Assembly (NCBI RefSeq): GCF_014876775.1
Contig: NZ_CP062310.1
Coordinates: 1,155,699-1,219,698, forward strand
Length of the DNA: 64,000 nt
DNA from: Infirmifilum lucidum
GTDB taxonomy: Archaea; Thermoproteota; Thermoprotei; Thermofilales; Thermofilaceae
Direction of reading: 5' to 3'
In this document: one piece after another, positions 1-64,000 of the stretch
Position numbering within the stretch: position 1 is the stretch's first letter
Layout of the letters: each line of letters begins with the position of its first letter
Program-made: the position numbers and the translations under genes
Notes under the pieces: model-generated
What the model saw: only the letters and a program-made list of their open reading frames with translations
Database searches by the model: none
Told to the model about the DNA's origin: nothing

Positions 1-1
1 C

Positions 2-823
2 AACTGGGTGAGCTTTAACGTGGACTTTAGAGACGAGCGAGAGGCAGACATTTCTGCAAGGCGTTTCGTTATCGAGCTTGCAAAGAGGAGGGAGAGAGCT
101 CCTGGAGGAATTGTGGTAATAGCCCTGGACGGCGAGAACTGGATGATAATGCCCTCCTACAGGAGGTATGCCCCCTACTTTCTGAAACGCGTAATCGAAC
201 TGATCGAGAAGAGCCAGGTCATAAGGCTGTCATCGATCGAGAAGTACCTAGAAGACCACGAGCCCACGAGGGTTCTCACATACGTTCCTTACGGGTCGTG
301 GATTAACTTAACTGAAGCCCAGTGGACTGGAGGCGTTAAGGACAGCGTGTGGGAGGAGGCTTTCAAGGCCTTAGGCGTAGTTTCCTCCCTGTATAGCGTG
401 CTAGGAGAGGCCTCGGCAAAGTTGTCCAACGACAGGGAGTCTGAATTCTACAGGGCTCTAAAGGCCCTCGCAATAGCCTTCGACAGCGACTTCTACTGGT
501 ACGGCGAGATAGAAAAGGAACGCGAGTTTGTAAAGAAGTGGGCACAGAGGAGCATCGAAATCGCCGAGAACTTCGTCAAAAGGTACTTGAAAGTATCCGT
601 AGTAAGCAGGACACGCAATCACGTAGTGATCCAGCTGGAGAACCACTCCCCCTACCCGCTGACTGCCTCGATACACGTAGAGTCCAGGAACTACAAGAAT
701 GAGGCCCAAGTAACTCTCAACCCGAAGACCATCAGGAGAGTCCCCGTGTACACGCCATCGCACGAGAACACGCAGGTCGTCATCAAAGCCGGCAGGATAG
801 TGCTCCCAGCAACCACTCCGTGA
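2..823 (+). CDS. GH57 family glycoside hydrolase, C-terminal part (5' end outside window)
   Basis: The frame is open from the left edge (codons Asn-Trp precede the first GTG at 8), so the gene begins outside the window and the GTG is probably internal. The stretch ALDGENW (residues 38-44 counted from that GTG) matches the GH57 motif that carries the acid/base Asp. WINLTEAQWTGG and the Trp/Tyr-rich helical stretch around DSDFYWYG are typical of the C-terminal helical region of GH57 amylase/mannosidase-like enzymes. The last ~75 residues look like a beta-sandwich tail. The family hydrolyses or transfers alpha-glucans; substrate cannot be told from this fragment. A second GH57 gene lies at 52605-54173. 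Confidence 0.85.
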   Translation, partial: NWVSFNVDFRDEREADISARRFVIELAKRRERAPGGIVVIALDGENWMIMPSYRRYAPYFLKRVIELIEKSQVIRLSSIEKYLEDHEPTRVLTYVPYGSWINLTEAQWTGGVKDSVWEEAFKALGVVSSLYSVLGEASAKLSNDRESEFYRALKALAIAFDSDFYWYGEIEKEREFVKKWAQRSIEIAENFVKRYLKVSVVSRTRNHVVIQLENHSPYPLTASIHVESRNYKNEAQVTLNPKTIRRVPVYTPSHENTQVVIKAGRIVLPATTP

Positions 824-887
824 TATTTACACACGTAGCGAGGAATCACGATAAACATTTTTTCTTAACTCTTTTCTTCTATCTCTT

Positions 888-2237
888 GTGGACGAGCGAG
901 AAGATCAGGCCCGCGTTACTGCACTGACTCTAGCGCTCGAAGGCATAAGATCTGCCGAACCGCGCTCCGCCGTGAAAAACTACTTGACTCGAAGCGGGGA
1001 GAAACTAGTCCTGCGAGACGGCACAGAGATACCCGTTAGAGGGGAGGTCTACGTCGTAGGCGCCGGCAAAGCCTCTGGGGGCATGGCTCAGGCCATAGAA
1101 GAGATACTCGGAGACAAGATAGCAGGGGGCGTAGTATCTGTCCCCGAGGAGCTTGTAGGTAAATACTCTACAAAGAAAATCAGGATAGTCGGGGCAACTC
1201 ATCCGAAGGCCTCCCAGAAGAGTGTTGAAGCGGGACGCATGGTCTTAGAGACGCTAACAAACCTAAGAGAAGACGATCTCGTAATTGCGCTGTTCTCAGG
1301 AGGGGGTTCCGCCTTACTCGAATACCCCGTTGAAGGTGTGACTATAGACGAAATAGGGGAGTTCAGCATACTACTCATGAAGAGAGGAGCCGATATATTC
1401 GAGCTCAACGCCGTGCGAAAACACCTCTCGCGCATCAAGGGGGGCTGGCTAGCCCGGCACGCCCAGCCAGCTAGGGTGCTCGCGCTAATGATATCCGATG
1501 TCGTGGGAGATAGAATGGATACAATAGCCTCCGGCCCGACAGTCCCAGACCCAACAACGTTCCAGGACGCGTACAACATCCTTAAGAAATACTCCGCTTG
1601 GGAGGAGGCCCCTGCGTCGGTCAGGGCGTATATAGAGAAGGGGTTAAGGGGGGCTGCCCCGGAGACGCCGAAGCCAGACGATCCCGTCTTCTCCAGAGTG
1701 GTAAACCGGGTAATTGCCAGCAACATGCAGTCCCTAGAGGCGATGGCTACAAAGGCGCAAAACCTCGGCTACAGGCCGCTGATACTGACTTCGATGCTGG
1801 AGGGCGAGGCCCGCGAAGTAGGTAAGGTTATTGCATCGATACTGAGAGAGGTTAGGAAGTCAGGGAAGCCTCTCCCACCACCCCTCGTTATCCTGGCTGG
1901 TGGCGAGACGACAGTCACCGTGAGGGGGAGGGGGATCGGTGGGAGAAACCAGGAGCTCGCTTTGAGCATAGCTATAGGTATAAGGGGGTTAAGAGGCGTT
2001 GCTGTCGCCTGCATAGGGAGTGATGGCCGTGACGGCCCCACGGACGTTGCAGGAGCAGTTGTTGGTGGGTCAACATATGATAGGGCCGTTGCCATGGGCT
2101 TGAAACCCGAAGAGTTCCTTGTAGAAAACAACAGCTACGAGTTCTTTAGAGCTATCGGAGGCCACATTAAAACAGGCTATACTGGTACAAACGTTAATGA
2201 CTTCATCGTAGCGGTTATTGAAGATTACGAAATGTAA
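888..2237 (+). CDS. glycerate 2-kinase (MOFRL family)
   Basis: 449 residues, the usual size for the DUF4147/MOFRL glycerate kinase family, which phosphorylates D-glycerate to 2-phosphoglycerate in the non-phosphorylative or branched Entner-Doudoroff pathway of archaea. The N-terminal Rossmann-like part has VYVVGAGKASGGMA near residue 50 and FSGGGSALLE near 140. The C-terminal MOFRL domain has GRGIGGRNQELAL and the acidic GSDGRDGPTD motif. The GTG start at 888 follows an AT-rich stretch with a TATA-like ATAAACATTT about 33 bases upstream. Older databases call this family hydroxypyruvate reductase; kinase is the better-supported activity for archaeal members. Confidence 0.9.
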   Translation: MDEREDQARVTALTLALEGIRSAEPRSAVKNYLTRSGEKLVLRDGTEIPVRGEVYVVGAGKASGGMAQAIEEILGDKIAGGVVSVPEELVGKYSTKKIRIVGATHPKASQKSVEAGRMVLETLTNLREDDLVIALFSGGGSALLEYPVEGVTIDEIGEFSILLMKRGADIFELNAVRKHLSRIKGGWLARHAQPARVLALMISDVVGDRMDTIASGPTVPDPTTFQDAYNILKKYSAWEEAPASVRAYIEKGLRGAAPETPKPDDPVFSRVVNRVIASNMQSLEAMATKAQNLGYRPLILTSMLEGEAREVGKVIASILREVRKSGKPLPPPLVILAGGETTVTVRGRGIGGRNQELALSIAIGIRGLRGVAVACIGSDGRDGPTDVAGAVVGGSTYDRAVAMGLKPEEFLVENNSYEFFRAIGGHIKTGYTGTNVNDFIVAVIEDYEM

Positions 2238-2238
2238 A

Positions 2239-2265
2239 AAATTAATTATTAATTTGAATGATTTT
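2239..2265. terminator. palindromic AT-rich element between convergent genes, probable two-way terminator
   Basis: Between the stops of the glycerate kinase gene (+) and the SSB gene (-) lies a perfect 8+8 inverted repeat with a single-base centre: AAATTAAT at 2239-2246 and ATTAATTT at 2248-2255. A run of six T follows on the + strand at 2262-2267, and the minus strand has its own T-run just beyond the repeat. T-rich tracts terminate archaeal transcription; the stem could act in both directions. This is inferred from sequence only. Confidence 0.45.
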
Positions 2266-2270
2266 TTAAG

Positions 2271-2690
2271 CTAGAAGCGGCGTCTGCCGCCTCTTCTACC
2301 TCTAAATCTTCCTTCCTCAAATTCTCTTTCGGATATGTTATTCTCAGAATTCACGTTCTCGATTTTCTCATTGGAAGGTTTTATTGAGCCAAAACGCCCG
2401 AGCCCTAGCCTGAGCTTGCCCTGGTACAGCGATACGTATCCATTTACGAGCGATACTGTCTCTCCGACCATTCCGCGTAGCTGGTCAATTTCACTATCCC
2501 AGGCTGTAAGTATGGCCACGCCTGTCTCATCCCCAACAAGAACATCAGCCACTCGGTGCTCGGAACCATCGCGTCTAGAGGTAATCTGTTTTTCGTCCCC
2601 AACATTCAGTATTTTGAAAGTTACCGAGAACCTTCTAGTGCTTGGAGTTATATCAGCTATTTTCACTTCTCTTGTCTCCGTATTATACAT
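2271..2690 (-). CDS. ssb: single-stranded DNA-binding protein, crenarchaeal one-OB-fold type
   Basis: 139 residues: a single OB-fold (about residues 5-105) followed by an acidic/polar linker and an Arg/Gly-rich tail (GRFRGRRGGRRRF end). The order of the OB-fold elements, with VADVLVGDETGVAILTAWD and the GYVSLYQGKLRL strand pair, matches the Sulfolobus-type SSB/RPA-like protein that coats ssDNA in replication and repair. The bacterial SSB and Sulfolobus tails are acidic or polar, so the strongly basic end is notable. As established knowledge, most Thermoproteales lack canonical SSB and use ThermoDBP; Thermofilum is reported as an exception. This gene therefore helps place the organism. Confidence 0.85.
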   Translation of the reverse strand: MYNTETREVKIADITPSTRRFSVTFKILNVGDEKQITSRRDGSEHRVADVLVGDETGVAILTAWDSEIDQLRGMVGETVSLVNGYVSLYQGKLRLGLGRFGSIKPSNEKIENVNSENNISEREFEEGRFRGRRGGRRRF

Positions 2691-2808
2691 TATACCTCTC
2701 GTGTCGCCTTTTTAGGCGCAACACTCCTACTTGTTGCCACTGTAATATACTTGTCGTTCTTCCCGCACTCCTCCTCTACCAGTTATTTTTAATAATTCGT
2801 CTTGTTTG

Positions 2809-3876
2809 TCACTGTCCTCTAGCGTTAGAGGATCTATTCTCGGCGAAATACCTGGCTAGGAGTGCTCTCAGCATAATCACAGTCCCCAGGAGATCCCTGC
2901 GCAGGAGTCCCTTCTTGAAGAACACTCTATCACTCACTCGTCTTCGTCTCTGAACAATTTTCCTCTGTGTAAGGCGCCAGGGTATGGTTGAAAGTATGTT
3001 CATTGTAGCTCTCAGGTAGGCATACGCCTCGCGGCCTCTGAGCGATAAACACAGCATTAGTATATTCAGGTAGGCTAGGAAGAGAATAGACATTATACTT
3101 ACAATCATGTTCCCGGCCTCAAGGTTCTTTAAGACATTCAGTAGCCTGTTGCGGAAACCGAAGTAGAGTTTATCATAGCGGAGCCTGTTCTCAAACTTGT
3201 CCTCGTGGTATACAATGGCGCGCGGCTCGTAGGCCACGGCGTAGCCTTGAAGCCTAACCCTCCAGCTGTAGTCTGTATCGTCGTCGTAGATGAAGTAAGT
3301 GTCGTCGAAGCCTAGAGCCTCGAAGTATAATTCACGCCTAGTCATCATGAAGGCGGAGGAAGCGGCGAAGATCTCCATAGGCCTGGAGAAGGCCTCTGCT
3401 ACATGCCCGTATGTTGTCACCCAAGTCCCGGCAACATCCAGTCCTAGACCCGTGTGATCCATCCTGCCGTTATTGCTCCTCGAGACAACTTTCGCCTGCA
3501 GGACGCCGATATGGGGTCTTTCCTCCATAGACTTTACAAGCTGGCTGATTGCACTCGGTGTTACGATAACGTCGTTGTCCATGAATATTAGGTACTTTGA
3601 CCTAGGGTCGCTCGCCAGTGCTCCAATATTATGGGACGCCGAGGCTCCTATGTTTGTGTCGAAATGAATGACCTTTATCCTAGGGTCGTTGAACTCTTCT
3701 CTAACTTTACTTTCTATGTTCTGGGTTAGCGAGTCAACGACTATAACCTCATAGTCAGGGTAGTCGCTTTCAAGAATACTCCTCAGACAGAGCCGCAACG
3801 GCTCGTACGACTTGTAGTTCACGACGATGACGCTGACTCTAGGAGGAGTACTCGCGCTCTTCATGCAATCGTTCAC
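2809..3876 (-). CDS. glycosyltransferase family 2, rhamnosyltransferase-like, membrane-associated
   Basis: 355 residues. The GT-A nucleotide-sugar fold starts at VSVIVVNYKSYEPL (residues ~14-27), the metal-binding DXD is in MDNDVIV, and the acceptor/catalytic region is DDDTDYSWRVRLQGY, the form common in rhamnosyl/dTDP-sugar transferases of glycan assembly. A hydrophobic stretch at ~255-280 probably associates with the membrane. It likely adds sugars to a lipid- or protein-linked glycan on the cytoplasmic face. The GTG start at 3876 has a TATA-like GATAAAAA about 26 bases upstream; ATG at 3864 is an alternative. A flippase-like gene lies 450 bases away in the opposite orientation, with a decayed gene between. 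Confidence 0.85.
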   Translation of the reverse strand: MNDCMKSASTPPRVSVIVVNYKSYEPLRLCLRSILESDYPDYEVIVVDSLTQNIESKVREEFNDPRIKVIHFDTNIGASASHNIGALASDPRSKYLIFMDNDVIVTPSAISQLVKSMEERPHIGVLQAKVVSRSNNGRMDHTGLGLDVAGTWVTTYGHVAEAFSRPMEIFAASSAFMMTRRELYFEALGFDDTYFIYDDDTDYSWRVRLQGYAVAYEPRAIVYHEDKFENRLRYDKLYFGFRNRLLNVLKNLEAGNMIVSIMSILFLAYLNILMLCLSLRGREAYAYLRATMNILSTIPWRLTQRKIVQRRRRVSDRVFFKKGLLRRDLLGTVIMLRALLARYFAENRSSNARGQ

Positions 3877-4031
3877 GGTAGAATCGACAATAAGGCCTTT
3901 TTTTATCTTTAGGCCTGTGACCGCCCCCTCTTTTGCTGGCCGCCCCCGGGCAGGGCCCTAGTCACTGCTCGGCTCTGTCCCTCTTCGTCTGGGCTCTGGG
4001 CTCGGGGCAGGCTGGTTCCTCATTGTCACTG

Positions 4032-4250
4032 CTGACGGGAGGGGCCTCCAGCGACCTCCAGACCTACAAGCTGCTCGGGCTACTCAAGTGGGTCGACGAG
4101 AACTAGGAGAGGCTCTTCACAGCGGTGGCCCTCTACAGCGGGGACATAGCGGAGACGCTGCGGGCACTACATTGGGAGCCCGCCGCAGTGTCCGCGTACC
4201 GCGTGCTGCTGTTCGCCTGAGTACAAGAGATTGAGGAGATAAAACGCTAG
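4032..4250 (+). pseudogene. decayed coding fragment with in-frame stops, HTH-like, family unknown
   Basis: The 3877-4325 interval has no intact gene but a markedly GC-rich core from ~3930 to 4250. Reading frame 4032-4250 on + has coding-like codon choice (mostly G/C third positions) and protein-like content, including LQTYKLLGLLKWVDEN and GDIAETLRALHWEPAAVSAY, the latter resembling a helix-turn-helix. It is broken by TAG at 4104, TGA at 4218 and TAG at 4248, and the upstream part seems frame-shifted. I do not recognise the family. Base composition unlike the neighbours is consistent with an eroded transferred or mobile gene. Confidence 0.4.
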
Positions 4251-4325
4251 GGGTCGAGAATGCAAAATGTTTCAGTTAGGTATCTTTATTAGGAACAGTT
4301 CTCCTCAAATTCTCGTGCTTATAGT

Positions 4326-5420
4326 ATGGGGGGATCTCTGAGAAGCTGGATGAGGAGACACGCACTACTCCTGTTACAGATATTCCTCATACTGGCTCTC
4401 GCTATTTACATCGCCCGGGGTTTCGACGTCGAAGAGTTCTTGCAAGCGTTCTCTCAAATAGACCCTCACTTGTTGCTGTATCTTGTTCTTTTCGAAATAG
4501 CATATTACCTTACACACGCCCTGGCGTACTGGGCACTAGCCTACAGGAGGTTTAGAGTACCAGTAAAAGACGCCATTGGAGGGACAATGGTTGCATGGCT
4601 TGTAGACTTGCTTTTACCCAGCGCATTCATCGAGGGAGACATCGTGAGGATAGTTTTCCTGAAACAGTACGGCGAGTGGGCCGAGGCAATAAGCTATGGT
4701 CTCTTCTTCCGCTTCCTGCTTAACATTACACTGTCTGTGTTCATACTCGCCGCCTCCCTATTAGCCTTGAACGTGTACATAGGTTTTTCAAACTACCTGG
4801 CAGTCTACATCTCAGCTGTAGTGCTCGCGCTTTTAAGCTCAGCCGTCATAGCGCTCTTCATCTTCGACACTAAGAGAGTAAAGAGGCTCTCTGCTAGGCT
4901 AGTGTCCAGGCTCCCAGTGGGCAACAAGCAGACCTTGATAAGGGATCTAGGCAGGTTCCTAGATTATGTCTCTGAGACTTCTAGAGACTTCTCCCCATAC
5001 AACCTATACCTGTGGCTATCCGTCCTAGCCCTAATGGGCCAGTGGATAAGCGGGGTTCTCACGCCGTACTTCTCGCTGAAATGCGTGGGCATCGATGTAA
5101 ACCCCCTACTAATAGCCCCAGGCTACACTATTCTCTCAACGCTCTCGCTGGTGTCGATAGGAGTGCCCTTCATGATTGGGAGCGTGGACGCTGCGCTGAT
5201 AACACTTTACCTTGTTCTCGGGGTTCCGAAGGAGAGAGCCGTCGTAGCTGCACTAATCGGTAGGAGCGTGACAATAATCGTCACGCTTACGCTCATATAC
5301 CCCATAGGAATGTACTACTCGAGGAAAATTTTCTCGAAGAAGAACCTCGAAGGGATCAAAGAGACCATAAATAGGATAGCAAAAGAGTACGGGATAGAGT
5401 TCCCGTTCGTAAAACTCTAG
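4326..5420 (+). CDS. lysylphosphatidylglycerol-synthase-like / AglD-type flippase-domain membrane protein
   Basis: 364 residues with about eight hydrophobic segments, including residues 11-30, 45-70, 85-110, 125-150, 158-180, 230-250, 263-290 and 310-335. The arrangement and short cytoplasmic tail match the UPF0104/TIGR00374 family, related to the membrane half of MprF and to archaeal AglD partners. Such proteins are thought to move or help process lipid-linked precursors; the activity here is unproven. ATG at 4326 has a TATA-like TCTTTATTA about 39 bases upstream. It ends overlapping the convergent SWIM gene by 4 bases. The nearby glycosyltransferase at 2809-3876 suggests envelope glycan work. 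Confidence 0.75.
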   Translation: MGGSLRSWMRRHALLLLQIFLILALAIYIARGFDVEEFLQAFSQIDPHLLLYLVLFEIAYYLTHALAYWALAYRRFRVPVKDAIGGTMVAWLVDLLLPSAFIEGDIVRIVFLKQYGEWAEAISYGLFFRFLLNITLSVFILAASLLALNVYIGFSNYLAVYISAVVLALLSSAVIALFIFDTKRVKRLSARLVSRLPVGNKQTLIRDLGRFLDYVSETSRDFSPYNLYLWLSVLALMGQWISGVLTPYFSLKCVGIDVNPLLIAPGYTILSTLSLVSIGVPFMIGSVDAALITLYLVLGVPKERAVVAALIGRSVTIIVTLTLIYPIGMYYSRKIFSKKNLEGIKETINRIAKEYGIEFPFVKL

Positions 5421-5752
5421 CCGTATATCTCCCGGAGCTCTCTCCTGACTCTCTCGCTAATTCTCTCGTTGAGAAAGCTATCGATATCCTTCATGCCAGC
5501 CAGCGTTGAAACTGCGATAACGTGCGAACATATGCCTTTCTCCTGAAAACCCTTACATGTACACACTAACCTCCCTCCCTCAACTTTCACGAGGTGCCTG
5601 CCGTTTCTACCCATTACGTAGTATAGGTAGGGGCTGATCTTCACTACACGCCCCTCGGCTAGTAGCCAAGCTGCCCTAGCTATCATCCTGTCTAGGGGGA
5701 CTTCTCTCCGCGTCGTAGCCTCTTTATTCTCGACTGCATTATCAGCAGACAT
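5417..5752 (-). CDS. small SWIM zinc-finger protein
   Basis: A compact SWIM finger, CTCKGFQEKGICSH (CxCx8CxH), sits in the C-terminal half of a ~111-residue protein with a short helical tail. SWIM fingers bind zinc and mediate nucleic-acid or protein contacts; in archaea such stand-alone proteins are uncharacterised. The frame stays open to 5896, but that would overlap the divergent phosphoesterase gene. I prefer ATG at 5752, with a TATA-like TTAATAAG about 30 bases upstream; ATG at 5773 is the alternative (118 residues). The 3' end overlaps the flippase-like gene by 4 bases. Confidence 0.75.
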   Translation of the reverse strand: MSADNAVENKEATTRREVPLDRMIARAAWLLAEGRVVKISPYLYYVMGRNGRHLVKVEGGRLVCTCKGFQEKGICSHVIAVSTLAGMKDIDSFLNERISERVRRELREIYG

Positions 5753-5797
5753 TACGGTAGGTTTTAATCCCATCCTGCTTATTAACCTTGAGCCTGT

Positions 5798-6301
5798 ATG
5801 GTCTACATCGCAGTAGTATCTGACTCGCACGACAACCTTGAAGCCGTCAACTCCTTCCTCTCGAAAGTTAGAGGGAGGGTGGAGGCAATAATCCACGCCG
5901 GCGACATAGTCTCCCCCTTCACGCTAAAACTGTTTAAAGACTTCAAGTTCTATGCTGTCTACGGCAACAACGATGGCGAGAAGCTCTTGCTCAAGAAAAC
6001 AGCAGATAGCCTCGGGTTGATTTTGGAGGAAGCCCCCCTTTTCTTGAATATTAGCGGGCGGGAAATCGCCGTAGTCCATGGGGCTTTTACTCCAGACAGA
6101 ACCGAGCGCCTAGTCGAGGCTCTAGCCAGGAGCGGGCTCTTCAACCTTGTAGTCTACGGCCACACCCACAGGGTAGATGTCAGGAAAGTCGGAGAGACTC
6201 TTGTAGTAAACCCGGGGCCTCTCTCGGGTTACCTTGCACCGGCCAGAACTTTCGCACTTGTTGACCTCGAAAAGATGTCTGTCGAGCTAGTTGAGGTGTA
6301 G
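5798..6301 (+). CDS. YfcE/MJ0936-like metallophosphoesterase
   Basis: 167 residues, standard size for small calcineurin-like phosphodiesterases. All metal ligands of the fold are visible in order: SDSHDN near the N-terminus, HAGDIV at ~33, GNNDG at ~53, VHGAF at ~94 and YGHTHR at ~120. Relatives such as MJ0936 and YfcE hydrolyse phosphodiester model substrates with Mn/Ni; the physiological substrate is unknown. ATG at 5798 with TTTTAAT about 30 bases upstream suggests a leaderless transcript, divergent from the SWIM gene. The IMPase gene starts 6 bases after its stop, so the two are probably cotranscribed. Confidence 0.9.
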   Translation: MVYIAVVSDSHDNLEAVNSFLSKVRGRVEAIIHAGDIVSPFTLKLFKDFKFYAVYGNNDGEKLLLKKTADSLGLILEEAPLFLNISGREIAVVHGAFTPDRTERLVEALARSGLFNLVVYGHTHRVDVRKVGETLVVNPGPLSGYLAPARTFALVDLEKMSVELVEV

Positions 6302-6307
6302 TGGTCC

Positions 6308-7177
6308 TTGGACTACGCGGAGCTGCTCGATGTTATCCGAGAGGCAGCGAAAAAGGGCGCTGAGAGCGCGCTCGAGGCTATTAGGTTTGGAACGGCTGGT
6401 GACATTCTAGGCAGGGGTATGGGAGGCGACTACTCTCTCGCGGGCGACGTAGCTTCCGAGAAAGCTGTCATAGAGTATCTCCGCGCCAGGGTTGGAGAAC
6501 TGAGGGTAGTCTCAGAGGAGTCGGGCGAAAGGTCATTTGGAAGTGCTCCCAGGTACACTTTTATCATAGACCCCATTGACGGCAGCAGGAACTACAAGCG
6601 CGGTCTACCTTTCTTCGCGATATCTATTGCTGTAGCGGAGGGAGAGACTTTAGACGACATCGTGGCAGGGGCCGTCTACGCTCCTCTCCTGAACATGGAA
6701 TTCACTGCTATAAGAGGCATGGGAGCGTGGCTTAACGGCAGGAAGATAAGGGTAACCTCTCAGGAAGACCTGGCCAACGCACTAGTATTTGTGGGTGCTA
6801 CGCCCAAAGCCCTCTTCCTGCCACAAGCCTACGCGCTGGCGATAACGATTAGAGGCGGTATCGCCAGAAGCCTGGGGAGCGCAAGCCTAGAGCTCTCCTT
6901 CGTCGCGTCAGGCGGCGCTGACGCCTACATAGACTACTGGGGGATCATGAGGGTCATAGACATAGCTGCTGCCCTTCTAATCGCGCGCGAAGCCGGTGCG
7001 TGGGTAAAGGTTAGGGGGTGGCTAGATAGACGCGGGGCGATATCCCTCAGAGAGAGGCTCACAATTTTAGCTGCATCCACAGAGAAGCTGGGCTTGCGGC
7101 TCGAGGAGGTCTTCCGGGAGGCACTAAATATAGAATTCGAGGAGATGCTCGGTGGACGACGAGATACCCTACGTTGA
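6308..7177 (+). CDS. inositol monophosphatase / FBPase-like sugar phosphatase
   Basis: 289 residues of the Li-sensitive Mg-dependent phosphatase fold. The metal-binding motifs are EESGERSFG near 77, IDPIDGSRNYKRGLPF near 93-108, and a C-terminal VIDIAAALLIAREAGA in place of the usual WD-x-A motif. Archaeal members dephosphorylate inositol-1-phosphate and often fructose-1,6-bisphosphate. Because the window also has a true FBP aldolase/phosphatase, an inositol or other sugar-phosphate role is more likely here. The TTG start at 6308 is the first possible codon after the upstream stop. It overlaps the TatD gene by 26 bases, indicating one transcript with 5798-7898. Confidence 0.85.
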   Translation: MDYAELLDVIREAAKKGAESALEAIRFGTAGDILGRGMGGDYSLAGDVASEKAVIEYLRARVGELRVVSEESGERSFGSAPRYTFIIDPIDGSRNYKRGLPFFAISIAVAEGETLDDIVAGAVYAPLLNMEFTAIRGMGAWLNGRKIRVTSQEDLANALVFVGATPKALFLPQAYALAITIRGGIARSLGSASLELSFVASGGADAYIDYWGIMRVIDIAAALLIAREAGAWVKVRGWLDRRGAISLRERLTILAASTEKLGLRLEEVFREALNIEFEEMLGGRRDTLR

Positions 7178-7898
7178 TGCACATCTACATCTTCACGAGT
7201 TCAAGGAGGAGGAGATAGAACGCTTCCTCTCGTCGCGCGTGCTTCTAATCGCTGTCGCAGAAGACTACAACTCCTCCATTAGGACACTGGAGATAAGAGA
7301 CTCGCACCCTGAAGGAATAAAGGCCTGCGTGGGGATCCACCCGTGGAACATCAAGGACGAAGAAGCCCTGCGGCGAGAAATTGAAGCGATAGAGGAGTTG
7401 ATCCCCGAGGCAGATTGTATAGGAGAGGTTGGGCTCGACCTGAAGTTTACAGCTGACACGTACCCTCTCCAGGAGAAGGCATTCCAGGCTTTCCTGGAAT
7501 TCTCTAGGAGATACGAGAAGCCCTTAAACATCCATTCAGCAGGGGCATGGCGCGAGACTCTACAGCTCCTCAGAGCATGGAGTGTAAAGAGAGCTATTTT
7601 CCACTGGTACACCGGGCCTCTAGACCTCCTACGGGAAATTATCTCCTCTGGCCTCCTAGTCTCCATAAACGCTTCGTTGAAGGTACAGCGGAAGGCCAGG
7701 CAAGTAGTACTAGCAACCCCCCTCCAGTCCATGCTGACTGAGAGCGACGGGCCATACAACTACCGAGGACTGAACCTCAACCCGCTCCTCATCCCAGAGC
7801 TCGTCGCAGAGATAGCAGGCTTGAAGAACGTAACCGAAGGCCAGTTGAGGAGAGTAATATTTGAGAACTTTAAAGCGCTCTGGGAGAGAAAAGTATAA
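7152..7898 (+). CDS. TatD-family metal-dependent hydrolase
   Basis: 248 residues. The TIM-barrel metal site is complete: DAHLHL near the N-terminus, GIHPW at ~57, GEVGLDL at ~88, the IHSAG histidine at ~125, FHWYTG at ~150, and TESDGPY at ~195. TatD enzymes are divalent-metal nucleases (3'-5' exonuclease/AP-site processing in characterised members) related to D-aminoacylases. Its GTG start lies inside the upstream IMPase gene, so translation is probably coupled. It is the last gene of the 5798-7898 run, followed by a gene-free stretch. Confidence 0.85.
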   Translation: MDDEIPYVDAHLHLHEFKEEEIERFLSSRVLLIAVAEDYNSSIRTLEIRDSHPEGIKACVGIHPWNIKDEEALRREIEAIEELIPEADCIGEVGLDLKFTADTYPLQEKAFQAFLEFSRRYEKPLNIHSAGAWRETLQLLRAWSVKRAIFHWYTGPLDLLREIISSGLLVSINASLKVQRKARQVVLATPLQSMLTESDGPYNYRGLNLNPLLIPELVAEIAGLKNVTEGQLRRVIFENFKALWERKV

Positions 7899-8260
7899 GG
7901 ACACGGCCCAACATGTTATCGTGGTGAAGAGTACTCCCGGTGCCGATGGATGAGGGGAACTTACCCTGCGGATTCCCCCCGGTAGTGCATGCGCAAAGGC
8001 CCCGAACCCCGTCTTCTTAGTGTTACACCCCTGAGAGCGTACGGTTCGAGCACTGGGGAGAAGCTCAGGCGGTTTGGTAATCATCACCTCTCAGTGTCGC
8101 AGGTGTTCATCAGCGCCGAGATGAAAGTGCTAGCCTCTAGCTAAATTCTTTTCCAGCCTCGTACTCCGAGAGAGGATGAGGCCCGAATAACGCTCTAGCT
8201 TGTTGCGGGAGCTAGAAGGAAAGGCTTAAGCTTTTTATCACATTTAACAACGAATAACAC
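7899..8260. other. gene-free GC-rich interval with stem-forming segments; possible unidentified ncRNA
   Basis: No open frame here looks coding. The part before ~8140 is GC-rich and can form stems: GGGGAA (7954-7959) with TTCCCC (7973-7978), flanked by CCGG at 7937-7940 and 7979-7982; and CCTGAG (8030-8035) with CTCAGG (8064-8069). Farther on, CTAGCT (8195-8200) pairs with AGCTAG (8210-8215). A TATA-like AAGTATAAGG ends the TatD gene, about 25 bases upstream. I found none of the conserved cores of SRP RNA, RNase P RNA, tRNA or a complete C/D-box RNA. The interval could be a structured RNA, an untranslated region or eroded sequence. Confidence 0.3.
8231..8239 (+). promoter_or_regulatory. TATA box of the PAC2 gene
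   Basis: CTTTTTATC is centred 26 bases upstream of the GTG start at 8261, the spacing expected for an archaeal leaderless transcript. Confidence 0.5.
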
Positions 8261-9037
8261 GTGTATACGATTGAAAATAGAGGGTACAAAGTATTCATCT
8301 ACAAAGACGTGAGGCTGAGACAGGGGGTACTCGTACAGGGGTTGCCAGGAATAGGGCTCGTCGGCAAAATCGCGGTGGACTACATAGTCGACACGCTTGG
8401 ACTTGAGAAAGTTGCTGAACTGATTGGCCCGGGCTTGCTCCTGCCCGTTGGGAATGCGGGGGTATTCGTTGACCAGGCAGGCGTGCTAAGGCCCCCCTCG
8501 TACAAGTTCTACCTGTACACTGGCGAGGAAAGGGACGTACTCTTCCTGACAAGCGAGGTTCAACCAGTCAACTGGGCGCAGTACGACGTCGCAGAGTGCG
8601 TCTTAGACTTCTTCACCTCGATAGGCGGGAAGACTGTAGTCGGCGTGTGCGGGACGAGCTCTGACACACCTTCAGTGGAGGTGGTTTACGCCATCGCCAA
8701 CACCGGCCGTGCACAGGAGCTCGAGTCTCTTGGGCTAAAAAAGAGCGCCGGCGGTACAATAACCGGTGCATGCGGCCTCCTCCCTGCACTTGCGGCGCTA
8801 CGGGGGTTAGAAGGCTTCGTCATAATGGGTAGCACGCATACTCCAGAGCCAAACCTCGCCTCTTCCAGGGAAGTAGTTAGAGTCCTCGCGAGCCTTCTGA
8901 AGATCACTATAGGCCTAGAAGGCCTAGACAGGCTGATACAGGAGGAGAAGACAAGAGAGGAGGAGTTGCGAAGGGAACTGGAGAGGATAGAGCGGGCCGA
9001 AGAGAAAAAGGAAGGCCTGCCAAGCTGGTACGTCTAG
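8261..9037 (+). CDS. PAC2-family proteasome-assembly chaperone with C-terminal HbYX motif
   Basis: 258 residues. The N-terminal PAC2 signature is clear in VLVQGLPGIGLVGKIAVDYI (about residues 25-44), with GVCGTSSDTPSV and GACGLLPALAALRGLEG farther on. A long charged helix, likely coiled-coil (about 225-252), ends in Trp-Tyr-Val. This fits the hydrophobic-Tyr-any (HbYX) tail by which archaeal PbaB and proteasomal ATPases dock on the 20S alpha-ring. The protein probably helps assemble or activate the proteasome; that role is inferred from Pyrococcus PbaA/PbaB. No proteasome subunit gene lies nearby. Confidence 0.85.
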   Translation: MYTIENRGYKVFIYKDVRLRQGVLVQGLPGIGLVGKIAVDYIVDTLGLEKVAELIGPGLLLPVGNAGVFVDQAGVLRPPSYKFYLYTGEERDVLFLTSEVQPVNWAQYDVAECVLDFFTSIGGKTVVGVCGTSSDTPSVEVVYAIANTGRAQELESLGLKKSAGGTITGACGLLPALAALRGLEGFVIMGSTHTPEPNLASSREVVRVLASLLKITIGLEGLDRLIQEEKTREEELRRELERIERAEEKKEGLPSWYV

Positions 9038-9351
9038 AAATAGCCTACAACCTCCCAGTCATCTTCCGAGAAAACCCCTTTAACTACAGACTCGAATTCC
9101 CGCCACGCGTGCTCGAGCTTCTCGTCGCCGCGCGTATGCTCCATGAGTTTGCGCCAGTCTTCCCAGCCATCGAAAAGGTATACTTCCAAGAACTCAACCT
9201 CCCCCATGTTTTCGCGTACTAGGGTGTACTTCCTAAATGCTACGTTGTACGACAGCATGCGAGTATCCATCTCGCGAACGAGGCTAATCACTTCCCCAAG
9301 CTTTTCCGGCTCTACCCTGTAGCGGAACGTCTTCGCATACATCAACGCCAC
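9034..9351 (-). CDS. conserved small protein, possible dimeric alpha/beta-barrel (ABM-like)
   Basis: 105 residues, no signal peptide or membrane segment. The beta-alpha-beta-beta-alpha-beta rhythm, with an initial YAKTFRYRVEP strand, a long helix, the LEVYLFDGWEDWRKLMEH region and a second amphipathic helix, resembles the ferredoxin-like dimeric barrels of the antibiotic-monooxygenase/NIPSNAP type. I do not recognise a specific family and assign no function. The 3' end overlaps the PAC2 gene by 4 bases. The start faces the DUF4129 gene across a short AT-rich divergent promoter region. Confidence 0.65.
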   Translation of the reverse strand: MALMYAKTFRYRVEPEKLGEVISLVREMDTRMLSYNVAFRKYTLVRENMGEVEFLEVYLFDGWEDWRKLMEHTRGDEKLEHAWREFESVVKGVFSEDDWEVVGYF

Positions 9352-9413
9352 TCACGGTAATTTCGTTTAAATACCTATTGAGGCATTTTGAAACGAGTGA
9401 GCTACTAGTGGGG

Positions 9414-10298
9414 ATGAAAGAAGTACTGCTGGTGGCAACACTCACGGCTATGGTGCTTGCGGCATCGTACCATGAACCCCGGGAAGTCTACCTGCCAAGT
9501 GTAAGTGAGCAGGACGCTTTCTCCCTGATTTTTACCGGTTTTGTGCTTTTCTTCGCATTAACTACGTTTATAGCCAGGCACGAGATTGCGGGCGTACTTA
9601 GAGAGCTCTTCCAGGGAGGCAGGGGGAGGGCTAAGGCCAGGAAAACAGATTTTGTGTACTCGCTCATCTTCAACTTGGTGATACTTTTAGCAGTCTTTCT
9701 TCTATTCAGAAGAGGTGTCCGCGACCAGGAAGCAAGTGTTACCCAGTATCAGGTGCTTCAGCCTAACTCTTCGACGGTTCCAACTTACAGCTCCACTGGC
9801 GGGTACTTTAATACTACCCTCTCCTCAGCACCTACCTCAGTGAATAGCCTCGTATACCCCTACGTGCAATGGATAGTCCTCGCCCTTATTGCATTTGCAC
9901 TTACCTCTGTGGCTTTAGCCCTCGTGCACAACCCCAAGAGGCCACAAGACACAGCATCGGAAACCCGGGAGGCTCTTACGCATGCACTCGCTGAATCCAG
10001 GCGGGCTCTAAAGATGACAAGGTCTAGCGCCGAGGTTAGGCGAGCAATAGTTGAACTCTACAACTCGTTCTGCCAGGCCTTGAGGAGGAAGCACGTCGAG
10101 GCATCCGCGGAAATGACAGCCCGTGAAATCATGCACCTCTCCATTAACCTGATACCCGGTATTCCCCAGAAGCCTTTAGAAGACTTGACGTACCTCTTTG
10201 AAAAAGCTCTCTACAGCAACCATCCCATGGGCCAGGAGGATCGGAACCGCGCCGAGAAGGCGCTGACGGAACTCATCGACTTCCTGGGGGCTGTTTAA
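9414..10298 (+). CDS. membrane protein with C-terminal DUF4129 domain
   Basis: About 294 residues from ATG 9414 (GTG 9408 or TTG 9378 possible; TATA-like TTTAAATA at 9366-9373). Hydrophobic segments at the N-terminus, ~40-60, ~80-100 and ~155-180 surround a Ser/Thr-rich extracytoplasmic loop. The cytoplasmic C-terminal ~120 residues, with IVELYNSFCQALRRK and TAREI, match DUF4129, a domain usually found with MoxR ATPases, DUF58 proteins and transglutaminases. It abuts the next gene with a one-base overlap, so this is the first gene of the operon ending at 13273. Likely an envelope-associated scaffold; activity unknown. Confidence 0.75.
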   Translation: MKEVLLVATLTAMVLAASYHEPREVYLPSVSEQDAFSLIFTGFVLFFALTTFIARHEIAGVLRELFQGGRGRAKARKTDFVYSLIFNLVILLAVFLLFRRGVRDQEASVTQYQVLQPNSSTVPTYSSTGGYFNTTLSSAPTSVNSLVYPYVQWIVLALIAFALTSVALALVHNPKRPQDTASETREALTHALAESRRALKMTRSSAEVRRAIVELYNSFCQALRRKHVEASAEMTAREIMHLSINLIPGIPQKPLEDLTYLFEKALYSNHPMGQEDRNRAEKALTELIDFLGAV

Positions 10299-10603
10299 TG
10301 GCAATAAGAAAAGGTATACTCATAGCACTATCGCTTGGGATGCTCTGCTCGGCCGGCGCCTACGACCTGTACTCCATACCGATAGCCTGGGGGCTCATGT
10401 GGGTATTCTCCTTGTTGTTAGCCACCATAGTCACTCTGCGTATAGTCGCCAAGCTGGTGAGCAGTGTAAGCCGTAGCCCTGCTAGCAGGGCTCAGGGAGA
10501 CGAATACCAGGGGCTCGTATTTGAAGTCGAGGAAGCATTGGGTAAGGGCCAGGAGCCCTCACTCCAGGCTCTCAGGAGGAGGGTTTTCTCAGTCACTCAA
10601 TAA
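10298..10603 (+). CDS. small two-helix membrane protein in the MoxR/DUF58 operon
   Basis: 101 residues: two membrane helices (about 6-23 and 31-53), then a charged cytoplasmic tail. ATG at 10298 overlaps the upstream stop by one base, indicating translational coupling. I do not recognise a named family. Its position suggests it is a subunit or partner of the DUF4129/MoxR/DUF58 membrane assembly. Its stop codon lies inside the AT-rich TATA box used by the downstream MoxR gene. Confidence 0.7.
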   Translation: MAIRKGILIALSLGMLCSAGAYDLYSIPIAWGLMWVFSLLLATIVTLRIVAKLVSSVSRSPASRAQGDEYQGLVFEVEEALGKGQEPSLQALRRRVFSVTQ

Positions 10604-10610
10604 ATATTTA
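10601..10610 (+). promoter_or_regulatory. TATA box of the MoxR gene, overlapping the upstream stop codon
   Basis: TAAATATTTA is centred about 32 bases before the ATG at 10638. It shows that moxR can be transcribed on its own, separately from the two membrane-protein genes upstream. Confidence 0.5.
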
Positions 10611-10637
10611 CTACCTCTAGTTCAAAGAGTTGAGAAA

Positions 10638-11585
10638 ATGTCTGACTCTACGCGCTTCGAGAGGCTATTTGCCGAGCTCGAAAAAGCCATCGTTGGTAAA
10701 AGAAGCGTTATTGAAAAGCTCCTAGTCACGCTCCTCTCCCAGGGCCACATCCTGATTGAGGACTACCCGGGGATGGCGAAGACTCTCCTAGCTTCGTCCT
10801 TCGCGAAGGCTGTCGGCCTCGAGTTCCGCAGAGTCCAGTTCACTCCAGACCTCCTTCCCTCTGACATAACGGGGAGCTACGTGTACGATGCCAAAGCAGG
10901 CGAGTTCAGGCTCCGGAGGGGCCCCGTCTTTACGAACATTCTCCTAGCAGACGAGATCAATAGAGCTCCCCCCAAGACGCAGAGTGCCCTCCTGGAGGCT
11001 ATGCAGGAGAGGCAGGTCACAATAGACGGGACGACAATATCCCTGGATGAGCCATTCATCGTCATTGCTACTTTAAACCCGATCGAACTAGAGGGGACAT
11101 ACCCATTGCCAGAGGCCCAGCTTGACCGTTTTCTCATGAAGGTTAGGATGGGGTACCCTAGCTTCGAGGAGGAGAAGCTGATCCTGAAGAAGCGCATTGA
11201 GCGGAAGGCCGATAGGCCGGAGATAAGTAGAGTGATGTCGCGGGACGAGGTTCTCGCCCTCCAGAGAGAGGTTGAAAATGTGTACGTTGACGAGAGCGTC
11301 ATAGAATACATTGTCAGGATAGTTTCGAACACAAGGCAACTGAAGGAAGTCGAAGTCGGCGTTAGCCCGAGGGGGGCGGAGGCCCTCATGAAAGCGTCCA
11401 GGGCGCTTGCCTTCATTCGCGGTAGAGACTACGTGATACCGGATGACGTTAAGGAGCTAGCAGTCCCTGTTCTCGCGCACAGGTTAGTACTCAAGGTAGA
11501 GAGCATTGCTAGGGGCTTTACGGCCGAAGAACTAATTAACCGTGTCTTAGAGAGGACTGAGGTTCCGAAGGAGATAAGGGGCTAG
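10638..11585 (+). CDS. MoxR-family AAA+ ATPase
   Basis: 315 residues from the ATG at 10638; the frame is open further upstream but the leaderless spacing and family length favour this start. Walker A is the MoxR form DYPGMAKT (42-49), Walker B ILLADEIN (101-108), followed by the AMQERQVTIDG loop typical of MoxR. The C-terminal lid helical domain covers ~215-310. MoxR proteins act as chaperone-like ATPases that mature or insert cofactors into partner complexes, usually with DUF58/VWA proteins, which here follow directly (4-base gap). Confidence 0.92.
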   Translation: MSDSTRFERLFAELEKAIVGKRSVIEKLLVTLLSQGHILIEDYPGMAKTLLASSFAKAVGLEFRRVQFTPDLLPSDITGSYVYDAKAGEFRLRRGPVFTNILLADEINRAPPKTQSALLEAMQERQVTIDGTTISLDEPFIVIATLNPIELEGTYPLPEAQLDRFLMKVRMGYPSFEEEKLILKKRIERKADRPEISRVMSRDEVLALQREVENVYVDESVIEYIVRIVSNTRQLKEVEVGVSPRGAEALMKASRALAFIRGRDYVIPDDVKELAVPVLAHRLVLKVESIARGFTAEELINRVLERTEVPKEIRG

Positions 11586-11589
11586 AGGC

Positions 11590-12810
11590 GTGTTGTCGGC
11601 GAAAGGCTGGGCCACGCTGGTCTCTACGCTTGTCATACTATCTCTCAGTATAGCCGTCCAGAAGTGGAACCTCCTCATATTCACTCTACCCCTACTATAC
11701 CCCCTCGTTCTCGGCAGACGGCAGGCACCCATCAGCCCAGGACAAGTTGTCGTGCAACGGAGAGTTTCACGGTCGAGGCTTATAGAGGGCGAGGAGTTCT
11801 CAGTAGAAGTCACGGTAGGAAATGCCTCTCAGTCAACACTGATACTGGGCATAAAAGACGAGTTGGCAGAGCCCCTGAGACTCGTAGAAGGGTCTAACAA
11901 GGGTTTAGTTATTTTAAAGCCTGGCGAGCTCAAGAAACTTGTTTACCGGGTGACGTCCACAAAGCGCGGGCACTATGCTGTCGGCCCTACCCGAATTGAA
12001 GCGTACGACCCTTTCCTCATCTGGAGAGAGCCGGTGCTCACGTATGAGCCGGACGAAGTCGTCTTCCTCCCTCGCGTGGTGAAAGGGTACAGGATGAGCT
12101 TAAGTGCACTCTACACGATTCCGAGGCCAGGCGAAATAGCCTCTAAGAGCCCAGGAGAGGGCGGCGACTTCCTAGAGGTCAGAGAAGCCCAGGACAAGGT
12201 TCTACGCCGCGTGAACTGGAAGGCTACCGCTAAGACCCAGAAGTGGATGGTGAATGTCTTTGAGTCCGGGAGGCTTACAAACGTGCTCTTAGTCCTGGAC
12301 GTTAGTGGTAAGAGACTCCTTGGCAGAGAGGTAGAAAGCTACACAGACTCCTTAGTTAGGCTGGCTGCATCTATAGCTTTCAGCCTGTTGACCGCAGGGC
12401 ATAGAGTCTCCCTGCTCGTCGTCGGGAACTACCGAGACTGGGTTAAGCCTGGATCCGGGAAGAGGCATCTACTTAGGCTTTTATCGGCCCTCGCCGACGT
12501 AAAGCACCTTCCAACGAGACAAATAATCGACTACAGCGAGGTTTTCAAGAGAATATCACACGTGCTCTCTCCAGTAGGCTCTTCCGTCATCGTGATCTCG
12601 CCCTTTACCGAGGAAGAGGCTCTTAGCATTATCTCCACGGCCGAGAAAATGGGCTATAGCGTGACCTGCGTTGCTGTTAACCCGTTCGCCGGCCCGAGGC
12701 TTCGGCACATGCGGGCAAGCGCCCTCCTGTCAGACGTATGGATGCAGGGCATTCTAGAGACACTCCCGCGTAGGGGGAGGAGAGTAGTAGTGGTGGAGCC
12801 TCATGAGTGA
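11590..12810 (+). CDS. DUF58 / VWA-like protein
   Basis: 406 residues, GTG start. Two N-terminal hydrophobic helices (about 7-22 and 28-41) precede a beta-rich extracytoplasmic or peripheral domain. The DUF58 signature is RRVNWKATAKTQKWMVNVFE (206-225). After it comes a VWA-like fold beginning NVLLVLDVSG (231-240), which keeps a DxSG metal-site motif. DUF58 proteins are the standard partners of MoxR ATPases. It overlaps the following membrane-protein gene by 8 bases. Confidence 0.88.
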   Translation: MLSAKGWATLVSTLVILSLSIAVQKWNLLIFTLPLLYPLVLGRRQAPISPGQVVVQRRVSRSRLIEGEEFSVEVTVGNASQSTLILGIKDELAEPLRLVEGSNKGLVILKPGELKKLVYRVTSTKRGHYAVGPTRIEAYDPFLIWREPVLTYEPDEVVFLPRVVKGYRMSLSALYTIPRPGEIASKSPGEGGDFLEVREAQDKVLRRVNWKATAKTQKWMVNVFESGRLTNVLLVLDVSGKRLLGREVESYTDSLVRLAASIAFSLLTAGHRVSLLVVGNYRDWVKPGSGKRHLLRLLSALADVKHLPTRQIIDYSEVFKRISHVLSPVGSSVIVISPFTEEEALSIISTAEKMGYSVTCVAVNPFAGPRLRHMRASALLSDVWMQGILETLPRRGRRVVVVEPHE

Positions 12811-13273
12811 GAAAGACGTGTTAGCCATCGCATTGCTCCTGCTCTTCGTGCTCGCAGTACTCTTCTTACAGCTCCCCGTGGCCTATAAGGCTACACTTGT
12901 CGTACTCCTAGCACTGGCATCTGTAGGCTACTCGACGTCGAGAGAGGACGTTATAGAGGTCTCAGCCTCTGCGATGTATCTGCTACTGGTCACTCTAGTG
13001 GCTTTTGACCAGCTAGGCGCAGTCCAGGCCATGTTCATAGCCCTTCTCCTATTGCTGTTGCGGGACTCGCTGGAGATACTGACTAAGGGGGCTCTGTCGG
13101 GTACGCGCTACATTCTAGGCTGGTATACGCCCTTCTACTTTGCCCTGCTACTGATACCCTTGGCTTGGCCGTGGCTCCATCTATTACCGCGAAAAATACC
13201 GGCAGTACTGCTCGGCGCGACAATTTTAGTAATCCTCTACGTCGTTCACAACGCTACTACTGAACGCCCTTGA
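12803..13273 (+). CDS. small polytopic membrane protein, last gene of the MoxR/DUF58 operon
   Basis: 156 residues, nearly all hydrophobic, with about six short membrane segments starting at residue 6. No catalytic motif is visible and I do not recognise the family. The 8-base overlap with the DUF58 gene makes coupled translation likely. Its last 17 bases overlap the convergent adk gene. Confidence 0.7.
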   Translation: MSEKDVLAIALLLLFVLAVLFLQLPVAYKATLVVLLALASVGYSTSREDVIEVSASAMYLLLVTLVAFDQLGAVQAMFIALLLLLLRDSLEILTKGALSGTRYILGWYTPFYFALLLIPLAWPWLHLLPRKIPAVLLGATILVILYVVHNATTERP

Positions 13274-13904
13274 AGCGTTTCTCTAGGATCTCTAGGACTC
13301 TGGGGATTACTACTGGAGCCTGCTCGCTTGCGTCTACAGTTACAAGCCTGTCCCTTTCCTCGTAGAACTGTATGATTGGGGCGAACTGCTCACGAAAGAC
13401 CCTCAGTCTCTCTTTAACCACCTCTGGCTGGTCGTCACGCCTCACGATAAGCGCTCCCCCGCACTTATCGCAGACCCCTGGAACCTTGGGAGGCATGTAC
13501 TTCACGTGGTATATTGCCCCGCACACAGAGCATACTCTGCGGCCGCTCAGCCTCTCTATTATGACTTCTTCTCTGGCAACAAAGTTTAGAACTAAGTCCG
13601 GCCTGGCGAACTCCTCGAGTGTGAGTGCCTGCGGGAGTGTCCGGGGGAAGCCGTCCAGTATAAAACCCCGCTTGCAGTCTTCCTCCTGCAACCTCCTCTT
13701 TACGACCTCGATTACGAGGTCGTCCGGGACTAGAAGGCCCCTATCCATGTACTCTTTTACGCGCGCTCCCAGCTCGCTCCCCTTCTTGATCTCTTCCCGG
13801 AAAATATCCCCAGTAGATATGTGCGGGATGCCGTACTTCTCCCTCACGGCTTGCGCGTACGTCCCCTTCCCCACCCCTGGAGGACCTATAAATACAAGTT
13901 TCAT
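13257..13904 (-). CDS. adk: adenylate kinase, zinc-LID type
   Basis: 215 residues. P-loop GPPGVGKGT at 7-15, NMP-binding THISTGD-like region (HISTGDIFR, ~28-36), and DGFPRT at ~84-89. The LID carries four cysteines, C125, C128, C145 and C148, forming a zinc site. This is the bacterial-type AMP kinase (2 ADP = ATP + AMP), not the short trimeric archaeal form; crenarchaea such as Thermofilum may carry either. Its 3' end overlaps the membrane-protein gene of the MoxR operon. Confidence 0.93.
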   Translation of the reverse strand: MKLVFIGPPGVGKGTYAQAVREKYGIPHISTGDIFREEIKKGSELGARVKEYMDRGLLVPDDLVIEVVKRRLQEEDCKRGFILDGFPRTLPQALTLEEFARPDLVLNFVAREEVIIERLSGRRVCSVCGAIYHVKYMPPKVPGVCDKCGGALIVRRDDQPEVVKERLRVFREQFAPIIQFYEERDRLVTVDASEQAPVVIPRVLEILEKRFKGVQ

Positions 13905-14007
13905 CCTCCCACCAGCTCTTTCTAGGTGCGTAATATTTTTAAAGCTTGGTTAAGCCGGAGCCTTATATCCCTGTCTATCTATCTTCACGGGCTTTTTCAG
14001 TTAAAAA

Positions 14008-14015
14008 TTTATTTA
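14008..14015 (+). promoter_or_regulatory. TATA box of tldD
   Basis: TTTATTTA within a longer A/T run is centred about 31 bases upstream of the ATG at 14043, matching leaderless spacing seen elsewhere in the window. Confidence 0.5.
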
Positions 14016-14042
14016 CCTACTAGTCATGGTTTTTTGACTAAA

Positions 14043-15491
14043 ATGCCATGGAACTACGAAGATCTCGTTCTGAAAGCACTGGACATAGGGTCTAGTCTCG
14101 GCGCCCAGTACGTGGAGGCCAGGTACCACAGGCACGCGAGGAGTAGTATCTTCTCGAGGAACGGGGAAGTCATTGGGGCGGAGTCCTCCGTTGCGGAAGG
14201 GATAGCTGTAAGGGTAATTGCGGGAGGCGCGCTCGGGTTCTCCTCTACGAACCTACTCACGGACGAAGGGGTTCGAAAGGCAGTTGAAGACGCTGTGAAA
14301 AAAGCACGGTCCCACGGCAAGCTGATGAAAAGGCCCATCGAGTTCTCCCATGAGAGGCTCGGAAGAGTAACGTACGAGGTCAACGAGGCGAAGCCCTTTG
14401 GGAATGTTACAGTCGAGGAAAAAGTCTCATACTTGTCTGACCTGTGGAAGCACGTTAGCTCGTCTACCTCAGCAGCGCGCGTAGCGACGCTGACGACGTG
14501 GATGGGTGAGAGCACGGAGGAGAAGATAGTCGCGAACACGGATGGAGCGTTCATAAGGAGCAGGATCCCGCGCCTCTCCATAGGATATAACATTGTAGTG
14601 ACTCTACCCGCGAAGGGGACTATTCAGCGCTTCTTCTCGCATGGGGCGTCAGGCGGCTACGAGCTCCTAAGCAAGTGGAACGTTATCGGCTACCTCCCAG
14701 GTGACGCTAAGACTTTCGAGAAGATAATACTCGAGGCCAAGTCGCCGCCCACGGACAGACCCATAGACGTGGTAGTAGGGAGCGAGATCGTAGGGCTAAT
14801 GGTTCACGAGAGCTGCGGCCACCCGAGCGAGGCTGACAGGATACTCGGCCGTGAAGCCGCGCAAGCTGGGAAGAGCTTCATCAAGCCCAATATGCTGGGC
14901 GAGAAGATTGGCAGCGAGTACGCCACGGTGATCGACGACCCCACGATACCGGGCAGCAACGGCTTTTACCTCTACGATGACGAGGGCGTCCCAGCACGCC
15001 CGAGGTACCTCTACAAGGAAGGCAGGATCAACGAGTTCCTGCACAACAGGTGGACAGCCCGGCTCTTCGGGGTGAACAGCAACGCCGCGTCCAGGGCGAT
15101 GAACCACGAGTCCGAGCCCATCATCAGGATGGCGAACACGTACTTCAAGCCAGGCGACTACACATTCGATGAGTTGCTTGAAGGAGTCAAGTTCGGCGTG
15201 TACATCAAGAGCTACATGGAGTGGAACATCGACGACGAGCGGTGGAGTCAGAGGTACGGCGGCCTGGAGGCCTACCTCATCGAAAACGGCGAGTTGAAAG
15301 GTCTTGTGAGGAACCCTGTCCTGGAGCTCACGACGAGGACATTCTACAGCAGTGTTGACGCGGCCGACAAAAACCTGGAGTTCTACGCCGGCACTTGCGG
15401 TAAGGGCGAGCCGATGCAGGGCGTCCCCGTCTGGTTCGGAGGCCCAAACGTTAGGATACGTAATGTTATGTTAAGGGTGATCGCGCAATGA
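14043..15491 (+). CDS. tldD: TldD metalloprotease subunit
   Basis: 482 residues from ATG 14043; the frame is open to 13926 but the TATA box at 14008 and family length support the internal start. The zinc-binding HExxxH is HESCGH (255-260). The C-terminal Cys-containing GTCGKGEPMQG and the PVWFGGP region are family hallmarks. TldD pairs with TldE/PmbA to form a heterodimeric protease that degrades small peptides or trims modified peptides. The partner gene overlaps by 4 bases (ATGA). Confidence 0.93.
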   Translation: MPWNYEDLVLKALDIGSSLGAQYVEARYHRHARSSIFSRNGEVIGAESSVAEGIAVRVIAGGALGFSSTNLLTDEGVRKAVEDAVKKARSHGKLMKRPIEFSHERLGRVTYEVNEAKPFGNVTVEEKVSYLSDLWKHVSSSTSAARVATLTTWMGESTEEKIVANTDGAFIRSRIPRLSIGYNIVVTLPAKGTIQRFFSHGASGGYELLSKWNVIGYLPGDAKTFEKIILEAKSPPTDRPIDVVVGSEIVGLMVHESCGHPSEADRILGREAAQAGKSFIKPNMLGEKIGSEYATVIDDPTIPGSNGFYLYDDEGVPARPRYLYKEGRINEFLHNRWTARLFGVNSNAASRAMNHESEPIIRMANTYFKPGDYTFDELLEGVKFGVYIKSYMEWNIDDERWSQRYGGLEAYLIENGELKGLVRNPVLELTTRTFYSSVDAADKNLEFYAGTCGKGEPMQGVPVWFGGPNVRIRNVMLRVIAQ

Positions 15492-16822
15492 GCCAGTTAG
15501 TGGAGATCGGGAGGAAGGTTAAGGAGAGGGCCCTTTCAATAGGCTTCGAGGAAGTTGCCGTGAGCGTGTCTTCGAGCAACAGTGTAATGGTCAAGTTCGC
15601 AAATAGTGAGCCTAGCGTTGTCCAGAACTGGGCTTCCCTCGAGATAAACGTTTACGTTGCCAAGAACCAGAGAATCCTCGGGACAAGCGCTCCCGTTAGC
15701 TCTCTAGAGGACGCTTACAAAATCCTCGAAAACCTCTACAACATGCACTCGCGGCTGCCGCCAAGCATGCTCTACGCCCCCCTTCCCGAGCCCGGGAAAC
15801 CATCTCCACTTCAAGGCCTAGTAGACAAAAAACTTGTCGAAGCCGTGAGTGATCCCTCGGGCATATCGGAAGCTGTAGTTGAGGCTGTAAACCGCTACAA
15901 AATAGACTACTTCGCGGGAATGCTGCAAGTCTCACACGACAAAAAAGCGCTGGTTACGAGCAAGAGTGCGGAGCTCCAGGAGGAGTCGACATACATTAAA
16001 ATGTATATACGGGCATTCGCAGGCGAGGGCTCTGGGCAGTGGTCCCTGGGCTCTAGAAGGCTTGACATCAGGAGGATCGAAGAAGTCGCCGAAACTGCTG
16101 CGGACTTCGCCTACCGCTCCAGGGCTCAGGAAGACGTCCCTCCCGGGAGGTACAATATACTCCTCTCGCCGATGGTCGCCGGCAACCTGCTAAACTACGT
16201 AGCTGAAATGGCTCTAGCCCACAGCGTCCTCATGGGGAGCTCCATCTTCATGAATAAACAGCCTGGAGACAGAGTCGCCTCCGAAGTTTTCACGCTCGAG
16301 GACGCCCCAAACCTTGTAGAACTCCCCGGATCCACGTCGTTCGACGACGAGGGGGTTCCGACGTACAACAAGCCGATAATAGAGAAGGGCGTACTTAAGA
16401 CGTTGCTTCACAACACGAAGACAGCTACAAAATTCGGCGCTAAGACAACGGGTAACGCGGGGCTAGTGTTCCCGAGGTTATGGGCACTTAATGTCCCGCG
16501 CGGCGACTACAAGTTCGAGGAGCTCCTCGAAGAGATGAAGAACGGCCTCATTGTCACCAACAACTGGTACACAAGGCTCCAGAACTACGTGGAGGGAACT
16601 TTCTCCACAATAACACGTGACGCAATATTTATAGTAAAGGACGGGGAAATCGCGGGGGCCGCGAGGAAACTTAGGATTGCGGACTCGTTTCCAAGACTAC
16701 TCCAAAACATTGTAGCGCTCGGAGACACGCCCTACGACATGTACTGGTGGGAGGTGGACGTACCGACGCGCACGCCATACCTCCTCGTAAAAGACCTTGG
16801 GACATCGAAGCATACGGCCTAA
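15488..16822 (+). CDS. tldE: TldE/PmbA protease partner subunit
   Basis: 444 residues. It shares the overall TldD/PmbA fold, including the FDDEGVPT and NTKTATKFGAKTTGNAG regions in the C-terminal half, but lacks the HExxxH motif, as expected for the non-catalytic partner. The start overlaps the tldD stop, ensuring equal synthesis. The complex probably acts in the cytoplasm on peptides from proteasomal breakdown or import. Three bases separate it from the convergent surface-protein gene. Confidence 0.92.
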   Translation: MSQLVEIGRKVKERALSIGFEEVAVSVSSSNSVMVKFANSEPSVVQNWASLEINVYVAKNQRILGTSAPVSSLEDAYKILENLYNMHSRLPPSMLYAPLPEPGKPSPLQGLVDKKLVEAVSDPSGISEAVVEAVNRYKIDYFAGMLQVSHDKKALVTSKSAELQEESTYIKMYIRAFAGEGSGQWSLGSRRLDIRRIEEVAETAADFAYRSRAQEDVPPGRYNILLSPMVAGNLLNYVAEMALAHSVLMGSSIFMNKQPGDRVASEVFTLEDAPNLVELPGSTSFDDEGVPTYNKPIIEKGVLKTLLHNTKTATKFGAKTTGNAGLVFPRLWALNVPRGDYKFEELLEEMKNGLIVTNNWYTRLQNYVEGTFSTITRDAIFIVKDGEIAGAARKLRIADSFPRLLQNIVALGDTPYDMYWWEVDVPTRTPYLLVKDLGTSKHTA

Positions 16823-16825
16823 ACC

Positions 16826-17884
16826 TTAAGTATTCTTTTTCTCCAGCTCCTTCTTCCTGAGGATAATGAATGCAAAGAGGGATGCCACGAAGACGGCTAT
16901 AACTACTACGACCGCACCATACAAGTTGAGTCGTTTAAAGGCCGGTAGCTGGGCAGTCTCTGCGGCGGTAACGTTTTTCGCGTCAAGTAGCTTGCTCCCG
17001 GAGTACAGCTCGACCGTGACCTCCCGAGACGCAACATAGGGGAACACTACTTCTTTTTCCTCTCTAGAGAACAGGTATATCTTTCTGGCTTGCTCGGTGC
17101 CGCCCCTAACGTAAACGTACACGTAGCCGCTGGAGCTTCCCGTGTTGCTGACCTTCACCCGGAGAACACTGTCCTCTAGGGTTGCACCCGAGATCACAGC
17201 AGTCACTTCGGGAGGCTCGCCCACGTACCTTAAACCGGGTACTCTGAGGATGAAAGTGTATACGTCTGGCGCCTCCTGCTCGTTGAAGTTCATCCACAGC
17301 AGTCTATCCCGCTCCCTCACGGCGGGGCCGTGGGCGAAGAGGGGCTCCCAGCTTACCCCGAGGGGCTCAGTGCCGTTAAACCTGACCTCCAGGACGTCTA
17401 TCCAGCTCCTGGGATCCGTGCTCGTGAAGCTGTCCCGCAGTTTAACCTCGAATACAGAGTCGTTTAGCACCCTGATGTAGTTGCTCGTGTTAAGGTACAC
17501 CTTAACCGAGAAGACGTAGGCCCCCTGGAACTGCGTCATCCTGCCTGTCCCAGCTACGTCGCACAGGACGTACTCGCCGTACCTCTTCTCCATCTGTGTT
17601 AGGACGCTGAAGCGTAGCAACCTAGGGTTGTCGGAGAACATCAGTAGTATGTAGCTGAGCGTCTGCATGGTCTGGTTCCTGATGCTAGCCTCGACTTCCT
17701 TGTTTTCGAGCAGGCTCCTTCCGTCGACGGTAAACGGGTGTAGCTTGGCGTCTACGACTGCAGTCCCATCTGCGTTGAAGGTGACCCTGAAGTTCAACGC
17801 TACCCAGTAAGCCGGCTGGGCCCTCAGAGCTACGCCCGCAGATAAAGCCATAGCGAGTACCAGTAACAGGAGGAGTCTTCTCAT
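16826..17884 (-). CDS. exported membrane-anchored protein, partner of transglutaminase-like protein
   Basis: 352 residues: N-terminal signal peptide (about 1-23, ending near ALRAQP), a long beta-rich extracellular region with several N-glycosylation sequons, an Ig-like NEW3/CARDB-type segment (~225-300), and one C-terminal membrane helix (~323-343) followed by a basic KKELEKKNT tail. This is a typical archaeal surface protein. The start codon overlaps the upstream transglutaminase-like gene stop by 4 bases, so the two are translationally coupled. No specific family is recognised. Confidence 0.75.
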   Translation of the reverse strand: MRRLLLLLVLAMALSAGVALRAQPAYWVALNFRVTFNADGTAVVDAKLHPFTVDGRSLLENKEVEASIRNQTMQTLSYILLMFSDNPRLLRFSVLTQMEKRYGEYVLCDVAGTGRMTQFQGAYVFSVKVYLNTSNYIRVLNDSVFEVKLRDSFTSTDPRSWIDVLEVRFNGTEPLGVSWEPLFAHGPAVRERDRLLWMNFNEQEAPDVYTFILRVPGLRYVGEPPEVTAVISGATLEDSVLRVKVSNTGSSSGYVYVYVRGGTEQARKIYLFSREEKEVVFPYVASREVTVELYSGSKLLDAKNVTAAETAQLPAFKRLNLYGAVVVVIAVFVASLFAFIILRKKELEKKNT

Positions 17885-18876
17885 GTGATCTCACCGTTAA
17901 ACCAGTACTCTATGTAGCTTAGAGTCATGTAGCTCGGGATACAGCTACTCGTCAGCGACGACCCGTAATACTTTGTTTCTTCAAAGCCGAAGATGACGTG
18001 CCTGGCGCTGAACTGCCCGACGTTAGGCGCCATCCCGTCTAACATGTCTACGTCAATCCAGCCGTACGGGTCGATGTAGGCTTGAGGCCACATGTGGCCG
18101 CCCCAGTGCTCCAGTATGGCATCGCCCTCTGACTCTACTGTGCTCATGTTAAGCCACATGTGCTCACTGTAGCTCCTTAACAGGAAACCGTAAGCGGCGC
18201 GCGCTGGAACCCCGAGCGAGCGGGCCATCGTTATGAATACGTCCGCTACCTCGACGCAGTCCCCCACTATCGCGTAGCCCCTACCAGTATACACTAAGGC
18301 GTGGTCGCTACCGCTCCGCCCCAGATTCACCGTGTACCTGACCCTGCTGACAACCCAGCTAGCCAACTTCTTAACAGTCTGGAGCGGCGTATCGGTATAG
18401 GCAGTGTCGTACGCAATTTTTACCAGTGTCACGTTATAGATGTTCCAGTACCTCGTAGACCTCGTGTACCTCCTCAGGATTTCGCCTGTCGGCCACAAGC
18501 CCCTGCTCTGAGCCTCGTCTATTGTGTAAGACGTGACGATAACCTTGTAGGTGACGTTAACCCAGACTTTCTGCCGCGGACTAGCCGTGATTAGCGCCAC
18601 GGCGAACGTATTCCCGTCCTCGTCTCTCAAGAGCCTTATAGGCGTAGGCTCTATCTTTACAATAAAGCTTTTCTGGAAGCTCGTGTTCTGGGGAACAGAG
18701 ATGTACACGTAATCGTTGACCGTAACGTTGTTGTTGTTCACTAGGAGGAAGCGCCCGTTGACCGTGTACGCTACCTGGACGCCCGTGTTCACGCCGCGGG
18801 ACGAGCCAACGGCCGGTAACTGGAGTACCGCGGCTAACAGGATGAGGAGGACAGCAACCCCTAAACTTTTCTCCAT
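17881..18876 (-). CDS. secreted transglutaminase-like (papain-fold) protein
   Basis: 331 residues from ATG 18876 (TATA TTTATTAG 28 bases upstream; a longer frame to 18912 exists). N-terminal hydrophobic signal or anchor, then a beta-rich domain, then a transglutaminase-like core with Cys207 in VGDCVEVA, His261 in GGHMWPQAY and Asp275/277 in WIDVD, the Cys-His-Asp triad. Archaeal members may act as proteases or cross-linkers of surface proteins. No C-terminal anchor is evident. Cotranscribed with the anchored surface protein downstream. Such proteins often co-occur with MoxR/DUF58 operons, as here 5 kb away. Confidence 0.82.
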   Translation of the reverse strand: MEKSLGVAVLLILLAAVLQLPAVGSSRGVNTGVQVAYTVNGRFLLVNNNNVTVNDYVYISVPQNTSFQKSFIVKIEPTPIRLLRDEDGNTFAVALITASPRQKVWVNVTYKVIVTSYTIDEAQSRGLWPTGEILRRYTRSTRYWNIYNVTLVKIAYDTAYTDTPLQTVKKLASWVVSRVRYTVNLGRSGSDHALVYTGRGYAIVGDCVEVADVFITMARSLGVPARAAYGFLLRSYSEHMWLNMSTVESEGDAILEHWGGHMWPQAYIDPYGWIDVDMLDGMAPNVGQFSARHVIFGFEETKYYGSSLTSSCIPSYMTLSYIEYWFNGEIT

Positions 18877-18899
18877 CAAGAGTCGTATGTCCCCGGTTA

Positions 18900-18907
18900 C
18901 TAATAAA
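18900..18907 (-). promoter_or_regulatory. TATA box of the transglutaminase-like gene, inside the arcC 3' end
   Basis: TTTATTAG on the minus strand, 28 bases before ATG 18876, overlaps the last codons and stop of the carbamate kinase gene. It supports an independent leaderless transcript. Confidence 0.5.
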
Positions 18908-19826
18908 CACACCTACGGACAACCGTACCAGACTCCCCCTTAATAACTTCTTCAAGCCTGTCAAGGCTACCTATCAGGGCTCTCCTACCCGTTTTCTCAG
19001 CAAAAAACACTGCCGCCTCGACTTTAGGCCCCATGCTGCCCTGAGGGAAGTAACCGGCCTCGAGGAGCCTCTTGGCTTCCTTGCAGCACAGCTCGCGGAT
19101 AAGTACCTGGTTTGGGAACCCGTACTCACGGTAGACGCCCTCCACGTCTGTCAAAATAACGAACAGGTCTGCGTCCAGCAAGACCGCCAGGAGTGAAGAA
19201 GCGAGATCCTTGTCGACCACGGCGTCCACGCCCTCGAGCCCCCTACCCCTATCTACGACCGGGATCCCGCCGCCCCCCACGGCAACCGTGATTTCAGAGT
19301 TTTCGACTGATGCCTTTATCTGCTCGAGCTCGACAATACCCCTAGGCTTAGGAGACGGGACAACACGCCTCCAGCCTCGGCTCTGCACGTATACAAGCCT
19401 CCACCCTTTCTTCGCGAGGTTTTCAACGTTGCTCTCTGGGTAGTAAGGCCCGATCGGCTTAGACGGGTTGGAGAACGCGGGGTCGTCAGGGTCTACGAGA
19501 ACCCTCGTTGGAATAACGTTGACGCGGATTCCAGGACAGCACAAGCTAAAAGCAGTCTGGATCATGTACCCTATCAGGCTCTGAGTCATCGCCACGCAAG
19601 CATGTAGCGGCATTGCCGGGATCTCTCTCGCGCACTCCTGCTGCAAGTAAAGGTTGCCGACTTGAGGGCCATTCCCGTGGGTTAGCACGATCCTGTACTC
19701 GCTTGTAAGCCGGGCTATTGAGGGGGCAATATGCCTGACATTTTCGACTTGTTCTTCGAAGGTTCCCGTCTGCCCTCTACGAATGAGAGCATTACCCCCG
19801 AGCGCGATGACTAAAATCTTCTTCAC
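18900..19826 (-). CDS. arcC: carbamate kinase
   Basis: 308 residues, standard length. The amino-acid-kinase fold begins ILVIALGGNALIRRGQ (4-19), with LTHGNGPQVGN near 50, AVGGGGIPV near 200, ILTDVEGVY near 243 and a QGSMGPKVEAA near 280. The enzyme makes ATP from carbamoyl phosphate and ADP, or runs in reverse. GTG start at 19826 with a TATA box 24 bases upstream. No arginine deiminase or carbamoyltransferase gene lies in the window, so its pathway cannot be read from context. Confidence 0.92.
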   Translation of the reverse strand: MKKILVIALGGNALIRRGQTGTFEEQVENVRHIAPSIARLTSEYRIVLTHGNGPQVGNLYLQQECAREIPAMPLHACVAMTQSLIGYMIQTAFSLCCPGIRVNVIPTRVLVDPDDPAFSNPSKPIGPYYPESNVENLAKKGWRLVYVQSRGWRRVVPSPKPRGIVELEQIKASVENSEITVAVGGGGIPVVDRGRGLEGVDAVVDKDLASSLLAVLLDADLFVILTDVEGVYREYGFPNQVLIRELCCKEAKRLLEAGYFPQGSMGPKVEAAVFFAEKTGRRALIGSLDRLEEVIKGESGTVVRRCVY

Positions 19827-19844
19827 AGAGGAGAGCCTTTAAGG

Positions 19845-19855
19845 ATTAATATAAA
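19845..19855 (-). promoter_or_regulatory. TATA box of arcC
   Basis: Minus-strand TTTATATTAAT centred about 24 bases before GTG 19826 in an AT-rich region; leaderless promoter. Confidence 0.5.
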
Positions 19856-19928
19856 GAATTCTCAAAATAAATTTAAATCAAAACCTTTAGGCAGAGTTAT
19901 GTTTCGTCATAGGCCGTGCTGGGCAAAG

Positions 19929-20279
19929 TTATAGTTGGAGGTTGGCTTCCTCAATTTTCTTAATGATTGCATCAACCTGGTCACGCACCTCCTCGTATAC
20001 GCGGATGAGAAGCCTGCCTTCCTCGGTTAGAGTAGCGCCCCCCTTCCTCGTGCCACCCCTGTACGTGTCAACTACCCTCTTCCCTACAAGCTTCTCGATG
20101 CGGTGCATGTACCTCCACGCAAAGCTGTAAGACACGCCAAGCTCCTTGGCCGCCTTAACTAGGGAATTTGTTTCCTCGATTTTCTTAAGAAGCCTGTAGC
20201 CGCCCTCGCCGAGCAAGGGCTCTCCGTCTATTGATATCCAAACCTTAGCTCTAACAGATATTCTAGGCAACTCATCCAC
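19929..20279 (-). CDS. ModE-like winged-helix DNA-binding protein
   Basis: 116 residues, equal to the N-terminal DNA-binding half of ModE (LysR-type winged helix); the molybdate-binding TOBE half is absent. The helix-turn-helix is in NSLVKAAKELGVSYSFAWRY, followed by the wing with RGGTRKGGATLTEEG. Such short proteins regulate molybdenum or tungsten genes. It overlaps the MoaD-like gene by 8 bases and is the last gene of an AOR-MoaD-ModE operon, suggesting feedback control of tungsten-enzyme synthesis. How it senses metal without TOBE domains is unclear. Confidence 0.85.
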   Translation of the reverse strand: MDELPRISVRAKVWISIDGEPLLGEGGYRLLKKIEETNSLVKAAKELGVSYSFAWRYMHRIEKLVGKRVVDTYRGGTRKGGATLTEEGRLLIRVYEEVRDQVDAIIKKIEEANLQL

Positions 20280-20544
20280 CAGCTAAAGGCGGGAATATCG
20301 CGATCACATCCCCGTCTTTAAGGCTAGCCTCTCCCACAAACTGTATGTGTCTGCCGTTCACTAGGATGATCCTATCGTTCCTGTAGCTGTTGTCCTCAAA
20401 GACCTCATTTACGAAGTCTTCTCCAAGTTTCTTCGCGGCACTCTCTACGGCCTCCCTAAGGCTACCGCTGGTTTCAGCCTCTATCTCTTTGACACCATAC
20501 TTGTCGCGAAGGGTGGCGAATAAAAGGATCTTAACTCTTGCCAC
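20272..20544 (-). CDS. moaD: MoaD/ThiS-type ubiquitin-like protein (Gly-Gly end)
   Basis: 90 residues with the beta-grasp pattern starting ARVKILLFATLRDKYG and ending IAIFPPLAGG, the Gly-Gly tail needed for adenylation and thiocarboxylation. As MoaD it supplies sulfur to molybdopterin, needed by the tungsten enzyme encoded 47 bases upstream. Archaeal proteins of this class can also act as SAMP protein tags. The JAMM protease gene at 22748 makes that second role worth considering. Operon position with AOR favours cofactor synthesis. Confidence 0.85.
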   Translation of the reverse strand: MARVKILLFATLRDKYGVKEIEAETSGSLREAVESAAKKLGEDFVNEVFEDNSYRNDRIILVNGRHIQFVGEASLKDGDVIAIFPPLAGG

Positions 20545-20591
20545 AATTATAACTGTAGAAAAAGTGAAAGAAAAACTTTGTTTTAAGGATT

Positions 20592-22427
20592 TTAAATTTC
20601 TATTCCGAGCTCCTTTAGTTTCTCTTTTGTGGGAACGCCGTCAACCCAACCGCGGAGCTGGTAGTACTCCTTGAGCATTCTGTCGAGCTCAACGACTTGG
20701 CCTTTCGCAGGGCCTTCCGGCATGGGCTCGTGAGTCAGCCTCCTCGGTAGAGTGTCGTCTTTGGCCGAGAAGCCGTACAGCGACATTATGTAGCGCTCGA
20801 GGTTATAAATTCTCTCGCCAATCTTCATGAGATCGTCCGCCGTGAAGTTAAAGCCTGCAACAGTGTTGAATAGATCCGCGTAGTCCTTGACTCCTATCTC
20901 GAAGGTCACGAACAAGCAGTTCACAGCCGAGTTAACCACGCTCGTGAAGTCCTGGAACGTCTTTACCCACTGTGCCTTCCCCTCAGGCGTCAGCGGGTCA
21001 ATCTTCTGCGGGATACCGAGGATCTCCGGGGAGATAGTGTAACCCGTGACGTGGCAGCCGCCCCTGTTCGCTGTGGCGTAGTTCAGGCCTATACCCTTGG
21101 CGCCGCGTGGGTCGTATGCTGGCATCTCCAGGCCCTTCACGCTCATTGAGAGCTCCGGCGCGCCATACAGCTCGGCGAGCCTCTTGCTACCTAGGGCCAG
21201 CTTGGCACCGAAGCCCACCTTGTACGCCGTCCTCCACACTGCCTCGACAAGAGCAGCAGCGTTCCCAAACCTCAAGTCTAGGCCTTGGAGGTCTTCCTCA
21301 GGTATGTAGCCTTTCTCGTAGAGCTCCATCGCGGCGGCTATCGTAGAGCCCATTGAAATCGTATCTATGCCCAGCTCGTCGCAGAGGTGGTTAGCCTTTA
21401 CGATAGCGGCCAGATCCATAACGCCAGTTGAATTGCCGAGAGCCCATGTCGACTCGTACTCAGGTCCCTCGCTGTAGAGGATCTGGTACGGGCCTGAAGG
21501 GACTTTAGTTACACGGCCACAACTTATCTGGCAGCCCCAGCACGCCCTCCTCCCAATAAGGTAAGTCTTCTCCAAGGTCTCCCCGCTGATCTTGTCTGCT
21601 TCGGGGTTGTAGCCGAACTGCCAGTTCTTGTACGGCAGCATGCCAGCCTGATTTATGATGTTGATTAGGATTGCTGTCCCGTACTTCGGCAAGCCCTCTC
21701 CTGTTACAGGGTTCTTCTTGATCCGCTCGATAAGGTTCTTGGATAGCTCGCGGTATTCGTCTGGTTTGGCGATCTGGGGTTTCTCGTCGCCGGCCACAAC
21801 GATAGCCTTAAGTTTCTTGCTACCCATGACTGCGCCAACTCCAGTACGGCCGGCAGCCCTGTGCTCGTCGTTCATGATGTTCGCGAAGAGGACGAGGTTC
21901 TCGCCCGCCGGGCCTATGCACGCGGCGCTCACATTCTTGGCTTTAACCCTGTTCTTTAGGACTCTAGTCGTGTCGAAGACGTTCTTCCCCCACAGATCCG
22001 AGGCATTCTTTATCTCCACGTGCCCGTTTACGACCTCAAGGTACACAGGCTTCTCAGAGGCCCCCTCGACGACTATCATGTCGTATCCGGCAAACTTCAT
22101 GTACGCTCCAAACTCGCCGCCACTGTTCGCACTGCCCACAGAGCCTGTTAAGGGGGATCTAAGCGTCATGACGTAGTGTCTCCCGGGCGAGGGTACTCCG
22201 GCTACACCTGTTAGAGGCCCAGTGCCAAAGACGAGGACATTCTCGGGGCCGAGGGGGTCAATGTCTCTCGGGGAGATCCCCTTCTTCATGTACTCTTTTA
22301 GGTACCTATAGTAGAACAGGTACAGCGAGTACCCTTTACCACCAATATACTTTTCGGCTACTTGGGGGTCTACAGGTTCTGTCCTTATTGTCTCATCAGT
22401 GAGGTTCACGAAGAGAATTTTTCCCAT
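20592..22427 (-). CDS. aor: tungsten-type aldehyde:ferredoxin oxidoreductase
   Basis: About 611 residues from ATG 22427 (ATG 22442 also possible). N-terminal domain begins GKILFVNLTDETI; GPLTGVAGVPSPGRH and GGEFGAYMKFAGYD are pterin-binding hallmarks. The [4Fe-4S] cluster ligands include CWGCQISC near residue 293, with a further Cys at AVNCLFVTFE near 500. The family oxidises aldehydes, often from amino-acid fermentation, to acids and reduces ferredoxin in the cytoplasm. First gene of the operon with MoaD-like and ModE-like genes. Confidence 0.93.
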   Translation of the reverse strand: MGKILFVNLTDETIRTEPVDPQVAEKYIGGKGYSLYLFYYRYLKEYMKKGISPRDIDPLGPENVLVFGTGPLTGVAGVPSPGRHYVMTLRSPLTGSVGSANSGGEFGAYMKFAGYDMIVVEGASEKPVYLEVVNGHVEIKNASDLWGKNVFDTTRVLKNRVKAKNVSAACIGPAGENLVLFANIMNDEHRAAGRTGVGAVMGSKKLKAIVVAGDEKPQIAKPDEYRELSKNLIERIKKNPVTGEGLPKYGTAILINIINQAGMLPYKNWQFGYNPEADKISGETLEKTYLIGRRACWGCQISCGRVTKVPSGPYQILYSEGPEYESTWALGNSTGVMDLAAIVKANHLCDELGIDTISMGSTIAAAMELYEKGYIPEEDLQGLDLRFGNAAALVEAVWRTAYKVGFGAKLALGSKRLAELYGAPELSMSVKGLEMPAYDPRGAKGIGLNYATANRGGCHVTGYTISPEILGIPQKIDPLTPEGKAQWVKTFQDFTSVVNSAVNCLFVTFEIGVKDYADLFNTVAGFNFTADDLMKIGERIYNLERYIMSLYGFSAKDDTLPRRLTHEPMPEGPAKGQVVELDRMLKEYYQLRGWVDGVPTKEKLKELGIEI

Positions 22428-22442
22428 GTATCCGCCTTTCAT

Positions 22443-22747
22443 TGGCGGTCAAAAATATTATACCCGTCCACGGTAAAATGTTTTACGAAATTTCTAGATA
22501 AAAATATCGAGAAAAAATTTAATTAAATATTAGAGTATGTAAGTGAGATTATCTGTAGCTATTGCATAACATTGCTCAAGCACGGGGAAAGCCACTTAAA
22601 GCCTAGAGACTCGTCGTAAAAGCCTCGAATACCGTAAAACCTGGCAGGAAGACACACTTGTCCCTCCAGGTAGTGGGAGTAAACGAGGCCCGGAATTAGT
22701 ACGCTGACTCAACCAAAGAATATTAGGGCCCCTTCGGAATAGCGGAT
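22443..22747. other. divergent intergenic region with one clear hairpin
   Basis: About 305 bases between the AOR operon and the JAMM gene. The AOR-proximal half is AT-rich promoter sequence. Farther on, ACCTGG (22639-22644) pairs with CCAGGT (22666-22671), with an inner AGG/CCT pairing, giving a stable hairpin. A TATA-like AAGAATATTAGG at 22716-22727 sits 27 bases before the JAMM GTG. I see no gene and no known RNA family. Confidence 0.4.
22455..22462 (-). promoter_or_regulatory. TATA box of the AOR operon
   Basis: Minus-strand TATAATAT is centred about 31 bases before ATG 22427, supporting that start. Upstream lies an A/T palindrome ATTTAATTAAAT at 22517-22528, which could be a regulator site but may be chance in so AT-rich a stretch. 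Confidence 0.45.
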
Positions 22748-23173
22748 GTGGAAGTCTCCCCAAGCTTGTACTTTGATGGCCCCGGCGTCAGGAGGGTTGT
22801 TGTCCCGAACTCGATACTCGAGGAACTCGAGCAAGAGTGCCGCTGGGAGTGCATAGCCATACTGCTCGGCACTAGGGTTGGAGGCGAGTACCGCGTCCAG
22901 GAGGCGAGGAGGATTGAAGGTACATATGTTCACGGAGTATTCAAGATAAATTTTAGGGACTGGGCCGGAGCTATACAGGGTGCCAGGCTGAAGGGGCTCG
23001 AGTACATCGGTTTAATACACTTTCATGCAAATTCTCCTCCGGTTCCCTCGCCGCTGGACGCGCGTAGAATGGCCGAGTGTCCAGGAGAGGTCTGGGTCAT
23101 AAAATCCAAGACCGGCGTCAGAGCGTGGGTCTATGAGTCCGAGTTACGTGAACTAGAGCTTGTTGTTACATAG
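22748..23173 (+). CDS. JAMM/MPN+ metalloprotease-fold protein
   Basis: 141 residues. The full JAMM zinc site is present: Glu34 in WECIAILLG, His91 and His93 in HFHANSPP, Ser101 and Asp104 in SPLD, i.e. HxHx7SxxD. Archaeal JAMM enzymes remove ubiquitin-like SAMP tags; bacterial ones process ThiS/CysO-like sulfur carriers. Its neighbours are an AOR operon with a MoaD-like protein and a MobA gene, suggesting a role with the sulfur-carrier/cofactor system. GTG start at 22748; the 3' end overlaps mobA by 21 bases. Confidence 0.88.
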   Translation: MEVSPSLYFDGPGVRRVVVPNSILEELEQECRWECIAILLGTRVGGEYRVQEARRIEGTYVHGVFKINFRDWAGAIQGARLKGLEYIGLIHFHANSPPVPSPLDARRMAECPGEVWVIKSKTGVRAWVYESELRELELVVT

Positions 23174-23770
23174 TTCTCTTGCCTTCTCAAGATCCTCCAG
23201 CGTATTTATATTGAAAAATTCGTAATGTGGGTCTGCTGATACTTCTGTCACATCCACGTACCTTGTCCTGATTCTCTCCAGCAGCCATGCAACACGGGCT
23301 CTCTGAAAGTCGTTGCCCCCTAGGACATCCCTTACAGCACCCCGCCTGTAGGTTGCTATGAGTGGCTCTATGTAGCCGTTAGGCCACCGGGGCACTACGG
23401 CGTCGTAGTCGTCGGTGAGGTACTGGCGGAGCTTTACCAGCGACCCACCCCTTATAAAGGGAGCATCCGCGGGAACTACTGTAAATGTCTCGCTGTTCAC
23501 AGTACGAGAGGCCGTATACAAGCCAGTTAGAGGTGAGGGAGTCTCTAGCAAATCCTCTACAACCTTTACAGAGCCCCCCAGCGTGCCCAGGATACTGGAG
23601 ATAGCGCTCGCCTGCTGCCTGTTATGCGTTACAATGGTGATCTCACCGAAGTACTTGGACGCCTCTTCCAGCAACATGAGTATCAGTGGCTTTCCGCAGA
23701 CGCGCACTAGAGGCTTGTATACTCCGCCGAGCCTCTTGCCGGCACCGCCCGCGAGTACGACGAGTTCCAA
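23153..23770 (-). CDS. mobA: molybdenum cofactor guanylyltransferase-like nucleotidyltransferase
   Basis: 205 residues. The N-terminal signature LAGGAGKRLGG plus KPLVRVCGKPL (about 6-30) is that of MobA/NTP-transferases, with the metal-binding VVPADAPFI near 98. MobA adds GMP to molybdopterin; a tungsten enzyme in the window gives it an obvious client, though AOR uses unmodified bis-pterin and other members act on sugars. Confidence is moderate for the exact substrate. Confidence 0.8.
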   Translation of the reverse strand: MELVVLAGGAGKRLGGVYKPLVRVCGKPLILMLLEEASKYFGEITIVTHNRQQASAISSILGTLGGSVKVVEDLLETPSPLTGLYTASRTVNSETFTVVPADAPFIRGGSLVKLRQYLTDDYDAVVPRWPNGYIEPLIATYRRGAVRDVLGGNDFQRARVAWLLERIRTRYVDVTEVSADPHYEFFNINTLEDLEKARELCNNKL

Positions 23771-23839
23771 AAGCTACACCTTTTACAATAATAAATACGA
23801 CAGAAACGCTTTTTTACGTTCCGCCTCCCTAGAGATCTC

Positions 23840-24268
23840 ATGGAGCGATATGTTGCGAGGTTTGCGGGCGGCCTTATAGTAGTACTCGAGGCTCTAATAA
23901 CAGTGATTCTAGCAGTAGCCGTAATATTCTCACTCTGGAAGCTTGGCATGGAGGCTGCAAAGCTTGCCGGTGAGGCTACTTTCGACAGGCAGCACTTCGT
24001 GACGTTTCTCGACGAATCCCTCCTCATGATCGTAGCAGTCGACCTCATGCGCACGCTAGTCGGGGGCATAGTTGAGAAGAAGATATCAGTGATAGTAGTC
24101 CTGGAAGCCGCCCTCATATTCATAGTCCGCGAGATGATAACCATGGAGTTGAAGATAGTCTCGGACGTGCGCCTCGTACTCTACGTCCTCGTATTCCTGG
24201 CACTATTTGCCTCCTGGTTCATCTCTCTACGAAGCCGAGCGTCGATCTCTCAACACGACGAAGTGTAG
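23840..24268 (+). CDS. PsiE-like membrane protein
   Basis: 142 residues with four membrane helices (about 13-33, 57-75, 83-100, 110-130). The pattern of a conserved [17 protein letters not shown] region and [14 protein letters not shown] fits the phosphate-starvation-inducible PsiE family (PF06146), whose biochemical role is unknown. ATG at 23840 follows a T-rich stretch shared with the divergent mobA promoter. It overlaps the macro-domain gene by 19 bases at the 3' end. Confidence 0.75.
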
Positions 24269-24813
24269 CCCCTCAGCTCCCTCCCGAAGACTTCTAGGAA
24301 GCTCCTATACGCCTCCGCCCCGTAGAGACAGAAAATTATTCTCTCGATGTTCCTAAGCTCGCCAACGACGCTCAGAAGCACCTTCACGGCAACCTCGGCA
24401 CACCTCTCGTAGGGATAGCCGTAAACCCCAGTTGATATCGCTGGGAAAGCTATGCTCTTTAAGCCGAGCTCGTCAGCCTTGATGAGAGAGTTCTTGAACG
24501 CGTTGAAGAGCTTCTCGTCTCCCAATGGGTCGCCGAACTTCGGCCCCACCGCGTGGATTACATATCTAGCTTTCAGCTTGCCGGCACTAGTCACGGCGAC
24601 TTGCCCCTCCGGGACAGGCCCGTTCCTAGCAACATATTCGTCGCTCTCGCGCTGTATTATGTCACCGCCCTTCTTGACAATTGCAAGTGCAACTCCTCCT
24701 CCATGTTTCAAGTAACTGTTGGCGGCATTGACGATGGCGTCGGCCTCCACCTCGGTTATATCACCTTCTCGAAGCTCAACGAGAACCCTACGGAGTCTAA
24801 AACAGGCGTCCAT
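24250..24813 (-). CDS. macro-domain protein (ADP-ribose / O-acetyl-ADP-ribose hydrolase type)
   Basis: 187 residues, almost entirely one macro domain. Key motifs: [20 protein letters not shown] (about 21-40), with the Asn and Gly-rich loop that bind ADP-ribose, and the [10 protein letters not shown] phosphate loop near 125-134. This form (MacroD/AF1521-like) hydrolyses ADP-ribose-1''-phosphate, O-acetyl-ADP-ribose or protein-linked ADP-ribose. TATA TTTTTTATAG at 24838-24846 (minus) is ~29 bases upstream of ATG 24813. It is divergent from the Clp1-like RNA kinase gene. Confidence 0.9.
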
Positions 24814-24857
24814 AGCAGTTTTTAACCTCTGAGGAGCTATAAAAAACCGGCGCAGCT

Positions 24858-26129
24858 ATGCCAGAGATAAGCCTATCCAGAGGGTACACTCTAATAGCAC
24901 ATGGACCGGCTAGAGTAAGAGTACTCGAGGGCTCTGTGCATGTTTTTGGCGCTACACTCGGCGCTGGGAGCGAAGCTTTTGCCGAGCCTACAAGATCCTT
25001 ACCCCTGCACGCCACCGAGAATACTAAGCTCCACGTGGAGACGGGTAGCTTCTCTCTGTTTGAGGGAGACACTACACCGGGGGAGTGGTATAGCCTCGCC
25101 GAGACCATACTTGAGGAGGGGCTGAGGCGAGTAATTGTTGTTGGAGATGTCGACAGCGGCAAGACTTCTCTTGTAACGTTGCTGGTAAATGCATTGGCCG
25201 GTGGAGGACGTAGAGTAGCAGTGATCGATGCAGATGTTGGGCAGAAGAGCATCGGCCCCCCTGGGACAGTAGGGCTAGGCGTAACTGACAGGCAAGTGTA
25301 CACGCTGACAAGCATTGAAATGCACGACGCCTTTTTCATAGGCTCTAACACTCCCTCGGGGATCCTCCACAGGAGCCTTACTGGCGTGGCACTGTTACTC
25401 CGGAAGGCCGAAAAGCTCTCCGACTTCACAGTAATAGACACGACGGGCTGGGTTACGGACAGCGAGGGTAGAGAACTCAAGCTCTTCAAGGCATTTCTCA
25501 CCGAGCCTGACCTCGTAGTCTTAGTAGGCGACCCTAGGACACTAGCACAGATAGAGCGCCCACTGAAGAAGTTGTTCAGGGTGGTTCGCGTCCCCAGGCC
25601 TCGTGCAGTTTTTGAGAGGAGAAGGGAGGACAGAAGAGAGTACAGGAGGTGGATGTACTCGAAGTACTTGTCCAGGGCCACAGTAAAAAGCGTCGACATT
25701 GAAAGCATAGACATGGCGTACGCGTTCTCCTTCACAGGCTTCCCTCTGACGCCATCCGAGAAGGCAAAACTCGAGGGCATCCTCGGGGTAGGCGTACTGT
25801 ATGCCGAGAGGTCGGACGACCACCTAGGAGCTGTCGTCTTGTCGCAGCCCATTCAGCAGGCTGTTGAGCTTGCAAAGAACGTCCTTGGTGTAAGACACGC
25901 AAGGATAATTAGTGGTTTTGAGCTTGTACACAGTGTTGTCGGCTTCATGAGCCGGGAGAAGTACTGTGAAGGCATAGGCGTCATAACTAGCTTTAACCCC
26001 CACGAGAAGCAGATATCCGTCCTCACACAAGTAGAGAGCTTGAGTGATAAGCTCTGGTTACTAGGCGTCCAGAAGGTGAATCCGAGTAGCTTTGAAGAGG
26101 AGGCAGGGTTAGAAAAATGGTTTATTTAA
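24858..26129 (+). CDS. Clp1/Grc3-type polynucleotide 5'-hydroxyl kinase
   Basis: 423 residues: N-terminal beta-rich domain (~1-75), central P-loop kinase domain with Walker A GDVDSGKTS (96-104), IDADVGQKSIGPPGTVGLG, and FTVIDTTGWV, then a C-terminal domain (~300-423). Archaeal Clp1/Grc3 proteins phosphorylate 5'-OH ends of RNA and DNA; the eukaryotic relative acts in tRNA splicing and 3'-end formation. The substrate here is likely intron-cleaved or damaged RNA. The gene is divergent from the macro-domain gene across 44 bases. Confidence 0.9.
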   Translation: MPEISLSRGYTLIAHGPARVRVLEGSVHVFGATLGAGSEAFAEPTRSLPLHATENTKLHVETGSFSLFEGDTTPGEWYSLAETILEEGLRRVIVVGDVDSGKTSLVTLLVNALAGGGRRVAVIDADVGQKSIGPPGTVGLGVTDRQVYTLTSIEMHDAFFIGSNTPSGILHRSLTGVALLLRKAEKLSDFTVIDTTGWVTDSEGRELKLFKAFLTEPDLVVLVGDPRTLAQIERPLKKLFRVVRVPRPRAVFERRREDRREYRRWMYSKYLSRATVKSVDIESIDMAYAFSFTGFPLTPSEKAKLEGILGVGVLYAERSDDHLGAVVLSQPIQQAVELAKNVLGVRHARIISGFELVHSVVGFMSREKYCEGIGVITSFNPHEKQISVLTQVESLSDKLWLLGVQKVNPSSFEEEAGLEKWFI

Positions 26130-26147
26130 ATATTACTACTATAGTCA

Positions 26148-27254
26148 CTACTTTACCGCTACTTTCACAAACCTTTCCTTTAGTTTGGCTAAGACTTGTG
26201 GAAGAGTAGTGTACTCCATCTCCTCGGGGCCGAGCCTATGAGGCATGAAGGGACCATGCCTACGCATATAGTCTGCTATCTCCTCTGCTATCCTCCTCGT
26301 GTGGTCAAAAGCCGGGTCGTCGAACAAGTCGACAGGCCCCTCGAGCAGGCCATTGTGTAGTTGGAACCCTAGACCCACAACCCTAGGCGGGCCATCGAAG
26401 CGGGTGCACTTCGCGTCGCGGAGGCTTACCGGCATTAGAGGACCTGTGTGCGACCCCCTCATCCAGCCTGAGACCAGGTGGGGGAACGCGAAAGCCTCGA
26501 GTACCTCTCCTGTGGCAGGCAGACCGTGCTGTGCCCTGACTATTAAGACAGGGTCGTCCTTCCCGACGTACCTGCCGGCTATCAGCGAAAGCCTAGTTAC
26601 GGAGGCAGCGGCAGCCACTTCGTTGTCTATCTTCCTCCAGACCTTCCTGATCACGTACCTGCCGGTCGTCCCGATGAGCGCGAGGAGGTCGTAGACCTCT
26701 TCCGGGGCCTTCAGCTTCACGGCATGCCCCTCTAGTAGGTCTACGACCTCGAATACGAAGCCCTCGTGCATTGCAGGGTCGATGACCAGCCCGGCGGTGT
26801 TGAAGGGATCCGCAAATATCTTGTACAGCTTGAAGTTCCAGGCGCCGGGCTCTGTCTTGTCCGCCGCGAAGACGAGTACCGGCTCGCTCCTCCTCTCCTC
26901 GAACTCCATTTCTGCAACTCCAGGGCCGAGGCCCCTTATGTTACCCGAGAAAGACTCGCTCAAGAGGTCTTGACCCGCACCATAGAGCTTGTATACCTTA
27001 CTAACCTTCTCCGTTGCTTCGACAAATATGTCCCATGCGAGCTTGTGAATTTCGGGGCTGTCCTCCCCCTTCTGGTGAGTCATGAGAAGTTGAAGGTCGT
27101 CGCCTACATGGAATACGTAGTAGTCAAGTATTAAACCTGTCTCCTTGGCTTCTTGAAGCTTTTTTCTAGCCAACTCTTCGTGTTTTGGATGAACCACAAC
27201 GTGTCCTGCGATGCTGCCGATGTCTGCCTTAATAAGAGATATTGTTACCTTCAT
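26148..27254 (-). CDS. fbp: fructose-1,6-bisphosphate aldolase/phosphatase (bifunctional, type V)
   Basis: 368 residues, with a C-terminal tail slightly shorter than characterised homologues. It starts KVTISLIKADIGSIAGH with the metal-binding Asp11 and His18. Catalytic residues match literature numbering: Tyr229 and Schiff-base Lys232 in RYVGKDD, and Tyr348 in EMEYTTLP. GDDLQLLMTH and FADPFNTAGL are further signatures. One active site condenses triose phosphates and dephosphorylates the product to fructose-6-phosphate, committing carbon to gluconeogenesis. Well conserved, so functional. Confidence 0.95.
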   Translation of the reverse strand: MKVTISLIKADIGSIAGHVVVHPKHEELARKKLQEAKETGLILDYYVFHVGDDLQLLMTHQKGEDSPEIHKLAWDIFVEATEKVSKVYKLYGAGQDLLSESFSGNIRGLGPGVAEMEFEERRSEPVLVFAADKTEPGAWNFKLYKIFADPFNTAGLVIDPAMHEGFVFEVVDLLEGHAVKLKAPEEVYDLLALIGTTGRYVIRKVWRKIDNEVAAAASVTRLSLIAGRYVGKDDPVLIVRAQHGLPATGEVLEAFAFPHLVSGWMRGSHTGPLMPVSLRDAKCTRFDGPPRVVGLGFQLHNGLLEGPVDLFDDPAFDHTRRIAEEIADYMRRHGPFMPHRLGPEEMEYTTLPQVLAKLKERFVKVAVK

Positions 27255-27274
27255 ATATGATCCACTATGCTAGG

Positions 27275-27285
27275 CTTATTTATAA
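27275..27285 (-). promoter_or_regulatory. TATA box of fbp
   Basis: Minus-strand TTATAAATAAG centred 26 bases before ATG 27254 in a short AT-rich divergent region; leaderless promoter. Confidence 0.55.
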
Positions 27286-27391
27286 TTGTACCTGAATAAT
27301 TTTGTATGATAACTCTTGGCATAGCTTGCTCAGTCACTATGGCAAGAAACTGTAAACTTTTTCTACTGCATCAAAGCCATTAATAACGTAC

Positions 27392-27817
27392 ATGCCGGAA
27401 ATCACTTGCCCCAAGTGTTCAAGGAAATTTAATGTGGAGATAAGCCAGGAGAGAATCTTGCTAGCACGCAAAAACCCTCTAAGAACCGCGGCGATACTCA
27501 TCCCCCATGAAGACCATGAGGCTATAGTTTTCGTAGACGCCGAAGGACACGTAGTCCGCGTAGAATGGTCAAGCGCCCCAGCGAAGGGGATCGTTAACTC
27601 TTTGCTGGAGGTGCCTGTGCCAGCTAGCAAGGCTCCCGAACCCAAGAACCTGGATACACTTGAGTGGTTAATTCTCGCGATGTGTGACGGCAGGCGCTCT
27701 CTTCAAGAGATATGTGAAGCCTTAGGTATTACTCTCGGTACCGGGAGGCTCGTCGTCGAGAGGCTAAGGTCGCGCGGTTATATCGAAAAGGTAATTACAA
27801 AGCTTAGAGTCTCCTAA
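27392..27817 (+). CDS. zinc-ribbon/winged-helix-like hypothetical protein
   Basis: 141 residues. The N-terminus has a single CPKC pair (Cys6 and Cys9), like half of a zinc ribbon, then a beta-rich stretch (~25-75). The last ~60 residues, with LEWLILAMCDGRRSLQEICEA and ERLRSRGYIEK, resemble a winged-helix domain. This suggests a DNA-binding regulator, but no family is recognised. ATG at 27392 is divergent from fbp across ~137 bases of AT-rich promoter sequence; regulation of fbp is possible but unproven. Confidence 0.7.
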   Translation: MPEITCPKCSRKFNVEISQERILLARKNPLRTAAILIPHEDHEAIVFVDAEGHVVRVEWSSAPAKGIVNSLLEVPVPASKAPEPKNLDTLEWLILAMCDGRRSLQEICEALGITLGTGRLVVERLRSRGYIEKVITKLRVS

Positions 27818-27876
27818 TGCTGGAAACTCTTTAGAAGACAGGTTATAACGCAAGGGTAGAGTTCTATCCCTCTTAT

Positions 27877-30573
27877 CTAGTCCCCTAGTCGCTTTTGTTG
27901 TTCTCTTTTCGAAACAATGAACTTCGAAACCTCAAGCGAGACAGCTGCTACCAATACTATGGCTATCGCTCTCTCGAAGTCCTCTAGGGATATCTGAGAA
28001 ATATCCAATGCGCTTTGGATCGGCGGAATTAAAAGAACCAGTACTTGCAGGACAAACGAGAGAATCAGGGTGAGTAGAAGAGCCTTGTTGCGTAAAGGTG
28101 GAAGCTTGTAGGCTGGGCTTCGAAGCGACCTAAACAAGTAGGCTAAGACCAGCTCGCCGAGGATCATTGCCGTGAAGAGAGTGGTTCTAGCCTCTATGAC
28201 TGGGAGTCCACTCTTCAGGAGCGACTTGAAGAGCAAGACTAGGCTGAGCGCGAACAAGAGGGGGAAAACTACGAAAAACGCCACGACTTCTGCCTTGGAG
28301 AATAGTGGAGAATTGGGCTTCCTCGGCTTACGCTCTAGTAGGTCTGGCTCTCCAGGCTCTAGGCTGAGGGCGATCGCTGGCGCGCCGTCCGTTACGAGGT
28401 TGACCCAGAGTATCTGCGTAGCCGTGAACGGTATGGGGAGCCCTAGCAGGGTAGAGAATAGGGGGGTCACTAGCTCCACGATGTTTGCTGAAAGCAGGTA
28501 CGCGAGGTACTTCCTAATATTCTCAAAGATCTCCCGTCCAAGCTTGATGGCTTCCACTATTGTCGCGAAGTTGTCGTCGGCCAACACCATGGACGACGCC
28601 TCCTTCGCTACTTCAGTGCCTGTAATGCCCATAGCTACACCGACGTCTGCCGCCTTCAAGGCTGGAGCGTCATTGACACCATCTCCCGTCATCGCGACAA
28701 CATGGCCTCTCTTCTTCAAAGCTTGGACTATCCGGAGCTTGTGCTCAGGAGATACACGGGCATAGACCCGTATCCTCTCAACACTGTCCTCAAGCTCTTT
28801 CTCACTCATTTTCTCGAGCTCTGAACCCGTGACGACAAGATCCCCCTCTCCGAGCATGCCGAGTTGCCTTGCAATGGATACAGCCGTGAGTTTATGGTCA
28901 CCTGTGATCATCGAGACCTTTATTCCAGCCCTCTTGCAGACTTCTAGCGCGTTCTTAACTTCCGGGCGCGGGGGGTCTATTAAGGCTACTATGCCGAGGA
29001 AAACAAGGTCTTTCTCGTCCTCCTCCGAAATATCTTTCTTCCCGTCATCGAAGAACCGAGCCGCGAACGCTATGTTCCTGAGACCCTCCCTTGCGAGCGC
29101 ATCATTCACCTCAAGTATCCTCCTCCTTACCTCTTCTGTTATCTCACGCGTTTCCCCGTCCAGCGTCAGTATCCTAGACGAGAGAGGCACGAGGACTTCC
29201 GGCGCCCCTTTCACGAACATTACTGCTCTCCCGCCTAGAAGGTGCAACGTGCTCATTCTCTTTCTCTCAGACGAGAAGGGTATTTCGCCCAATCTGCCCA
29301 GGGATGAAGACACTCCAGCTTTTAAGGCGAGAACCTTCAGGGCCCCCTCTGTCGTGTCCCCCTTTATGATCCACCTCCCTCCCTCGTTGATAACTTCGGA
29401 GTCGTTGTTGTTATACGCGTTTAGGAGAAGGAGCTCCAGCGGCTTGACTTGAGCGACATTTACCGGTCTGCCTCCAAGTGTAATTTCACCGGTTGGCTCG
29501 TAGCCGGCTCCCGTGACCTCAAACGTGACGTCGTACACCCAGACTTTAACAGCAGTCATCTCTCCCTTAGTCATGGTACCTGTCTTGTCACTACAGATGT
29601 AAGTCGTAGAGCCCAGTGTCTCGACGGCTGGCAACCTCTTGACTATGGCATTTCTCTTCGCCATCCTGTAGACGCCTATAGCCAACGAGCTAGTAACAAC
29701 TACTGGAAGCGCTTCGGGTACTGCGGCTACAGCCAAGCTGAGAGCCCATAGCAGAATCTGCAGTGGCTTGTACCCCCACACGGACATGCCCACTACTGAG
29801 ACTATAGAGGCGATAACAACCATTAGAATGAGGAGCATCCTCCCCAGAGCACTTAACTGTCTCTCGAGGGGCGTTTTCTCGGCTTTAACTTCTTGGATAG
29901 ACTCCGCAATCCTGCCTAGCTCTGTATTTCTGCCAGTCGCGACGACTATTGCCTTGCCCTTTCCGTACACGACGACCGTCCCAGAGAAGACCATGTTCGT
30001 CCTGTCGACGAGAGGCGTGTCCTCACTGAGAGCCCCCACCGTCTTCTCAACAGGGACGGACTCGCCAGTGAGCATCGACTCGTCAACCTTGAGGTTTACA
30101 GCCTCAAAGATTCTAGCATCGGCGGCGACCCTGTCTCCGGCGTTCAGTACAAGCACATCTCCTGGAACAACCTCCTCCGAGCGGATCGTCTTTACCTTAC
30201 CCGAGCGGATGACTGTTGCCTGAGGAGACGTCATCTTCTTGAGAGCCTCTAGTGCCCGCTCGGCTCTATACTCTTGATAGAACCCAATAACTGCACCCGC
30301 AAGAACCAGGATGATTATGACTATAGCGTCGAGGGCCTCGCCTATAGCAAGCGAGAGAAACGTTGCAAAGAGTAGCAAGCCTGTTAGGGGGTTGAGAAAC
30401 TGGCCCAGAAAGAGCTTCAGCGGGCTAGTCTTCTTCTCCTCCTCGATCCTGTTCGGCCCATAAGTTCTAAGGCGCCTCTCCGCCTCCTCCTCGTCTAACC
30501 CCTGCGGCGTCGTCCTTAGGGCTTTAAAGACCTCGTCTACCTGGATGGCGTGCCAGGGAGTCTCTCTATTCAT
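27877..30573 (-). CDS. P2-type cation-transporting ATPase, calcium-pump-like
   Basis: About 898 residues from ATG 30573, which has a good GGAGG ribosome site 9 bases upstream (frame open to 30600). Actuator TGES, phosphorylation CSDKTGTMT with Asp at ~329, hinge MTGDGVNDAPALK, and ten predicted membrane helices. Ion-site residues resemble SERCA site II: PEALP in M4, NIVEL in M5 and NLVTDGAPA in M6. A Ca2+ (or Mn2+) exporter is most likely; other cations are possible. An ArsA-like ATPase gene lies 46 bases upstream on the same strand. Confidence 0.9.
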   Translation of the reverse strand: MNRETPWHAIQVDEVFKALRTTPQGLDEEEAERRLRTYGPNRIEEEKKTSPLKLFLGQFLNPLTGLLLFATFLSLAIGEALDAIVIIILVLAGAVIGFYQEYRAERALEALKKMTSPQATVIRSGKVKTIRSEEVVPGDVLVLNAGDRVAADARIFEAVNLKVDESMLTGESVPVEKTVGALSEDTPLVDRTNMVFSGTVVVYGKGKAIVVATGRNTELGRIAESIQEVKAEKTPLERQLSALGRMLLILMVVIASIVSVVGMSVWGYKPLQILLWALSLAVAAVPEALPVVVTSSLAIGVYRMAKRNAIVKRLPAVETLGSTTYICSDKTGTMTKGEMTAVKVWVYDVTFEVTGAGYEPTGEITLGGRPVNVAQVKPLELLLLNAYNNNDSEVINEGGRWIIKGDTTEGALKVLALKAGVSSSLGRLGEIPFSSERKRMSTLHLLGGRAVMFVKGAPEVLVPLSSRILTLDGETREITEEVRRRILEVNDALAREGLRNIAFAARFFDDGKKDISEEDEKDLVFLGIVALIDPPRPEVKNALEVCKRAGIKVSMITGDHKLTAVSIARQLGMLGEGDLVVTGSELEKMSEKELEDSVERIRVYARVSPEHKLRIVQALKKRGHVVAMTGDGVNDAPALKAADVGVAMGITGTEVAKEASSMVLADDNFATIVEAIKLGREIFENIRKYLAYLLSANIVELVTPLFSTLLGLPIPFTATQILWVNLVTDGAPAIALSLEPGEPDLLERKPRKPNSPLFSKAEVVAFFVVFPLLFALSLVLLFKSLLKSGLPVIEARTTLFTAMILGELVLAYLFRSLRSPAYKLPPLRNKALLLTLILSFVLQVLVLLIPPIQSALDISQISLEDFERAIAIVLVAAVSLEVSKFIVSKREQQKRLGD

Positions 30574-30619
30574 CTTTGAGTCCTCCAGAAAAGCACGCAT
30601 GAGTACAAATTCTTTATCA

Positions 30620-31507
30620 TCACTTAATTACTCTAAGGACTCTCTTCATCTGGTCGCTTGGGATGAGGGATTTTAGTTTCTCGCACTCACTCGGCGGTGG
30701 AGACACGTGGGGCACGAGGACTAGTGGCGCCCTTCCTTCAAATTCGTGGATGAACATCTCTAGTACTCTGTCTTCTGTTTGCGAGTAGCCCATCATATTT
30801 ACCACTACTGCTCTCACGGGAATACTCATTGAGCTTAGTTCAGAGTAAACTCTACGGACGACGGAAAAATCTACAGGGAGTGGTCTCGATACGAGCAGGG
30901 CCCTGTGAGTGTCAGACTGGAGGAACTTGATTATGTTGTCCGCTAGCCTCCTCCAAGACTCGATGAGCTCCAACGGCTCTGCCTCTCCAGTCCTAATTTT
31001 GTCGAAGAAACCCTTTAACTTGAGGTAGAGCTTAGCCGCCTCACCTAGATGTTCGTAGAATTCCTTCTCGATACGTAGCATTCTTATACCCCCTCCCGTT
31101 GCCATAGTGTCCCAAACTATGAAGTCTGCATCTACTCTGTGGAACTTCTCCCAGACATAGTAGAGCGTGAACTCCTCTACTATGCCTGGAGCCCCTGCAA
31201 CGTAATCTACGATCTCTCTATCCACCGGAAATAGGCTGGAAGCCACCCTGTAGACTTCTTCTCCGAATCTCTCCTTCCAGAGCTGGATAATTTTCTCCTC
31301 TGTAAGTTGTTCGGCGATAAGTCCATCACAAACCTCCCTTGGCCCCCCTTGTAGCTCTACACCCAAGACGTCCTGTAGGGATGGGATAAAGTCTGTCGAG
31401 AGCAGGTAAACTCTATAACCCTCACTGGCTAACTTTGCCGCCAACGCTGAAGAAAGCGTTGTCTTGCCAACACCCCCCTTACCCCAGAAACTAACAAGCA
31501 CAGGCAT
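30620..31507 (-). CDS. ArsA/MinD-like P-loop ATPase
   Basis: 295 residues. Deviant Walker A GKGGVGKTT (9-17) at the very N-terminus, switch-like DFIVWDTMATGGGIRML near 128-144, and a C-terminal VVNMMGY segment are those of the ArsA/Get3 class of dimeric ATPases. Get3-type proteins target tail-anchored membrane proteins; ArsA types drive arsenite pumps. Without the CxxC of Get3 or the arsenite Cys pattern, function is open. It is upstream of, and probably cotranscribed with, the P2-type ATPase. Confidence 0.85.
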   Translation of the reverse strand: MPVLVSFWGKGGVGKTTLSSALAAKLASEGYRVYLLSTDFIPSLQDVLGVELQGGPREVCDGLIAEQLTEEKIIQLWKERFGEEVYRVASSLFPVDREIVDYVAGAPGIVEEFTLYYVWEKFHRVDADFIVWDTMATGGGIRMLRIEKEFYEHLGEAAKLYLKLKGFFDKIRTGEAEPLELIESWRRLADNIIKFLQSDTHRALLVSRPLPVDFSVVRRVYSELSSMSIPVRAVVVNMMGYSQTEDRVLEMFIHEFEGRAPLVLVPHVSPPPSECEKLKSLIPSDQMKRVLRVIK

Positions 31508-31586
31508 ACGTTCTCGTTATGTCTATCGGTGGATATATTTCTCGCGGGGGCGGTAGCCTTAATACTGCGGAGCACAACATTCGCTT

Positions 31587-32150
31587 GTGAAGCCGTGGAG
31601 CCTCCTGGAGTCTGCAAAGTGGTTAGCCCGCACAGGCTGGATGATGAGAGGTGTCCCAGCATCTATAGCCGAGACTGTTTCACAGCACTCTTGGGAGGCC
31701 GGGATAATAGCGTTCGTGATAGCTTCAAGGGCCAAGGCCGCGTGCTCTGATGTGGATCCCCACAAAGCTGCAGCGCTAGGCCTGGTTCACGACCTGCTGG
31801 AAGGCTTCTTAGGTGATATCCCGAGGTACACGAGCCTCTCCATGGGGGACTTGAAGAATAGCATTGAGAGGAAGGCGCTGAAAGAGCTGGGTCTTGAGGC
31901 CTCAATAGAGAGACTCTTAGAAGAGTGGATGGAGGGGGTCTCCGTTGAGTCGAGGATTGCACGGGTGGCAGACAGTATTGCTACCTACCTCCAAGCGCTC
32001 AGATATATGGGAACTGGGTACAGGAGAACAGCAGAAATTGCCGAGACTTCACGGAGAAAAGCTGTTGAACTCTCGAGCGGCACCTGCTTTGAAACAGTCG
32101 TGCTCGAAATAGTCAATGAAGTCGACAAAGCTTTCCGTACAGAAGTTTAG
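31587..32150 (+). CDS. HD-domain phosphohydrolase, YfbR/HDDC2-like 5'-nucleotidase
   Basis: 187 residues. HD metal ligands His34 (SQHSWEAG), His68-Asp69 (GLVHDLLEGFLGD) and Asp129 (RVADSIATY) give the H...HD...D pattern, and the EGFLGDIPRY sequence fits the YfbR-like 5'-deoxynucleotidases that remove phosphate from dNMPs. TTG or GTG codons precede, but the ATG-like start chosen begins MKPWSLLESA. With dCTP deaminase (58175) and SurE (59558) it may take part in nucleotide pool control. A 6-base inverted repeat follows its stop. Confidence 0.83.
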   Translation: MKPWSLLESAKWLARTGWMMRGVPASIAETVSQHSWEAGIIAFVIASRAKAACSDVDPHKAAALGLVHDLLEGFLGDIPRYTSLSMGDLKNSIERKALKELGLEASIERLLEEWMEGVSVESRIARVADSIATYLQALRYMGTGYRRTAEIAETSRRKAVELSSGTCFETVVLEIVNEVDKAFRTEV

Positions 32151-32154
32151 AACC

Positions 32155-32170
32155 AGAATCCTGTGATTCT
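32155..32170. promoter_or_regulatory. inverted repeat between HD gene stop and Lrp promoter
   Basis: AGAATC (32155-32160), spacer CTGT, GATTCT (32165-32170). It starts 5 bases after the HD stop and lies ~22 bases upstream of the Lrp TATA box. It could be a terminator hairpin for the HD gene or an operator bound by the Lrp protein; sequence alone does not decide. Confidence 0.35.
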
Positions 32171-32191
32171 AAATCCAAACTTTTCAAAAAC

Positions 32192-32200
32192 CTTATATTA
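32192..32200 (+). promoter_or_regulatory. TATA box of the Lrp/AsnC gene
   Basis: CTTATATTA is centred 29 bases upstream of ATG 32225 with an A-rich CAAAAACC just before it, resembling a BRE. Leaderless promoter. Confidence 0.6.
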
Positions 32201-32224
32201 CCAGGTATTGTAGCTTACCTAGCC

Positions 32225-32644
32225 ATGGACGACAAAGACGTCACTATACTGAGAGTACTAATGGACAATGCACGTACACCCCTCACCGAAATAGCTAAAA
32301 TTATCGGAATAACAGACGTAGCTGTAAAAAAGAGAGTGCAGAAGCTGGAGAGGGATGGAGTAATCAAGAAATACACAATCGTCGTGGAGCCAAAGAAGAT
32401 AGGCTATAACGGCGTAGCCCTCGTAGGCGTAGACACAGAGCCCGACAAGGTTCTCTCAGTGGCCCACGAGCTCTCGAAACGCGACTTCGTTGTGTCTGTG
32501 TTTGTGACAACAGGGGATCACATGATAATGGCTGAGGTCTGGGCTAGGACTGGCTCGGATCTAATGAGGATAATTGAGGAGATCGGGGGGATGGAGGGAG
32601 TTAAAAAGGTCTGTCCAGCAATAGTCCTCGAGAGAATCAAGTAG
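32225..32644 (+). CDS. Lrp/AsnC-family transcriptional regulator
   Basis: 139 residues. N-terminal winged helix (about 3-60), with ARTPLTEIAKIIGITDVAVK and RVQKLERDGVIKKYT, then the RAM ligand-binding domain with the YNGVALVGVDTEP and TGDHMIMAEVWA strands. Such dimers regulate amino-acid metabolism genes and often themselves. Its own promoter is preceded by an inverted repeat. The 3' end overlaps the nuclease gene by 8 bases. Confidence 0.93.
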   Translation: MDDKDVTILRVLMDNARTPLTEIAKIIGITDVAVKKRVQKLERDGVIKKYTIVVEPKKIGYNGVALVGVDTEPDKVLSVAHELSKRDFVVSVFVTTGDHMIMAEVWARTGSDLMRIIEEIGGMEGVKKVCPAIVLERIK

Positions 32645-33266
32645 CGACGAGCCGCCTCAGAATCAGAGCTATACGCGCCTGCACCCTGAGTTTTTCAAAC
32701 GAGCCCCCGGATATGACGCCCTTCTCCCTGAGCGAGCCTAGCAACTGCGAGAAACTCCTGCTGTCTACGCCGAGCCTCCTGCACGCCTCGTCCGCGTCGC
32801 GACTACTCGCTATCTCTCTGAGCACTCTTAACTCTTCCTCGCTGAGACTCTCAATGTTTCTGTCCAGCAACCTGTCTATAGTCCTGATGAGAGCGTCCTC
32901 TAAGAGCTGGAGTAACTCCTCTGTAGATACGAAGTGGAGGTAGTCGGGTAGGAGGACGACCTCAACGCCCAGTTCTCTAGCATAGACCTCGGCGCTCTTG
33001 TCGGAGAACCCTCTAGCCACGATGAGGGGCTTCGCCCCCAAGAGCTGTGCGTTCGCCACTGCCTGCCTTATATCCGTAGTCGAGATCCTCCCCGACTTCA
33101 CTTCAACCGCGTACAGTTCACCGCTCTTTCGTGCGAGCGCGTCGACCTCTGCTACCTCTACTCCATCCTTCACAATCCTGTGCCTGTAGGATACGAGCTC
33201 GAAGCCCATGCTCTCGAGGACGTAGAAAGCAAGTGTCTCCGTCCAGAAGCCTTTTCTAGAGGCCAT
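32637..33266 (-). CDS. PD-(D/E)XK (RecB-like) nuclease with C-terminal helical domain
   Basis: 209 residues. Nuclease core: Glu10, Asp42 in AEVDALAR, Glu55 and Lys57 in YAVEVKSG, followed by a QAVANAQLLGAKPLIVARG helix-strand. The C-terminal ~90 residues are helical with a winged-helix-like DADEACRRLGVDSRSFSQLL. This matches the archaeal COG4998-type predicted endonucleases. It probably cuts DNA during repair or processing. The PP-loop gene ends only 4 bases upstream, so the two are cotranscribed. Confidence 0.8.
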   Translation of the reverse strand: MASRKGFWTETLAFYVLESMGFELVSYRHRIVKDGVEVAEVDALARKSGELYAVEVKSGRISTTDIRQAVANAQLLGAKPLIVARGFSDKSAEVYARELGVEVVLLPDYLHFVSTEELLQLLEDALIRTIDRLLDRNIESLSEEELRVLREIASSRDADEACRRLGVDSRSFSQLLGSLREKGVISGGSFEKLRVQARIALILRRLVAT

Positions 33267-33270
33267 CTTA

Positions 33271-34320
33271 CTACTCCCACATGCTACGAAACATGGCCTT
33301 AACTTTATCTATTGTTATATACCTTGAGTAGTCAATACTCTTCAGTTCTCCCACTCTCATCCTGGCTAGCGTGGGCTGAAAGCGCCAGAGGCTGAGCTCC
33401 CAGAACATGTCCCACGTTGTCACGCCTGAGTAATAGCGCCTGTACATGAGCATGGCTGAGTGCTCAACTAGGCCCATGTCCTCAACCTCCTGCCACTTAG
33501 CGGCTTCGAGCTCGTAGAGCCCGCGGTACGGGCAAAAGCGGCACGAGACTCTAGGGATCCCCGAGCGGTAGTGGGGGTGAATCAGTCCATGCTCTTTCAC
33601 TATCCAGGCTGTGTCTAGAGCCGAGAAGTCGTATACGAGGTTCAAGGTGCGGCCCTGTATAAAACCACTACTCTTGGCGAGCGCCTGGAGCTTGCCCATC
33701 CTCTTCCCGCTCTCGAGCATGCGGTCTCCTTTAGCCTCGAAGTCGGCGCCCAGCTTTTTCCGCGTCTCTCTTAGAGCCCTCGTCTTAAGGTAGGTGCACC
33801 ACCTAACTCCACGTCTGGGGAGCCCTTCCCGTAGGAGGTAGAACTCCATCATTCTCCTATTGGCCTCTGTGTAGTAGAACTCTACTCCCAGCTTTTCGGC
33901 GGTGGCTTCGGCGTAGTCTATGTTCTCGAGGGGCTCAAGGTAGGGGACGTGGACGTAGACTGCTACAAGCCTGAAGTCTACGAACTCGCGGAGCTTTGAG
34001 AGAATGATTAGCTGCGCTGTGCTGTCCTTCCCTCCGCTCAGATCCGCCATAACAAGCTTCCCCGTTAGGGCGTCCCTAAGCCTGTCGACAGCCTGCAGTA
34101 CTCGCTCTCTGAGTAAGTTTTCCCGGTGCTCTACGCGGGGTATAAACGCGTCCTCGTAGACAATGTTGTAGAAAGGGCTTTTTGCCCTTACGTAAAACCC
34201 CCTCTCACCCCACCATAGGTAGTGGTCTCTTGAGCCACTCTTCACCAGCTCTACGTAGTCCCCGAACGTCCTAATGAAGCCTGCCACAGAACCGTTAACC
34301 ACTACTGGGTAGGCTTCCAT
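33271..34320 (-). CDS. PP-loop ATPase of the PAPS-reductase / tRNA-thiolation class
   Basis: About 349 residues (ATG 34320; a GTG codon precedes it). The pyrophosphatase loop is DLSGGKDSTAQ (near 95-105). Cysteines in VRWCTYLKTRAL and VSCRFCPYRGLYEL resemble metal or Fe-S ligands. The N-terminal ~80 residues with LWWGERGFYV are an added domain seen in archaeal COG0175 proteins. The family adenylates and transfers sulfur (PAPS reductase, tRNA thiolation, DndC). No sulfate assimilation genes are here, so nucleic-acid modification is the more likely role. Confidence 0.8.
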   Translation of the reverse strand: MEAYPVVVNGSVAGFIRTFGDYVELVKSGSRDHYLWWGERGFYVRAKSPFYNIVYEDAFIPRVEHRENLLRERVLQAVDRLRDALTGKLVMADLSGGKDSTAQLIILSKLREFVDFRLVAVYVHVPYLEPLENIDYAEATAEKLGVEFYYTEANRRMMEFYLLREGLPRRGVRWCTYLKTRALRETRKKLGADFEAKGDRMLESGKRMGKLQALAKSSGFIQGRTLNLVYDFSALDTAWIVKEHGLIHPHYRSGIPRVSCRFCPYRGLYELEAAKWQEVEDMGLVEHSAMLMYRRYYSGVTTWDMFWELSLWRFQPTLARMRVGELKSIDYSRYITIDKVKAMFRSMWE

Positions 34321-34356
34321 CACTGAGAAAAACCCTCTTCTTTGCTAAGCCGCTCC

Positions 34357-35001
34357 TTAAATTATAGCTACCTGTACCTTGTTCTCCAACTCCTTCTTGA
34401 AGTGCTCGGCGTCCCTCTGGGAGCCGACTATTACCCCGTAGTGCATCGGGATGGCAAGTTTAGGTTGTATGTCAAGTGCCGCCTTCACGGCTTCGTCTGC
34501 TGTCATCACATACGTTCCGCTGACAGGGAGCAAGGCGACGTCTACCCGGCCTCTAAGCCCCTTCATCTCGGGTATATAGTCAGTGTCCCCAGCGTGGTAC
34601 ACTCTGACTCCCTCAAGGGACACGATAACGCCGATGCCTTTGTACTCTCTTGGATGGAACTTCTTTCCTACGTTGTAGGCAGGCACTGCCTCCACGACCA
34701 CACCCTTTACTTCCACCTTGCCGCCGGGCTCGAGGAGGTGGTGCTGGAGCCCCAACCTCTTAACCTTTTCTTTACAATTCACGCTTGCGACTACAACGGC
34801 GTCTTTCTTAGCGATTTTCAAGATGTCGTCCGGGCTACAGTGGTCGTAGTGGTCGTGTGTACACACTATTACGTCGCCATCTCCTGGGGAACTTTCTACT
34901 TCGAAGGGGTCGATGTACACTGTGACTCCTCCAGCAGACAGCCTAAAGGTGGCGTGTTTCAAGTGTTCGATGAGAACCCCCTGGAATGTTACCGATCCCA
35001 C
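34357..35001 (-). CDS. metallo-beta-lactamase-fold hydrolase (UPF0173-like)
   Basis: 214 residues with the HxHxDH motif THDHYDHCSPDD near residue 48-59, GDTDYIP near 127-133 and a PMHYG histidine near 185. The length and the lack of a beta-CASP or glyoxalase II-specific region fit UPF0173/UlaG-like hydrolases. Substrate unknown. It stands 42 bases downstream of the biotin carrier gene on the same strand and might be transcribed with that operon. Confidence 0.85.
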   Translation of the reverse strand: MGSVTFQGVLIEHLKHATFRLSAGGVTVYIDPFEVESSPGDGDVIVCTHDHYDHCSPDDILKIAKKDAVVVASVNCKEKVKRLGLQHHLLEPGGKVEVKGVVVEAVPAYNVGKKFHPREYKGIGVIVSLEGVRVYHAGDTDYIPEMKGLRGRVDVALLPVSGTYVMTADEAVKAALDIQPKLAIPMHYGVIVGSQRDAEHFKKELENKVQVAII

Positions 35002-35043
35002 AATAGTTAGGGGGCGGCACGGGATATAAGCTTTCCCCTGGCC

Positions 35044-35400
35044 CTACGCTATCTTGAAGAGAGGGTCTCCCTGCTTCACGGCATCCCCCTCTTTAACGTA
35101 AACTTCCTCTACGCTCCCGCTCGCGTTCGACCTCACTTCCACGAGGGTCTTCATAGCCTCTATGACTGCAAGCACGTCTCCAGCCTTCACGGCATCTCCT
35201 TTCCTAGCCACAACCCTGGACACCCTACCCGTTATCGGCGAGGTTATGACGCCCCTGCCGAGCGGAGGCGCCTCGACTTTTCTGACGACGCCTGTCTGCA
35301 GAACAGAGAGGACAGTCTCCAGGGAGCTCTTACCCTCCTCCACCTCTACCTCCACTTCAAAAGCCTCCCCGTCCAGGATTACTAGGAACTTCTTCCTCAC
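35044..35400 (-). CDS. biotin carboxyl carrier protein of acyl-CoA carboxylase/decarboxylase
   Basis: 118 residues. An N-terminal segment and a flexible linker precede a biotinyl domain (~48-118) with the biotinylation site EAMKT, Lys84, 34 residues from the C-terminus, as is normal. The GTG start at 35400 follows 4 bases after the stop of the newly recognised small gene. It presents carboxy-biotin to the carboxyltransferase encoded at 35576-37120. No biotin carboxylase, biotin ligase or membrane beta-subunit gene is visible here. Confidence 0.92.
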   Translation of the reverse strand: MRKKFLVILDGEAFEVEVEVEEGKSSLETVLSVLQTGVVRKVEAPPLGRGVITSPITGRVSRVVARKGDAVKAGDVLAVIEAMKTLVEVRSNASGSVEEVYVKEGDAVKQGDPLFKIA

Positions 35401-35404
35401 GCGC

Positions 35405-35572
35405 TCACCCCTGGCACGTCACGTCCTCCTCGGCCGCATCCAGGAGCCGTGCAAGCCTCCACGCCCTAACGGGGTAACCGGGAGTTGCCGCCCGGCTCTT
35501 CTCCCGCCTCCTCCTAGAATGGATATAGGCTATCACTGCGGCTAGGACTACGGCGCGCTTCCCGGGCTCCAC
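35405..35572 (-). CDS. 55-residue small protein between carboxyltransferase and biotin carrier genes
   Basis: GTG at 35572, TGA at 35405-35407: 55 codons, 3 bases after the carboxyltransferase stop and 4 before the biotin carrier start. The peptide begins MEPGKRAVVLAAVIAYIHSR, a short hydrophobic helix, then a basic stretch and YPVRAWRLARLLDA. The pattern (short helix, basic linker, then a Trp-containing WRLARL segment) is like the small epsilon/OadG-type subunits of biotin-dependent carboxylases in archaea and actinobacteria. It is probably an assembly subunit. The tight packing and order make coding likely; family match is inferred. Confidence 0.65.
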   Translation of the reverse strand: MEPGKRAVVLAAVIAYIHSRRRREKSRAATPGYPVRAWRLARLLDAAEEDVTCQG

Positions 35573-35575
35573 GTC

Positions 35576-37120
35576 TTACACCGGGGGTACTCCGTGCTTG
35601 CGTGGGGGCCTGGGTTGCTTCTCGCGCTTGTCCAGGAGGAACAGGAGGAGCCTGTAAAGGTACGGCCTCGTCTCGCGGGGGAGTATTACGTCGTCCACAT
35701 ACCCCCTGCTTGCGGGCACGTACGGGTTCGCTATCTCGCTCCTGTACTTCTCGACAAAGACCTTAGCCATTTCCTCCGGGTTTTCAGCTTTCTCCAGCTC
35801 TTTCTTGTATATTATCTCTATCGCGCCCTCAGGCCCCATCACGGCTATCTCGGCGGTCGGCCATGCCAGCGCGAAGTCTGCTCCTAGGTGCTTGCTACCC
35901 ATGGCTATGTAGGCCCCACCGTACGCCTTCCTGAGGATAACCGTAATCTTGGGAACAGTGGCGTCGGCATAGGCGTAGATTATCTTGGCCCCATGCCTGA
36001 TAACCCCGTGGTGCTCCTGGTAGCTACCAGGCAGGAAACCCGGCACGTCGACGAAGGTCACTATGGGGAAGTTGAACGCGTCGCAGAACTGGACGAACCT
36101 GCTGATCTTGTCGGAGGAGTCTATGTCAAGGCTCCCGGCCATGACTGCGGGCTGGTTGGCTACGACGCAGACAGCGTGCCCGCCGAGCCTCGCGAAACCC
36201 ACGACCGCGTTTTGAGCAAAGTGCTGGTGGACTTCGAGGAAGCTCCCCTCATCGAACACGCGGAGAATAACTTCTCTGACGTCATATGGCTTCACGGGGT
36301 CGTCGGGGACGATGTCCTCGAGGGAAGGGTCTTCCCGAAGCGGGTCGTCACCTGTCTCAACGAGTGGAGGATCCTCTGTATTGTTGCTCGGGAGGTAGCT
36401 CAGGAGCCTCTTGATGATGGTTATAGCCTCGCGGTCGTCCTCTGCCACGAAGTGGGCGACGCCACTCCTCGACGCATGGACTCCTGCTCCCCCAAGCTCC
36501 TCCGGCGTTATTTCTTCCCCTATTGATGCCTTCACGACTTTAGGTCCTGTTATGAACATGTAACTCTTCCTGGTCATTATAATGAAGTCGGCTAGAGCAG
36601 GACTATACACAGCCCCCCCTGCACATGGGCCCATGATGGCGACGACCTGCGGGACAACCCCGCTCGCCATCACGTTCCTGTAGAAAATCTCCCCATAGCC
36701 CTTGAGGGAGTCAACGCCCTCCTGGATCCTCGCGCCGCCGCTGTCATTGAGACCTATAACAGGGATCCCCAGTTTCACTGCGAGCTCGATGATCCTTGCT
36801 ATCTTTGAGGCGTGCATCTCGCCGACGCTGCCACCCATAAAGGTGAAATCCTGGGCGTACACTGCCACACGCCTCCCGTCGACGCTTCCGAGACCTGCTA
36901 CAACGCCGTCTCCGTAGGCCTTCTTCGACTCCATCCCGAAGCCCACAGCCCTGTGCTGAACGTAACGTCCCAGGGGTACGAAGGAATCGGGATCCAACAA
37001 GAGGCCTAGTCTCTCGTGAACCGTGAGCCTTCCCTGCTCGCGGAGCTTTCTCGCGGCCTCCTCGCTGACGCTGTCCGTCAGCCTTCTCTTCTCAAGTAGC
37101 TCGCCGATCTTCCTATCCAT
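35576..37120 (-). CDS. carboxyltransferase subunit of propionyl/methylmalonyl-CoA carboxylase or decarboxylase
   Basis: 514 residues, usual length for PccB/MmdA. Two crotonase-like halves: the first with GYGEIFYRNVMASGVVPQV and GPCAGGAVYSPAL (about 140-175), the second with FVDVPGFLPGSYQEHHGVI and AYGGAYIAMGSKHLG (about 360-420), which form the two oxyanion holes. It moves CO2 between biotin and an acyl-CoA (propionyl- or methylmalonyl-CoA). First gene of a tight operon with the small protein and biotin carrier; whether it carboxylates or runs as a sodium-pumping decarboxylase cannot be read here. Confidence 0.92.
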   Translation of the reverse strand: MDRKIGELLEKRRLTDSVSEEAARKLREQGRLTVHERLGLLLDPDSFVPLGRYVQHRAVGFGMESKKAYGDGVVAGLGSVDGRRVAVYAQDFTFMGGSVGEMHASKIARIIELAVKLGIPVIGLNDSGGARIQEGVDSLKGYGEIFYRNVMASGVVPQVVAIMGPCAGGAVYSPALADFIIMTRKSYMFITGPKVVKASIGEEITPEELGGAGVHASRSGVAHFVAEDDREAITIIKRLLSYLPSNNTEDPPLVETGDDPLREDPSLEDIVPDDPVKPYDVREVILRVFDEGSFLEVHQHFAQNAVVGFARLGGHAVCVVANQPAVMAGSLDIDSSDKISRFVQFCDAFNFPIVTFVDVPGFLPGSYQEHHGVIRHGAKIIYAYADATVPKITVILRKAYGGAYIAMGSKHLGADFALAWPTAEIAVMGPEGAIEIIYKKELEKAENPEEMAKVFVEKYRSEIANPYVPASRGYVDDVILPRETRPYLYRLLLFLLDKREKQPRPPRKHGVPPV

Positions 37121-37137
37121 TTAGGACACCGGCTAGC

Positions 37138-37704
37138 TTAAGAGAGCTCGAGAACCCATACTTCGAACTCTCTCCCGCCAACCCTAACTTTAACCTGCTC
37201 GGCCCCCTTCTTTATTGCTTCAAGCACCATGCCTATGTGCCTCTGAACTCTAGCTACAGACTCGAGCCAGTCCCCGTTAACCACGCGTAGAGTATGGGGG
37301 ACGCGCAGGGCCCGCAGGCTCCTCTCGTTGAGGCCGTCTAGGCCGTCAAAGCTAAAGGTTATACCACTCTTCAAGGGGAGCCTGCGTTTAGTCGTGGCCT
37401 TAAGACCCCTAACAGAGACGTAGGCAGTAGCGTTGGCTTTGACCTTTACACTCTCGCTGGCGTTGAACGCGGCCCAAGGCTCTACCTTCCTCCCATCTGC
37501 TACAATTTCAACGTCCCCGGTTACCGCCAGCAAGGCCTTCTCTCTCAGCGCCAGCTCCAGCTCGCCACCCCGCAGCTCGAACGCAGGGCTCGTAAGGCTG
37601 TTAAGCGAGAGCACATTAGACACAGCATGAGCAAACTTGTCACGTGATGCCAGCGGGTGTGGGGAGAGGAGGGCTCTATATGCTCTCTGTACTACGAACG
37701 CCAT
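37138..37704 (-). CDS. half-size AHS2/PxpC-like protein (carboxyltransferase-type domain)
   Basis: About 188 residues (ATG 37704; GTG or ATG at 37716 also possible). The segment LTSPAFELRGGELELALREK, then LLAVTGDVEIVADGRKVEPW and TAYVSVRG, follows the N-terminal half of the AHS2 fold found in 5-oxoprolinase subunit PxpC and allophanate/urea-amidolyase carboxyltransferases (usually ~300 residues). The second half is missing or much reduced and replaced by a helical segment. It lies 17 bases upstream of the carboxyltransferase gene on the same strand, so it may be an operon member. Function unknown. Confidence 0.55.
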   Translation of the reverse strand: MAFVVQRAYRALLSPHPLASRDKFAHAVSNVLSLNSLTSPAFELRGGELELALREKALLAVTGDVEIVADGRKVEPWAAFNASESVKVKANATAYVSVRGLKATTKRRLPLKSGITFSFDGLDGLNERSLRALRVPHTLRVVNGDWLESVARVQRHIGMVLEAIKKGAEQVKVRVGGREFEVWVLELS

Positions 37705-37793
37705 ACAGCTGTACACCGGCTGAGAAGCCTAATGCTCCACGTGGTATTTAAGCCTTGCCGATCTCTACTTCAACAATAGTCGAAAAATAGAAT

Positions 37794-38939
37794 TTAGACC
37801 ACCCAGTCCTCTACATTTCTCCTGCCCATTGCTAACACTCTAATAAACCCAGCTAGGAGTATCGTAAACCAGAGAGGTTGGTAGACGAAAAGGTACAGCG
37901 GGTACAGGTACGCGTAGGACTTCACCCCTACGTATTTCGAGGCAAGACAGTGCCAGGCTGAAAACACTAGGAGAGAAGCCAGCACCGGAACAGTATACAC
38001 GAGCTGCAGGTTGATCGAAATAATAGTCGTAAACGGTACGAACTGTGCGGTTAGGGAGGACATTGAAAGCAAGGTCAAGTAAAGTGCCTTCATGACCGTG
38101 TGGTTGTGAAGGAGAAACGGGGTAACCGTAGTCACTAGAGAAGGCAGTAGGAGGAGCAGAGCTGGGACAACGGCATGTGGTATTTTGACTAGTGCTTTAA
38201 GCCCCTCCATGTAGTACCTCTGCAACCAGTCAGCTAAACCCACCGCCCACCTCTTCCTCTGCCTGTACCACTTGCTCCACGACTCCGGGGCATAGTTATA
38301 GACTTCTGTGCTGTCGATATATGTGAACTTATGGCCTCTTAAGAAGCTCCTGATGGCCAAGTCGAAGTCCTCAGAAATTACTGGCTTGAAAAACCCAACT
38401 TCCTCGAGGGCCTTCCTAGTCATTACGAAAGCCGCTCCGTTCATTGCTAGCGTCCTCCCGGCTAGGCGGGCCATGAGCTTGCTGGCGAAATTCGCGGCGA
38501 CGTATTCTATGTAGACCATCCGCCCGAGAATGCCACCCCCGATGACGACTTTTTTAATATCACCTATATCACACCCACTAATTCCCTTGACAACTTTCTC
38601 GACGAAAAGAGGATCCCTAATTTCGACGTCATCGTCAAGAAATATTACTATGTCTCCACGTGAGAACCTCAGAGCAGTATTTAGAGCGTTCACCTTACCT
38701 AACCGCTTGCCATTAGCTATGACATGGACTCCCTTTATACCCATTAGCCCAGAGACAACCTCCTCTGACGGCTCGTCAACCACGACAATAATCTCAAGCC
38801 TCGGGTAGCTACTCTCAGCTAGAGCTCTTACAAGTCTTACAAGTTTCTCGCCCCCACGATATGACGGGATCACAACACTTACGGATACTAGCTCTTGGAA
38901 GTCAGCGAGCGCATTACGAAGCCTCCCAGTAGACGGCAC
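37794..38939 (-). CDS. processive glycosyltransferase family 2 membrane protein
   Basis: 381 residues. Cytosolic GT-A domain begins VSVVIPSYRGGEKL; DDD in IFLDDDVEIR, the TED-type SEDFDLAIRS, and QRKRW in WYRQRKRWAVG give the D, DxD, ED, Q(Q/R)xRW set of cellulose/hyaluronan-synthase-like enzymes. Three or four membrane helices follow (~250-275, 280-300, 308-330, 345-370). It probably extends an envelope or exopolysaccharide chain from a nucleotide sugar. Stands alone; no partner glycan genes immediately adjacent. Confidence 0.87.
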   Translation of the reverse strand: MPSTGRLRNALADFQELVSVSVVIPSYRGGEKLVRLVRALAESSYPRLEIIVVVDEPSEEVVSGLMGIKGVHVIANGKRLGKVNALNTALRFSRGDIVIFLDDDVEIRDPLFVEKVVKGISGCDIGDIKKVVIGGGILGRMVYIEYVAANFASKLMARLAGRTLAMNGAAFVMTRKALEEVGFFKPVISEDFDLAIRSFLRGHKFTYIDSTEVYNYAPESWSKWYRQRKRWAVGLADWLQRYYMEGLKALVKIPHAVVPALLLLLPSLVTTVTPFLLHNHTVMKALYLTLLSMSSLTAQFVPFTTIISINLQLVYTVPVLASLLVFSAWHCLASKYVGVKSYAYLYPLYLFVYQPLWFTILLAGFIRVLAMGRRNVEDWVV

Positions 38940-38992
38940 ACATGCGGAAAAACTACCCTTAATAAATCGTTTTCGCGTATATCCAGGCGAGG

Positions 38993-39208
38993 GTGGGACA
39001 CGGCTTGGAGGGCGACATTATCGAGATAATACTCTCCCTAGCTCGGCGCGACGTCTACAACGGGGTGGGTAGAGTGCTTATAGGCGAGCTCGAAGCCTAC
39101 GGCTTCACGCGGGATCAAGTCACGGCTGCGATTAAAGCCCTAAAGTCTAAGTACAAGGTTATGGTAGTCGGGGACGTGATTAAAATCTACTTCGGGGGGA
39201 ACATGTGA
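38993..39208 (+). CDS. small hypothetical protein upstream of ogt, possible winged helix
   Basis: 71 residues, GTG start at 38993. Two helices (EGDIIEIILSLARRD and TRDQVTAAIKALKSK) and a final beta strand (GDVIKIYFGG) look like a minimal winged-helix fold. It shares an ATGTGA-type junction with ogt (stop and next start overlap by 4 bases), so the two are coupled and it may regulate or accompany ogt. No family recognised. AT-rich sequence upstream (TTAATAAATC) may be its promoter, divergent from the glycosyltransferase. Confidence 0.6.
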   Translation: MGHGLEGDIIEIILSLARRDVYNGVGRVLIGELEAYGFTRDQVTAAIKALKSKYKVMVVGDVIKIYFGGNM

Positions 39209-39702
39209 AAGAGTATGGTTGTCTAGACACGCCTATAGGCGAGCTGTGCTTCATAGTTGATGGCAGAGAGGTGCTAGCCCTACACTCTAGAGAAAAGGTC
39301 AAGCCCGTCGGGCTACGGCTAGGGGAAAACGCCCTGGCCCTCAAGGAGGAGTTGCGCGAGTACTTCGAGGGGTCAAGGAAGGATTTTACATTTAGACCCG
39401 TGCTATCAGGGCCAGACTTCAAGAGGAGGGTCTTAGAGGAGGTTCTCAAAATCCCGTATGGGTTGACGACCACGTACAAGGACATTGCCCTCAAGCTCTC
39501 AACAAGCCCCAGAGCAGTAGCAATGGTGCTCAAGTCGAACAGCGTCCTCATACTTGTTCCGTGCCACAGGGTGGTGTCGTCAACGGGATGGATAGGAGGG
39601 TACGCTCTAGGCGTCGCTGCAAAGGCTTTCCTCCTCAACCTGGAGAGGGCGTCCCAGCTCTCCTCGCAGACGGTGTTGACCGCAGAGTGGAGTAAACAAT
39701 AG
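39205..39702 (+). CDS. ogt: methylated-DNA--protein-cysteine methyltransferase
   Basis: 165 residues. The C-terminal active-site loop LVPCHRVV contains the acceptor Cys120, followed by STGWIGGY. The helix-turn-helix with LSTSPRAVAMVLKSN inserts into DNA. The protein removes O6-alkyl groups from guanine in a single-use reaction. GTG start overlapping the upstream small gene. The 3' end overlaps a convergent surface-protein gene by 68 bases, a long antisense overlap. Confidence 0.93.
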   Translation: MKEYGCLDTPIGELCFIVDGREVLALHSREKVKPVGLRLGENALALKEELREYFEGSRKDFTFRPVLSGPDFKRRVLEEVLKIPYGLTTTYKDIALKLSTSPRAVAMVLKSNSVLILVPCHRVVSSTGWIGGYALGVAAKAFLLNLERASQLSSQTVLTAEWSKQ

Positions 39703-41089
39703 CTAAAAAGGCTACGAGAACTGGCAACAGGAGAAAGACTGGTATATTTCTCTCGACGAACCTCCTTATGACAAGCCCTACGTCGAGCCTCCTCTCAAAG
39801 GGCTTCCTCTCGACTACAAGCTCTCTATACTCTATGCTGATGGTCGAGACAGAGGGATCTATCCTCCTGACGCTTATCTCCGGGCATACTCTACTAGAAA
39901 CAACCCCCTTCAAGACCCTCCAGCCATAGATGGCTTTAGCGTAGTAAGGTAGCTCTGGCGTGTCGTCCAGTACAAGCGTCCTATTCAGGGAAGTAGGGCC
40001 GAAGACGTAGTCGGTAGCCCTGTCACCCGGCCCTACAAGCGAGACTCCACCGCTCCTGAAGAGTATAACTCTACCCCCACTTATATCACCTGACAAGCTC
40101 AGGAAGGGCTCTGTCCTGGCGACTACTAACTGGCTCTCATTGAAGACCCAGCCCCACAGCTCGTCAAGCACAAGGACAAAGGGCTCTCTCCTACCCTCCT
40201 CGAAGGTTCCAGACCCGATGACGTAGACCCTACCAGCACTGGGATCCAGCCACAGCCTCTTCAAGAATGTGTCCCCTAGGGTTCTGTAGCCCCTAAGCCA
40301 CAAGAGCCCGCCCACACTCGACACGCGCGTGACGAACCCCAGCTTTACCCCCTCGACTTCAGTAGCCCCCACGAAGACGTAGTCCCCGTCCCGCGTTATA
40401 GCGAGATCCTCCCCTGTGTCTATGCCTGCACCCCCCACACTAAGACTATCCTTGAGGCTTAAATCCCGCCCGAGCTTCAGCAGGAGCACATCACTCTGCG
40501 AGACGTTGTAAGCCCATGTCTCCCCGAGCACGTAGTAACCATCGCTTCCAGCAATAATGCGCCTGGCCGTGTCAGGGTAGTCCGGGCTTCCATAGCACTT
40601 AACCCCTGCGATGCCCCCCTCGAGAGTAACTCTAGCTACGAAAACGTCGAGGTCTCGGGAGCCGCGGCGCGAGAAGTAGCCGGCAACGACCAGAGAGCCA
40701 TTGTCTAAAATCCCGTCAGCCACGTAAATGTCCGCGTCCCCCTCGAGGGCAAAACTTCTAACCCCGATATCCTGGAAGACCGAGACAAGGCCGGACACGC
40801 CCCCCTCGCCTCTTATAAACCCGCTCATAATGGCACCTCTCCCCGAAGCCCTAACAGACACGACCATGCCACTAGCATTCCACGTGTAAACTACAGCCCT
40901 CGAGCTGTTAACAATCAAGGCGACGGGACTAGGCCTAAAAACAGAGCCAGCATATCCGCCAGCATAGATGCTACCCTGGAGAAGCGCCCCCTCAACAGGG
41001 GAGTACCTCCCCATGTCTCCGAGCGGCGAAGCCACAACTAGGACACTTAACAAAAACCCCAGCAAGAGCGCGCATGTACTGGCCTTCAT
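39635..41089 (-). CDS. exported membrane-anchored beta-propeller-like surface protein
   Basis: About 484 residues from ATG 41089 (TATA ATTATATC ~28 bases upstream; the frame is open to 41128). N-terminal signal sequence, then repeated units with the pattern GSPDYPDTARRI, SDGYYVLGETW, GIDTGEDLAITRDGDYVFVGAT, as in bacterial beta-propeller or WD-like surface repeats, and one C-terminal membrane helix (around 455-475) with a short basic tail. Likely extracellular binding or structural protein. It is divergent from the ABC transporter, with a shared 157-base promoter region. Confidence 0.75.
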   Translation of the reverse strand: MKASTCALLLGFLLSVLVVASPLGDMGRYSPVEGALLQGSIYAGGYAGSVFRPSPVALIVNSSRAVVYTWNASGMVVSVRASGRGAIMSGFIRGEGGVSGLVSVFQDIGVRSFALEGDADIYVADGILDNGSLVVAGYFSRRGSRDLDVFVARVTLEGGIAGVKCYGSPDYPDTARRIIAGSDGYYVLGETWAYNVSQSDVLLLKLGRDLSLKDSLSVGGAGIDTGEDLAITRDGDYVFVGATEVEGVKLGFVTRVSSVGGLLWLRGYRTLGDTFLKRLWLDPSAGRVYVIGSGTFEEGRREPFVLVLDELWGWVFNESQLVVARTEPFLSLSGDISGGRVILFRSGGVSLVGPGDRATDYVFGPTSLNRTLVLDDTPELPYYAKAIYGWRVLKGVVSSRVCPEISVRRIDPSVSTISIEYRELVVERKPFERRLDVGLVIRRFVERNIPVFLLLPVLVAFLAIVYSTLRSTPSARRAGTPSPG

Positions 41090-41113
41090 CAATACACGGC
41101 TAGGGCAGGAGCC

Positions 41114-41121
41114 GATATAAT
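41114..41121 (-). promoter_or_regulatory. TATA box of the surface-protein gene
   Basis: Minus-strand ATTATATC centred ~28 bases before ATG 41089, supporting that start. A second TATA-like run, AAATATTTTT, lies upstream. Confidence 0.5.
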
Positions 41122-41208
41122 GCTTCATCTAAATATTTTTTAGTATAAACTTTACATTTATCAGGGAGGAAGTGCTTATCGCCAACAGCTGTCCGTGCAA
41201 CGCAAAGT

Positions 41209-41220
41209 TAAAATATTTTA
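41209..41220 (+). promoter_or_regulatory. TATA box of the oligopeptide ABC operon
   Basis: TAAAATATTTTA centred ~31 bases before ATG 41246, supporting a leaderless transcript of the substrate-binding protein gene. Confidence 0.6.
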
Positions 41221-41245
41221 TTCTATTTATCTATTAACGACCGGC

Positions 41246-43939
41246 ATGAAAAACACGGTAGCATTAATAATACTCCTCCTAGTAGCGCTCTCGGCACTAC
41301 TACCGCTACTCCAGGCACAGCCACAGGGCCCCTGGGTAGACGAGGTCGACTTCTTCGCTGAGAGGGACTACGCGAAAGTCGTAGACATGCTCAGCAAGGG
41401 CGACATGCACATATACTTCAGCGACATAAGGGCTGACCCCGCACTCATGGCGAAGATTAAAGGCGACCCCAACCTCGCGATGAAGTACTCCTACGGCCTC
41501 ATATTCGAGCTCACGTTCAACCCCGTCGGCCCCGAGTTCCCCGCCACGGGGAAGCTCAACCCGTTCAGCAACCCCAGGATACGTGAGGCCGTGAACTGGC
41601 TCATAGACAGGAACTACATTGTAAACGAGATAATGGGCGGCCTCGCCGCGCCGAAGTGGACGCCGCTGCTCACAAGCTTCCCGGACTACGCCAGAATTGC
41701 CGATGTCATGAAGTTGCTAGAGGCGAAGTACAGCTACGACTTCGAGAAAGCCAAGACGGTGATATTCGAGGAGATGGTTAAACTCGGCGCGACTTACAAG
41801 GACGGCAAGTGGTACTACAAGGACTCTCCCGTCGAGATAATATTCCTCATAAGGACGGAGGATCAGCGGAGGCAGATAGGTGACTACGTTGCAGACCAGC
41901 TCGAGAAGCTCGGCTTCACTGTCACAAGGAAGTACGGCAGGAGCAGAGACCTAGCCCCACTCTGGGTGAGGGGCAACCCCGCCGACGGGAAATGGCACGT
42001 CTACACGGGCGGCTGGATATACACGCTCATAGCGAGAGACCAGGGCTCGGACTTCGGCTTCTACTACACCCCGCTCGGGGCAATGGGGCCGCTATGGTCG
42101 GCGTACAAACCCGACCCCGTGTTCTACGAGGTGTGTACGAAGCTGTGGAACAACGAGTACAAGTCCATTGAAGAGAGGCTCTCACTCCTAGCCAAGGCGG
42201 CAGAGCTCGCACTAAAGGACTCCGTGAGGGTGTGGCTAGTTGACCAGATAGCCCCCTGGGTTTACAGGAAGGAGGTCGACGCGGCGGCAGACCTCGCGGC
42301 GGGCTTCGACAACCCACTCTGGCCCGTGACTATACGCTTCGTCGGCAAAACAGGTGGAGTCATAAAGGCTGGGATGCGCGAAGTGCTCGTAGACCCCTGG
42401 AACCCGGTCGCCGGCACGAACTGGGTCTACGACTCAGTGCTCATTTGGGCTGTTAACGACTACGCCTTCAGAGGCAACCCGTACAACGGCCTGTACATGG
42501 CCAACAGGGTCGTGAGCGCGGAGGTCTACGCCGTCAAGGGCCTCGTCACGGCGAGCAGCAGCGACTGGCTGAAGCTCACATTCGTGGACAAGGTTGAAGT
42601 CCCGCCTGACGCCTGGTACGCGTACGACGTGAAGACAGGCAAGGTCGTGACGTCCGGCGAGGCTGGGGCCAAGTACGCCCAGGTCAAGATCGTCGTGAAC
42701 TACGGCGACGTCCTGGGCAAGATAAAGTACCACGACGGCACTACGATGACTCTTGCCGACTGGCTAATAAGCTGGCCATTAACCTTTGCCAGAGTAGACA
42801 AGTCGAGCCCGCTCTACGACGAGTCGGCTGTGCCTCCATTCGAGCAGTGGAGGCAGATGTTCCAAGGCTGGAGGATTGTGAGCCAGAGCCCGCTCGTAAT
42901 CGAGTACTACGTTAACTACACAAACCTCGACGCCGAGTACATCGTCGCTAGCTTCGCCGGCTGGCCCGGGAACCCGTGGCACATGCTGGCTATAGGCATC
43001 AGGGCCGAGGAGAAGGGCCTGCTCGCCTTTAGCTCTGACAAGGCTGCGGCTAAGAACGTCGAGTGGATGAACTACATTGGCGGCCCAAGCCTGGACATAC
43101 TATCCAAGATGCTCGACGAGTCCATCGCCGAGGGCTACATACCGTTCAAGGAGTTCATGTCCAAGTACACTAGCGTCGACGAGGCTAAGGCGAGGTACAA
43201 CGCGCTAAAGAGCTGGTTCAAGGATCACGGCCACTTCTGGGTCGGGAACGGGCCGTTCTACCTCGACAAGGCCGACTACAACGCCCACATAGCAGTGCTC
43301 AAAGCTAACAGGAACTACGTCGACAAGGCTGACAGGTGGGCCTTCCTAGCGGCGCCGCCGATACCCGAGCTGAGCGTCAAGGTTCCCGATGCAGTCGTAC
43401 CAGGTATTGAGGCAACGTTCACGATCAACGTCAACGTTGCCGGCAAGCCGTACCCCACAGAGCGCATCGACTTCGTGAAGTACATTGTACTCGACGCTGC
43501 CGGCAACGTCTACGCTAAAGGCGTTGCCACTGCACAGGCAGATGGTGTCTGGGTCGCCAAGCTGAGCAGCGAGGACACGGGCAAGCTCATGCCTGGAGGC
43601 TACAGGATAATGGTTATCGCGCTGAGCAAGGACGTTGCAATACCGTCGATACAGGAGAAGCCGTTCACGGTGATCCCGCAGATAGCGTACTTCCAGACGC
43701 TCCTGGCAGATACAAAGAGCTCGCTCGAGGCCAAGATTGGCTCTGTGCAGGCAGGCGTAACTGACCTCAACAACAAGGTCAGCTCGCTGACGGCGAGGGT
43801 CGGATCCCTTGAGTCCACGGTGAACACTGCCCTAGCGCTCAGCGTTATAGGCCTGGTAATAGCGATAGTCGCCCTTGCGTTGGCGCTCAGAAAGCCCAAG
43901 ACCGAAGCCCCAAAGGAGGGCACTCAAGTAAAGCCCTAA
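41246..43939 (+). CDS. ABC transporter substrate-binding protein, family 5, large membrane-anchored form
   Basis: About 897 residues from ATG 41246 (frame open to 41195). N-terminal signal helix (MKNTVALIILLLVAL), two family-5 extracytoplasmic domains separated by a segment near 385, e.g. NPFSNPRIREAVNWLIDRNY (~105-124) and a second set around residues 390-700. A Pro-rich Ig-like part (~715-800), a coiled coil (~815-860), and a C-terminal membrane helix (~860-881) form a stalk and anchor. Typical family-5 proteins have ~550 residues, so this is an extended archaeal design that captures peptides for the permease genes downstream. Confidence 0.9.
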   Translation: MKNTVALIILLLVALSALLPLLQAQPQGPWVDEVDFFAERDYAKVVDMLSKGDMHIYFSDIRADPALMAKIKGDPNLAMKYSYGLIFELTFNPVGPEFPATGKLNPFSNPRIREAVNWLIDRNYIVNEIMGGLAAPKWTPLLTSFPDYARIADVMKLLEAKYSYDFEKAKTVIFEEMVKLGATYKDGKWYYKDSPVEIIFLIRTEDQRRQIGDYVADQLEKLGFTVTRKYGRSRDLAPLWVRGNPADGKWHVYTGGWIYTLIARDQGSDFGFYYTPLGAMGPLWSAYKPDPVFYEVCTKLWNNEYKSIEERLSLLAKAAELALKDSVRVWLVDQIAPWVYRKEVDAAADLAAGFDNPLWPVTIRFVGKTGGVIKAGMREVLVDPWNPVAGTNWVYDSVLIWAVNDYAFRGNPYNGLYMANRVVSAEVYAVKGLVTASSSDWLKLTFVDKVEVPPDAWYAYDVKTGKVVTSGEAGAKYAQVKIVVNYGDVLGKIKYHDGTTMTLADWLISWPLTFARVDKSSPLYDESAVPPFEQWRQMFQGWRIVSQSPLVIEYYVNYTNLDAEYIVASFAGWPGNPWHMLAIGIRAEEKGLLAFSSDKAAAKNVEWMNYIGGPSLDILSKMLDESIAEGYIPFKEFMSKYTSVDEAKARYNALKSWFKDHGHFWVGNGPFYLDKADYNAHIAVLKANRNYVDKADRWAFLAAPPIPELSVKVPDAVVPGIEATFTINVNVAGKPYPTERIDFVKYIVLDAAGNVYAKGVATAQADGVWVAKLSSEDTGKLMPGGYRIMVIALSKDVAIPSIQEKPFTVIPQIAYFQTLLADTKSSLEAKIGSVQAGVTDLNNKVSSLTARVGSLESTVNTALALSVIGLVIAIVALALALRKPKTEAPKEGTQVKP

Positions 43940-44090
43940 TATTAACAGCCTGAAAAAGGTAAAAATATAGGTTTTTCTGAACCCCTCTCTGATTTTTTAT
44001 AAAACACTTCTCTGCCTCGCCTCGCCCTTATTCATGATAAAGTTTTTTAGGACTTGAGGGTGATATCTTCAAAACGTAGAAGTGAACACG
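43940..44090 (+). other. intergenic region after the binding-protein gene
   Basis: Contains an AT-rich GAAAAA/TTTTTC pairing around 43953-43977 and a TTTTTT run near 43992-43997, plausible partial termination after a highly expressed binding protein. A TATA-like ATGATAAAG at ~44033-44040 and a GAGGGTGAT near 44055-44064 precede the permease gene. Both readings are tentative. Confidence 0.35.
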
Positions 44091-45155
44091 ATGATACCGC
44101 TAGGGTTCGTGAAATTCGTTGTTAAGAGGTTCATAGTACTCTACCTTACAGTGGTAATAGCTATCTACGCCACCATTCTCGTGGCGAACATGGGGGGCAA
44201 GGTCGACGAGATAGTGATTGGAGACATCAGGATGTCCATCGCGCAGATGGTAAACCAGAACCCGCAGTATAAAGGTCTAAGCGGGGAGGAGAGAGCGAAG
44301 CTCATTGACCAGCTCGTAGAGCTCGAGATAAAGAGGCGTGGGCTCGACACGCCATTCATGATCAGGAGCCTCGTGTACTTGAAGGACGCGCTAACTCTAG
44401 ACCTCGGCCGCGCCCTCGTCCTGAGGAGCGACTCCGGTTCAATGTACGTCAAGAACATCATCCTCGAGAGGCTACCGAACACCGTAATGCTCTTTACGAC
44501 GGTAACCGTGATAAACTTCTTCCTGCACCTGTTCATCGGGCTCTACCTCTCCCGGCACTACGGTAGCCCTCTAGACAAGATTACTGTTGCACTTGCACCA
44601 ACGTCCGTGATACCGGGGTGGTTCTACGGGATATTCCTGATCCTGATCTTCTACTCCTGGCTACACGTACTGCCACCTGGAGGCCTCGTCGACGTCCCGC
44701 CGCCGGAGAACCCCGTGGACTACGCGTTGAGCGTCATGAAGCACATGATACTCCCGATGCTCTCATGGATTATCTCTGGCTTCTTCCTGGGGGTGTACGG
44801 GAACAGGACGTTCTTCCTGATATTCTCCACCGAGGACTACGTCGAGGCCGCAAAGGCTAAGGGCTTGCCGCCACGAGTAATCGAGACGAGGTATATACTG
44901 AGGCCCACGCTACCCCCGATAGTTACGAGCTTCGCCTTGTCCCTCATAGGCTCGTGGGGTGGCGCCATAATAACCGAGACTGTGTTCGAGTGGCCGGGCC
45001 TGGGCCTTGTCACGTTCAACGCCATCTCTTCCTTCGACACGCCAGTCATAGTCGGCATAACGGTAATCTACGCGTACTTGCTCATGTTCACGGTTCTAAT
45101 ACTGGACATCATCTACGGGTGGCTTGACCCCAGGATAAAAGTCCAGTTCAGGTGA
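44091..45155 (+). CDS. oligopeptide ABC transporter permease, DppB-like
   Basis: 354 residues from ATG 44091 (GTG 44082 possible). First helix (~8-30), a long extracytoplasmic loop, then five more helices from ~130. The inner-membrane signature EAAKAKGLPPRVIETRYILRP contacts the ATPase, and the conserved GLVTFNAISSFDTPVIVG follows. Six helices and permease motifs fit DppB/OppB. It forms the channel with the DppC-like subunit at 45163. Confidence 0.92.
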   Translation: MIPLGFVKFVVKRFIVLYLTVVIAIYATILVANMGGKVDEIVIGDIRMSIAQMVNQNPQYKGLSGEERAKLIDQLVELEIKRRGLDTPFMIRSLVYLKDALTLDLGRALVLRSDSGSMYVKNIILERLPNTVMLFTTVTVINFFLHLFIGLYLSRHYGSPLDKITVALAPTSVIPGWFYGIFLILIFYSWLHVLPPGGLVDVPPPENPVDYALSVMKHMILPMLSWIISGFFLGVYGNRTFFLIFSTEDYVEAAKAKGLPPRVIETRYILRPTLPPIVTSFALSLIGSWGGAIITETVFEWPGLGLVTFNAISSFDTPVIVGITVIYAYLLMFTVLILDIIYGWLDPRIKVQFR

Positions 45156-45162
45156 CTAGCCC

Positions 45163-46593
45163 ATGAGTTCCAGGGGGTTTGGTGGGAGGGTAGGAAGTGT
45201 CCTCAGAGAACTCTTAACCTATAAGTCCGGCATACTAGGCATAATCCTACTCGGCTTCCTAGTGGCACTATCAATCTATACGGTTACCACGATACCGGTG
45301 GACAAGGCTATCATGATGTGGAGGAGCGGGGAGAGCATGTGGCTCGATAATCCTAGGGTAGCCCCTCCTGAGTGGATACAGTTTTTCGTCGGGAAGAACC
45401 TGCCTAAAACAATGGTGTTTGACTCCAGGAAAATAGGACTAAATGTTGCCAAGTCCTCAGCCCCAGTCGTTGGAACAAACATGAAGAAAGTAAGGATTGA
45501 GTTCACCTTCGACTACCAGTACGATGACTTCCCTTCAGAGCTCAACATGTTCTTCACGAGCAACTTCACACGCGAGCAGGGCGCGCCTATAGTGAAAATA
45601 ATATGGGTTAAGCCTAATGGAGAGCGTATAGACCTCGGGGAGTTCACGGTTACCGGCGAGAAATACAACCTCTACTTCGTCACAGAACCTATCACGAGAG
45701 CTCTTGTCTCCTACGTTAGGCAACAGTACGGGGTTGACCCTAGCGACGCTATAACGAACATGATGTTCCTGTTCGGGAAGTTCACGCGTGAGTCCCTGAA
45801 AACTGGGAAAATGGAGGTAGAGAAGGGTACTTACAGGGCAATTATAGACGCCACGCTGTTCGGCCAGGAATCAGACATTGACTGTAAGATGGTCGTCTAC
45901 GGCACTGTCTACGGGATTGCAGGTACAGACCACTTAAGACGGCCACTTGAAATAGCCCTACTGTGGGGCGCGCCGGTAGCCCTCGCCTTTGGCCTTACAG
46001 CGTCTCTTGTTACGACGTTCGTCGGACTGATAATCGCAACTATTAGCGGGTATTACGGCGGCATTCTAGACAACATAATCCAGAGGGTAACCGAAATCTA
46101 CATGGTTCTACCCTTCCTCCCGTTCTTGATCCTCATATCTGTCTTCTACGGGATAAACATATGGACTCTCCTGGCCGTAGTAATAGTCCTGAGTATATTC
46201 GGTCCAGGAATTAAGTCGACTAGAGCGCTCGTCATGCAAATAAAGGAGTACCCATACGTAGAGGCTGCAAAGGTATACGGCGCGTCCAACACAAGGATAA
46301 TTTTCCTGTACATAATACCGAAGATCCTCCCGCCGGTTATCCCAGGACTAATCTCGGCTGTACCGGGCTATGTATTCCTAGAGGCGGCGCTAGCGTTCCT
46401 GGGGCTAGGCGACCCCTCACTCCCAACGTGGGGTAAAGTCATAAACGACGCCTTCGAGCAGGGCGCCCTCTACAAGGGCTATTTCTACTGGGTACTCGAG
46501 CCCTCTGCTTTCCTCGTCCTTACAGGCCTCGCATTCGCCCTGCTAGGCTTCGCGTTAGACCGTATAGTTAACCCGAGGTTGCGTGAAATGTAG
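45163..46593 (+). CDS. oligopeptide ABC transporter permease, DppC-like, with a large extracytoplasmic insert
   Basis: 476 residues, against ~300 for DppC. Helix 1 at ~23-43, then about 200 residues that are beta-rich with several strands (~60-250), then the usual GTDHLRRP (254-261), standing for the GTDxxGRD motif, and five helices. EAAKVYGASNTRIIFLYIIPK is the ATPase-contact helix. The insert probably sits outside near the binding protein. Starts 7 bases after dppB. Confidence 0.9.
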   Translation: MSSRGFGGRVGSVLRELLTYKSGILGIILLGFLVALSIYTVTTIPVDKAIMMWRSGESMWLDNPRVAPPEWIQFFVGKNLPKTMVFDSRKIGLNVAKSSAPVVGTNMKKVRIEFTFDYQYDDFPSELNMFFTSNFTREQGAPIVKIIWVKPNGERIDLGEFTVTGEKYNLYFVTEPITRALVSYVRQQYGVDPSDAITNMMFLFGKFTRESLKTGKMEVEKGTYRAIIDATLFGQESDIDCKMVVYGTVYGIAGTDHLRRPLEIALLWGAPVALAFGLTASLVTTFVGLIIATISGYYGGILDNIIQRVTEIYMVLPFLPFLILISVFYGINIWTLLAVVIVLSIFGPGIKSTRALVMQIKEYPYVEAAKVYGASNTRIIFLYIIPKILPPVIPGLISAVPGYVFLEAALAFLGLGDPSLPTWGKVINDAFEQGALYKGYFYWVLEPSAFLVLTGLAFALLGFALDRIVNPRLREM

Positions 46594-46602
46594 GTGGTGG
46601 GG

Positions 46603-47574
46603 ATGGCTGGCACTGTTTTAAGTGTAAAAGACTTAAAGCTCTACTTTAAGACCAGGAAAGGCACCGTAAAAGCGGTTGATGGAGTCGGCTTCGAACTGAG
46701 GAAAGGCGAGACGCTGGCGATTGTAGGCGAGTCAGGCTGCGGCAAAACTTCACTCGCAAGGGCGATAATCAGGCTACTGCCCAGGAACGTCGAGAAGTTT
46801 GAGGGTACAGTGATGCTCAACGGGACGGACGTGATGAGGCTCAGCGAGGAGGAGTTCAGGAAGAGAGTAAGGTGGCAGAAAATATCTTACGTGTTCCAGG
46901 GCTCGCAGAACGCCCTGAACCCCGTGCTCAAGGTGGGCTTCCAGATCGCAGAGCCCCTCATAGTCCACAAAGGCCTTAGCCGGGAGGAGGCCCTCGCCGA
47001 GGCTAAAAAGTACTTACGGCTAGTCGGCATACACGAGAGCTTCCTCGACAGGTACCCGTTTGAGCTCAGCGGTGGCATGAGGCAGAGGGCCGTGATCGCC
47101 ATGGCGCTCATAACACACCCGGACGTAGTCATCCTCGACGAGCCCACTTCTGCGCTAGACGTTATAACACAGGCGAACATAATGAACCTCCTCAAGAGGA
47201 TTAAGCAGGAAATGAACATTAGCTACATCTTCATAACGCACGACGTGCCGCTGACTAGCGAGCTGGCCGACAGGGTAGCAGTGATGTACGCCGGCCAGAT
47301 AGTAGAGCTAGCCGACGCCGATGACTTCTACACCTCACCCAAGCACCCGTACTCCGAGAAGCTCATGGCCAGTGTCCCGACTCTACGCACTGACAAGAAG
47401 CTCGAGTTCATACCGGGTGCACCGCCAAGCCTCATCAACCCGCCTCCCGGTTGCCGCTTCCACCCGAGGTGCCCCTTCGCATACGAGAGGTGTCTCCGCG
47501 AGGAGCCCCCGCAATACAATATTAAGGGGGCGTCTTTCGTTAAGTGCTGGCTTTACGTTGAGGGCAAGAGGTGA
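46603..47574 (+). CDS. oligopeptide ABC transporter ATP-binding protein, DppD-like
   Basis: 323 residues from ATG 46603, with a GGTGGTGGGG ribosome-site-like stretch just before (GTG 46594 possible). Walker A GESGCGKTS, Q-loop SYVFQGSQNAL, signature LSGGMRQR, Walker B VVILDEPTSALD, His in THDVPLTS. The C-terminal OppD/F extension has the Cys cluster PPGCRFHPRCPFAYERC, typical of an Fe-S or structural site. Powers import; pairs with DppF-like subunit. Confidence 0.93.
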   Translation: MAGTVLSVKDLKLYFKTRKGTVKAVDGVGFELRKGETLAIVGESGCGKTSLARAIIRLLPRNVEKFEGTVMLNGTDVMRLSEEEFRKRVRWQKISYVFQGSQNALNPVLKVGFQIAEPLIVHKGLSREEALAEAKKYLRLVGIHESFLDRYPFELSGGMRQRAVIAMALITHPDVVILDEPTSALDVITQANIMNLLKRIKQEMNISYIFITHDVPLTSELADRVAVMYAGQIVELADADDFYTSPKHPYSEKLMASVPTLRTDKKLEFIPGAPPSLINPPPGCRFHPRCPFAYERCLREEPPQYNIKGASFVKCWLYVEGKR

Positions 47575-48569
47575 GCTATGTGAGCGAGAATAGAACCTTG
47601 TTGAGAGTTCAGGATCTGAGGATGTGGTTCGAGATACGTCGAGGACTGTTCGCAGAGCCAATACCGCTCAAGGCCGTCGACGGCGTAACTTTCGACTTGG
47701 ACGTAGGCGAGGCAGTATCGGTTGTTGGCGAGTCCGGGAGCGGCAAGACAACACTCGGCAAGACTATTCTGCGCCTCTACAAGCCAACCGGAGGTAAGCT
47801 ACTGTTTAAGGGGCGCGACATCACAGACCTCGACGAGAAGGATCTCATGTGGTACAAGAGGGAGACAGGGCTTGTACAGCAAGACCCATACGGTGCCATG
47901 CCGTCTTTCATGACCATCTCTAGAATACTCGAAGAACCCCTAATAATCCATAAAGTCGGTGACAACGAGGAAAGGCAGGAGATGGTCTTCAAGGCCCTCG
48001 AAGAAGTCAAGCTCACGCCTGTGGAGGACTTTGCCTTCAAGTACCCTCACATGCTCAGCGGTGGCCAGCTGCAGAGAGTCGCTATTGCGAGGGCGTTGAT
48101 ACTCAAGCCTAGCCTCGTCGTCGCAGACGAGCCTGTCTCGATGCTAGACGCCTCTGTCAGAGTCGAGATTCTCACGTTGATGAGAGAGCTACAAGAGAAG
48201 AGGAAGATTAGCTTCATCTATATAACTCACGACCTCTCCACCACAAGATACTTCAGCGAGAAGATATTCATAATGTACGCGGGGCACCTCATCGAGCGCG
48301 GATCCACAAAGGCCCTCCTGAGGAATCCGCTGCACCCATACACTCGCGCTTTACTCGCAGCAATTCCAGACCCTGACCCCGAGAACAGGAAGCGCTTCCG
48401 AGAAGTGCCAGCTGGAGAGCCCCCAAGCCTCATCAACCCGCCTCCCGGCTGCCGGTTCGCACCCAGATGCCCGTTTGCAACTGAGAGGTGTAGGCGCGAA
48501 GTACCTCCAGAGTTTGAAGTCGAGCCTGGTCACTTCGTTAAGTGCTGGCTTTATGCTGGGCTGGCCTAA
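47571..48569 (+). CDS. oligopeptide ABC transporter ATP-binding protein, DppF-like
   Basis: 332 residues. Walker A GESGSGKTT, signature LSGGQLQRVAIARAL, Walker B LVVADEPVSMLDA, and the C-terminal PPGCRFAPRCPFATERC extension. The GTG start overlaps the DppD stop by 4 bases (GTGA). Completes the SBP-DppB-DppC-DppD-DppF operon, so the transporter is a full set. The 3' end overlaps the DUF72 gene by 4 bases. Confidence 0.93.
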   Translation: MSYVSENRTLLRVQDLRMWFEIRRGLFAEPIPLKAVDGVTFDLDVGEAVSVVGESGSGKTTLGKTILRLYKPTGGKLLFKGRDITDLDEKDLMWYKRETGLVQQDPYGAMPSFMTISRILEEPLIIHKVGDNEERQEMVFKALEEVKLTPVEDFAFKYPHMLSGGQLQRVAIARALILKPSLVVADEPVSMLDASVRVEILTLMRELQEKRKISFIYITHDLSTTRYFSEKIFIMYAGHLIERGSTKALLRNPLHPYTRALLAAIPDPDPENRKRFREVPAGEPPSLINPPPGCRFAPRCPFATERCRREVPPEFEVEPGHFVKCWLYAGLA

Positions 48570-49306
48570 GCAAGCTTTACGCCGTATTTCTCCGAGAATA
48601 TCTCAATTATCCTTCTGCCATCGCCCAGCATGTCATGGTTGTTGTTAAAGAAGATGTACGCTCTCTCCGGCCCCGCCTCGACGACTTTTCTGGCAACCTC
48701 CTCTAGCTCCTCGTCCAGGTAGCCGTAATTGTACCATACAAGCCGCCCGTGCATCCTAACATACACTACTCCATTAACGTTCACAGCGCCTAATTTCGGG
48801 AGGCCCTCGAATAGAGGAGAGTCAGGCGTCACGAAATAAATACTGTTTTCCTGGAAGAAAGCCACTACTTCTTCGCGAAACCACGAGGCGTGTCTAGGCT
48901 CGACGGCGATCTTGTCGCATAGCCTGGCGAAAGCCCTAAGCCTATCTTTCATCTCGCCCGTAAACGTGGCGCTCGGCGGGAGCTGGAAGAGGTAGAAGTC
49001 TATCCTCTCCTCCAAAGGGGCGAATACCTTACGGAACTTCTCCCACAAAGGCACAGCTCTCTCGTTGAGCCTCCTAATGTGCGTGATGCTCCTGTGGACT
49101 TTCACGGCCCAGCGTAGCCCACCCGATTCCTCCAGCCACTTAACGACGGTGCTCTGCCTCGGGAAGCTGTAGAAACTCATGTTAAGCTCCACGGCGTTGA
49201 AGCCAGACTCCCTGGCGTACCATTCGAGCCCGTCAGGATTCCAGCTGTAGACCCATCCCGACGACCCGACGTAGAGCTTCAAGCGGATCTGTGCTAAAAG
49301 AACCAT
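48566..49306 (-). CDS. DUF72-family protein
   Basis: 246 residues forming one TIM-barrel-like domain: LYVGSSGWVYSW near the N-terminus, FNAVELNMSFYSFPR, WAVKVHRSITHIRR, FYLFQLPPSATF, IAVEPRHASWF, RMHGRLVWYNYGYLDEE and AYIFFNNNHDM, the ordered motifs of DUF72 (YecE-like). Function unknown; members are very widespread. A second, longer DUF72 protein lies at 56468-57661. Confidence 0.88.
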   Translation of the reverse strand: MVLLAQIRLKLYVGSSGWVYSWNPDGLEWYARESGFNAVELNMSFYSFPRQSTVVKWLEESGGLRWAVKVHRSITHIRRLNERAVPLWEKFRKVFAPLEERIDFYLFQLPPSATFTGEMKDRLRAFARLCDKIAVEPRHASWFREEVVAFFQENSIYFVTPDSPLFEGLPKLGAVNVNGVVYVRMHGRLVWYNYGYLDEELEEVARKVVEAGPERAYIFFNNNHDMLGDGRRIIEIFSEKYGVKLA

Positions 49307-49382
49307 TACGCATATTTCAAGCTTTCACTATTCAGGCTAGTAACGGTTAATTATGTTTAAGGGGGTAAACTATGTGAGGGGC

Positions 49383-51110
49383 ATGCGGCTCTCAGGGAAA
49401 ACGCTGAGCGGCCTACTCCAGGCAACGCTCATAGCAGTAGTGCTCACGGCACAGGTGGGCTACGGCCAGTCCCTGCTCTTCTTCGGCAGAGTGACTGACA
49501 CCCAGATGAACCCCCTACAGGGGGCTGAAATCGCCGTGTACAGCGGCAATCTACTGGTGGCACTAGCTACCACCGACAAGGACGGTAGTTTCAACCTGAG
49601 AATCCCACCTGGGACGTACGTACTGAGAGCTTACCTGAAGGGGTACGCGCCGCAACAGATCCTGCTAGTCGCGACGCAGGAGAGGGCGGGTAGCCTGGGT
49701 ACAATAGTCCTTGAACCGGCAATTTCCCTCTACACCGAGACAACACAGTTCTCCATGTATCAAGGTGATTTCCTAAATTTAACGCTCAAGCTTACAAACA
49801 AAGGGCTGGACCCGCTAACAGTGCGCCTTTCGCTCGAAATGCCGGGAGGCTGGACTGGGTACTTTGCGTTGCCCGGAGGGCTTCAGGTGGGAAATATTGT
49901 TATCGAAGCGGGCTCAGAGCGGACTGTTTTCCTAAACATTCGCGTCCCACTAAATGCTACGGGCGATGCAAGAGTTAACGTCGTAGCAAGCTGGAGCAAC
50001 CTTTCTAAAAAAATCACCTATGTCTTTGTAGTCCAGCCAAGGAAGTGGAATATTGTTGACTTCCCTGCCACGAGCCTAAAGGCCTACCCTGGAGCCCAAC
50101 TCAAGGTACCGATGCAGATAACTAACCCGTTCCCTGTAGACTCGGAGTTCCGGCTCTCGGCAGACACCCCCCAGGGGTGGGTGTCCGCGATAGTTGACGC
50201 AAATAACCTCGGCGTAGGGACTGTAGCTTTAAAACCGCGTACAAGCAGGCAGCTCTTCCTGATACTCTATATACCTCCGAGAACTAGGACAGGAGTTTAC
50301 CCCGTATTCGTTTATGCAGACTATGAGGGAAACCGCTATACGGCTAGGCTTGACATCTCCGTTGAGAGCAGATTTGACTTGCTCAACATGACCTTGACTT
50401 CGGCGAGGCTCAACATTACAGGAGGATCGTCGAGCAGTATCCCTGTGATCATACGGAATGACGGAAACATGCCCACAGTAATCCTGCTTAGAGCAGTACC
50501 GAACACGCCAGAACTCAGACTAACCTTCTCGGTGTCGGGCCAGCCGGCCGGCTCGCTGTACCTTTTGCCGGGCGAGACCCGGCAGGTTAACCTGCTCGTG
50601 GAGGCTTCACCTTATATTACTCCTGGGACTTACGAAGTAAAGGTATACGCGAATGGGACTACAAGTACAGCTGAGAAGACTCTACTAGTGAGCATAACCG
50701 GGATTCGACGCCTGGAAGTTGCGAATTACAATTTCCTGGTGGCAACAGCTCCTGGCTCTATTGCGCTCTACAAGATTCGCGTGAATAACTCTGGCACTTA
50801 CCCTCTAAACTCCGTGACTTTAAGAGTAGACTACGCCCCCCAGAACTTCAAGCTCTTCATCCAGCCGGACAAATTGTCGTTACTCCCAGGAGAGTCCGGC
50901 TACTTTGACGTCCAGGTTTTTGTTCCCAGTGACGCACACGAGGGAGCCTATAACATCCAGGTGACCGTGGAAGCTGATGGAGTCTCGTCGACTCGAGTGC
51001 TTGTAGTCTGGATCCGCTATGAGACAAGCGTAAGTTTTCTAGTCCTGATGGGTTCGCTCGTCCTAGTGAGCTTTCTCCTGGTCTTCTACGGCAAGAAGAG
51101 GTTCGCTTAG
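49383..51110 (+). CDS. exported surface protein with NEW3/Ig-like repeats and carboxypeptidase-regulatory-like domain
   Basis: About 575 residues from ATG 49383 (frame open to 49353). Signal helix (~1-27), a carboxypeptidase-regulatory-like beta domain (GRVTDTQMNPLQGAEIAVYS, TTDKDGSFNLRIPPGTYVL), then several NEW3/CARDB-like Ig repeats with many N-glycosylation sequons, and a C-terminal membrane helix (~548-566) with a KKRFA tail. Likely a membrane-anchored stalk of the envelope. The ccdA gene starts 11 bases downstream, so the two are cotranscribed. Confidence 0.8.
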   Translation: MRLSGKTLSGLLQATLIAVVLTAQVGYGQSLLFFGRVTDTQMNPLQGAEIAVYSGNLLVALATTDKDGSFNLRIPPGTYVLRAYLKGYAPQQILLVATQERAGSLGTIVLEPAISLYTETTQFSMYQGDFLNLTLKLTNKGLDPLTVRLSLEMPGGWTGYFALPGGLQVGNIVIEAGSERTVFLNIRVPLNATGDARVNVVASWSNLSKKITYVFVVQPRKWNIVDFPATSLKAYPGAQLKVPMQITNPFPVDSEFRLSADTPQGWVSAIVDANNLGVGTVALKPRTSRQLFLILYIPPRTRTGVYPVFVYADYEGNRYTARLDISVESRFDLLNMTLTSARLNITGGSSSSIPVIIRNDGNMPTVILLRAVPNTPELRLTFSVSGQPAGSLYLLPGETRQVNLLVEASPYITPGTYEVKVYANGTTSTAEKTLLVSITGIRRLEVANYNFLVATAPGSIALYKIRVNNSGTYPLNSVTLRVDYAPQNFKLFIQPDKLSLLPGESGYFDVQVFVPSDAHEGAYNIQVTVEADGVSSTRVLVVWIRYETSVSFLVLMGSLVLVSFLLVFYGKKRFA

Positions 51111-51121
51111 GGGACGTGTAA

Positions 51122-52342
51122 ATGGATGTAGCCCAGCTTGTGTTGCTGTATCTGCTAGGTATTGAGACGGCTTTTACGCCGTGCTTCCTCCCGATTCTAC
51201 CAATCTTCCTCAACTTTGTAGCCAGGTCTAGCAAGGGTAGAGTTTTCCTCTCGAGCCTGTTCTTCGCGGCTGGGGTAACTGCGAGCTTCGTGCTCTATGG
51301 GTTGCTCGCAACGTACAGTAGTGGTATCCTGCGGTCTTTCCTAGTAGCAAGCCTGCCGAGTATAGCGACGGGACTGGGGCTCCTTTTAATCAGTATAGGA
51401 GTCGTTGTCCTGAGCCCTGCGAGAGTCCTATTCTCTACCATACCTTCAGTACAGCCCCGTTTCAAGAAGACTTCTCTCGTGAATGCATTCGTGCTAGGCT
51501 TCACCTTCTCCCTCGTGGCAGCACCTTGTGCCGCAACTTTTCTCGTGGCGGCGTTCTCGCTTGTGTGGTTAGGATCCCTGAATAGCCAGAACAGTGCTAT
51601 GGCTACAGTGCTAGTCTATGCTTCAGGCACTAGTACACCCTTCCTGTTAATAGGGCTTTTCGCGGAGAAAGTAGGCAAGAAGCTCTCGCGAAGCTTCTTC
51701 GTAAGGCACAACGAGACGCTCTCCGGGTTGATCACAATCTCGCTGGGAGTGCTCACGGTGTTAAGCGTGGAGAACTACGACTTAGTATCTATCCACGTTG
51801 CCCAACACCTCTACCCGTACTTCGTGCTCTTCTCACTACTACCCGTGCTCGCCTATTTTACAAGCCTCCTACGCCTAGGGGTGAAAGTAGGGTCTCTACC
51901 CCCAACTCTACTGGCTTCCGGCGTACTGTTACTGGGAGTCTCAGACGTTATAAGGCTCTTCCAGCCACACCCCTATGCAACCGTAGTATACATCGCTCTA
52001 GCGCTTGCATCAAGGGCACTGGTTATTGCTGGAGGACTTCTTCTGGCAAAACCTCACGTGTACTCAGTTATCCTGGCAGTGTTTCCACAGAGCATAGTCA
52101 CGCTTGACTTGTTGATGCTCTTCTCCTGGATTGCAGGCCCTGGCCGCCGCGAGAGGGAGCACTTGTTCGCAGCACTGTTCATCCTCTTACATCTTGTAAC
52201 TGACCTCCAGCCTCTGGTTCCAATGGACATCCTGCCAGTGCTCATATTACTGCTACAACCCGTATCTTACCTGAGCATTCTGATACCTGCCTCCAAGGTA
52301 TCACGCGTACTGACAGGCCTACGACTGCTTGAAGAGGTCTAG
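51122..52342 (+). CDS. ccdA: CcdA-like thiol-disulfide transmembrane protein with extra membrane half
   Basis: 406 residues. The CcdA/DsbD-like part (about 1-210) has paired cysteines Cys21 in FTPCFLP and Cys136 in AAPCAAT. A further six to seven helices (~225-405) have no recognised family and may be an additional transporter-like half. CcdA moves reducing power from cytoplasmic thioredoxin to extracytoplasmic thiols. With no cytochrome c genes here, envelope disulfide control is likely. Its gene follows the NEW3 surface protein. Confidence 0.83.
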   Translation: MDVAQLVLLYLLGIETAFTPCFLPILPIFLNFVARSSKGRVFLSSLFFAAGVTASFVLYGLLATYSSGILRSFLVASLPSIATGLGLLLISIGVVVLSPARVLFSTIPSVQPRFKKTSLVNAFVLGFTFSLVAAPCAATFLVAAFSLVWLGSLNSQNSAMATVLVYASGTSTPFLLIGLFAEKVGKKLSRSFFVRHNETLSGLITISLGVLTVLSVENYDLVSIHVAQHLYPYFVLFSLLPVLAYFTSLLRLGVKVGSLPPTLLASGVLLLGVSDVIRLFQPHPYATVVYIALALASRALVIAGGLLLAKPHVYSVILAVFPQSIVTLDLLMLFSWIAGPGRREREHLFAALFILLHLVTDLQPLVPMDILPVLILLLQPVSYLSILIPASKVSRVLTGLRLLEEV

Positions 52343-52636
52343 TATCAGCCTCACTATCCTCTTCTCAGTGTTGAGCCTGTAGTAGGTCACGGGGCCGGCC
52401 TCGACCACCTTGAGGTACCCCTTCCTGGCGAGCCAGTCGAGTATGGGTCGTGCTCTAGAAACGCTTGCAACCTCCTTCTCGACAGCGTAGGCGCTGAAGG
52501 CCTGTGAAGGATCCTCTAGGTACTTCTTGACGAAGAAGACGAAAACTCTTAGGTATCCCTGGGATCTTCTCGGGACGAGCGATGCAAACTCCTCCTCTAT
52601 GTCGTCAGAAGCCGAATAGCTCCCTCCTGCGCGCAT
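52319..52636 (-). CDS. winged-helix protein downstream of GH57 gene
   Basis: About 105 residues (ATG 52636; 52645 possible). A helical stretch with RVFVFFVKKYLEDPSQAFSA precedes a winged helix with RARPILDWLARKGYLKVVE. Probably a DNA-binding protein. It begins inside the 3' end of the GH57 gene (overlap about 32-41 bases) and so is cotranscribed with it; it could be an autoregulator. Also overlaps ccdA by 24 bases at its own 3' end. Confidence 0.65.
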   Translation of the reverse strand: MRAGGSYSASDDIEEEFASLVPRRSQGYLRVFVFFVKKYLEDPSQAFSAYAVEKEVASVSRARPILDWLARKGYLKVVEAGPVTYYRLNTEKRIVRLILDLFKQS

Positions 52637-54173
52637 AGAGGACACCTAGGATCGCCGCCCTCAAGTCGTGCGCCCCCTCCGGCTTTATTGTGCTTAGTCT
52701 CTCGGCCAGCACTTTTTCGCCCACACTGCTCTCGAGCCACTTGGCAAAGTCATTCCTCTCCTGGTGGAAACGTATGCTCTCTTCCGGGGCCCTCTCAACA
52801 GCCTCTATAAACGAGAAAACATTCCAAGCTACAATGTCCGTTGGCCTGCCCTCTGACAAGAAAAAGACAAACTCCTCTCCCGTTTTAACACGCCTCATCC
52901 ACAGGTACCTGTACCTTGCCTCTGGATTCTCCACAAATGCAAAACGTACCCGTGCCTCAAGGTCTGAAAGCACATCCAAGTAGTACATGTACGCCTGGAA
53001 AGGAGACTTGTACGGGCTAAAGTAGGAGTGGACGTCTCCTGGCCCGCCACCCTTAGTAGACATGTAGTAGAAGTGGTCACTTATAGAAAGAAGCCTCCAA
53101 AGCCTCAACAGCCGGCCGTCCTGTAGGGCTTTAATCTGTAGCCAGAGATCCTTGAGCCTCTCGAAAGCGTAGTCCTGCATGAAATTACCCAGCCACGCGC
53201 TCAAGTCTCTTTCGAGGTCAGCCCACGAGATAGTCTCGCCCTCTGGGACATCGATCTCGTCACGTGGAGGGACACTTTCGGCGACCTCGGTTGGAGTTGA
53301 GAACCTCAAGTTCTCCCACTTTAGGACTTCGCCTGGTAGCCAGCGCAGGAACTCAAGGATACCCGTTTCCGCTGGGAAATGCTCTCCAAATGTCTCATAG
53401 TCTATAGCTACTAGAATCACGTCGCCTGGCGTAGCTGCAAGCCACGCAGAGTACTTTTCAGCCGTAAGCGGGTACTCACTCCACCACTCACTCGCGAACC
53501 TAAAGCCTATATCGTCTGAGAGCCTATAGTTCCGCATGAGTACTCGGATACTGGCTCCCTTAGCCTTGTAGACATAGTTAGGGCTTCTCCACATTAGGAC
53601 TCGCTCAACACCCTCAGTTAAAACTACTTTATAGCCGAGCCTGTCGAATATCCTTCCGACGTAGTTGTTGTAGATAAATTCCGTGTTCTCGACAGAAGTC
53701 GGGTACATGCCAAAGAGGGCTTTGACAGTCTCTCTGTGCATTCTGATCTGGTCGACGAACTCCTCCTCGGCCACGAGGAAGCTTAGACTGTGGAAGTACG
53801 TCTGATCCAGAAACTCGACTAAACCCGTATCCGCGAGCTGTTTAAAGCTCTCTACGAGCTCTGGGGCCCACTTTTCAGACTGCTCGAGGAGGACGCCGGA
53901 CATGCTGTACGCGACCTTGAACTTCTTGCCGTGGTCTTTAAAGAAGTCTATCTGCTGTAGTATGACTGAGTTAGCCGGGAGGTAGCACCTCTTGACGACT
54001 CTTTCGAAGACCTCGCGGTTGAGCTCGTGGTCAAAATAGATGCCCTCGAGATCCTCTACGCCGAGCCTTCCACGCACGAGAATAGCATCGGTGAGCTTCC
54101 TCAGGGCCCTCCTCTCCAGGCGGTAGGGCTGGTGTACTTCAAACATCAGCACTACGTGCTTTATGTACGACAC
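52605..54173 (-). CDS. GH57 alpha-amylase-type enzyme (MJ1611-like)
   Basis: 522 residues. Motif 1 VHQPYR (13-18), motif 2-like EFLDQTYFHSL, motif 3 ENTEFIYNN with nucleophile Glu165, and motif 4 DYETFGEH with acid/base Asp258. The helical C-terminal domain covers ~300-520. The NTE form of motif 3 marks the MJ1611-type intracellular alpha-amylase group. No signal peptide, so it acts in the cytoplasm on glycogen-like or maltodextrin substrates. Upstream and coupled to a winged-helix gene. Confidence 0.9.
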   Translation of the reverse strand: MSYIKHVVLMFEVHQPYRLERRALRKLTDAILVRGRLGVEDLEGIYFDHELNREVFERVVKRCYLPANSVILQQIDFFKDHGKKFKVAYSMSGVLLEQSEKWAPELVESFKQLADTGLVEFLDQTYFHSLSFLVAEEEFVDQIRMHRETVKALFGMYPTSVENTEFIYNNYVGRIFDRLGYKVVLTEGVERVLMWRSPNYVYKAKGASIRVLMRNYRLSDDIGFRFASEWWSEYPLTAEKYSAWLAATPGDVILVAIDYETFGEHFPAETGILEFLRWLPGEVLKWENLRFSTPTEVAESVPPRDEIDVPEGETISWADLERDLSAWLGNFMQDYAFERLKDLWLQIKALQDGRLLRLWRLLSISDHFYYMSTKGGGPGDVHSYFSPYKSPFQAYMYYLDVLSDLEARVRFAFVENPEARYRYLWMRRVKTGEEFVFFLSEGRPTDIVAWNVFSFIEAVERAPEESIRFHQERNDFAKWLESSVGEKVLAERLSTIKPEGAHDLRAAILGVLYARRRELFGF

Positions 54174-54214
54174 CTAAGAAGAACTACAGCTATAAAGCAT
54201 AAAAACTTGTTTCA

Positions 54215-54739
54215 CTAAACCTTGCTCTTGTAGCGCTCGATAGCCTTGCTTATTACCTGGAGCGCCTTCTCCCTGCCATGCCACGTTTTAACTTTGACCC
54301 ACTTGCCGGGCTCTAGCTCTTTATAGTGCTCGAAGAAGTGCTTGATTCTATCCTTCACCCCTTCATCGATGTCTCCGATGTCTCTTATCCTGCTAAACCT
54401 GTTGTCTATCTTCTCGTGCGGGACGGCTACGACCTTGCTGTCGGGGCCTGCCTCGTCCTCCATTTCCAGCAGTGCAATCGGCCTAGCGCGCACGACGCTC
54501 CCTGGTACGAAGGCATCGTGGCTCAAGAGTACGACGTCTACCGGATCCCCGTCCTCCTCGAGCGTCGAGGGTATAAACCCGTAGTTGAATGGGAACACCA
54601 TCGACGTGAATAGAACTCTGTCGACGAACACTACGCCGCTCTCCTTGTCGACTTCGTACTTCACGTTGCTATGCATCGGTATCTCAATGACAACGTAGAT
54701 GTCTTCAGGAGGGTTTTTACCGGCGGGTAACGTCTTCAT
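54215..54739 (-). CDS. ppa: soluble inorganic pyrophosphatase
   Basis: 174 residues, standard for family [20 protein letters not shown]-like start ([16 protein letters not shown]), [20 protein letters not shown], and the catalytic metal-binding [10 protein letters not shown] and [13 protein letters not shown] set. Hydrolyses pyrophosphate from biosynthesis, driving nucleic acid, protein and cofactor synthesis. Cytoplasmic hexamer in relatives. Same strand as GTPBP gene but separated by 65 bases. Confidence 0.95.
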
Positions 54740-54804
54740 ACCTCCTAAAACTGGGCGTAGAGGTATATATTCGCTACCCTTTCGTGATAAACAAGAGGCT
54801 TGGG

Positions 54805-56388
54805 TCAGTATTCCGCCTTTATGACCGTCCCGATAGCGCGCGTCCGCGAGTCTCTAAGTATGAACTTCTCCCCCTCCTCCACGTACCATGGACGTAGCAT
54901 AAAAGTGAGCCTCACGAGCCCCCTGTCCCCGGTGCGCATGGGCTCTTTCTCCATCCACGAGAACTCCACTGGAGTCCTTATCGAGTGGACGTGGAGGACA
55001 GTCTGGTAGCCGTTTCGGATAGTTGTGGGATGCTTGAGGATGAGCACGTCTGCGATTATGCTCCTCACCGCGTACAGCGGGGTTTCAGCGAGCACGAGGC
55101 CCTTCTCGACGTCGCCGCTCTCCACGTCTGCTACGGCCAGTGTGGCCTCCTCCCCTGCTCTGGCCAGTGACGACGGAACACGGTTTATGTGTATGGACTT
55201 CACTTTTATCCTCCTCCACGTACCGTCGCGCACGGGCCCAAGGTAGTAGGAGGAGTTTTCGCGGATAATGCCCCTCTCGACAGCTACTGCTAACACTGTC
55301 CCGACACCTCTAACGTTATATATGTCGGTGACGTACGCGAGAAGGGGCTTTTTCTCGAGCTCACTCCACCTTTTCCTGGGAGGGAGTAAGTTCATGAACT
55401 CTGTGAGGAGCTCTACGCCAGCACCAGTAGTGTTGGATACCAGGAATACTGGGGCTACTCGCCCCGAAGCCATGAGTGGGGCAACGTCGTAGACGTCCCT
55501 GGAGCTTTTCACGACGAGCGGCTTCTTGCCAAGTCTCCTCAGAACCTCGAGCGTCTCGTCTACGTAGCGTTTCCCCACCTCTGGGCTGACGGCGTCTATC
55601 TTCGTGAATACTACGAAGACTGGTATCTGGAGAGCCACGCAGACCCCGAGGTGCTCCCGCCCCATCACCTGCAGGCCTGTATTGCTAGCAACCACGAGCA
55701 TGGCGTAGTCCGGGAATTTCGACATGAGGCCGCGCAGAGCCGTCCTCAAGTACCTTTCGTGCCCTCCCACGTCAACGAGATAGACTACTTTTTTCGCGGA
55801 CAGGTAGATTTGCGCCTCGTCGAGGGGGTTGGGAACTCCCCAGTTAACGGGCCTCCCGAGCATGTCGAAGCCGACTACTCTAACTACGACTGAGGAGGTT
55901 CTACCAGTAATGATTTCATGCGCATACCTGGCTACTCGACGCATGTTACTGCCTCTCCCGTCGTCAAGCATACCGGTGCAGAGTGTGCCAACTGTCGTGC
56001 TTTTGCCGGCGTCGACATTCCCAACGACTATTATGTTGACTTGCGATGGGGGGTTCTCCTCTCTGGAGAGCCTCACGAGCACTCTAACGACGTACCTTCC
56101 CGAGACTTCTCTCCTATCCAGAACTCTTATACAGGCACCTATCCTCTTAGCTACAGTATCGAGGATCCTAACGCTCTCCTCCTCCTCGTCCTTTGAGAGG
56201 CCACGTACCGTGCCGTCGTCATTTAATCCTAGGACGTATATCGCCTCTCCACCTCCCTCGAAGAGCCTGTACTTCATCTGAGACGCGAGCTTCTCGACTC
56301 TTTCATCGTTTACCCTGGTGAGTGCCGACTTGTACTCTACAGGCCCTGTGTCACTTTCAGCCGGGAATTCCACGCCACTCTTCAACAC
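54805..56388 (-). CDS. GTPBP1/2-like translational GTPase
   Basis: 527 residues. An N-terminal ~115-residue region precedes an EF-Tu-type GTPase: P-loop GNVDAGKST (123-131), [19 protein letters not shown], followed by two beta-barrel domains with [14 protein letters not shown] and [16 protein letters not shown]. Matches the archaeal GTPBP1-like COG5258 group, linked to mRNA decay or ribosome rescue in eukaryotes. The start is uncertain: GTG 56388 or TTG 56385 close to a GGAGGT site. Confidence 0.88.
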
Positions 56389-56415
56389 TACCTCCTAAAA
56401 GCACCTATTATTTGT

Positions 56416-56434
56416 AACCTTAACTGTTAAGGTT
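56416..56434. promoter_or_regulatory. perfect inverted repeat in a divergent promoter region, candidate operator
   Basis: AACCTTAA (56416-56423), spacer CTG, TTAAGGTT (56427-56434): 8-base arms, perfect. It abuts the TATA-like GGTTTTATTAG (56431-56441) of the DUF72-SWIM gene and is 28 bases from the GTPBP1-like gene start. Arms and spacing suit a dimeric repressor or activator, or a promoter-proximal stem. No regulator is identified. Confidence 0.45.
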
Positions 56435-56467
56435 TTATTAGTCAGGTGGCTAAACCTACTTCAGGGT

Positions 56468-57661
56468 ATGCTTTTCACGCGCATCTACATCGGCACGTCC
56501 GGGTGGGACTACGAAGACTGGGTTGGCCCGTTTTACGAGCGAGAAACAAACCTCTTCAGCCAGTACGTCAGGGTGTTTAGCACTGCCGAAGTGAACTCTA
56601 CGTTCTACACGCTCCCCACCGGCAAGTTCATGGAAAAACTGTTCCGCGTAGCTCCTAGCGGCTTCGTTTTCTCCCTGAAGATGTACAGGGGGGTTACACA
56701 TAAGAAGCTTCTAAATCCAAAAGCAGTGGAGCAAGAACTCGACCTGTTCTTCAAGTCCCTAGAACCCGTTCGCGGCACAGGCAAGCTTGGTGCAATCCTG
56801 ATCCAGCTGCCGCCTGTGGACACGAAAGAAATTCCATGGTTCCGGGACTTCCTCGAATTGTTGCCTAAAGGGTACCGCTACGCCGTGGAGTTCCGAGATA
56901 GAAGCTGGCTCAACGAGAACACTTTTAAAATTCTCACAGAGCTAAACATTGCCTACACGATAGTCGACGAGCCGCTACTACCGCCAGACCTCGTGGTGAC
57001 CTCCGACTTCGCCTACGTGAGGTGGCACGGGCGCGGAGAAAGGCCGTGGTACTACTATCACTACACCCCAGAAGAGCTGAGAGAGTGGGCGCCCAGGATA
57101 CAGAGGCTGGCAGAACAGGTCAAGCTCGTCCTCGGATACTTCAACAACCACTTCAGGGGGTTTGCGCCACACAACGCCCTGCAGATGTTGGCGTTCCTCG
57201 GGATGCTAGACAGGGAAAAGAGGCAGGTGTTGAAGCGGATGGACGAGTACTTCTCATCTGTACCCGGCGATAAACTGCTGGAGGCCAAGAAGGCCGTAAT
57301 TTCGGGCGACGTGGAGGGGATACTGAGAGCACTCGCAGGCGAGAAAAGGTTTGCAAGGGGGCTCGAGATAAGTGACCGTGACGTCTCGGTAGAGGTGCTA
57401 GGGGACAGTATTGTTGGTCGCGTTAAAGAATATGTCATCGAGGTTAACATGAGGGACAGGCGGATATACCATAATTGCGAAGACTGGAGGAAACAGCTGG
57501 AGAGCAAGAGGTTCTGCAAGCACATGGTGAAGTTCTTCCTCAAAGTGCCCCGCGACACAGCACTGAAAGTCCTGGACGACATAGTGTCTAGTATCGACGA
57601 GTGGGGCTTCGAGGCAGACACCTCGGGAGAGGGAGAACGAGCGAACAGTCCTCCGACGTAA
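56468..57661 (+). CDS. DUF72 protein with C-terminal SWIM-like finger
   Basis: 397 residues. Residues ~1-235 are a DUF72 domain with the expected motifs (IYIGTSGWDYEDWVG, STAEVNSTFYTLP, FVFSLKMYRGVTH, ILIQLPPV, AVEFRDRSW, VRWHGRG, LGYFNNHF). The C-terminal ~160 residues add a SWIM-like zinc site, IYHNCEDWRKQ with KRFCKHM (HxC then CxH), followed by a helix. Classical SWIM starts CxC, so His replaces the first Cys. This is a fusion, and the window also has a stand-alone DUF72 (48566) and a stand-alone SWIM protein (5417). Function unknown. Confidence 0.85.
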   Translation: MLFTRIYIGTSGWDYEDWVGPFYERETNLFSQYVRVFSTAEVNSTFYTLPTGKFMEKLFRVAPSGFVFSLKMYRGVTHKKLLNPKAVEQELDLFFKSLEPVRGTGKLGAILIQLPPVDTKEIPWFRDFLELLPKGYRYAVEFRDRSWLNENTFKILTELNIAYTIVDEPLLPPDLVVTSDFAYVRWHGRGERPWYYYHYTPEELREWAPRIQRLAEQVKLVLGYFNNHFRGFAPHNALQMLAFLGMLDREKRQVLKRMDEYFSSVPGDKLLEAKKAVISGDVEGILRALAGEKRFARGLEISDRDVSVEVLGDSIVGRVKEYVIEVNMRDRRIYHNCEDWRKQLESKRFCKHMVKFFLKVPRDTALKVLDDIVSSIDEWGFEADTSGEGERANSPPT

Positions 57662-58172
57662 TCCTGAGGTAATCACCACTCGAGTACAGGAAAACAGTGT
57701 AAGCGGCAGTAACAGCGTCTAAGGCATCGCCGCTCAACCTCCCCGGGGGAAGCCTTACACCCAGGCCCTCAAGCCCCTCCCTTAGTCTGGACAGGGACTT
57801 CTTCCTCGGGATGCACAACAAGTCCTGGCTCCCACCGGGGTAAACTTCTATTACTACGAACCCGAGGGCCTCCAGGGCTGAGCGCAGCCTGATTCCTCTA
57901 CGCGTTAGAGCAGCCATGGAGGGAATCATCGGCGGGAAGAACCTCACGCCCAGAGACGCAAGAATCCTCTCACACCCCCTAACTCCCCCCTTTAGCGGCA
58001 GGCTCAACGGCGCGTCTATCCCCACTATACTTGGCTTCGCCTCCCGGAGAACCTCTATGATTTCAGAGTCCTCCGAGGCAGAGAGGATACCGGCTCTAAG
58101 GTCTTCGTCTAACAGGGAGATATAAGTGGGTTTTCTAGAGGAAGCCGATAGGTCTACCCCTGCTAAGAGCAT
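57588..58172 (-). CDS. DUF429-family predicted nuclease-like protein
   Basis: 194 residues. MLLAGVDLSASSRKPTYI and PSIVGIDAPLSLP are the paired Asp-containing strands of the RNase H-like DUF429 fold, with SGDALDAVTAAYTV near 160. The family is predicted to be a nuclease, biochemically uncharacterised. It shares 74 antisense bases with the 3' end of the DUF72-SWIM gene and abuts the dCTP deaminase gene (2 bases), so likely cotranscribed with dcd. Confidence 0.85.
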   Translation of the reverse strand: MLLAGVDLSASSRKPTYISLLDEDLRAGILSASEDSEIIEVLREAKPSIVGIDAPLSLPLKGGVRGCERILASLGVRFFPPMIPSMAALTRRGIRLRSALEALGFVVIEVYPGGSQDLLCIPRKKSLSRLREGLEGLGVRLPPGRLSGDALDAVTAAYTVFLYSSGDYLRITSEDCSLVLPLPRCLPRSPTRRY

Positions 58173-58174
58173 AG

Positions 58175-58690
58175 CTACCTAGGTAGAGTCACTCCCCGTT
58201 GCCCCTGGTACTTGCCCCTGTAAGCCACGGGAGGCCCCTCGATTTTGAAGAAGGCTACGTGTGCAAACCTCATCCCCTTCCTGAGAACTATCGGGAAGGC
58301 TCCGCCATGGATTTCGATAGTAAGTTCTCCCTCAAAACCCGCGTCGATAAGAGTGGGGGGTATAGAGACCCCCAGTCTAGCGAAGGTACTGCGCACGCCT
58401 ATGAGCCCTGCAACGTTCTCGGGCATTTTGACGTACTCGAGAGTCGTGACTAGAACCTTCATGTACGGCTGCAGGATAAAACTATCTGTCCTAAAGACTT
58501 TGTAATAGTCTGCTAGGTTTACTTCCCTGAGCCTGTCGGGGTCGAGTGGCTCAGGGTTGTTGAGCAGAACAGCGACTTCCTCGCCTATGCGCAGGTCAAC
58601 CCCATTCTCCCTTATAATCTCATCGGAAAATGGCTTGATCACTAGTTCCCCTCGTTCTATAAGGCTTCTAATTTCTGCACCAGAGAGCAT
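58175..58690 (-). CDS. dcd: dCTP deaminase (possibly bifunctional with dUTPase)
   Basis: 171 residues. LSGAEIRSLIERGEL start, VDLRIGEEVAVL strand, LIGVRSTFARLG (~96-107), and the catalytic DAGFEGELTIEIHG around 116-129. Family makes dUTP (or dUMP) from dCTP for thymidylate synthesis; archaeal members may combine deaminase and pyrophosphatase. Cytoplasmic trimer in relatives. Placed between DUF429 and endonuclease III, a nucleotide-quality neighbourhood. Confidence 0.93.
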   Translation of the reverse strand: MLSGAEIRSLIERGELVIKPFSDEIIRENGVDLRIGEEVAVLLNNPEPLDPDRLREVNLADYYKVFRTDSFILQPYMKVLVTTLEYVKMPENVAGLIGVRSTFARLGVSIPPTLIDAGFEGELTIEIHGGAFPIVLRKGMRFAHVAFFKIEGPPVAYRGKYQGQRGVTLPR

Positions 58691-58718
58691 ACCAGTGAAA
58701 TGTACGGGTTGCCTATTT

Positions 58719-59411
58719 CTATATCTCTTGTTTTTCTTTTTCTAGGTTGTACTTGCAGATGTCTCTAAGCGGACACCTACCACACTGCGGTTTCCTAGCC
58801 TTACAGACCTCTCTGCCGAGTTTTATGAGGAGTAGGTGGGCCTCTAGCCTGCGCTCAGGCCGAAAGACCCTGTGGAGGTCGCTCCTCACCCCCAGGTAGC
58901 TCCTGGATCCCGTTATTCCGAGCCTCTGAGCCACTCTCTTCACGTGGGTGTCTACTGGAACTACCGGAAAACCAGCGTTAGCTAGTAGTACATCCACTGT
59001 CTTTTCGCCCACCCCTCTCAAACTCTTAAGTTCTCGCCGGGCAAACTCTTCTCCTCTCTTTAGCAACTCCTCCATCCTGCCCCCGTACTTCTCCACCAGA
59101 AGCCTCGCGACAGACACTATGGCTGCTGCCTTTTGCCGCTGGAGGCCTGCGGGAGATATCGCAGAAGCAACCTCTTCAACTGACGCATTGGAGAGCTTAA
59201 ATTGGTCTACGCCTATAGTCTCCTCCAGCCTCTGGAGGGCTCTAAACGTATTCTTTTCCGTTGTATCCTGGGAAATTATCGTCGCAACTATTACTTTAAA
59301 GGGATTGCCCTCCCGCGCGGCCTTCAAGGCAGCAAACTCTCCTGGGTCGACTCTATACGCTCTACTCAGCCTCTCGAGAATAATGTCCCCCAGCTCGAAG
59401 CCATCCTCCAT
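58719..59411 (-). CDS. nth: endonuclease III
   Basis: 230 residues. HhH motif LRGVGEKTVDVLL with catalytic Lys in GEKT and Asp in VPVDTHVKR; a C-terminal [4Fe-4S] cluster C203-x6-C210-x2-C213-x5-C219. DNA glycosylase/AP-lyase removing oxidised pyrimidines. Next to the dCTP deaminase gene, whose product prevents misincorporation; both serve DNA integrity. Separated from dcd by 28 bases. Confidence 0.95.
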   Translation of the reverse strand: MEDGFELGDIILERLSRAYRVDPGEFAALKAAREGNPFKVIVATIISQDTTEKNTFRALQRLEETIGVDQFKLSNASVEEVASAISPAGLQRQKAAAIVSVARLLVEKYGGRMEELLKRGEEFARRELKSLRGVGEKTVDVLLANAGFPVVPVDTHVKRVAQRLGITGSRSYLGVRSDLHRVFRPERRLEAHLLLIKLGREVCKARKPQCGRCPLRDICKYNLEKEKQEI

Positions 59412-59557
59412 ACATCCTTCTAAAGAACAATGCAGCTTTTCAAGTTTGTATTTTCTCGGCGAAAAGAGGCCTCTTCCAGGGCTCGGATTCCTGCTATCTT
59501 CTAAAAACTAATATTAAAAGCTTTTAACGTTACGCGTCTAAGCTTTGCGGGGTTAGA

Positions 59558-60313
59558 GTGCCGCTTAAACTACTAATAGCAAACGACGACGGGGTGAGTG
59601 CTGGGCTGAAAGCTCTCGCCGACGCCGCGTCGGAGAGAGGCCATGACGTATTCATCGCTACCACGAGCAATCACTCGAGCGGGGCCAGCAAGTCCATAAC
59701 CTTCAAAGCCCGGTACACTGTCACGGAGCTATTCGACAGATACGAAGCCTTAGTAGTAGACTCGACTCCAGCTACAGCTGTCGGGGTCACTCTAGATGCC
59801 GTCAGGAAAGACTTCGACTTCATAGTCAGCGGTGTCAACAGCGGGCCGAACCTGGGCCTGTGGGACGTGTTGTCTTCGGGGACAGTGGGGGCTGTCCTGG
59901 AGGGAGTCACGCGCGGCCTGAAGGGCATGGCCGTCTCTCTAGTTGCACGCGAGTGGTTCGAGTATCAAGGACTAAGTTACAGTGCGTATTACACTGCCGC
60001 TAGGCTCGCCATAAGCATACTCGAGGCGCTTGCAGGTGAGAAGTGGGAGGCCCACCTACTCAACCTTAATGTCCCGTCCTGGGCTCTGAAGGGAGTCAGG
60101 GTAACAGTCCTAGAAACAACTCCTCAACACGAGGTTTACGTCTGTAGTGGTGGTTTCTGCGACATGAGCGGGTGGACGCTTGACAGCGCGTACAGCTGCG
60201 CAACTCCTGGGAGCGACGTTTGTGCGGTCAAGCAGGGCTACGCCGCCTTAACGCCAATAGTCTACGCATCTACAGGATCTCTTGACTGGCTGAGAAAAGC
60301 CCTGGAGGGCTAA
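59558..60313 (+). CDS. surE: 5'/3'-nucleotidase SurE
   Basis: 251 residues. Metal-binding LIANDDGVSAG at the N-terminus (Asp10, Asp11), the Ser-rich SNHSSGASKSITF loop (42-54), VSGVNSGPNLGLWDVLSSGTVGAVLEG (105-131). Hydrolyses nucleoside 5'- and 3'-monophosphates and polyphosphates. GTG start; AT-rich divergent region with nth. Ends 38 bases before the flavoprotein gene. Confidence 0.94.
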   Translation: MPLKLLIANDDGVSAGLKALADAASERGHDVFIATTSNHSSGASKSITFKARYTVTELFDRYEALVVDSTPATAVGVTLDAVRKDFDFIVSGVNSGPNLGLWDVLSSGTVGAVLEGVTRGLKGMAVSLVAREWFEYQGLSYSAYYTAARLAISILEALAGEKWEAHLLNLNVPSWALKGVRVTVLETTPQHEVYVCSGGFCDMSGWTLDSAYSCATPGSDVCAVKQGYAALTPIVYASTGSLDWLRKALEG

Positions 60314-60351
60314 ACGTTTAAAAGATGACAGAGGTATATCGCTAGGTCGAA

Positions 60352-61701
60352 ATGGCAGAGAGAGCAGACGTTATAGTCGTGGGCGGAGGGCCTGCCGGAA
60401 TGACTGCGGCCTCGCGAGTTAAGAGGTTCAGGCGTAACTGGAGGGTCGTCGTCTTCGAGAGGAGCAAGTACGTTAGCTACGCGCCCTGTGGGCTCCCGTA
60501 CTACCTGGGCGGGTACGCAGACAGCATAGAGGAGCTAGTCCACTACCCCCTACGTGTCTTCACCGAGGAGAGAGGTCTAGAGGTCTACACTAAGACCGAG
60601 GTAGTGGAGGCTGGAGAGGGGTACGTCAGGGCTCGCTTCAAAGACGGATCTGAGAAAACCTTTGAGTGGGATAAGTTGCTGATAGCCACGGGTGCCCGTC
60701 CTCGCGTCCCGCGTGTCCCGGGCACTGACTTGGAGGGCGTGTTAACTTTGAGGACTCTTGAGAGTGGCGAGGAGGCGGAGAAGGTTTTGAACGGTGCTGA
60801 GAGGATAGCAATAGTCGGAGCTGGGTATATTGGGCTAGAAGTGGCAGATAATCTCGCTAGGAGGGGTAAGAAGGTCCTCGTAGTAGAGATGTTACCACAC
60901 GTCATGCCAACTTTAGATCCAGACATGGCTAGTGTCGTAGAGGAAGAGCTTGTCCGGAACGGTGTTGAACTCCACTTGAATGAGGCTTTAAGGGAGATCG
61001 CCGGCAGCGGGAAGGTCGAAAAGATTGTCACCGATAAGTCGGAGTACAGGGCCGATGCGGTATTCTTGGCGACAGGCGTTGCGCCCGAAACTACGCTTGC
61101 GGACATGTTGGGGGTAAAGAAGGGGGCCACGGGGGCAGTGAGCGTAGACGCCTCGATGAGAACAAGCCATGAAAATGTCTTTGCTGCGGGGGATGTAGCG
61201 GAAGCGCTAAACCTCGTTACGGGAAAGCCAGACTGGTTCCCGCTGGCACCAGTAGCGAATAAGATGGGGTACGTAGCCGGGGCTTCTCTAGCCGGGTTTG
61301 AGGAGAGCTTCCCCGGGGCTGTGGGCACAGCAATAACGAAAGTTTTCGGTCTAGAGGTCGCAAGGACGGGTCTAACCGAGGAGAGGGCCCGGAAGGAGGG
61401 CTTTGACCCTGTCTCGGTTACAATAACGGCTAACTCTAGGGCTAGCTACTACCCCGGCGCGTCGCAGATAACGGTGAAGCTCATCGCCGACAGAAGTACG
61501 GGACAGCTTCTCGGGGCCCAGATTATAGGAGGAGAAGGTGTTCTGGCGAGAATCAACACCTTAGCCACACTCGTCGCAATGCGGGCCACTGTAAGAGACG
61601 CTTTCTTTAGCGATCTAGCCTATGCGCCCCCCTTTGCCCCCGTCTGGGATCCTGTTATTGTCGCTGCACGGGTTCTTCTTGGGAAGATTTCGGGGCACTA
61701 G
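60352..61701 (+). CDS. CoA-disulfide reductase / NADH oxidase-type flavoprotein
   Basis: 449 residues. FAD Rossmann GGGPAGMTA (11-19), single redox Cys46 in YAPCGLPYYLGGYAD, NAD site IVGAGYIGLEVAD (~151-163), FAD motif VFAAGDVAEA (~275-284), and a C-terminal dimerisation domain. The lone active-site Cys, as in CoADR or Nox, contrasts with the CxxC disulfide reductases. Reduces CoA disulfides or polysulfide/O2 with NAD(P)H; relatives in sulfur-respiring archaea act in S0 reduction. Confidence 0.9.
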   Translation: MAERADVIVVGGGPAGMTAASRVKRFRRNWRVVVFERSKYVSYAPCGLPYYLGGYADSIEELVHYPLRVFTEERGLEVYTKTEVVEAGEGYVRARFKDGSEKTFEWDKLLIATGARPRVPRVPGTDLEGVLTLRTLESGEEAEKVLNGAERIAIVGAGYIGLEVADNLARRGKKVLVVEMLPHVMPTLDPDMASVVEEELVRNGVELHLNEALREIAGSGKVEKIVTDKSEYRADAVFLATGVAPETTLADMLGVKKGATGAVSVDASMRTSHENVFAAGDVAEALNLVTGKPDWFPLAPVANKMGYVAGASLAGFEESFPGAVGTAITKVFGLEVARTGLTEERARKEGFDPVSVTITANSRASYYPGASQITVKLIADRSTGQLLGAQIIGGEGVLARINTLATLVAMRATVRDAFFSDLAYAPPFAPVWDPVIVAARVLLGKISGH

Positions 61702-62233
61702 CCTCTCCTTTCTTCTCAGATAGAACATACACGTATCCCCCGGCTATTAGGGTTACAGAGCCGGCTACGGCTAGCAGGGTCGAGGCTATGCTTTGGAGGT
61801 TAACAGCCTCTTGGTTGTACCTGGCGAAGTAGAGTGAGAGTCGGACAGTAGAATTGCATTTTCCGCAACTTGAGTTTATGGCCAGGAAGGAGGGTCTAGC
61901 GCTGAGGTAAAGTACGCCCGAGTTATTTTTCGCAGCGTCTCTAATGATTAACCTACCGACTTCTTGGAAGTTTTCGTCGTAGAAGATTAGGGTCAAGTCA
62001 ACGAACCTGTCTCCCCTGTAGGACAGGTTGAAGTACGTTTTCTGTGAAAGGCCGCTCGGGAGGGGGTAAACCTCGCTACGGTCAAGTGGAAGTCTCACTG
62101 TTACCGGTATCTTCTCGCGGGGCAACGTTTGGTAGCTTACACTGCCTGCCAGGATTACCCCGATTGCGAGTAGCGTGAAGCCGGTAATTATCAGTTTGAC
62201 AGCAAGCCCCCGGAGACTGCGGTCACTCTTCAT
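61655..62233 (-). CDS. two-helix membrane protein, function unknown
   Basis: About 192 residues from ATG 62233 (TTG 62254 possible). N-terminal helix (~10-32), an extracellular beta-rich part with N-sequons and a CGKC-like pair (NSSCGKCNSTV), and a C-terminal helix (~145-168) with a basic/charged tail. The CGKC motif could be redox-active or metal-binding. Overlaps the flavoprotein gene by 47 bases at the 3' ends; 38 bases upstream of its start lies the ileS end. No family recognised. Confidence 0.65.
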   Translation of the reverse strand: MKSDRSLRGLAVKLIITGFTLLAIGVILAGSVSYQTLPREKIPVTVRLPLDRSEVYPLPSGLSQKTYFNLSYRGDRFVDLTLIFYDENFQEVGRLIIRDAAKNNSGVLYLSARPSFLAINSSCGKCNSTVRLSLYFARYNQEAVNLQSIASTLLAVAGSVTLIAGGYVYVLSEKKGEASAPKSSQEEPVQRQ

Positions 62234-62271
62234 AGCTACAAGTGTTTCTCTCAAGTCCTTCGATAAATATT

Positions 62272-64000
62272 CTATGAGTGTCTGGTAGATGTTCTGCTGA
62301 TGCCTATTTTAACGTTGACGTCGCCTATGTCCCATTCCTGTACTAGATCCCCGCTGACCTGGTTCTCATCTGCCACATACACTACTGCCGAGGATCGAGA
62401 TTCCGTTCTTAGGAAATCCTCATATTCACCTAGGAGCCTCAGGTATTCGCGTGGAGCATAGATTGTCGTGACGATGTAGTCACTTACGGCGAGCCCGAGC
62501 TGTTTCCTCATGAACTGTATTCTCCTAAGGACGTCCCGGGCGAAACCTTCCGCCAGCTCCCTCTCGCTCAATGCGAGGTCTAGCACTACGCTCCCCCAGC
62601 TGAGAGACTCGCCGTCAAACCCCTCTCTCCACGTCTCGACTATATTAACCATGTCACGTGTAACCCGGAAGGTGTTACCGCCTACCTCGACGTCGGCGAA
62701 GCCCCTCTCGATTATTGCTGCAGCCACCTCCTCGCTTCTCCGCATGACTTCATCAACGACAGCATTCGCGGCTGACTTGAAGGCTGGGCCGAGCACGCGG
62801 TAGACTGGTTCAATCTTGAACGCTTTGTACTTCTTCAGAGACGAGAGGTCGTGAACCGCCACCTTCTTTACGTTAACCTGTGAGGCTATCACGTGCTCCA
62901 TCCTGCTTACGGCGTCCCTGACCTCAGGGTCATCAGTGAACACGTAGATAGCTGGTAGGGGCTGGCGCACTTTTATACCCCTGCGCATTCTCACTGCGAG
63001 CGCTCTCTCGACTACCTCGCGGGCAACTTCCATATGCTTTTCAAGCCTGTCGTCTATGAACTCCTCGCGGCCCTCAGGCCAGGAAAACATGTGGATGCTT
63101 GGAGGGTCTCTCTCGGATTTAAACACTTCAAGGTATATTTTCTCCATAGTGAAGGGGAGGATCGGGGATGCTGCGACGAGCAGCCTTCTCAACACGTAGC
63201 TTAGAGTTGCGTATGCAGCAAGCTTAGACTCTGCCTCTTCCTCGATCCACACGCGTGGCCTAATTAAGCGTATGTACCAGTGACTCAGGTCCTCGACTAC
63301 GAAGTCTCTTAGTAGCCTTGCTGCCCTGTAAATGTTGAGCTCCTCGAACGCTTTTCTAGTTTCCCGGAGGAACCTCTCAAAACGGGAGAGGAGCCAGCGG
63401 TCTTCTACCTGGAGCCTGTCCAATAGACTGTCTATTGGGTACATCTCGGGGTCGAACTTATCGATGCTCATGTACAGGCTTGCAAAGTAGTAGACGTTCC
63501 ACAAGATGTTGAGGTCGGAGTATACTTCTTCGAGCCCTCTCCAAGAAAACCTTAGATCCTCCCAGGTCGTGTTCTTTAAGACAAACCAGCGGAAGACGTC
63601 TCTGCTACCGTACTTATACTCGAGGACTTGTCGCGGCTCAACGTAGTTCCCGAGTGATTTATGCATCTCTCTTCCCTGCTCGTCCAGCGCAAACCCGTGC
63701 ATGAGCACGCGCAGATAGGGAGACCTATCAAATGCTATCAAGCCACTCCGCAGAAGCGAGAAAAACCACCCAGCAATCTGGTCATGCCCCTCTATCACGA
63801 GGTCCACGGGCCACAGGACTTTGAACTTCTCCTCGCTCTTAGGGTAGCCCAGGGACGCGTAGAAAGCGACCCCAGAGTCGAGCCACACGTCCAGGACGTC
63901 TGGGACTCTCCTCATAGTACCGCCGCACTTCGGGCACTTTAGAGTGACGCCATCAATCCACGGCCTGTGCAAGTCTGGGAGGTCTAGCTTCGAGCCCGCC
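62272..64000 (-). CDS. ileS: isoleucyl-tRNA synthetase, C-terminal part (5' end outside window)
   Basis: The frame is open through the right edge; the apparent TTG at 63972 is the Leu of an in-frame DLHRPWID motif. VPDVLDVWLDSGVAF and KMSKS-like EMHKSLGNYVEP (class I active site), WEDLRFSW, then the anticodon-binding helical domain with NLNILWN-like SDLNILWNVYYF and a ~200-residue archaeal/eukaryotic C-terminal extension. A CPKCGG pair near the edge may bind zinc. Charges tRNA-Ile. TAG stop at 62272-62274. Confidence 0.95.
   Translation of the reverse strand, partial: AGSKLDLPDLHRPWIDGVTLKCPKCGGTMRRVPDVLDVWLDSGVAFYASLGYPKSEEKFKVLWPVDLVIEGHDQIAGWFFSLLRSGLIAFDRSPYLRVLMHGFALDEQGREMHKSLGNYVEPRQVLEYKYGSRDVFRWFVLKNTTWEDLRFSWRGLEEVYSDLNILWNVYYFASLYMSIDKFDPEMYPIDSLLDRLQVEDRWLLSRFERFLRETRKAFEELNIYRAARLLRDFVVEDLSHWYIRLIRPRVWIEEEAESKLAAYATLSYVLRRLLVAASPILPFTMEKIYLEVFKSERDPPSIHMFSWPEGREEFIDDRLEKHMEVAREVVERALAVRMRRGIKVRQPLPAIYVFTDDPEVRDAVSRMEHVIASQVNVKKVAVHDLSSLKKYKAFKIEPVYRVLGPAFKSAANAVVDEVMRRSEEVAAAIIERGFADVEVGGNTFRVTRDMVNIVETWREGFDGESLSWGSVVLDLALSERELAEGFARDVLRRIQFMRKQLGLAVSDYIVTTIYAPREYLRLLGEYEDFLRTESRSSAVVYVADENQVSGDLVQEWDIGDVNVKIGISRTSTRHS

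Follow-up and report, generated by a model that had tools for sequence, protein, structure and literature searches.

The window analysed here, a 64,000-nucleotide stretch of the Infirmifilum lucidum genome, carries on its minus strand a 55-codon frame (the small ORF) between the genes for an acyl-CoA carboxyltransferase (CT) and a biotin carboxyl carrier protein, and sequence comparison with relatives confirms it as a genuine conserved gene. We think it quite probable that the product serves as a small, soluble component of the single acyl-CoA carboxylase in this organism, an enzyme that would be made up of biotin carboxylase (BC), carrier, CT and this peptide, with the peptide supplying an assembly helix and a hook. 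The small ORF (35405–35572, minus strand) is accordingly described below as a proposed free-standing helix-plus-hook assembly subunit of the gamma-tail or BT type, a proposal built on its conservation, its homology and the selection acting on it.

The 55-codon gene and its conservation

The frame runs from a GTG start at 35572 to a TGA stop that ends at 35405. The CT gene of its putative partner subunit (35576–37120, minus strand; PF01039, E = 6e-192) is the only such copy in the genome, and the carrier gene (35044–35400, minus strand; PF00364, E = 4e-19) begins with a GTG at 35400. These coordinates bear out the spacing given in an earlier note on this DNA, 3 bases after CT and 4 before the carrier, and the translation contains the layout it described, a hydrophobic helix followed by a basic linker and a WRLARLL motif. 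The helix core AVVLAAVIAYI (residues 7–17; 35522–35554, minus strand) is seen in the sequence and in the family alignment and lies within a helix predicted by AlphaFold2 to span residues 3–29; the Arg/Lys-rich linker occupies residues 18–37 (35462–35521, minus strand), and the Trp motif occupies residues 38–44 (35441–35461, minus strand). At 168 bases, the gene is longer than the usual minimum length of common gene callers.

The gap between CT and carrier genes is 67% G+C and a frame this long would stay open there by chance with P ~0.21, so the openness of the small ORF is by itself no evidence for a gene. CT relatives were gathered from 61 genomes and from a public genome collection; the relatives have one CT of this kind each, and the nearest named ones are from Thermofilum and other Thermofilales. 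A same-strand frame of 49–71 codons lies directly after CT in nearly all CT-bearing Thermofilales and in some other Thermoproteota (about 26 loci), and the carrier gene usually follows it directly. The encoded proteins share a hydrophobic helix, usually a basic linker, and the motif W-[RK]-[LI]-[AS]. In alignment A1, which contains 27 members of the family, W38 is the sole invariant residue, and the linker varies in both length and sequence. Within the genus, most differences fall at codon position 3, and pN/pS is 0.53 in frame; the shifted frames give 1.03 and 1.20, and the opposite strand 0.72–1.31. The earlier call for conservation of the frame beside homologous CT genes is answered by these figures and by a profile search that found the small gene beside CT in 22 of the 27 genomes of the order (E ≤ 1.7e-12).

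Among the five genomes missed by the profile, two (G018 and G021) are without a full CT, and G026 has a 62-codon version that we recognised by eye (locus L023). G020 has only a degenerate small ORF of 41 codons after CT (locus L028), and Thermofilum sp. NZ13 (G006) has neither the small gene nor a carrier gene after CT. That a close relative such as NZ13 has no frame, together with the chance of openness given above, could favour a spurious open frame in a G+C-rich spacer; however, the carrier gene is absent from the entire NZ13 assembly as well, and the conserved frame, the invariant Trp and the pN/pS value already contradict this explanation, which we regard as exceedingly improbable. The NZ13 gap may represent an insertion with deletion, or a misassembly.

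A few observations on these loci are recorded here in their own right. Right after the CT stop, NZ13 has a 1.6-kb stretch (L031, 6543–8200) with a 487-codon minus-strand ORF that contains a zinc-ribbon CPLCG...CTRCG and is TnpB-like by eye. On contig 15 of G020 (L242), a second biotin carrier gene adjoins BC. The gene upstream of CT in the window (37138–37716, minus strand; 192 aa) matches PF02626 (CT_A_B, PxpC/KipA-type carboxyltransferase), and longer versions of 313–315 aa occupy the equivalent place in two relatives.

Relationship to OadG tails and to other small subunits

Neither the Pfam and NCBIfam searches with the single sequence nor a profile search of the PDB yielded anything of use for the small ORF; none of the 27 family members matched PF04277 (OadG/OAD_gamma) or ACC_epsilon (PF13822), and the small-ORF proteins were likewise without a match to PCC_BT (PF18140). 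A weak Pfam match of residues 4–24 to VapB_antitoxin (PF09957; E = 0.0084) might indicate a VapB/RHH-like antitoxin, or some other unrelated small protein that lies in the operon by chance, but its 16.4 bits are below the gathering cut-off of 23.4, it is found in just two of the 27 members, and neither the strict linkage to CT nor the homology to OadG and BC tails described below fits such a protein. We rejected the VapB identity because the match is below cut-off and not common to the family, and the broader idea of an unrelated passenger is scarcely credible.

The relationship to OadG is visible in the sequences only at the level of the family. Eighteen bacterial OadG tails were collected through PF04277 and plasmid records, without use of the small-ORF profile, and compared with A1. 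The hhalign score was 28.3 (E = 2.4e-5), columns 2–51 being aligned with columns 1–52 and the Trp of WRLARLL with the Trp of the OadG tails, while none of 300 column-shuffled controls reached this score (mean 1.5, maximum 7.65). With an HMM of the OadG tails, the small ORFs score far higher than 1,773 decoy ORFs taken from their own loci (p = 6e-18), and they also outrank their shuffled versions; the window protein alone obtains only 2.2 bits. A comparison with archaeal tails gave E = 1e-9, a value that is circular because that set was partly picked with the small-ORF profile, and the bacterial OadG comparison supplies the independent figure. When the family profile was run over 200 genomes of the phylum, the first non-orthologous matches were mostly the ends of biotin-enzyme proteins, namely BC tails (G152, E = 5.8e-6, and G061), OadG proteins (G155 and G171) and a PycB tail (G182); one further match, in G125, seems to be unrelated.

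The OadG/MmdD tail (PF04277 proteins) and the small ORF thus have in common an Ala-rich hydrophobic helix, a linker and a Trp motif over about 50 colinear residues, and in many members the Trp motif is followed by [AS]-[GR]. The gene position is also the same, since in pump operons elsewhere (L042, L123, L124) a full OadG lies between CT and carrier, with OadB downstream. In the archaeal OadG of L042, a separate transmembrane segment precedes the tail helix and both are present, whereas the small ORF has no N-terminal transmembrane anchor, starts at the tail helix and has a hydrophobic run of only ~11 residues. This helix probably corresponds to the soluble Ala-rich helix of the OadG tail and not to a membrane helix. 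The earlier suggestion of an epsilon- or OadG-like small subunit is supported by the hhalign result, by the order CT–OadG–carrier and by the occurrence of the module on BC tails (below), and it stands as far as the C-terminal tail module is concerned; the small ORF is not a full OadG, given that it has no transmembrane anchor and that no OadB is encoded.

The same tail homology and pump-operon gene order could be read as signs of a true OadG-type subunit that holds the enzyme at the membrane in the manner of the sodium-pump decarboxylases. Besides the short hydrophobic run, which aligns with the soluble tail helix instead of the OadG transmembrane segment, the gene content speaks against this: OadB (PF03977; OadB/MmdB) is encoded by none of the 61 relatives, and a BC is present, its gene in I. 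lucidum lying ~11 kb past the window end. Genomes G155, G171 and G233, by comparison, encode full OadG and OadB and are without BC. Since OadB is absent and BC present, the Thermofilum enzyme should be an ATP-dependent carboxylase and not a sodium pump, and we consider the membrane-anchoring function very unlikely. Methylmalonyl-CoA mutase (PF01642) was found in none of the 27 Thermofilales genomes, despite the PCC/MmdA-like CT there, and a role in propionyl-CoA assimilation is doubtful for that reason.

Two small proteins can be likened to the small ORF by description only. Veillonella MmdE (epsilon), a soluble protein of ~55 residues, resembles the C-terminus of MmdD and stabilises the methylmalonyl-CoA decarboxylase complex, where it acts beside the membrane-bound MmdD and the MmdB pump. 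Hou and co-workers reportedly described in 2015 a small subunit of Haloferax mediterranei, PccX, coded with pccB and pccA. In a haloarchaeal plasmid CT locus, no small gene is annotated after CT. PycB-type carboxyltransferases (L095, L117) end in the same helix–Trp module after PF02436, where it replaces the carrier domain. Two further cases of a helix–linker–W layout, one downstream of CT in an actinobacterium (L047) and one closing a BC of an acidobacterial genome (L238, Vicinamibacterales), suggest that the module extends beyond archaea.

Complementarity with biotin carboxylase tails

A module with a structural role would be expected to occur one time in each enzyme. The BC tails of 23 genomes with the small gene (G020 being placed among them despite its degenerate small ORF) are without a hydrophobic helix, their best 12-mer hydropathy being ≤0.42, and close with a Trp motif that in most of them reads W-[RK]-x-x-[AS]-R; a Trp motif terminates all closed Thermofilales BC tails. 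In 15 other genomes the BC tail has the helix too (best 12-mer hydropathy ≥1.28), for example 'TVAIATAIASYMTKKAERTRTTSGWVLSGRMRYS'. The separation between the two groups is complete, and its p value of 3e-7 is phylogenetically structured, in that the genomes are not independent and reflect few events, one of them within the same class (G029). The group of 15 includes Methanomethylicota and Woesearchaeota, whose CT locus is without the small gene, and G029, a member of the same class as Thermofilum in which BC carries the module and CT has no small gene next to it. This absence was checked in G029, G231, G232, G234, G236 and the Woesearchaeota/Nanoarchaeota genomes only; for the remainder of the 15, the comparison covered the BC tails. 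As judged from these tails, the module took the form of a separate gene in Thermofilum and sits on BC in related archaea. To the earlier note these results add that the small ORF corresponds to an anchorless tail module, that its enzyme appears to be a carboxylase with no sodium pump attached to it, and that related archaea carry the module on BC.

The complementarity with BC-tail helices points to a structural role of the BT/PT type, and in this it speaks against a further possibility, that of a regulatory or stabilising peptide that binds CT without forming a BT-type domain, as actinobacterial epsilon might. Actinobacterial epsilon (PF13822: AccE, PccE) is, like the small ORF, small, coded beside CT and arranged as a helix followed by W, and it stimulates the carboxylase and is needed for its full activity (PMC13118682). 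It has an extra N-terminal strand and a different Trp context, and it gives no profile match with the small ORF. A 2011 survey noted that accE is needed by those acyl-CoA carboxylases that have no BT helix, and that a helix is predicted within accE as well (PMC3199775); if epsilon is such a helix, as it may be, the distinction disappears and this possibility merges with the assembly subunit that we prefer. As a separate explanation, we judge a purely regulatory epsilon-like peptide to be unlikely.

A possible assembly helix and hook

Known structures offer a model for the assembly subunit. In the two-subunit PC MfPC (5KS8), an Ala-rich C-terminal helix of BC (alpha) is buried in an eight-stranded barrel of the partner chains, and either A465R or deletion of the helix abolishes the holoenzyme (PMC5059739). 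The small ORF has in common with this alpha subunit an Ala-rich hydrophobic helix, which would likewise lie next to a small beta domain joining BC and CT, and archaeal BC tails have a helix and a Trp motif, as it does; in Thermofilum, unlike PC alpha, the helix is on a separate gene and BC keeps only the Trp motif. For the archaeal enzymes, longer BC tails and no more than two predicted strands were noted, and the architecture of archaeal two-subunit PC was stated to be unclear, as neither the strands nor the length of the helix agree with the bacterial model (PMC5059739). The CT subunit of geranyl-CoA carboxylase (GCC) buries Trp483, which ends the BT hook, between its two domains, and the hook Trp is mostly conserved in GCC and MCC (PMC4673880). 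For OadG, it has been proposed that the tail helix completes a PT-like domain of the alpha subunit, and the tail is required for binding that subunit (PMC7274780).

By analogy, the Ala/Val-rich helix of the small ORF would be buried in a small beta-barrel, a BT/PT-like domain built in part from the carrier's N-terminal hairpin, and the Trp motif that follows the basic linker would act as a hook on CT or on the BC/CT junction. In this way the peptide would hold carrier and BC on CT and let carboxybiotin shuttle between the active sites. We infer barrel formation, burial of the Trp in CT and an effect on activity from these analogies. Carrier residues 1–42 (35275–35400, minus strand), ahead of the biotinyl domain, are predicted by AlphaFold2 to form a beta-hairpin, a Leu-rich helix and a strand, and we propose that they may be the remaining part of the BT-type domain, a role drawn from PMC5059739 and PMC10148081. 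Against the barrel is the fact that one hairpin and one more strand are all that the carrier N-terminus supplies; because these strands are few, completing a barrel of eight strands would take several copies or additional partners.

Modelling bears on parts of this scheme. When the small ORF was fused to the carrier, AlphaFold2 gave block pLDDT values of 72–85 over residues 1–30, and both helix and hairpin had good pLDDT. Foldseek with this fusion returned carboxylases, with a two-subunit PC as top match, but the matches came mainly through the biotinyl domain, which drove the TM score of ~0.4, and we do not count them as proof. In a CT–small-ORF read-through, the small part had a pLDDT of about 29–67 and the peptide was not placed; with confidence this low, docking onto CT has no computational support. 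The BT domain of MCC/GCC/PCC alpha subunits has a central helix followed by a hook with Trp, a layout that the small ORF may share; it forms one continuous part of the alpha chain, and the similarity in sequence is marginal: the match to the MCC BT helix–hook sequences gave a weak E of 0.009, above all 150 shuffles and with Trp on Trp. A search for PCC_BT (PF18140) in 40 genomes from the phylum to which a Vicinamibacterales genome belongs found none, and the BT comparison rests on eight MCC-type sequences because there were no PCC BT sequences to add.

A wider interpretation, which in our view is as apt to be wrong as right, is that one helix–Trp docking module has been relocated several times between components of biotin-dependent enzymes as a common, swappable clamp. 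Its sites would be the end of BC, the end of PycB, the end of the membrane-anchored OadG, the inside of the BT domain and a stand-alone gene, and in Thermofilales and their relatives a gene of 50–70 residues would have taken the helix over from BC. Such a clamp would decide the fate of the CT–carrier core, as an ATP-driven carboxylase when the clamp is on BC or free, or as a Na+-pump decarboxylase when it is in the membrane. Apart from this interpretation, a conserved separate helix–hook gene would supply a missing part of how archaeal multi-subunit acyl-CoA/pyruvate carboxylases assemble, and it predicts one helix per enzyme, whatever gene carries it. Reconstituting a carboxylase of the Thermofilum type may then be unsuccessful when only BC, carrier and CT are combined.
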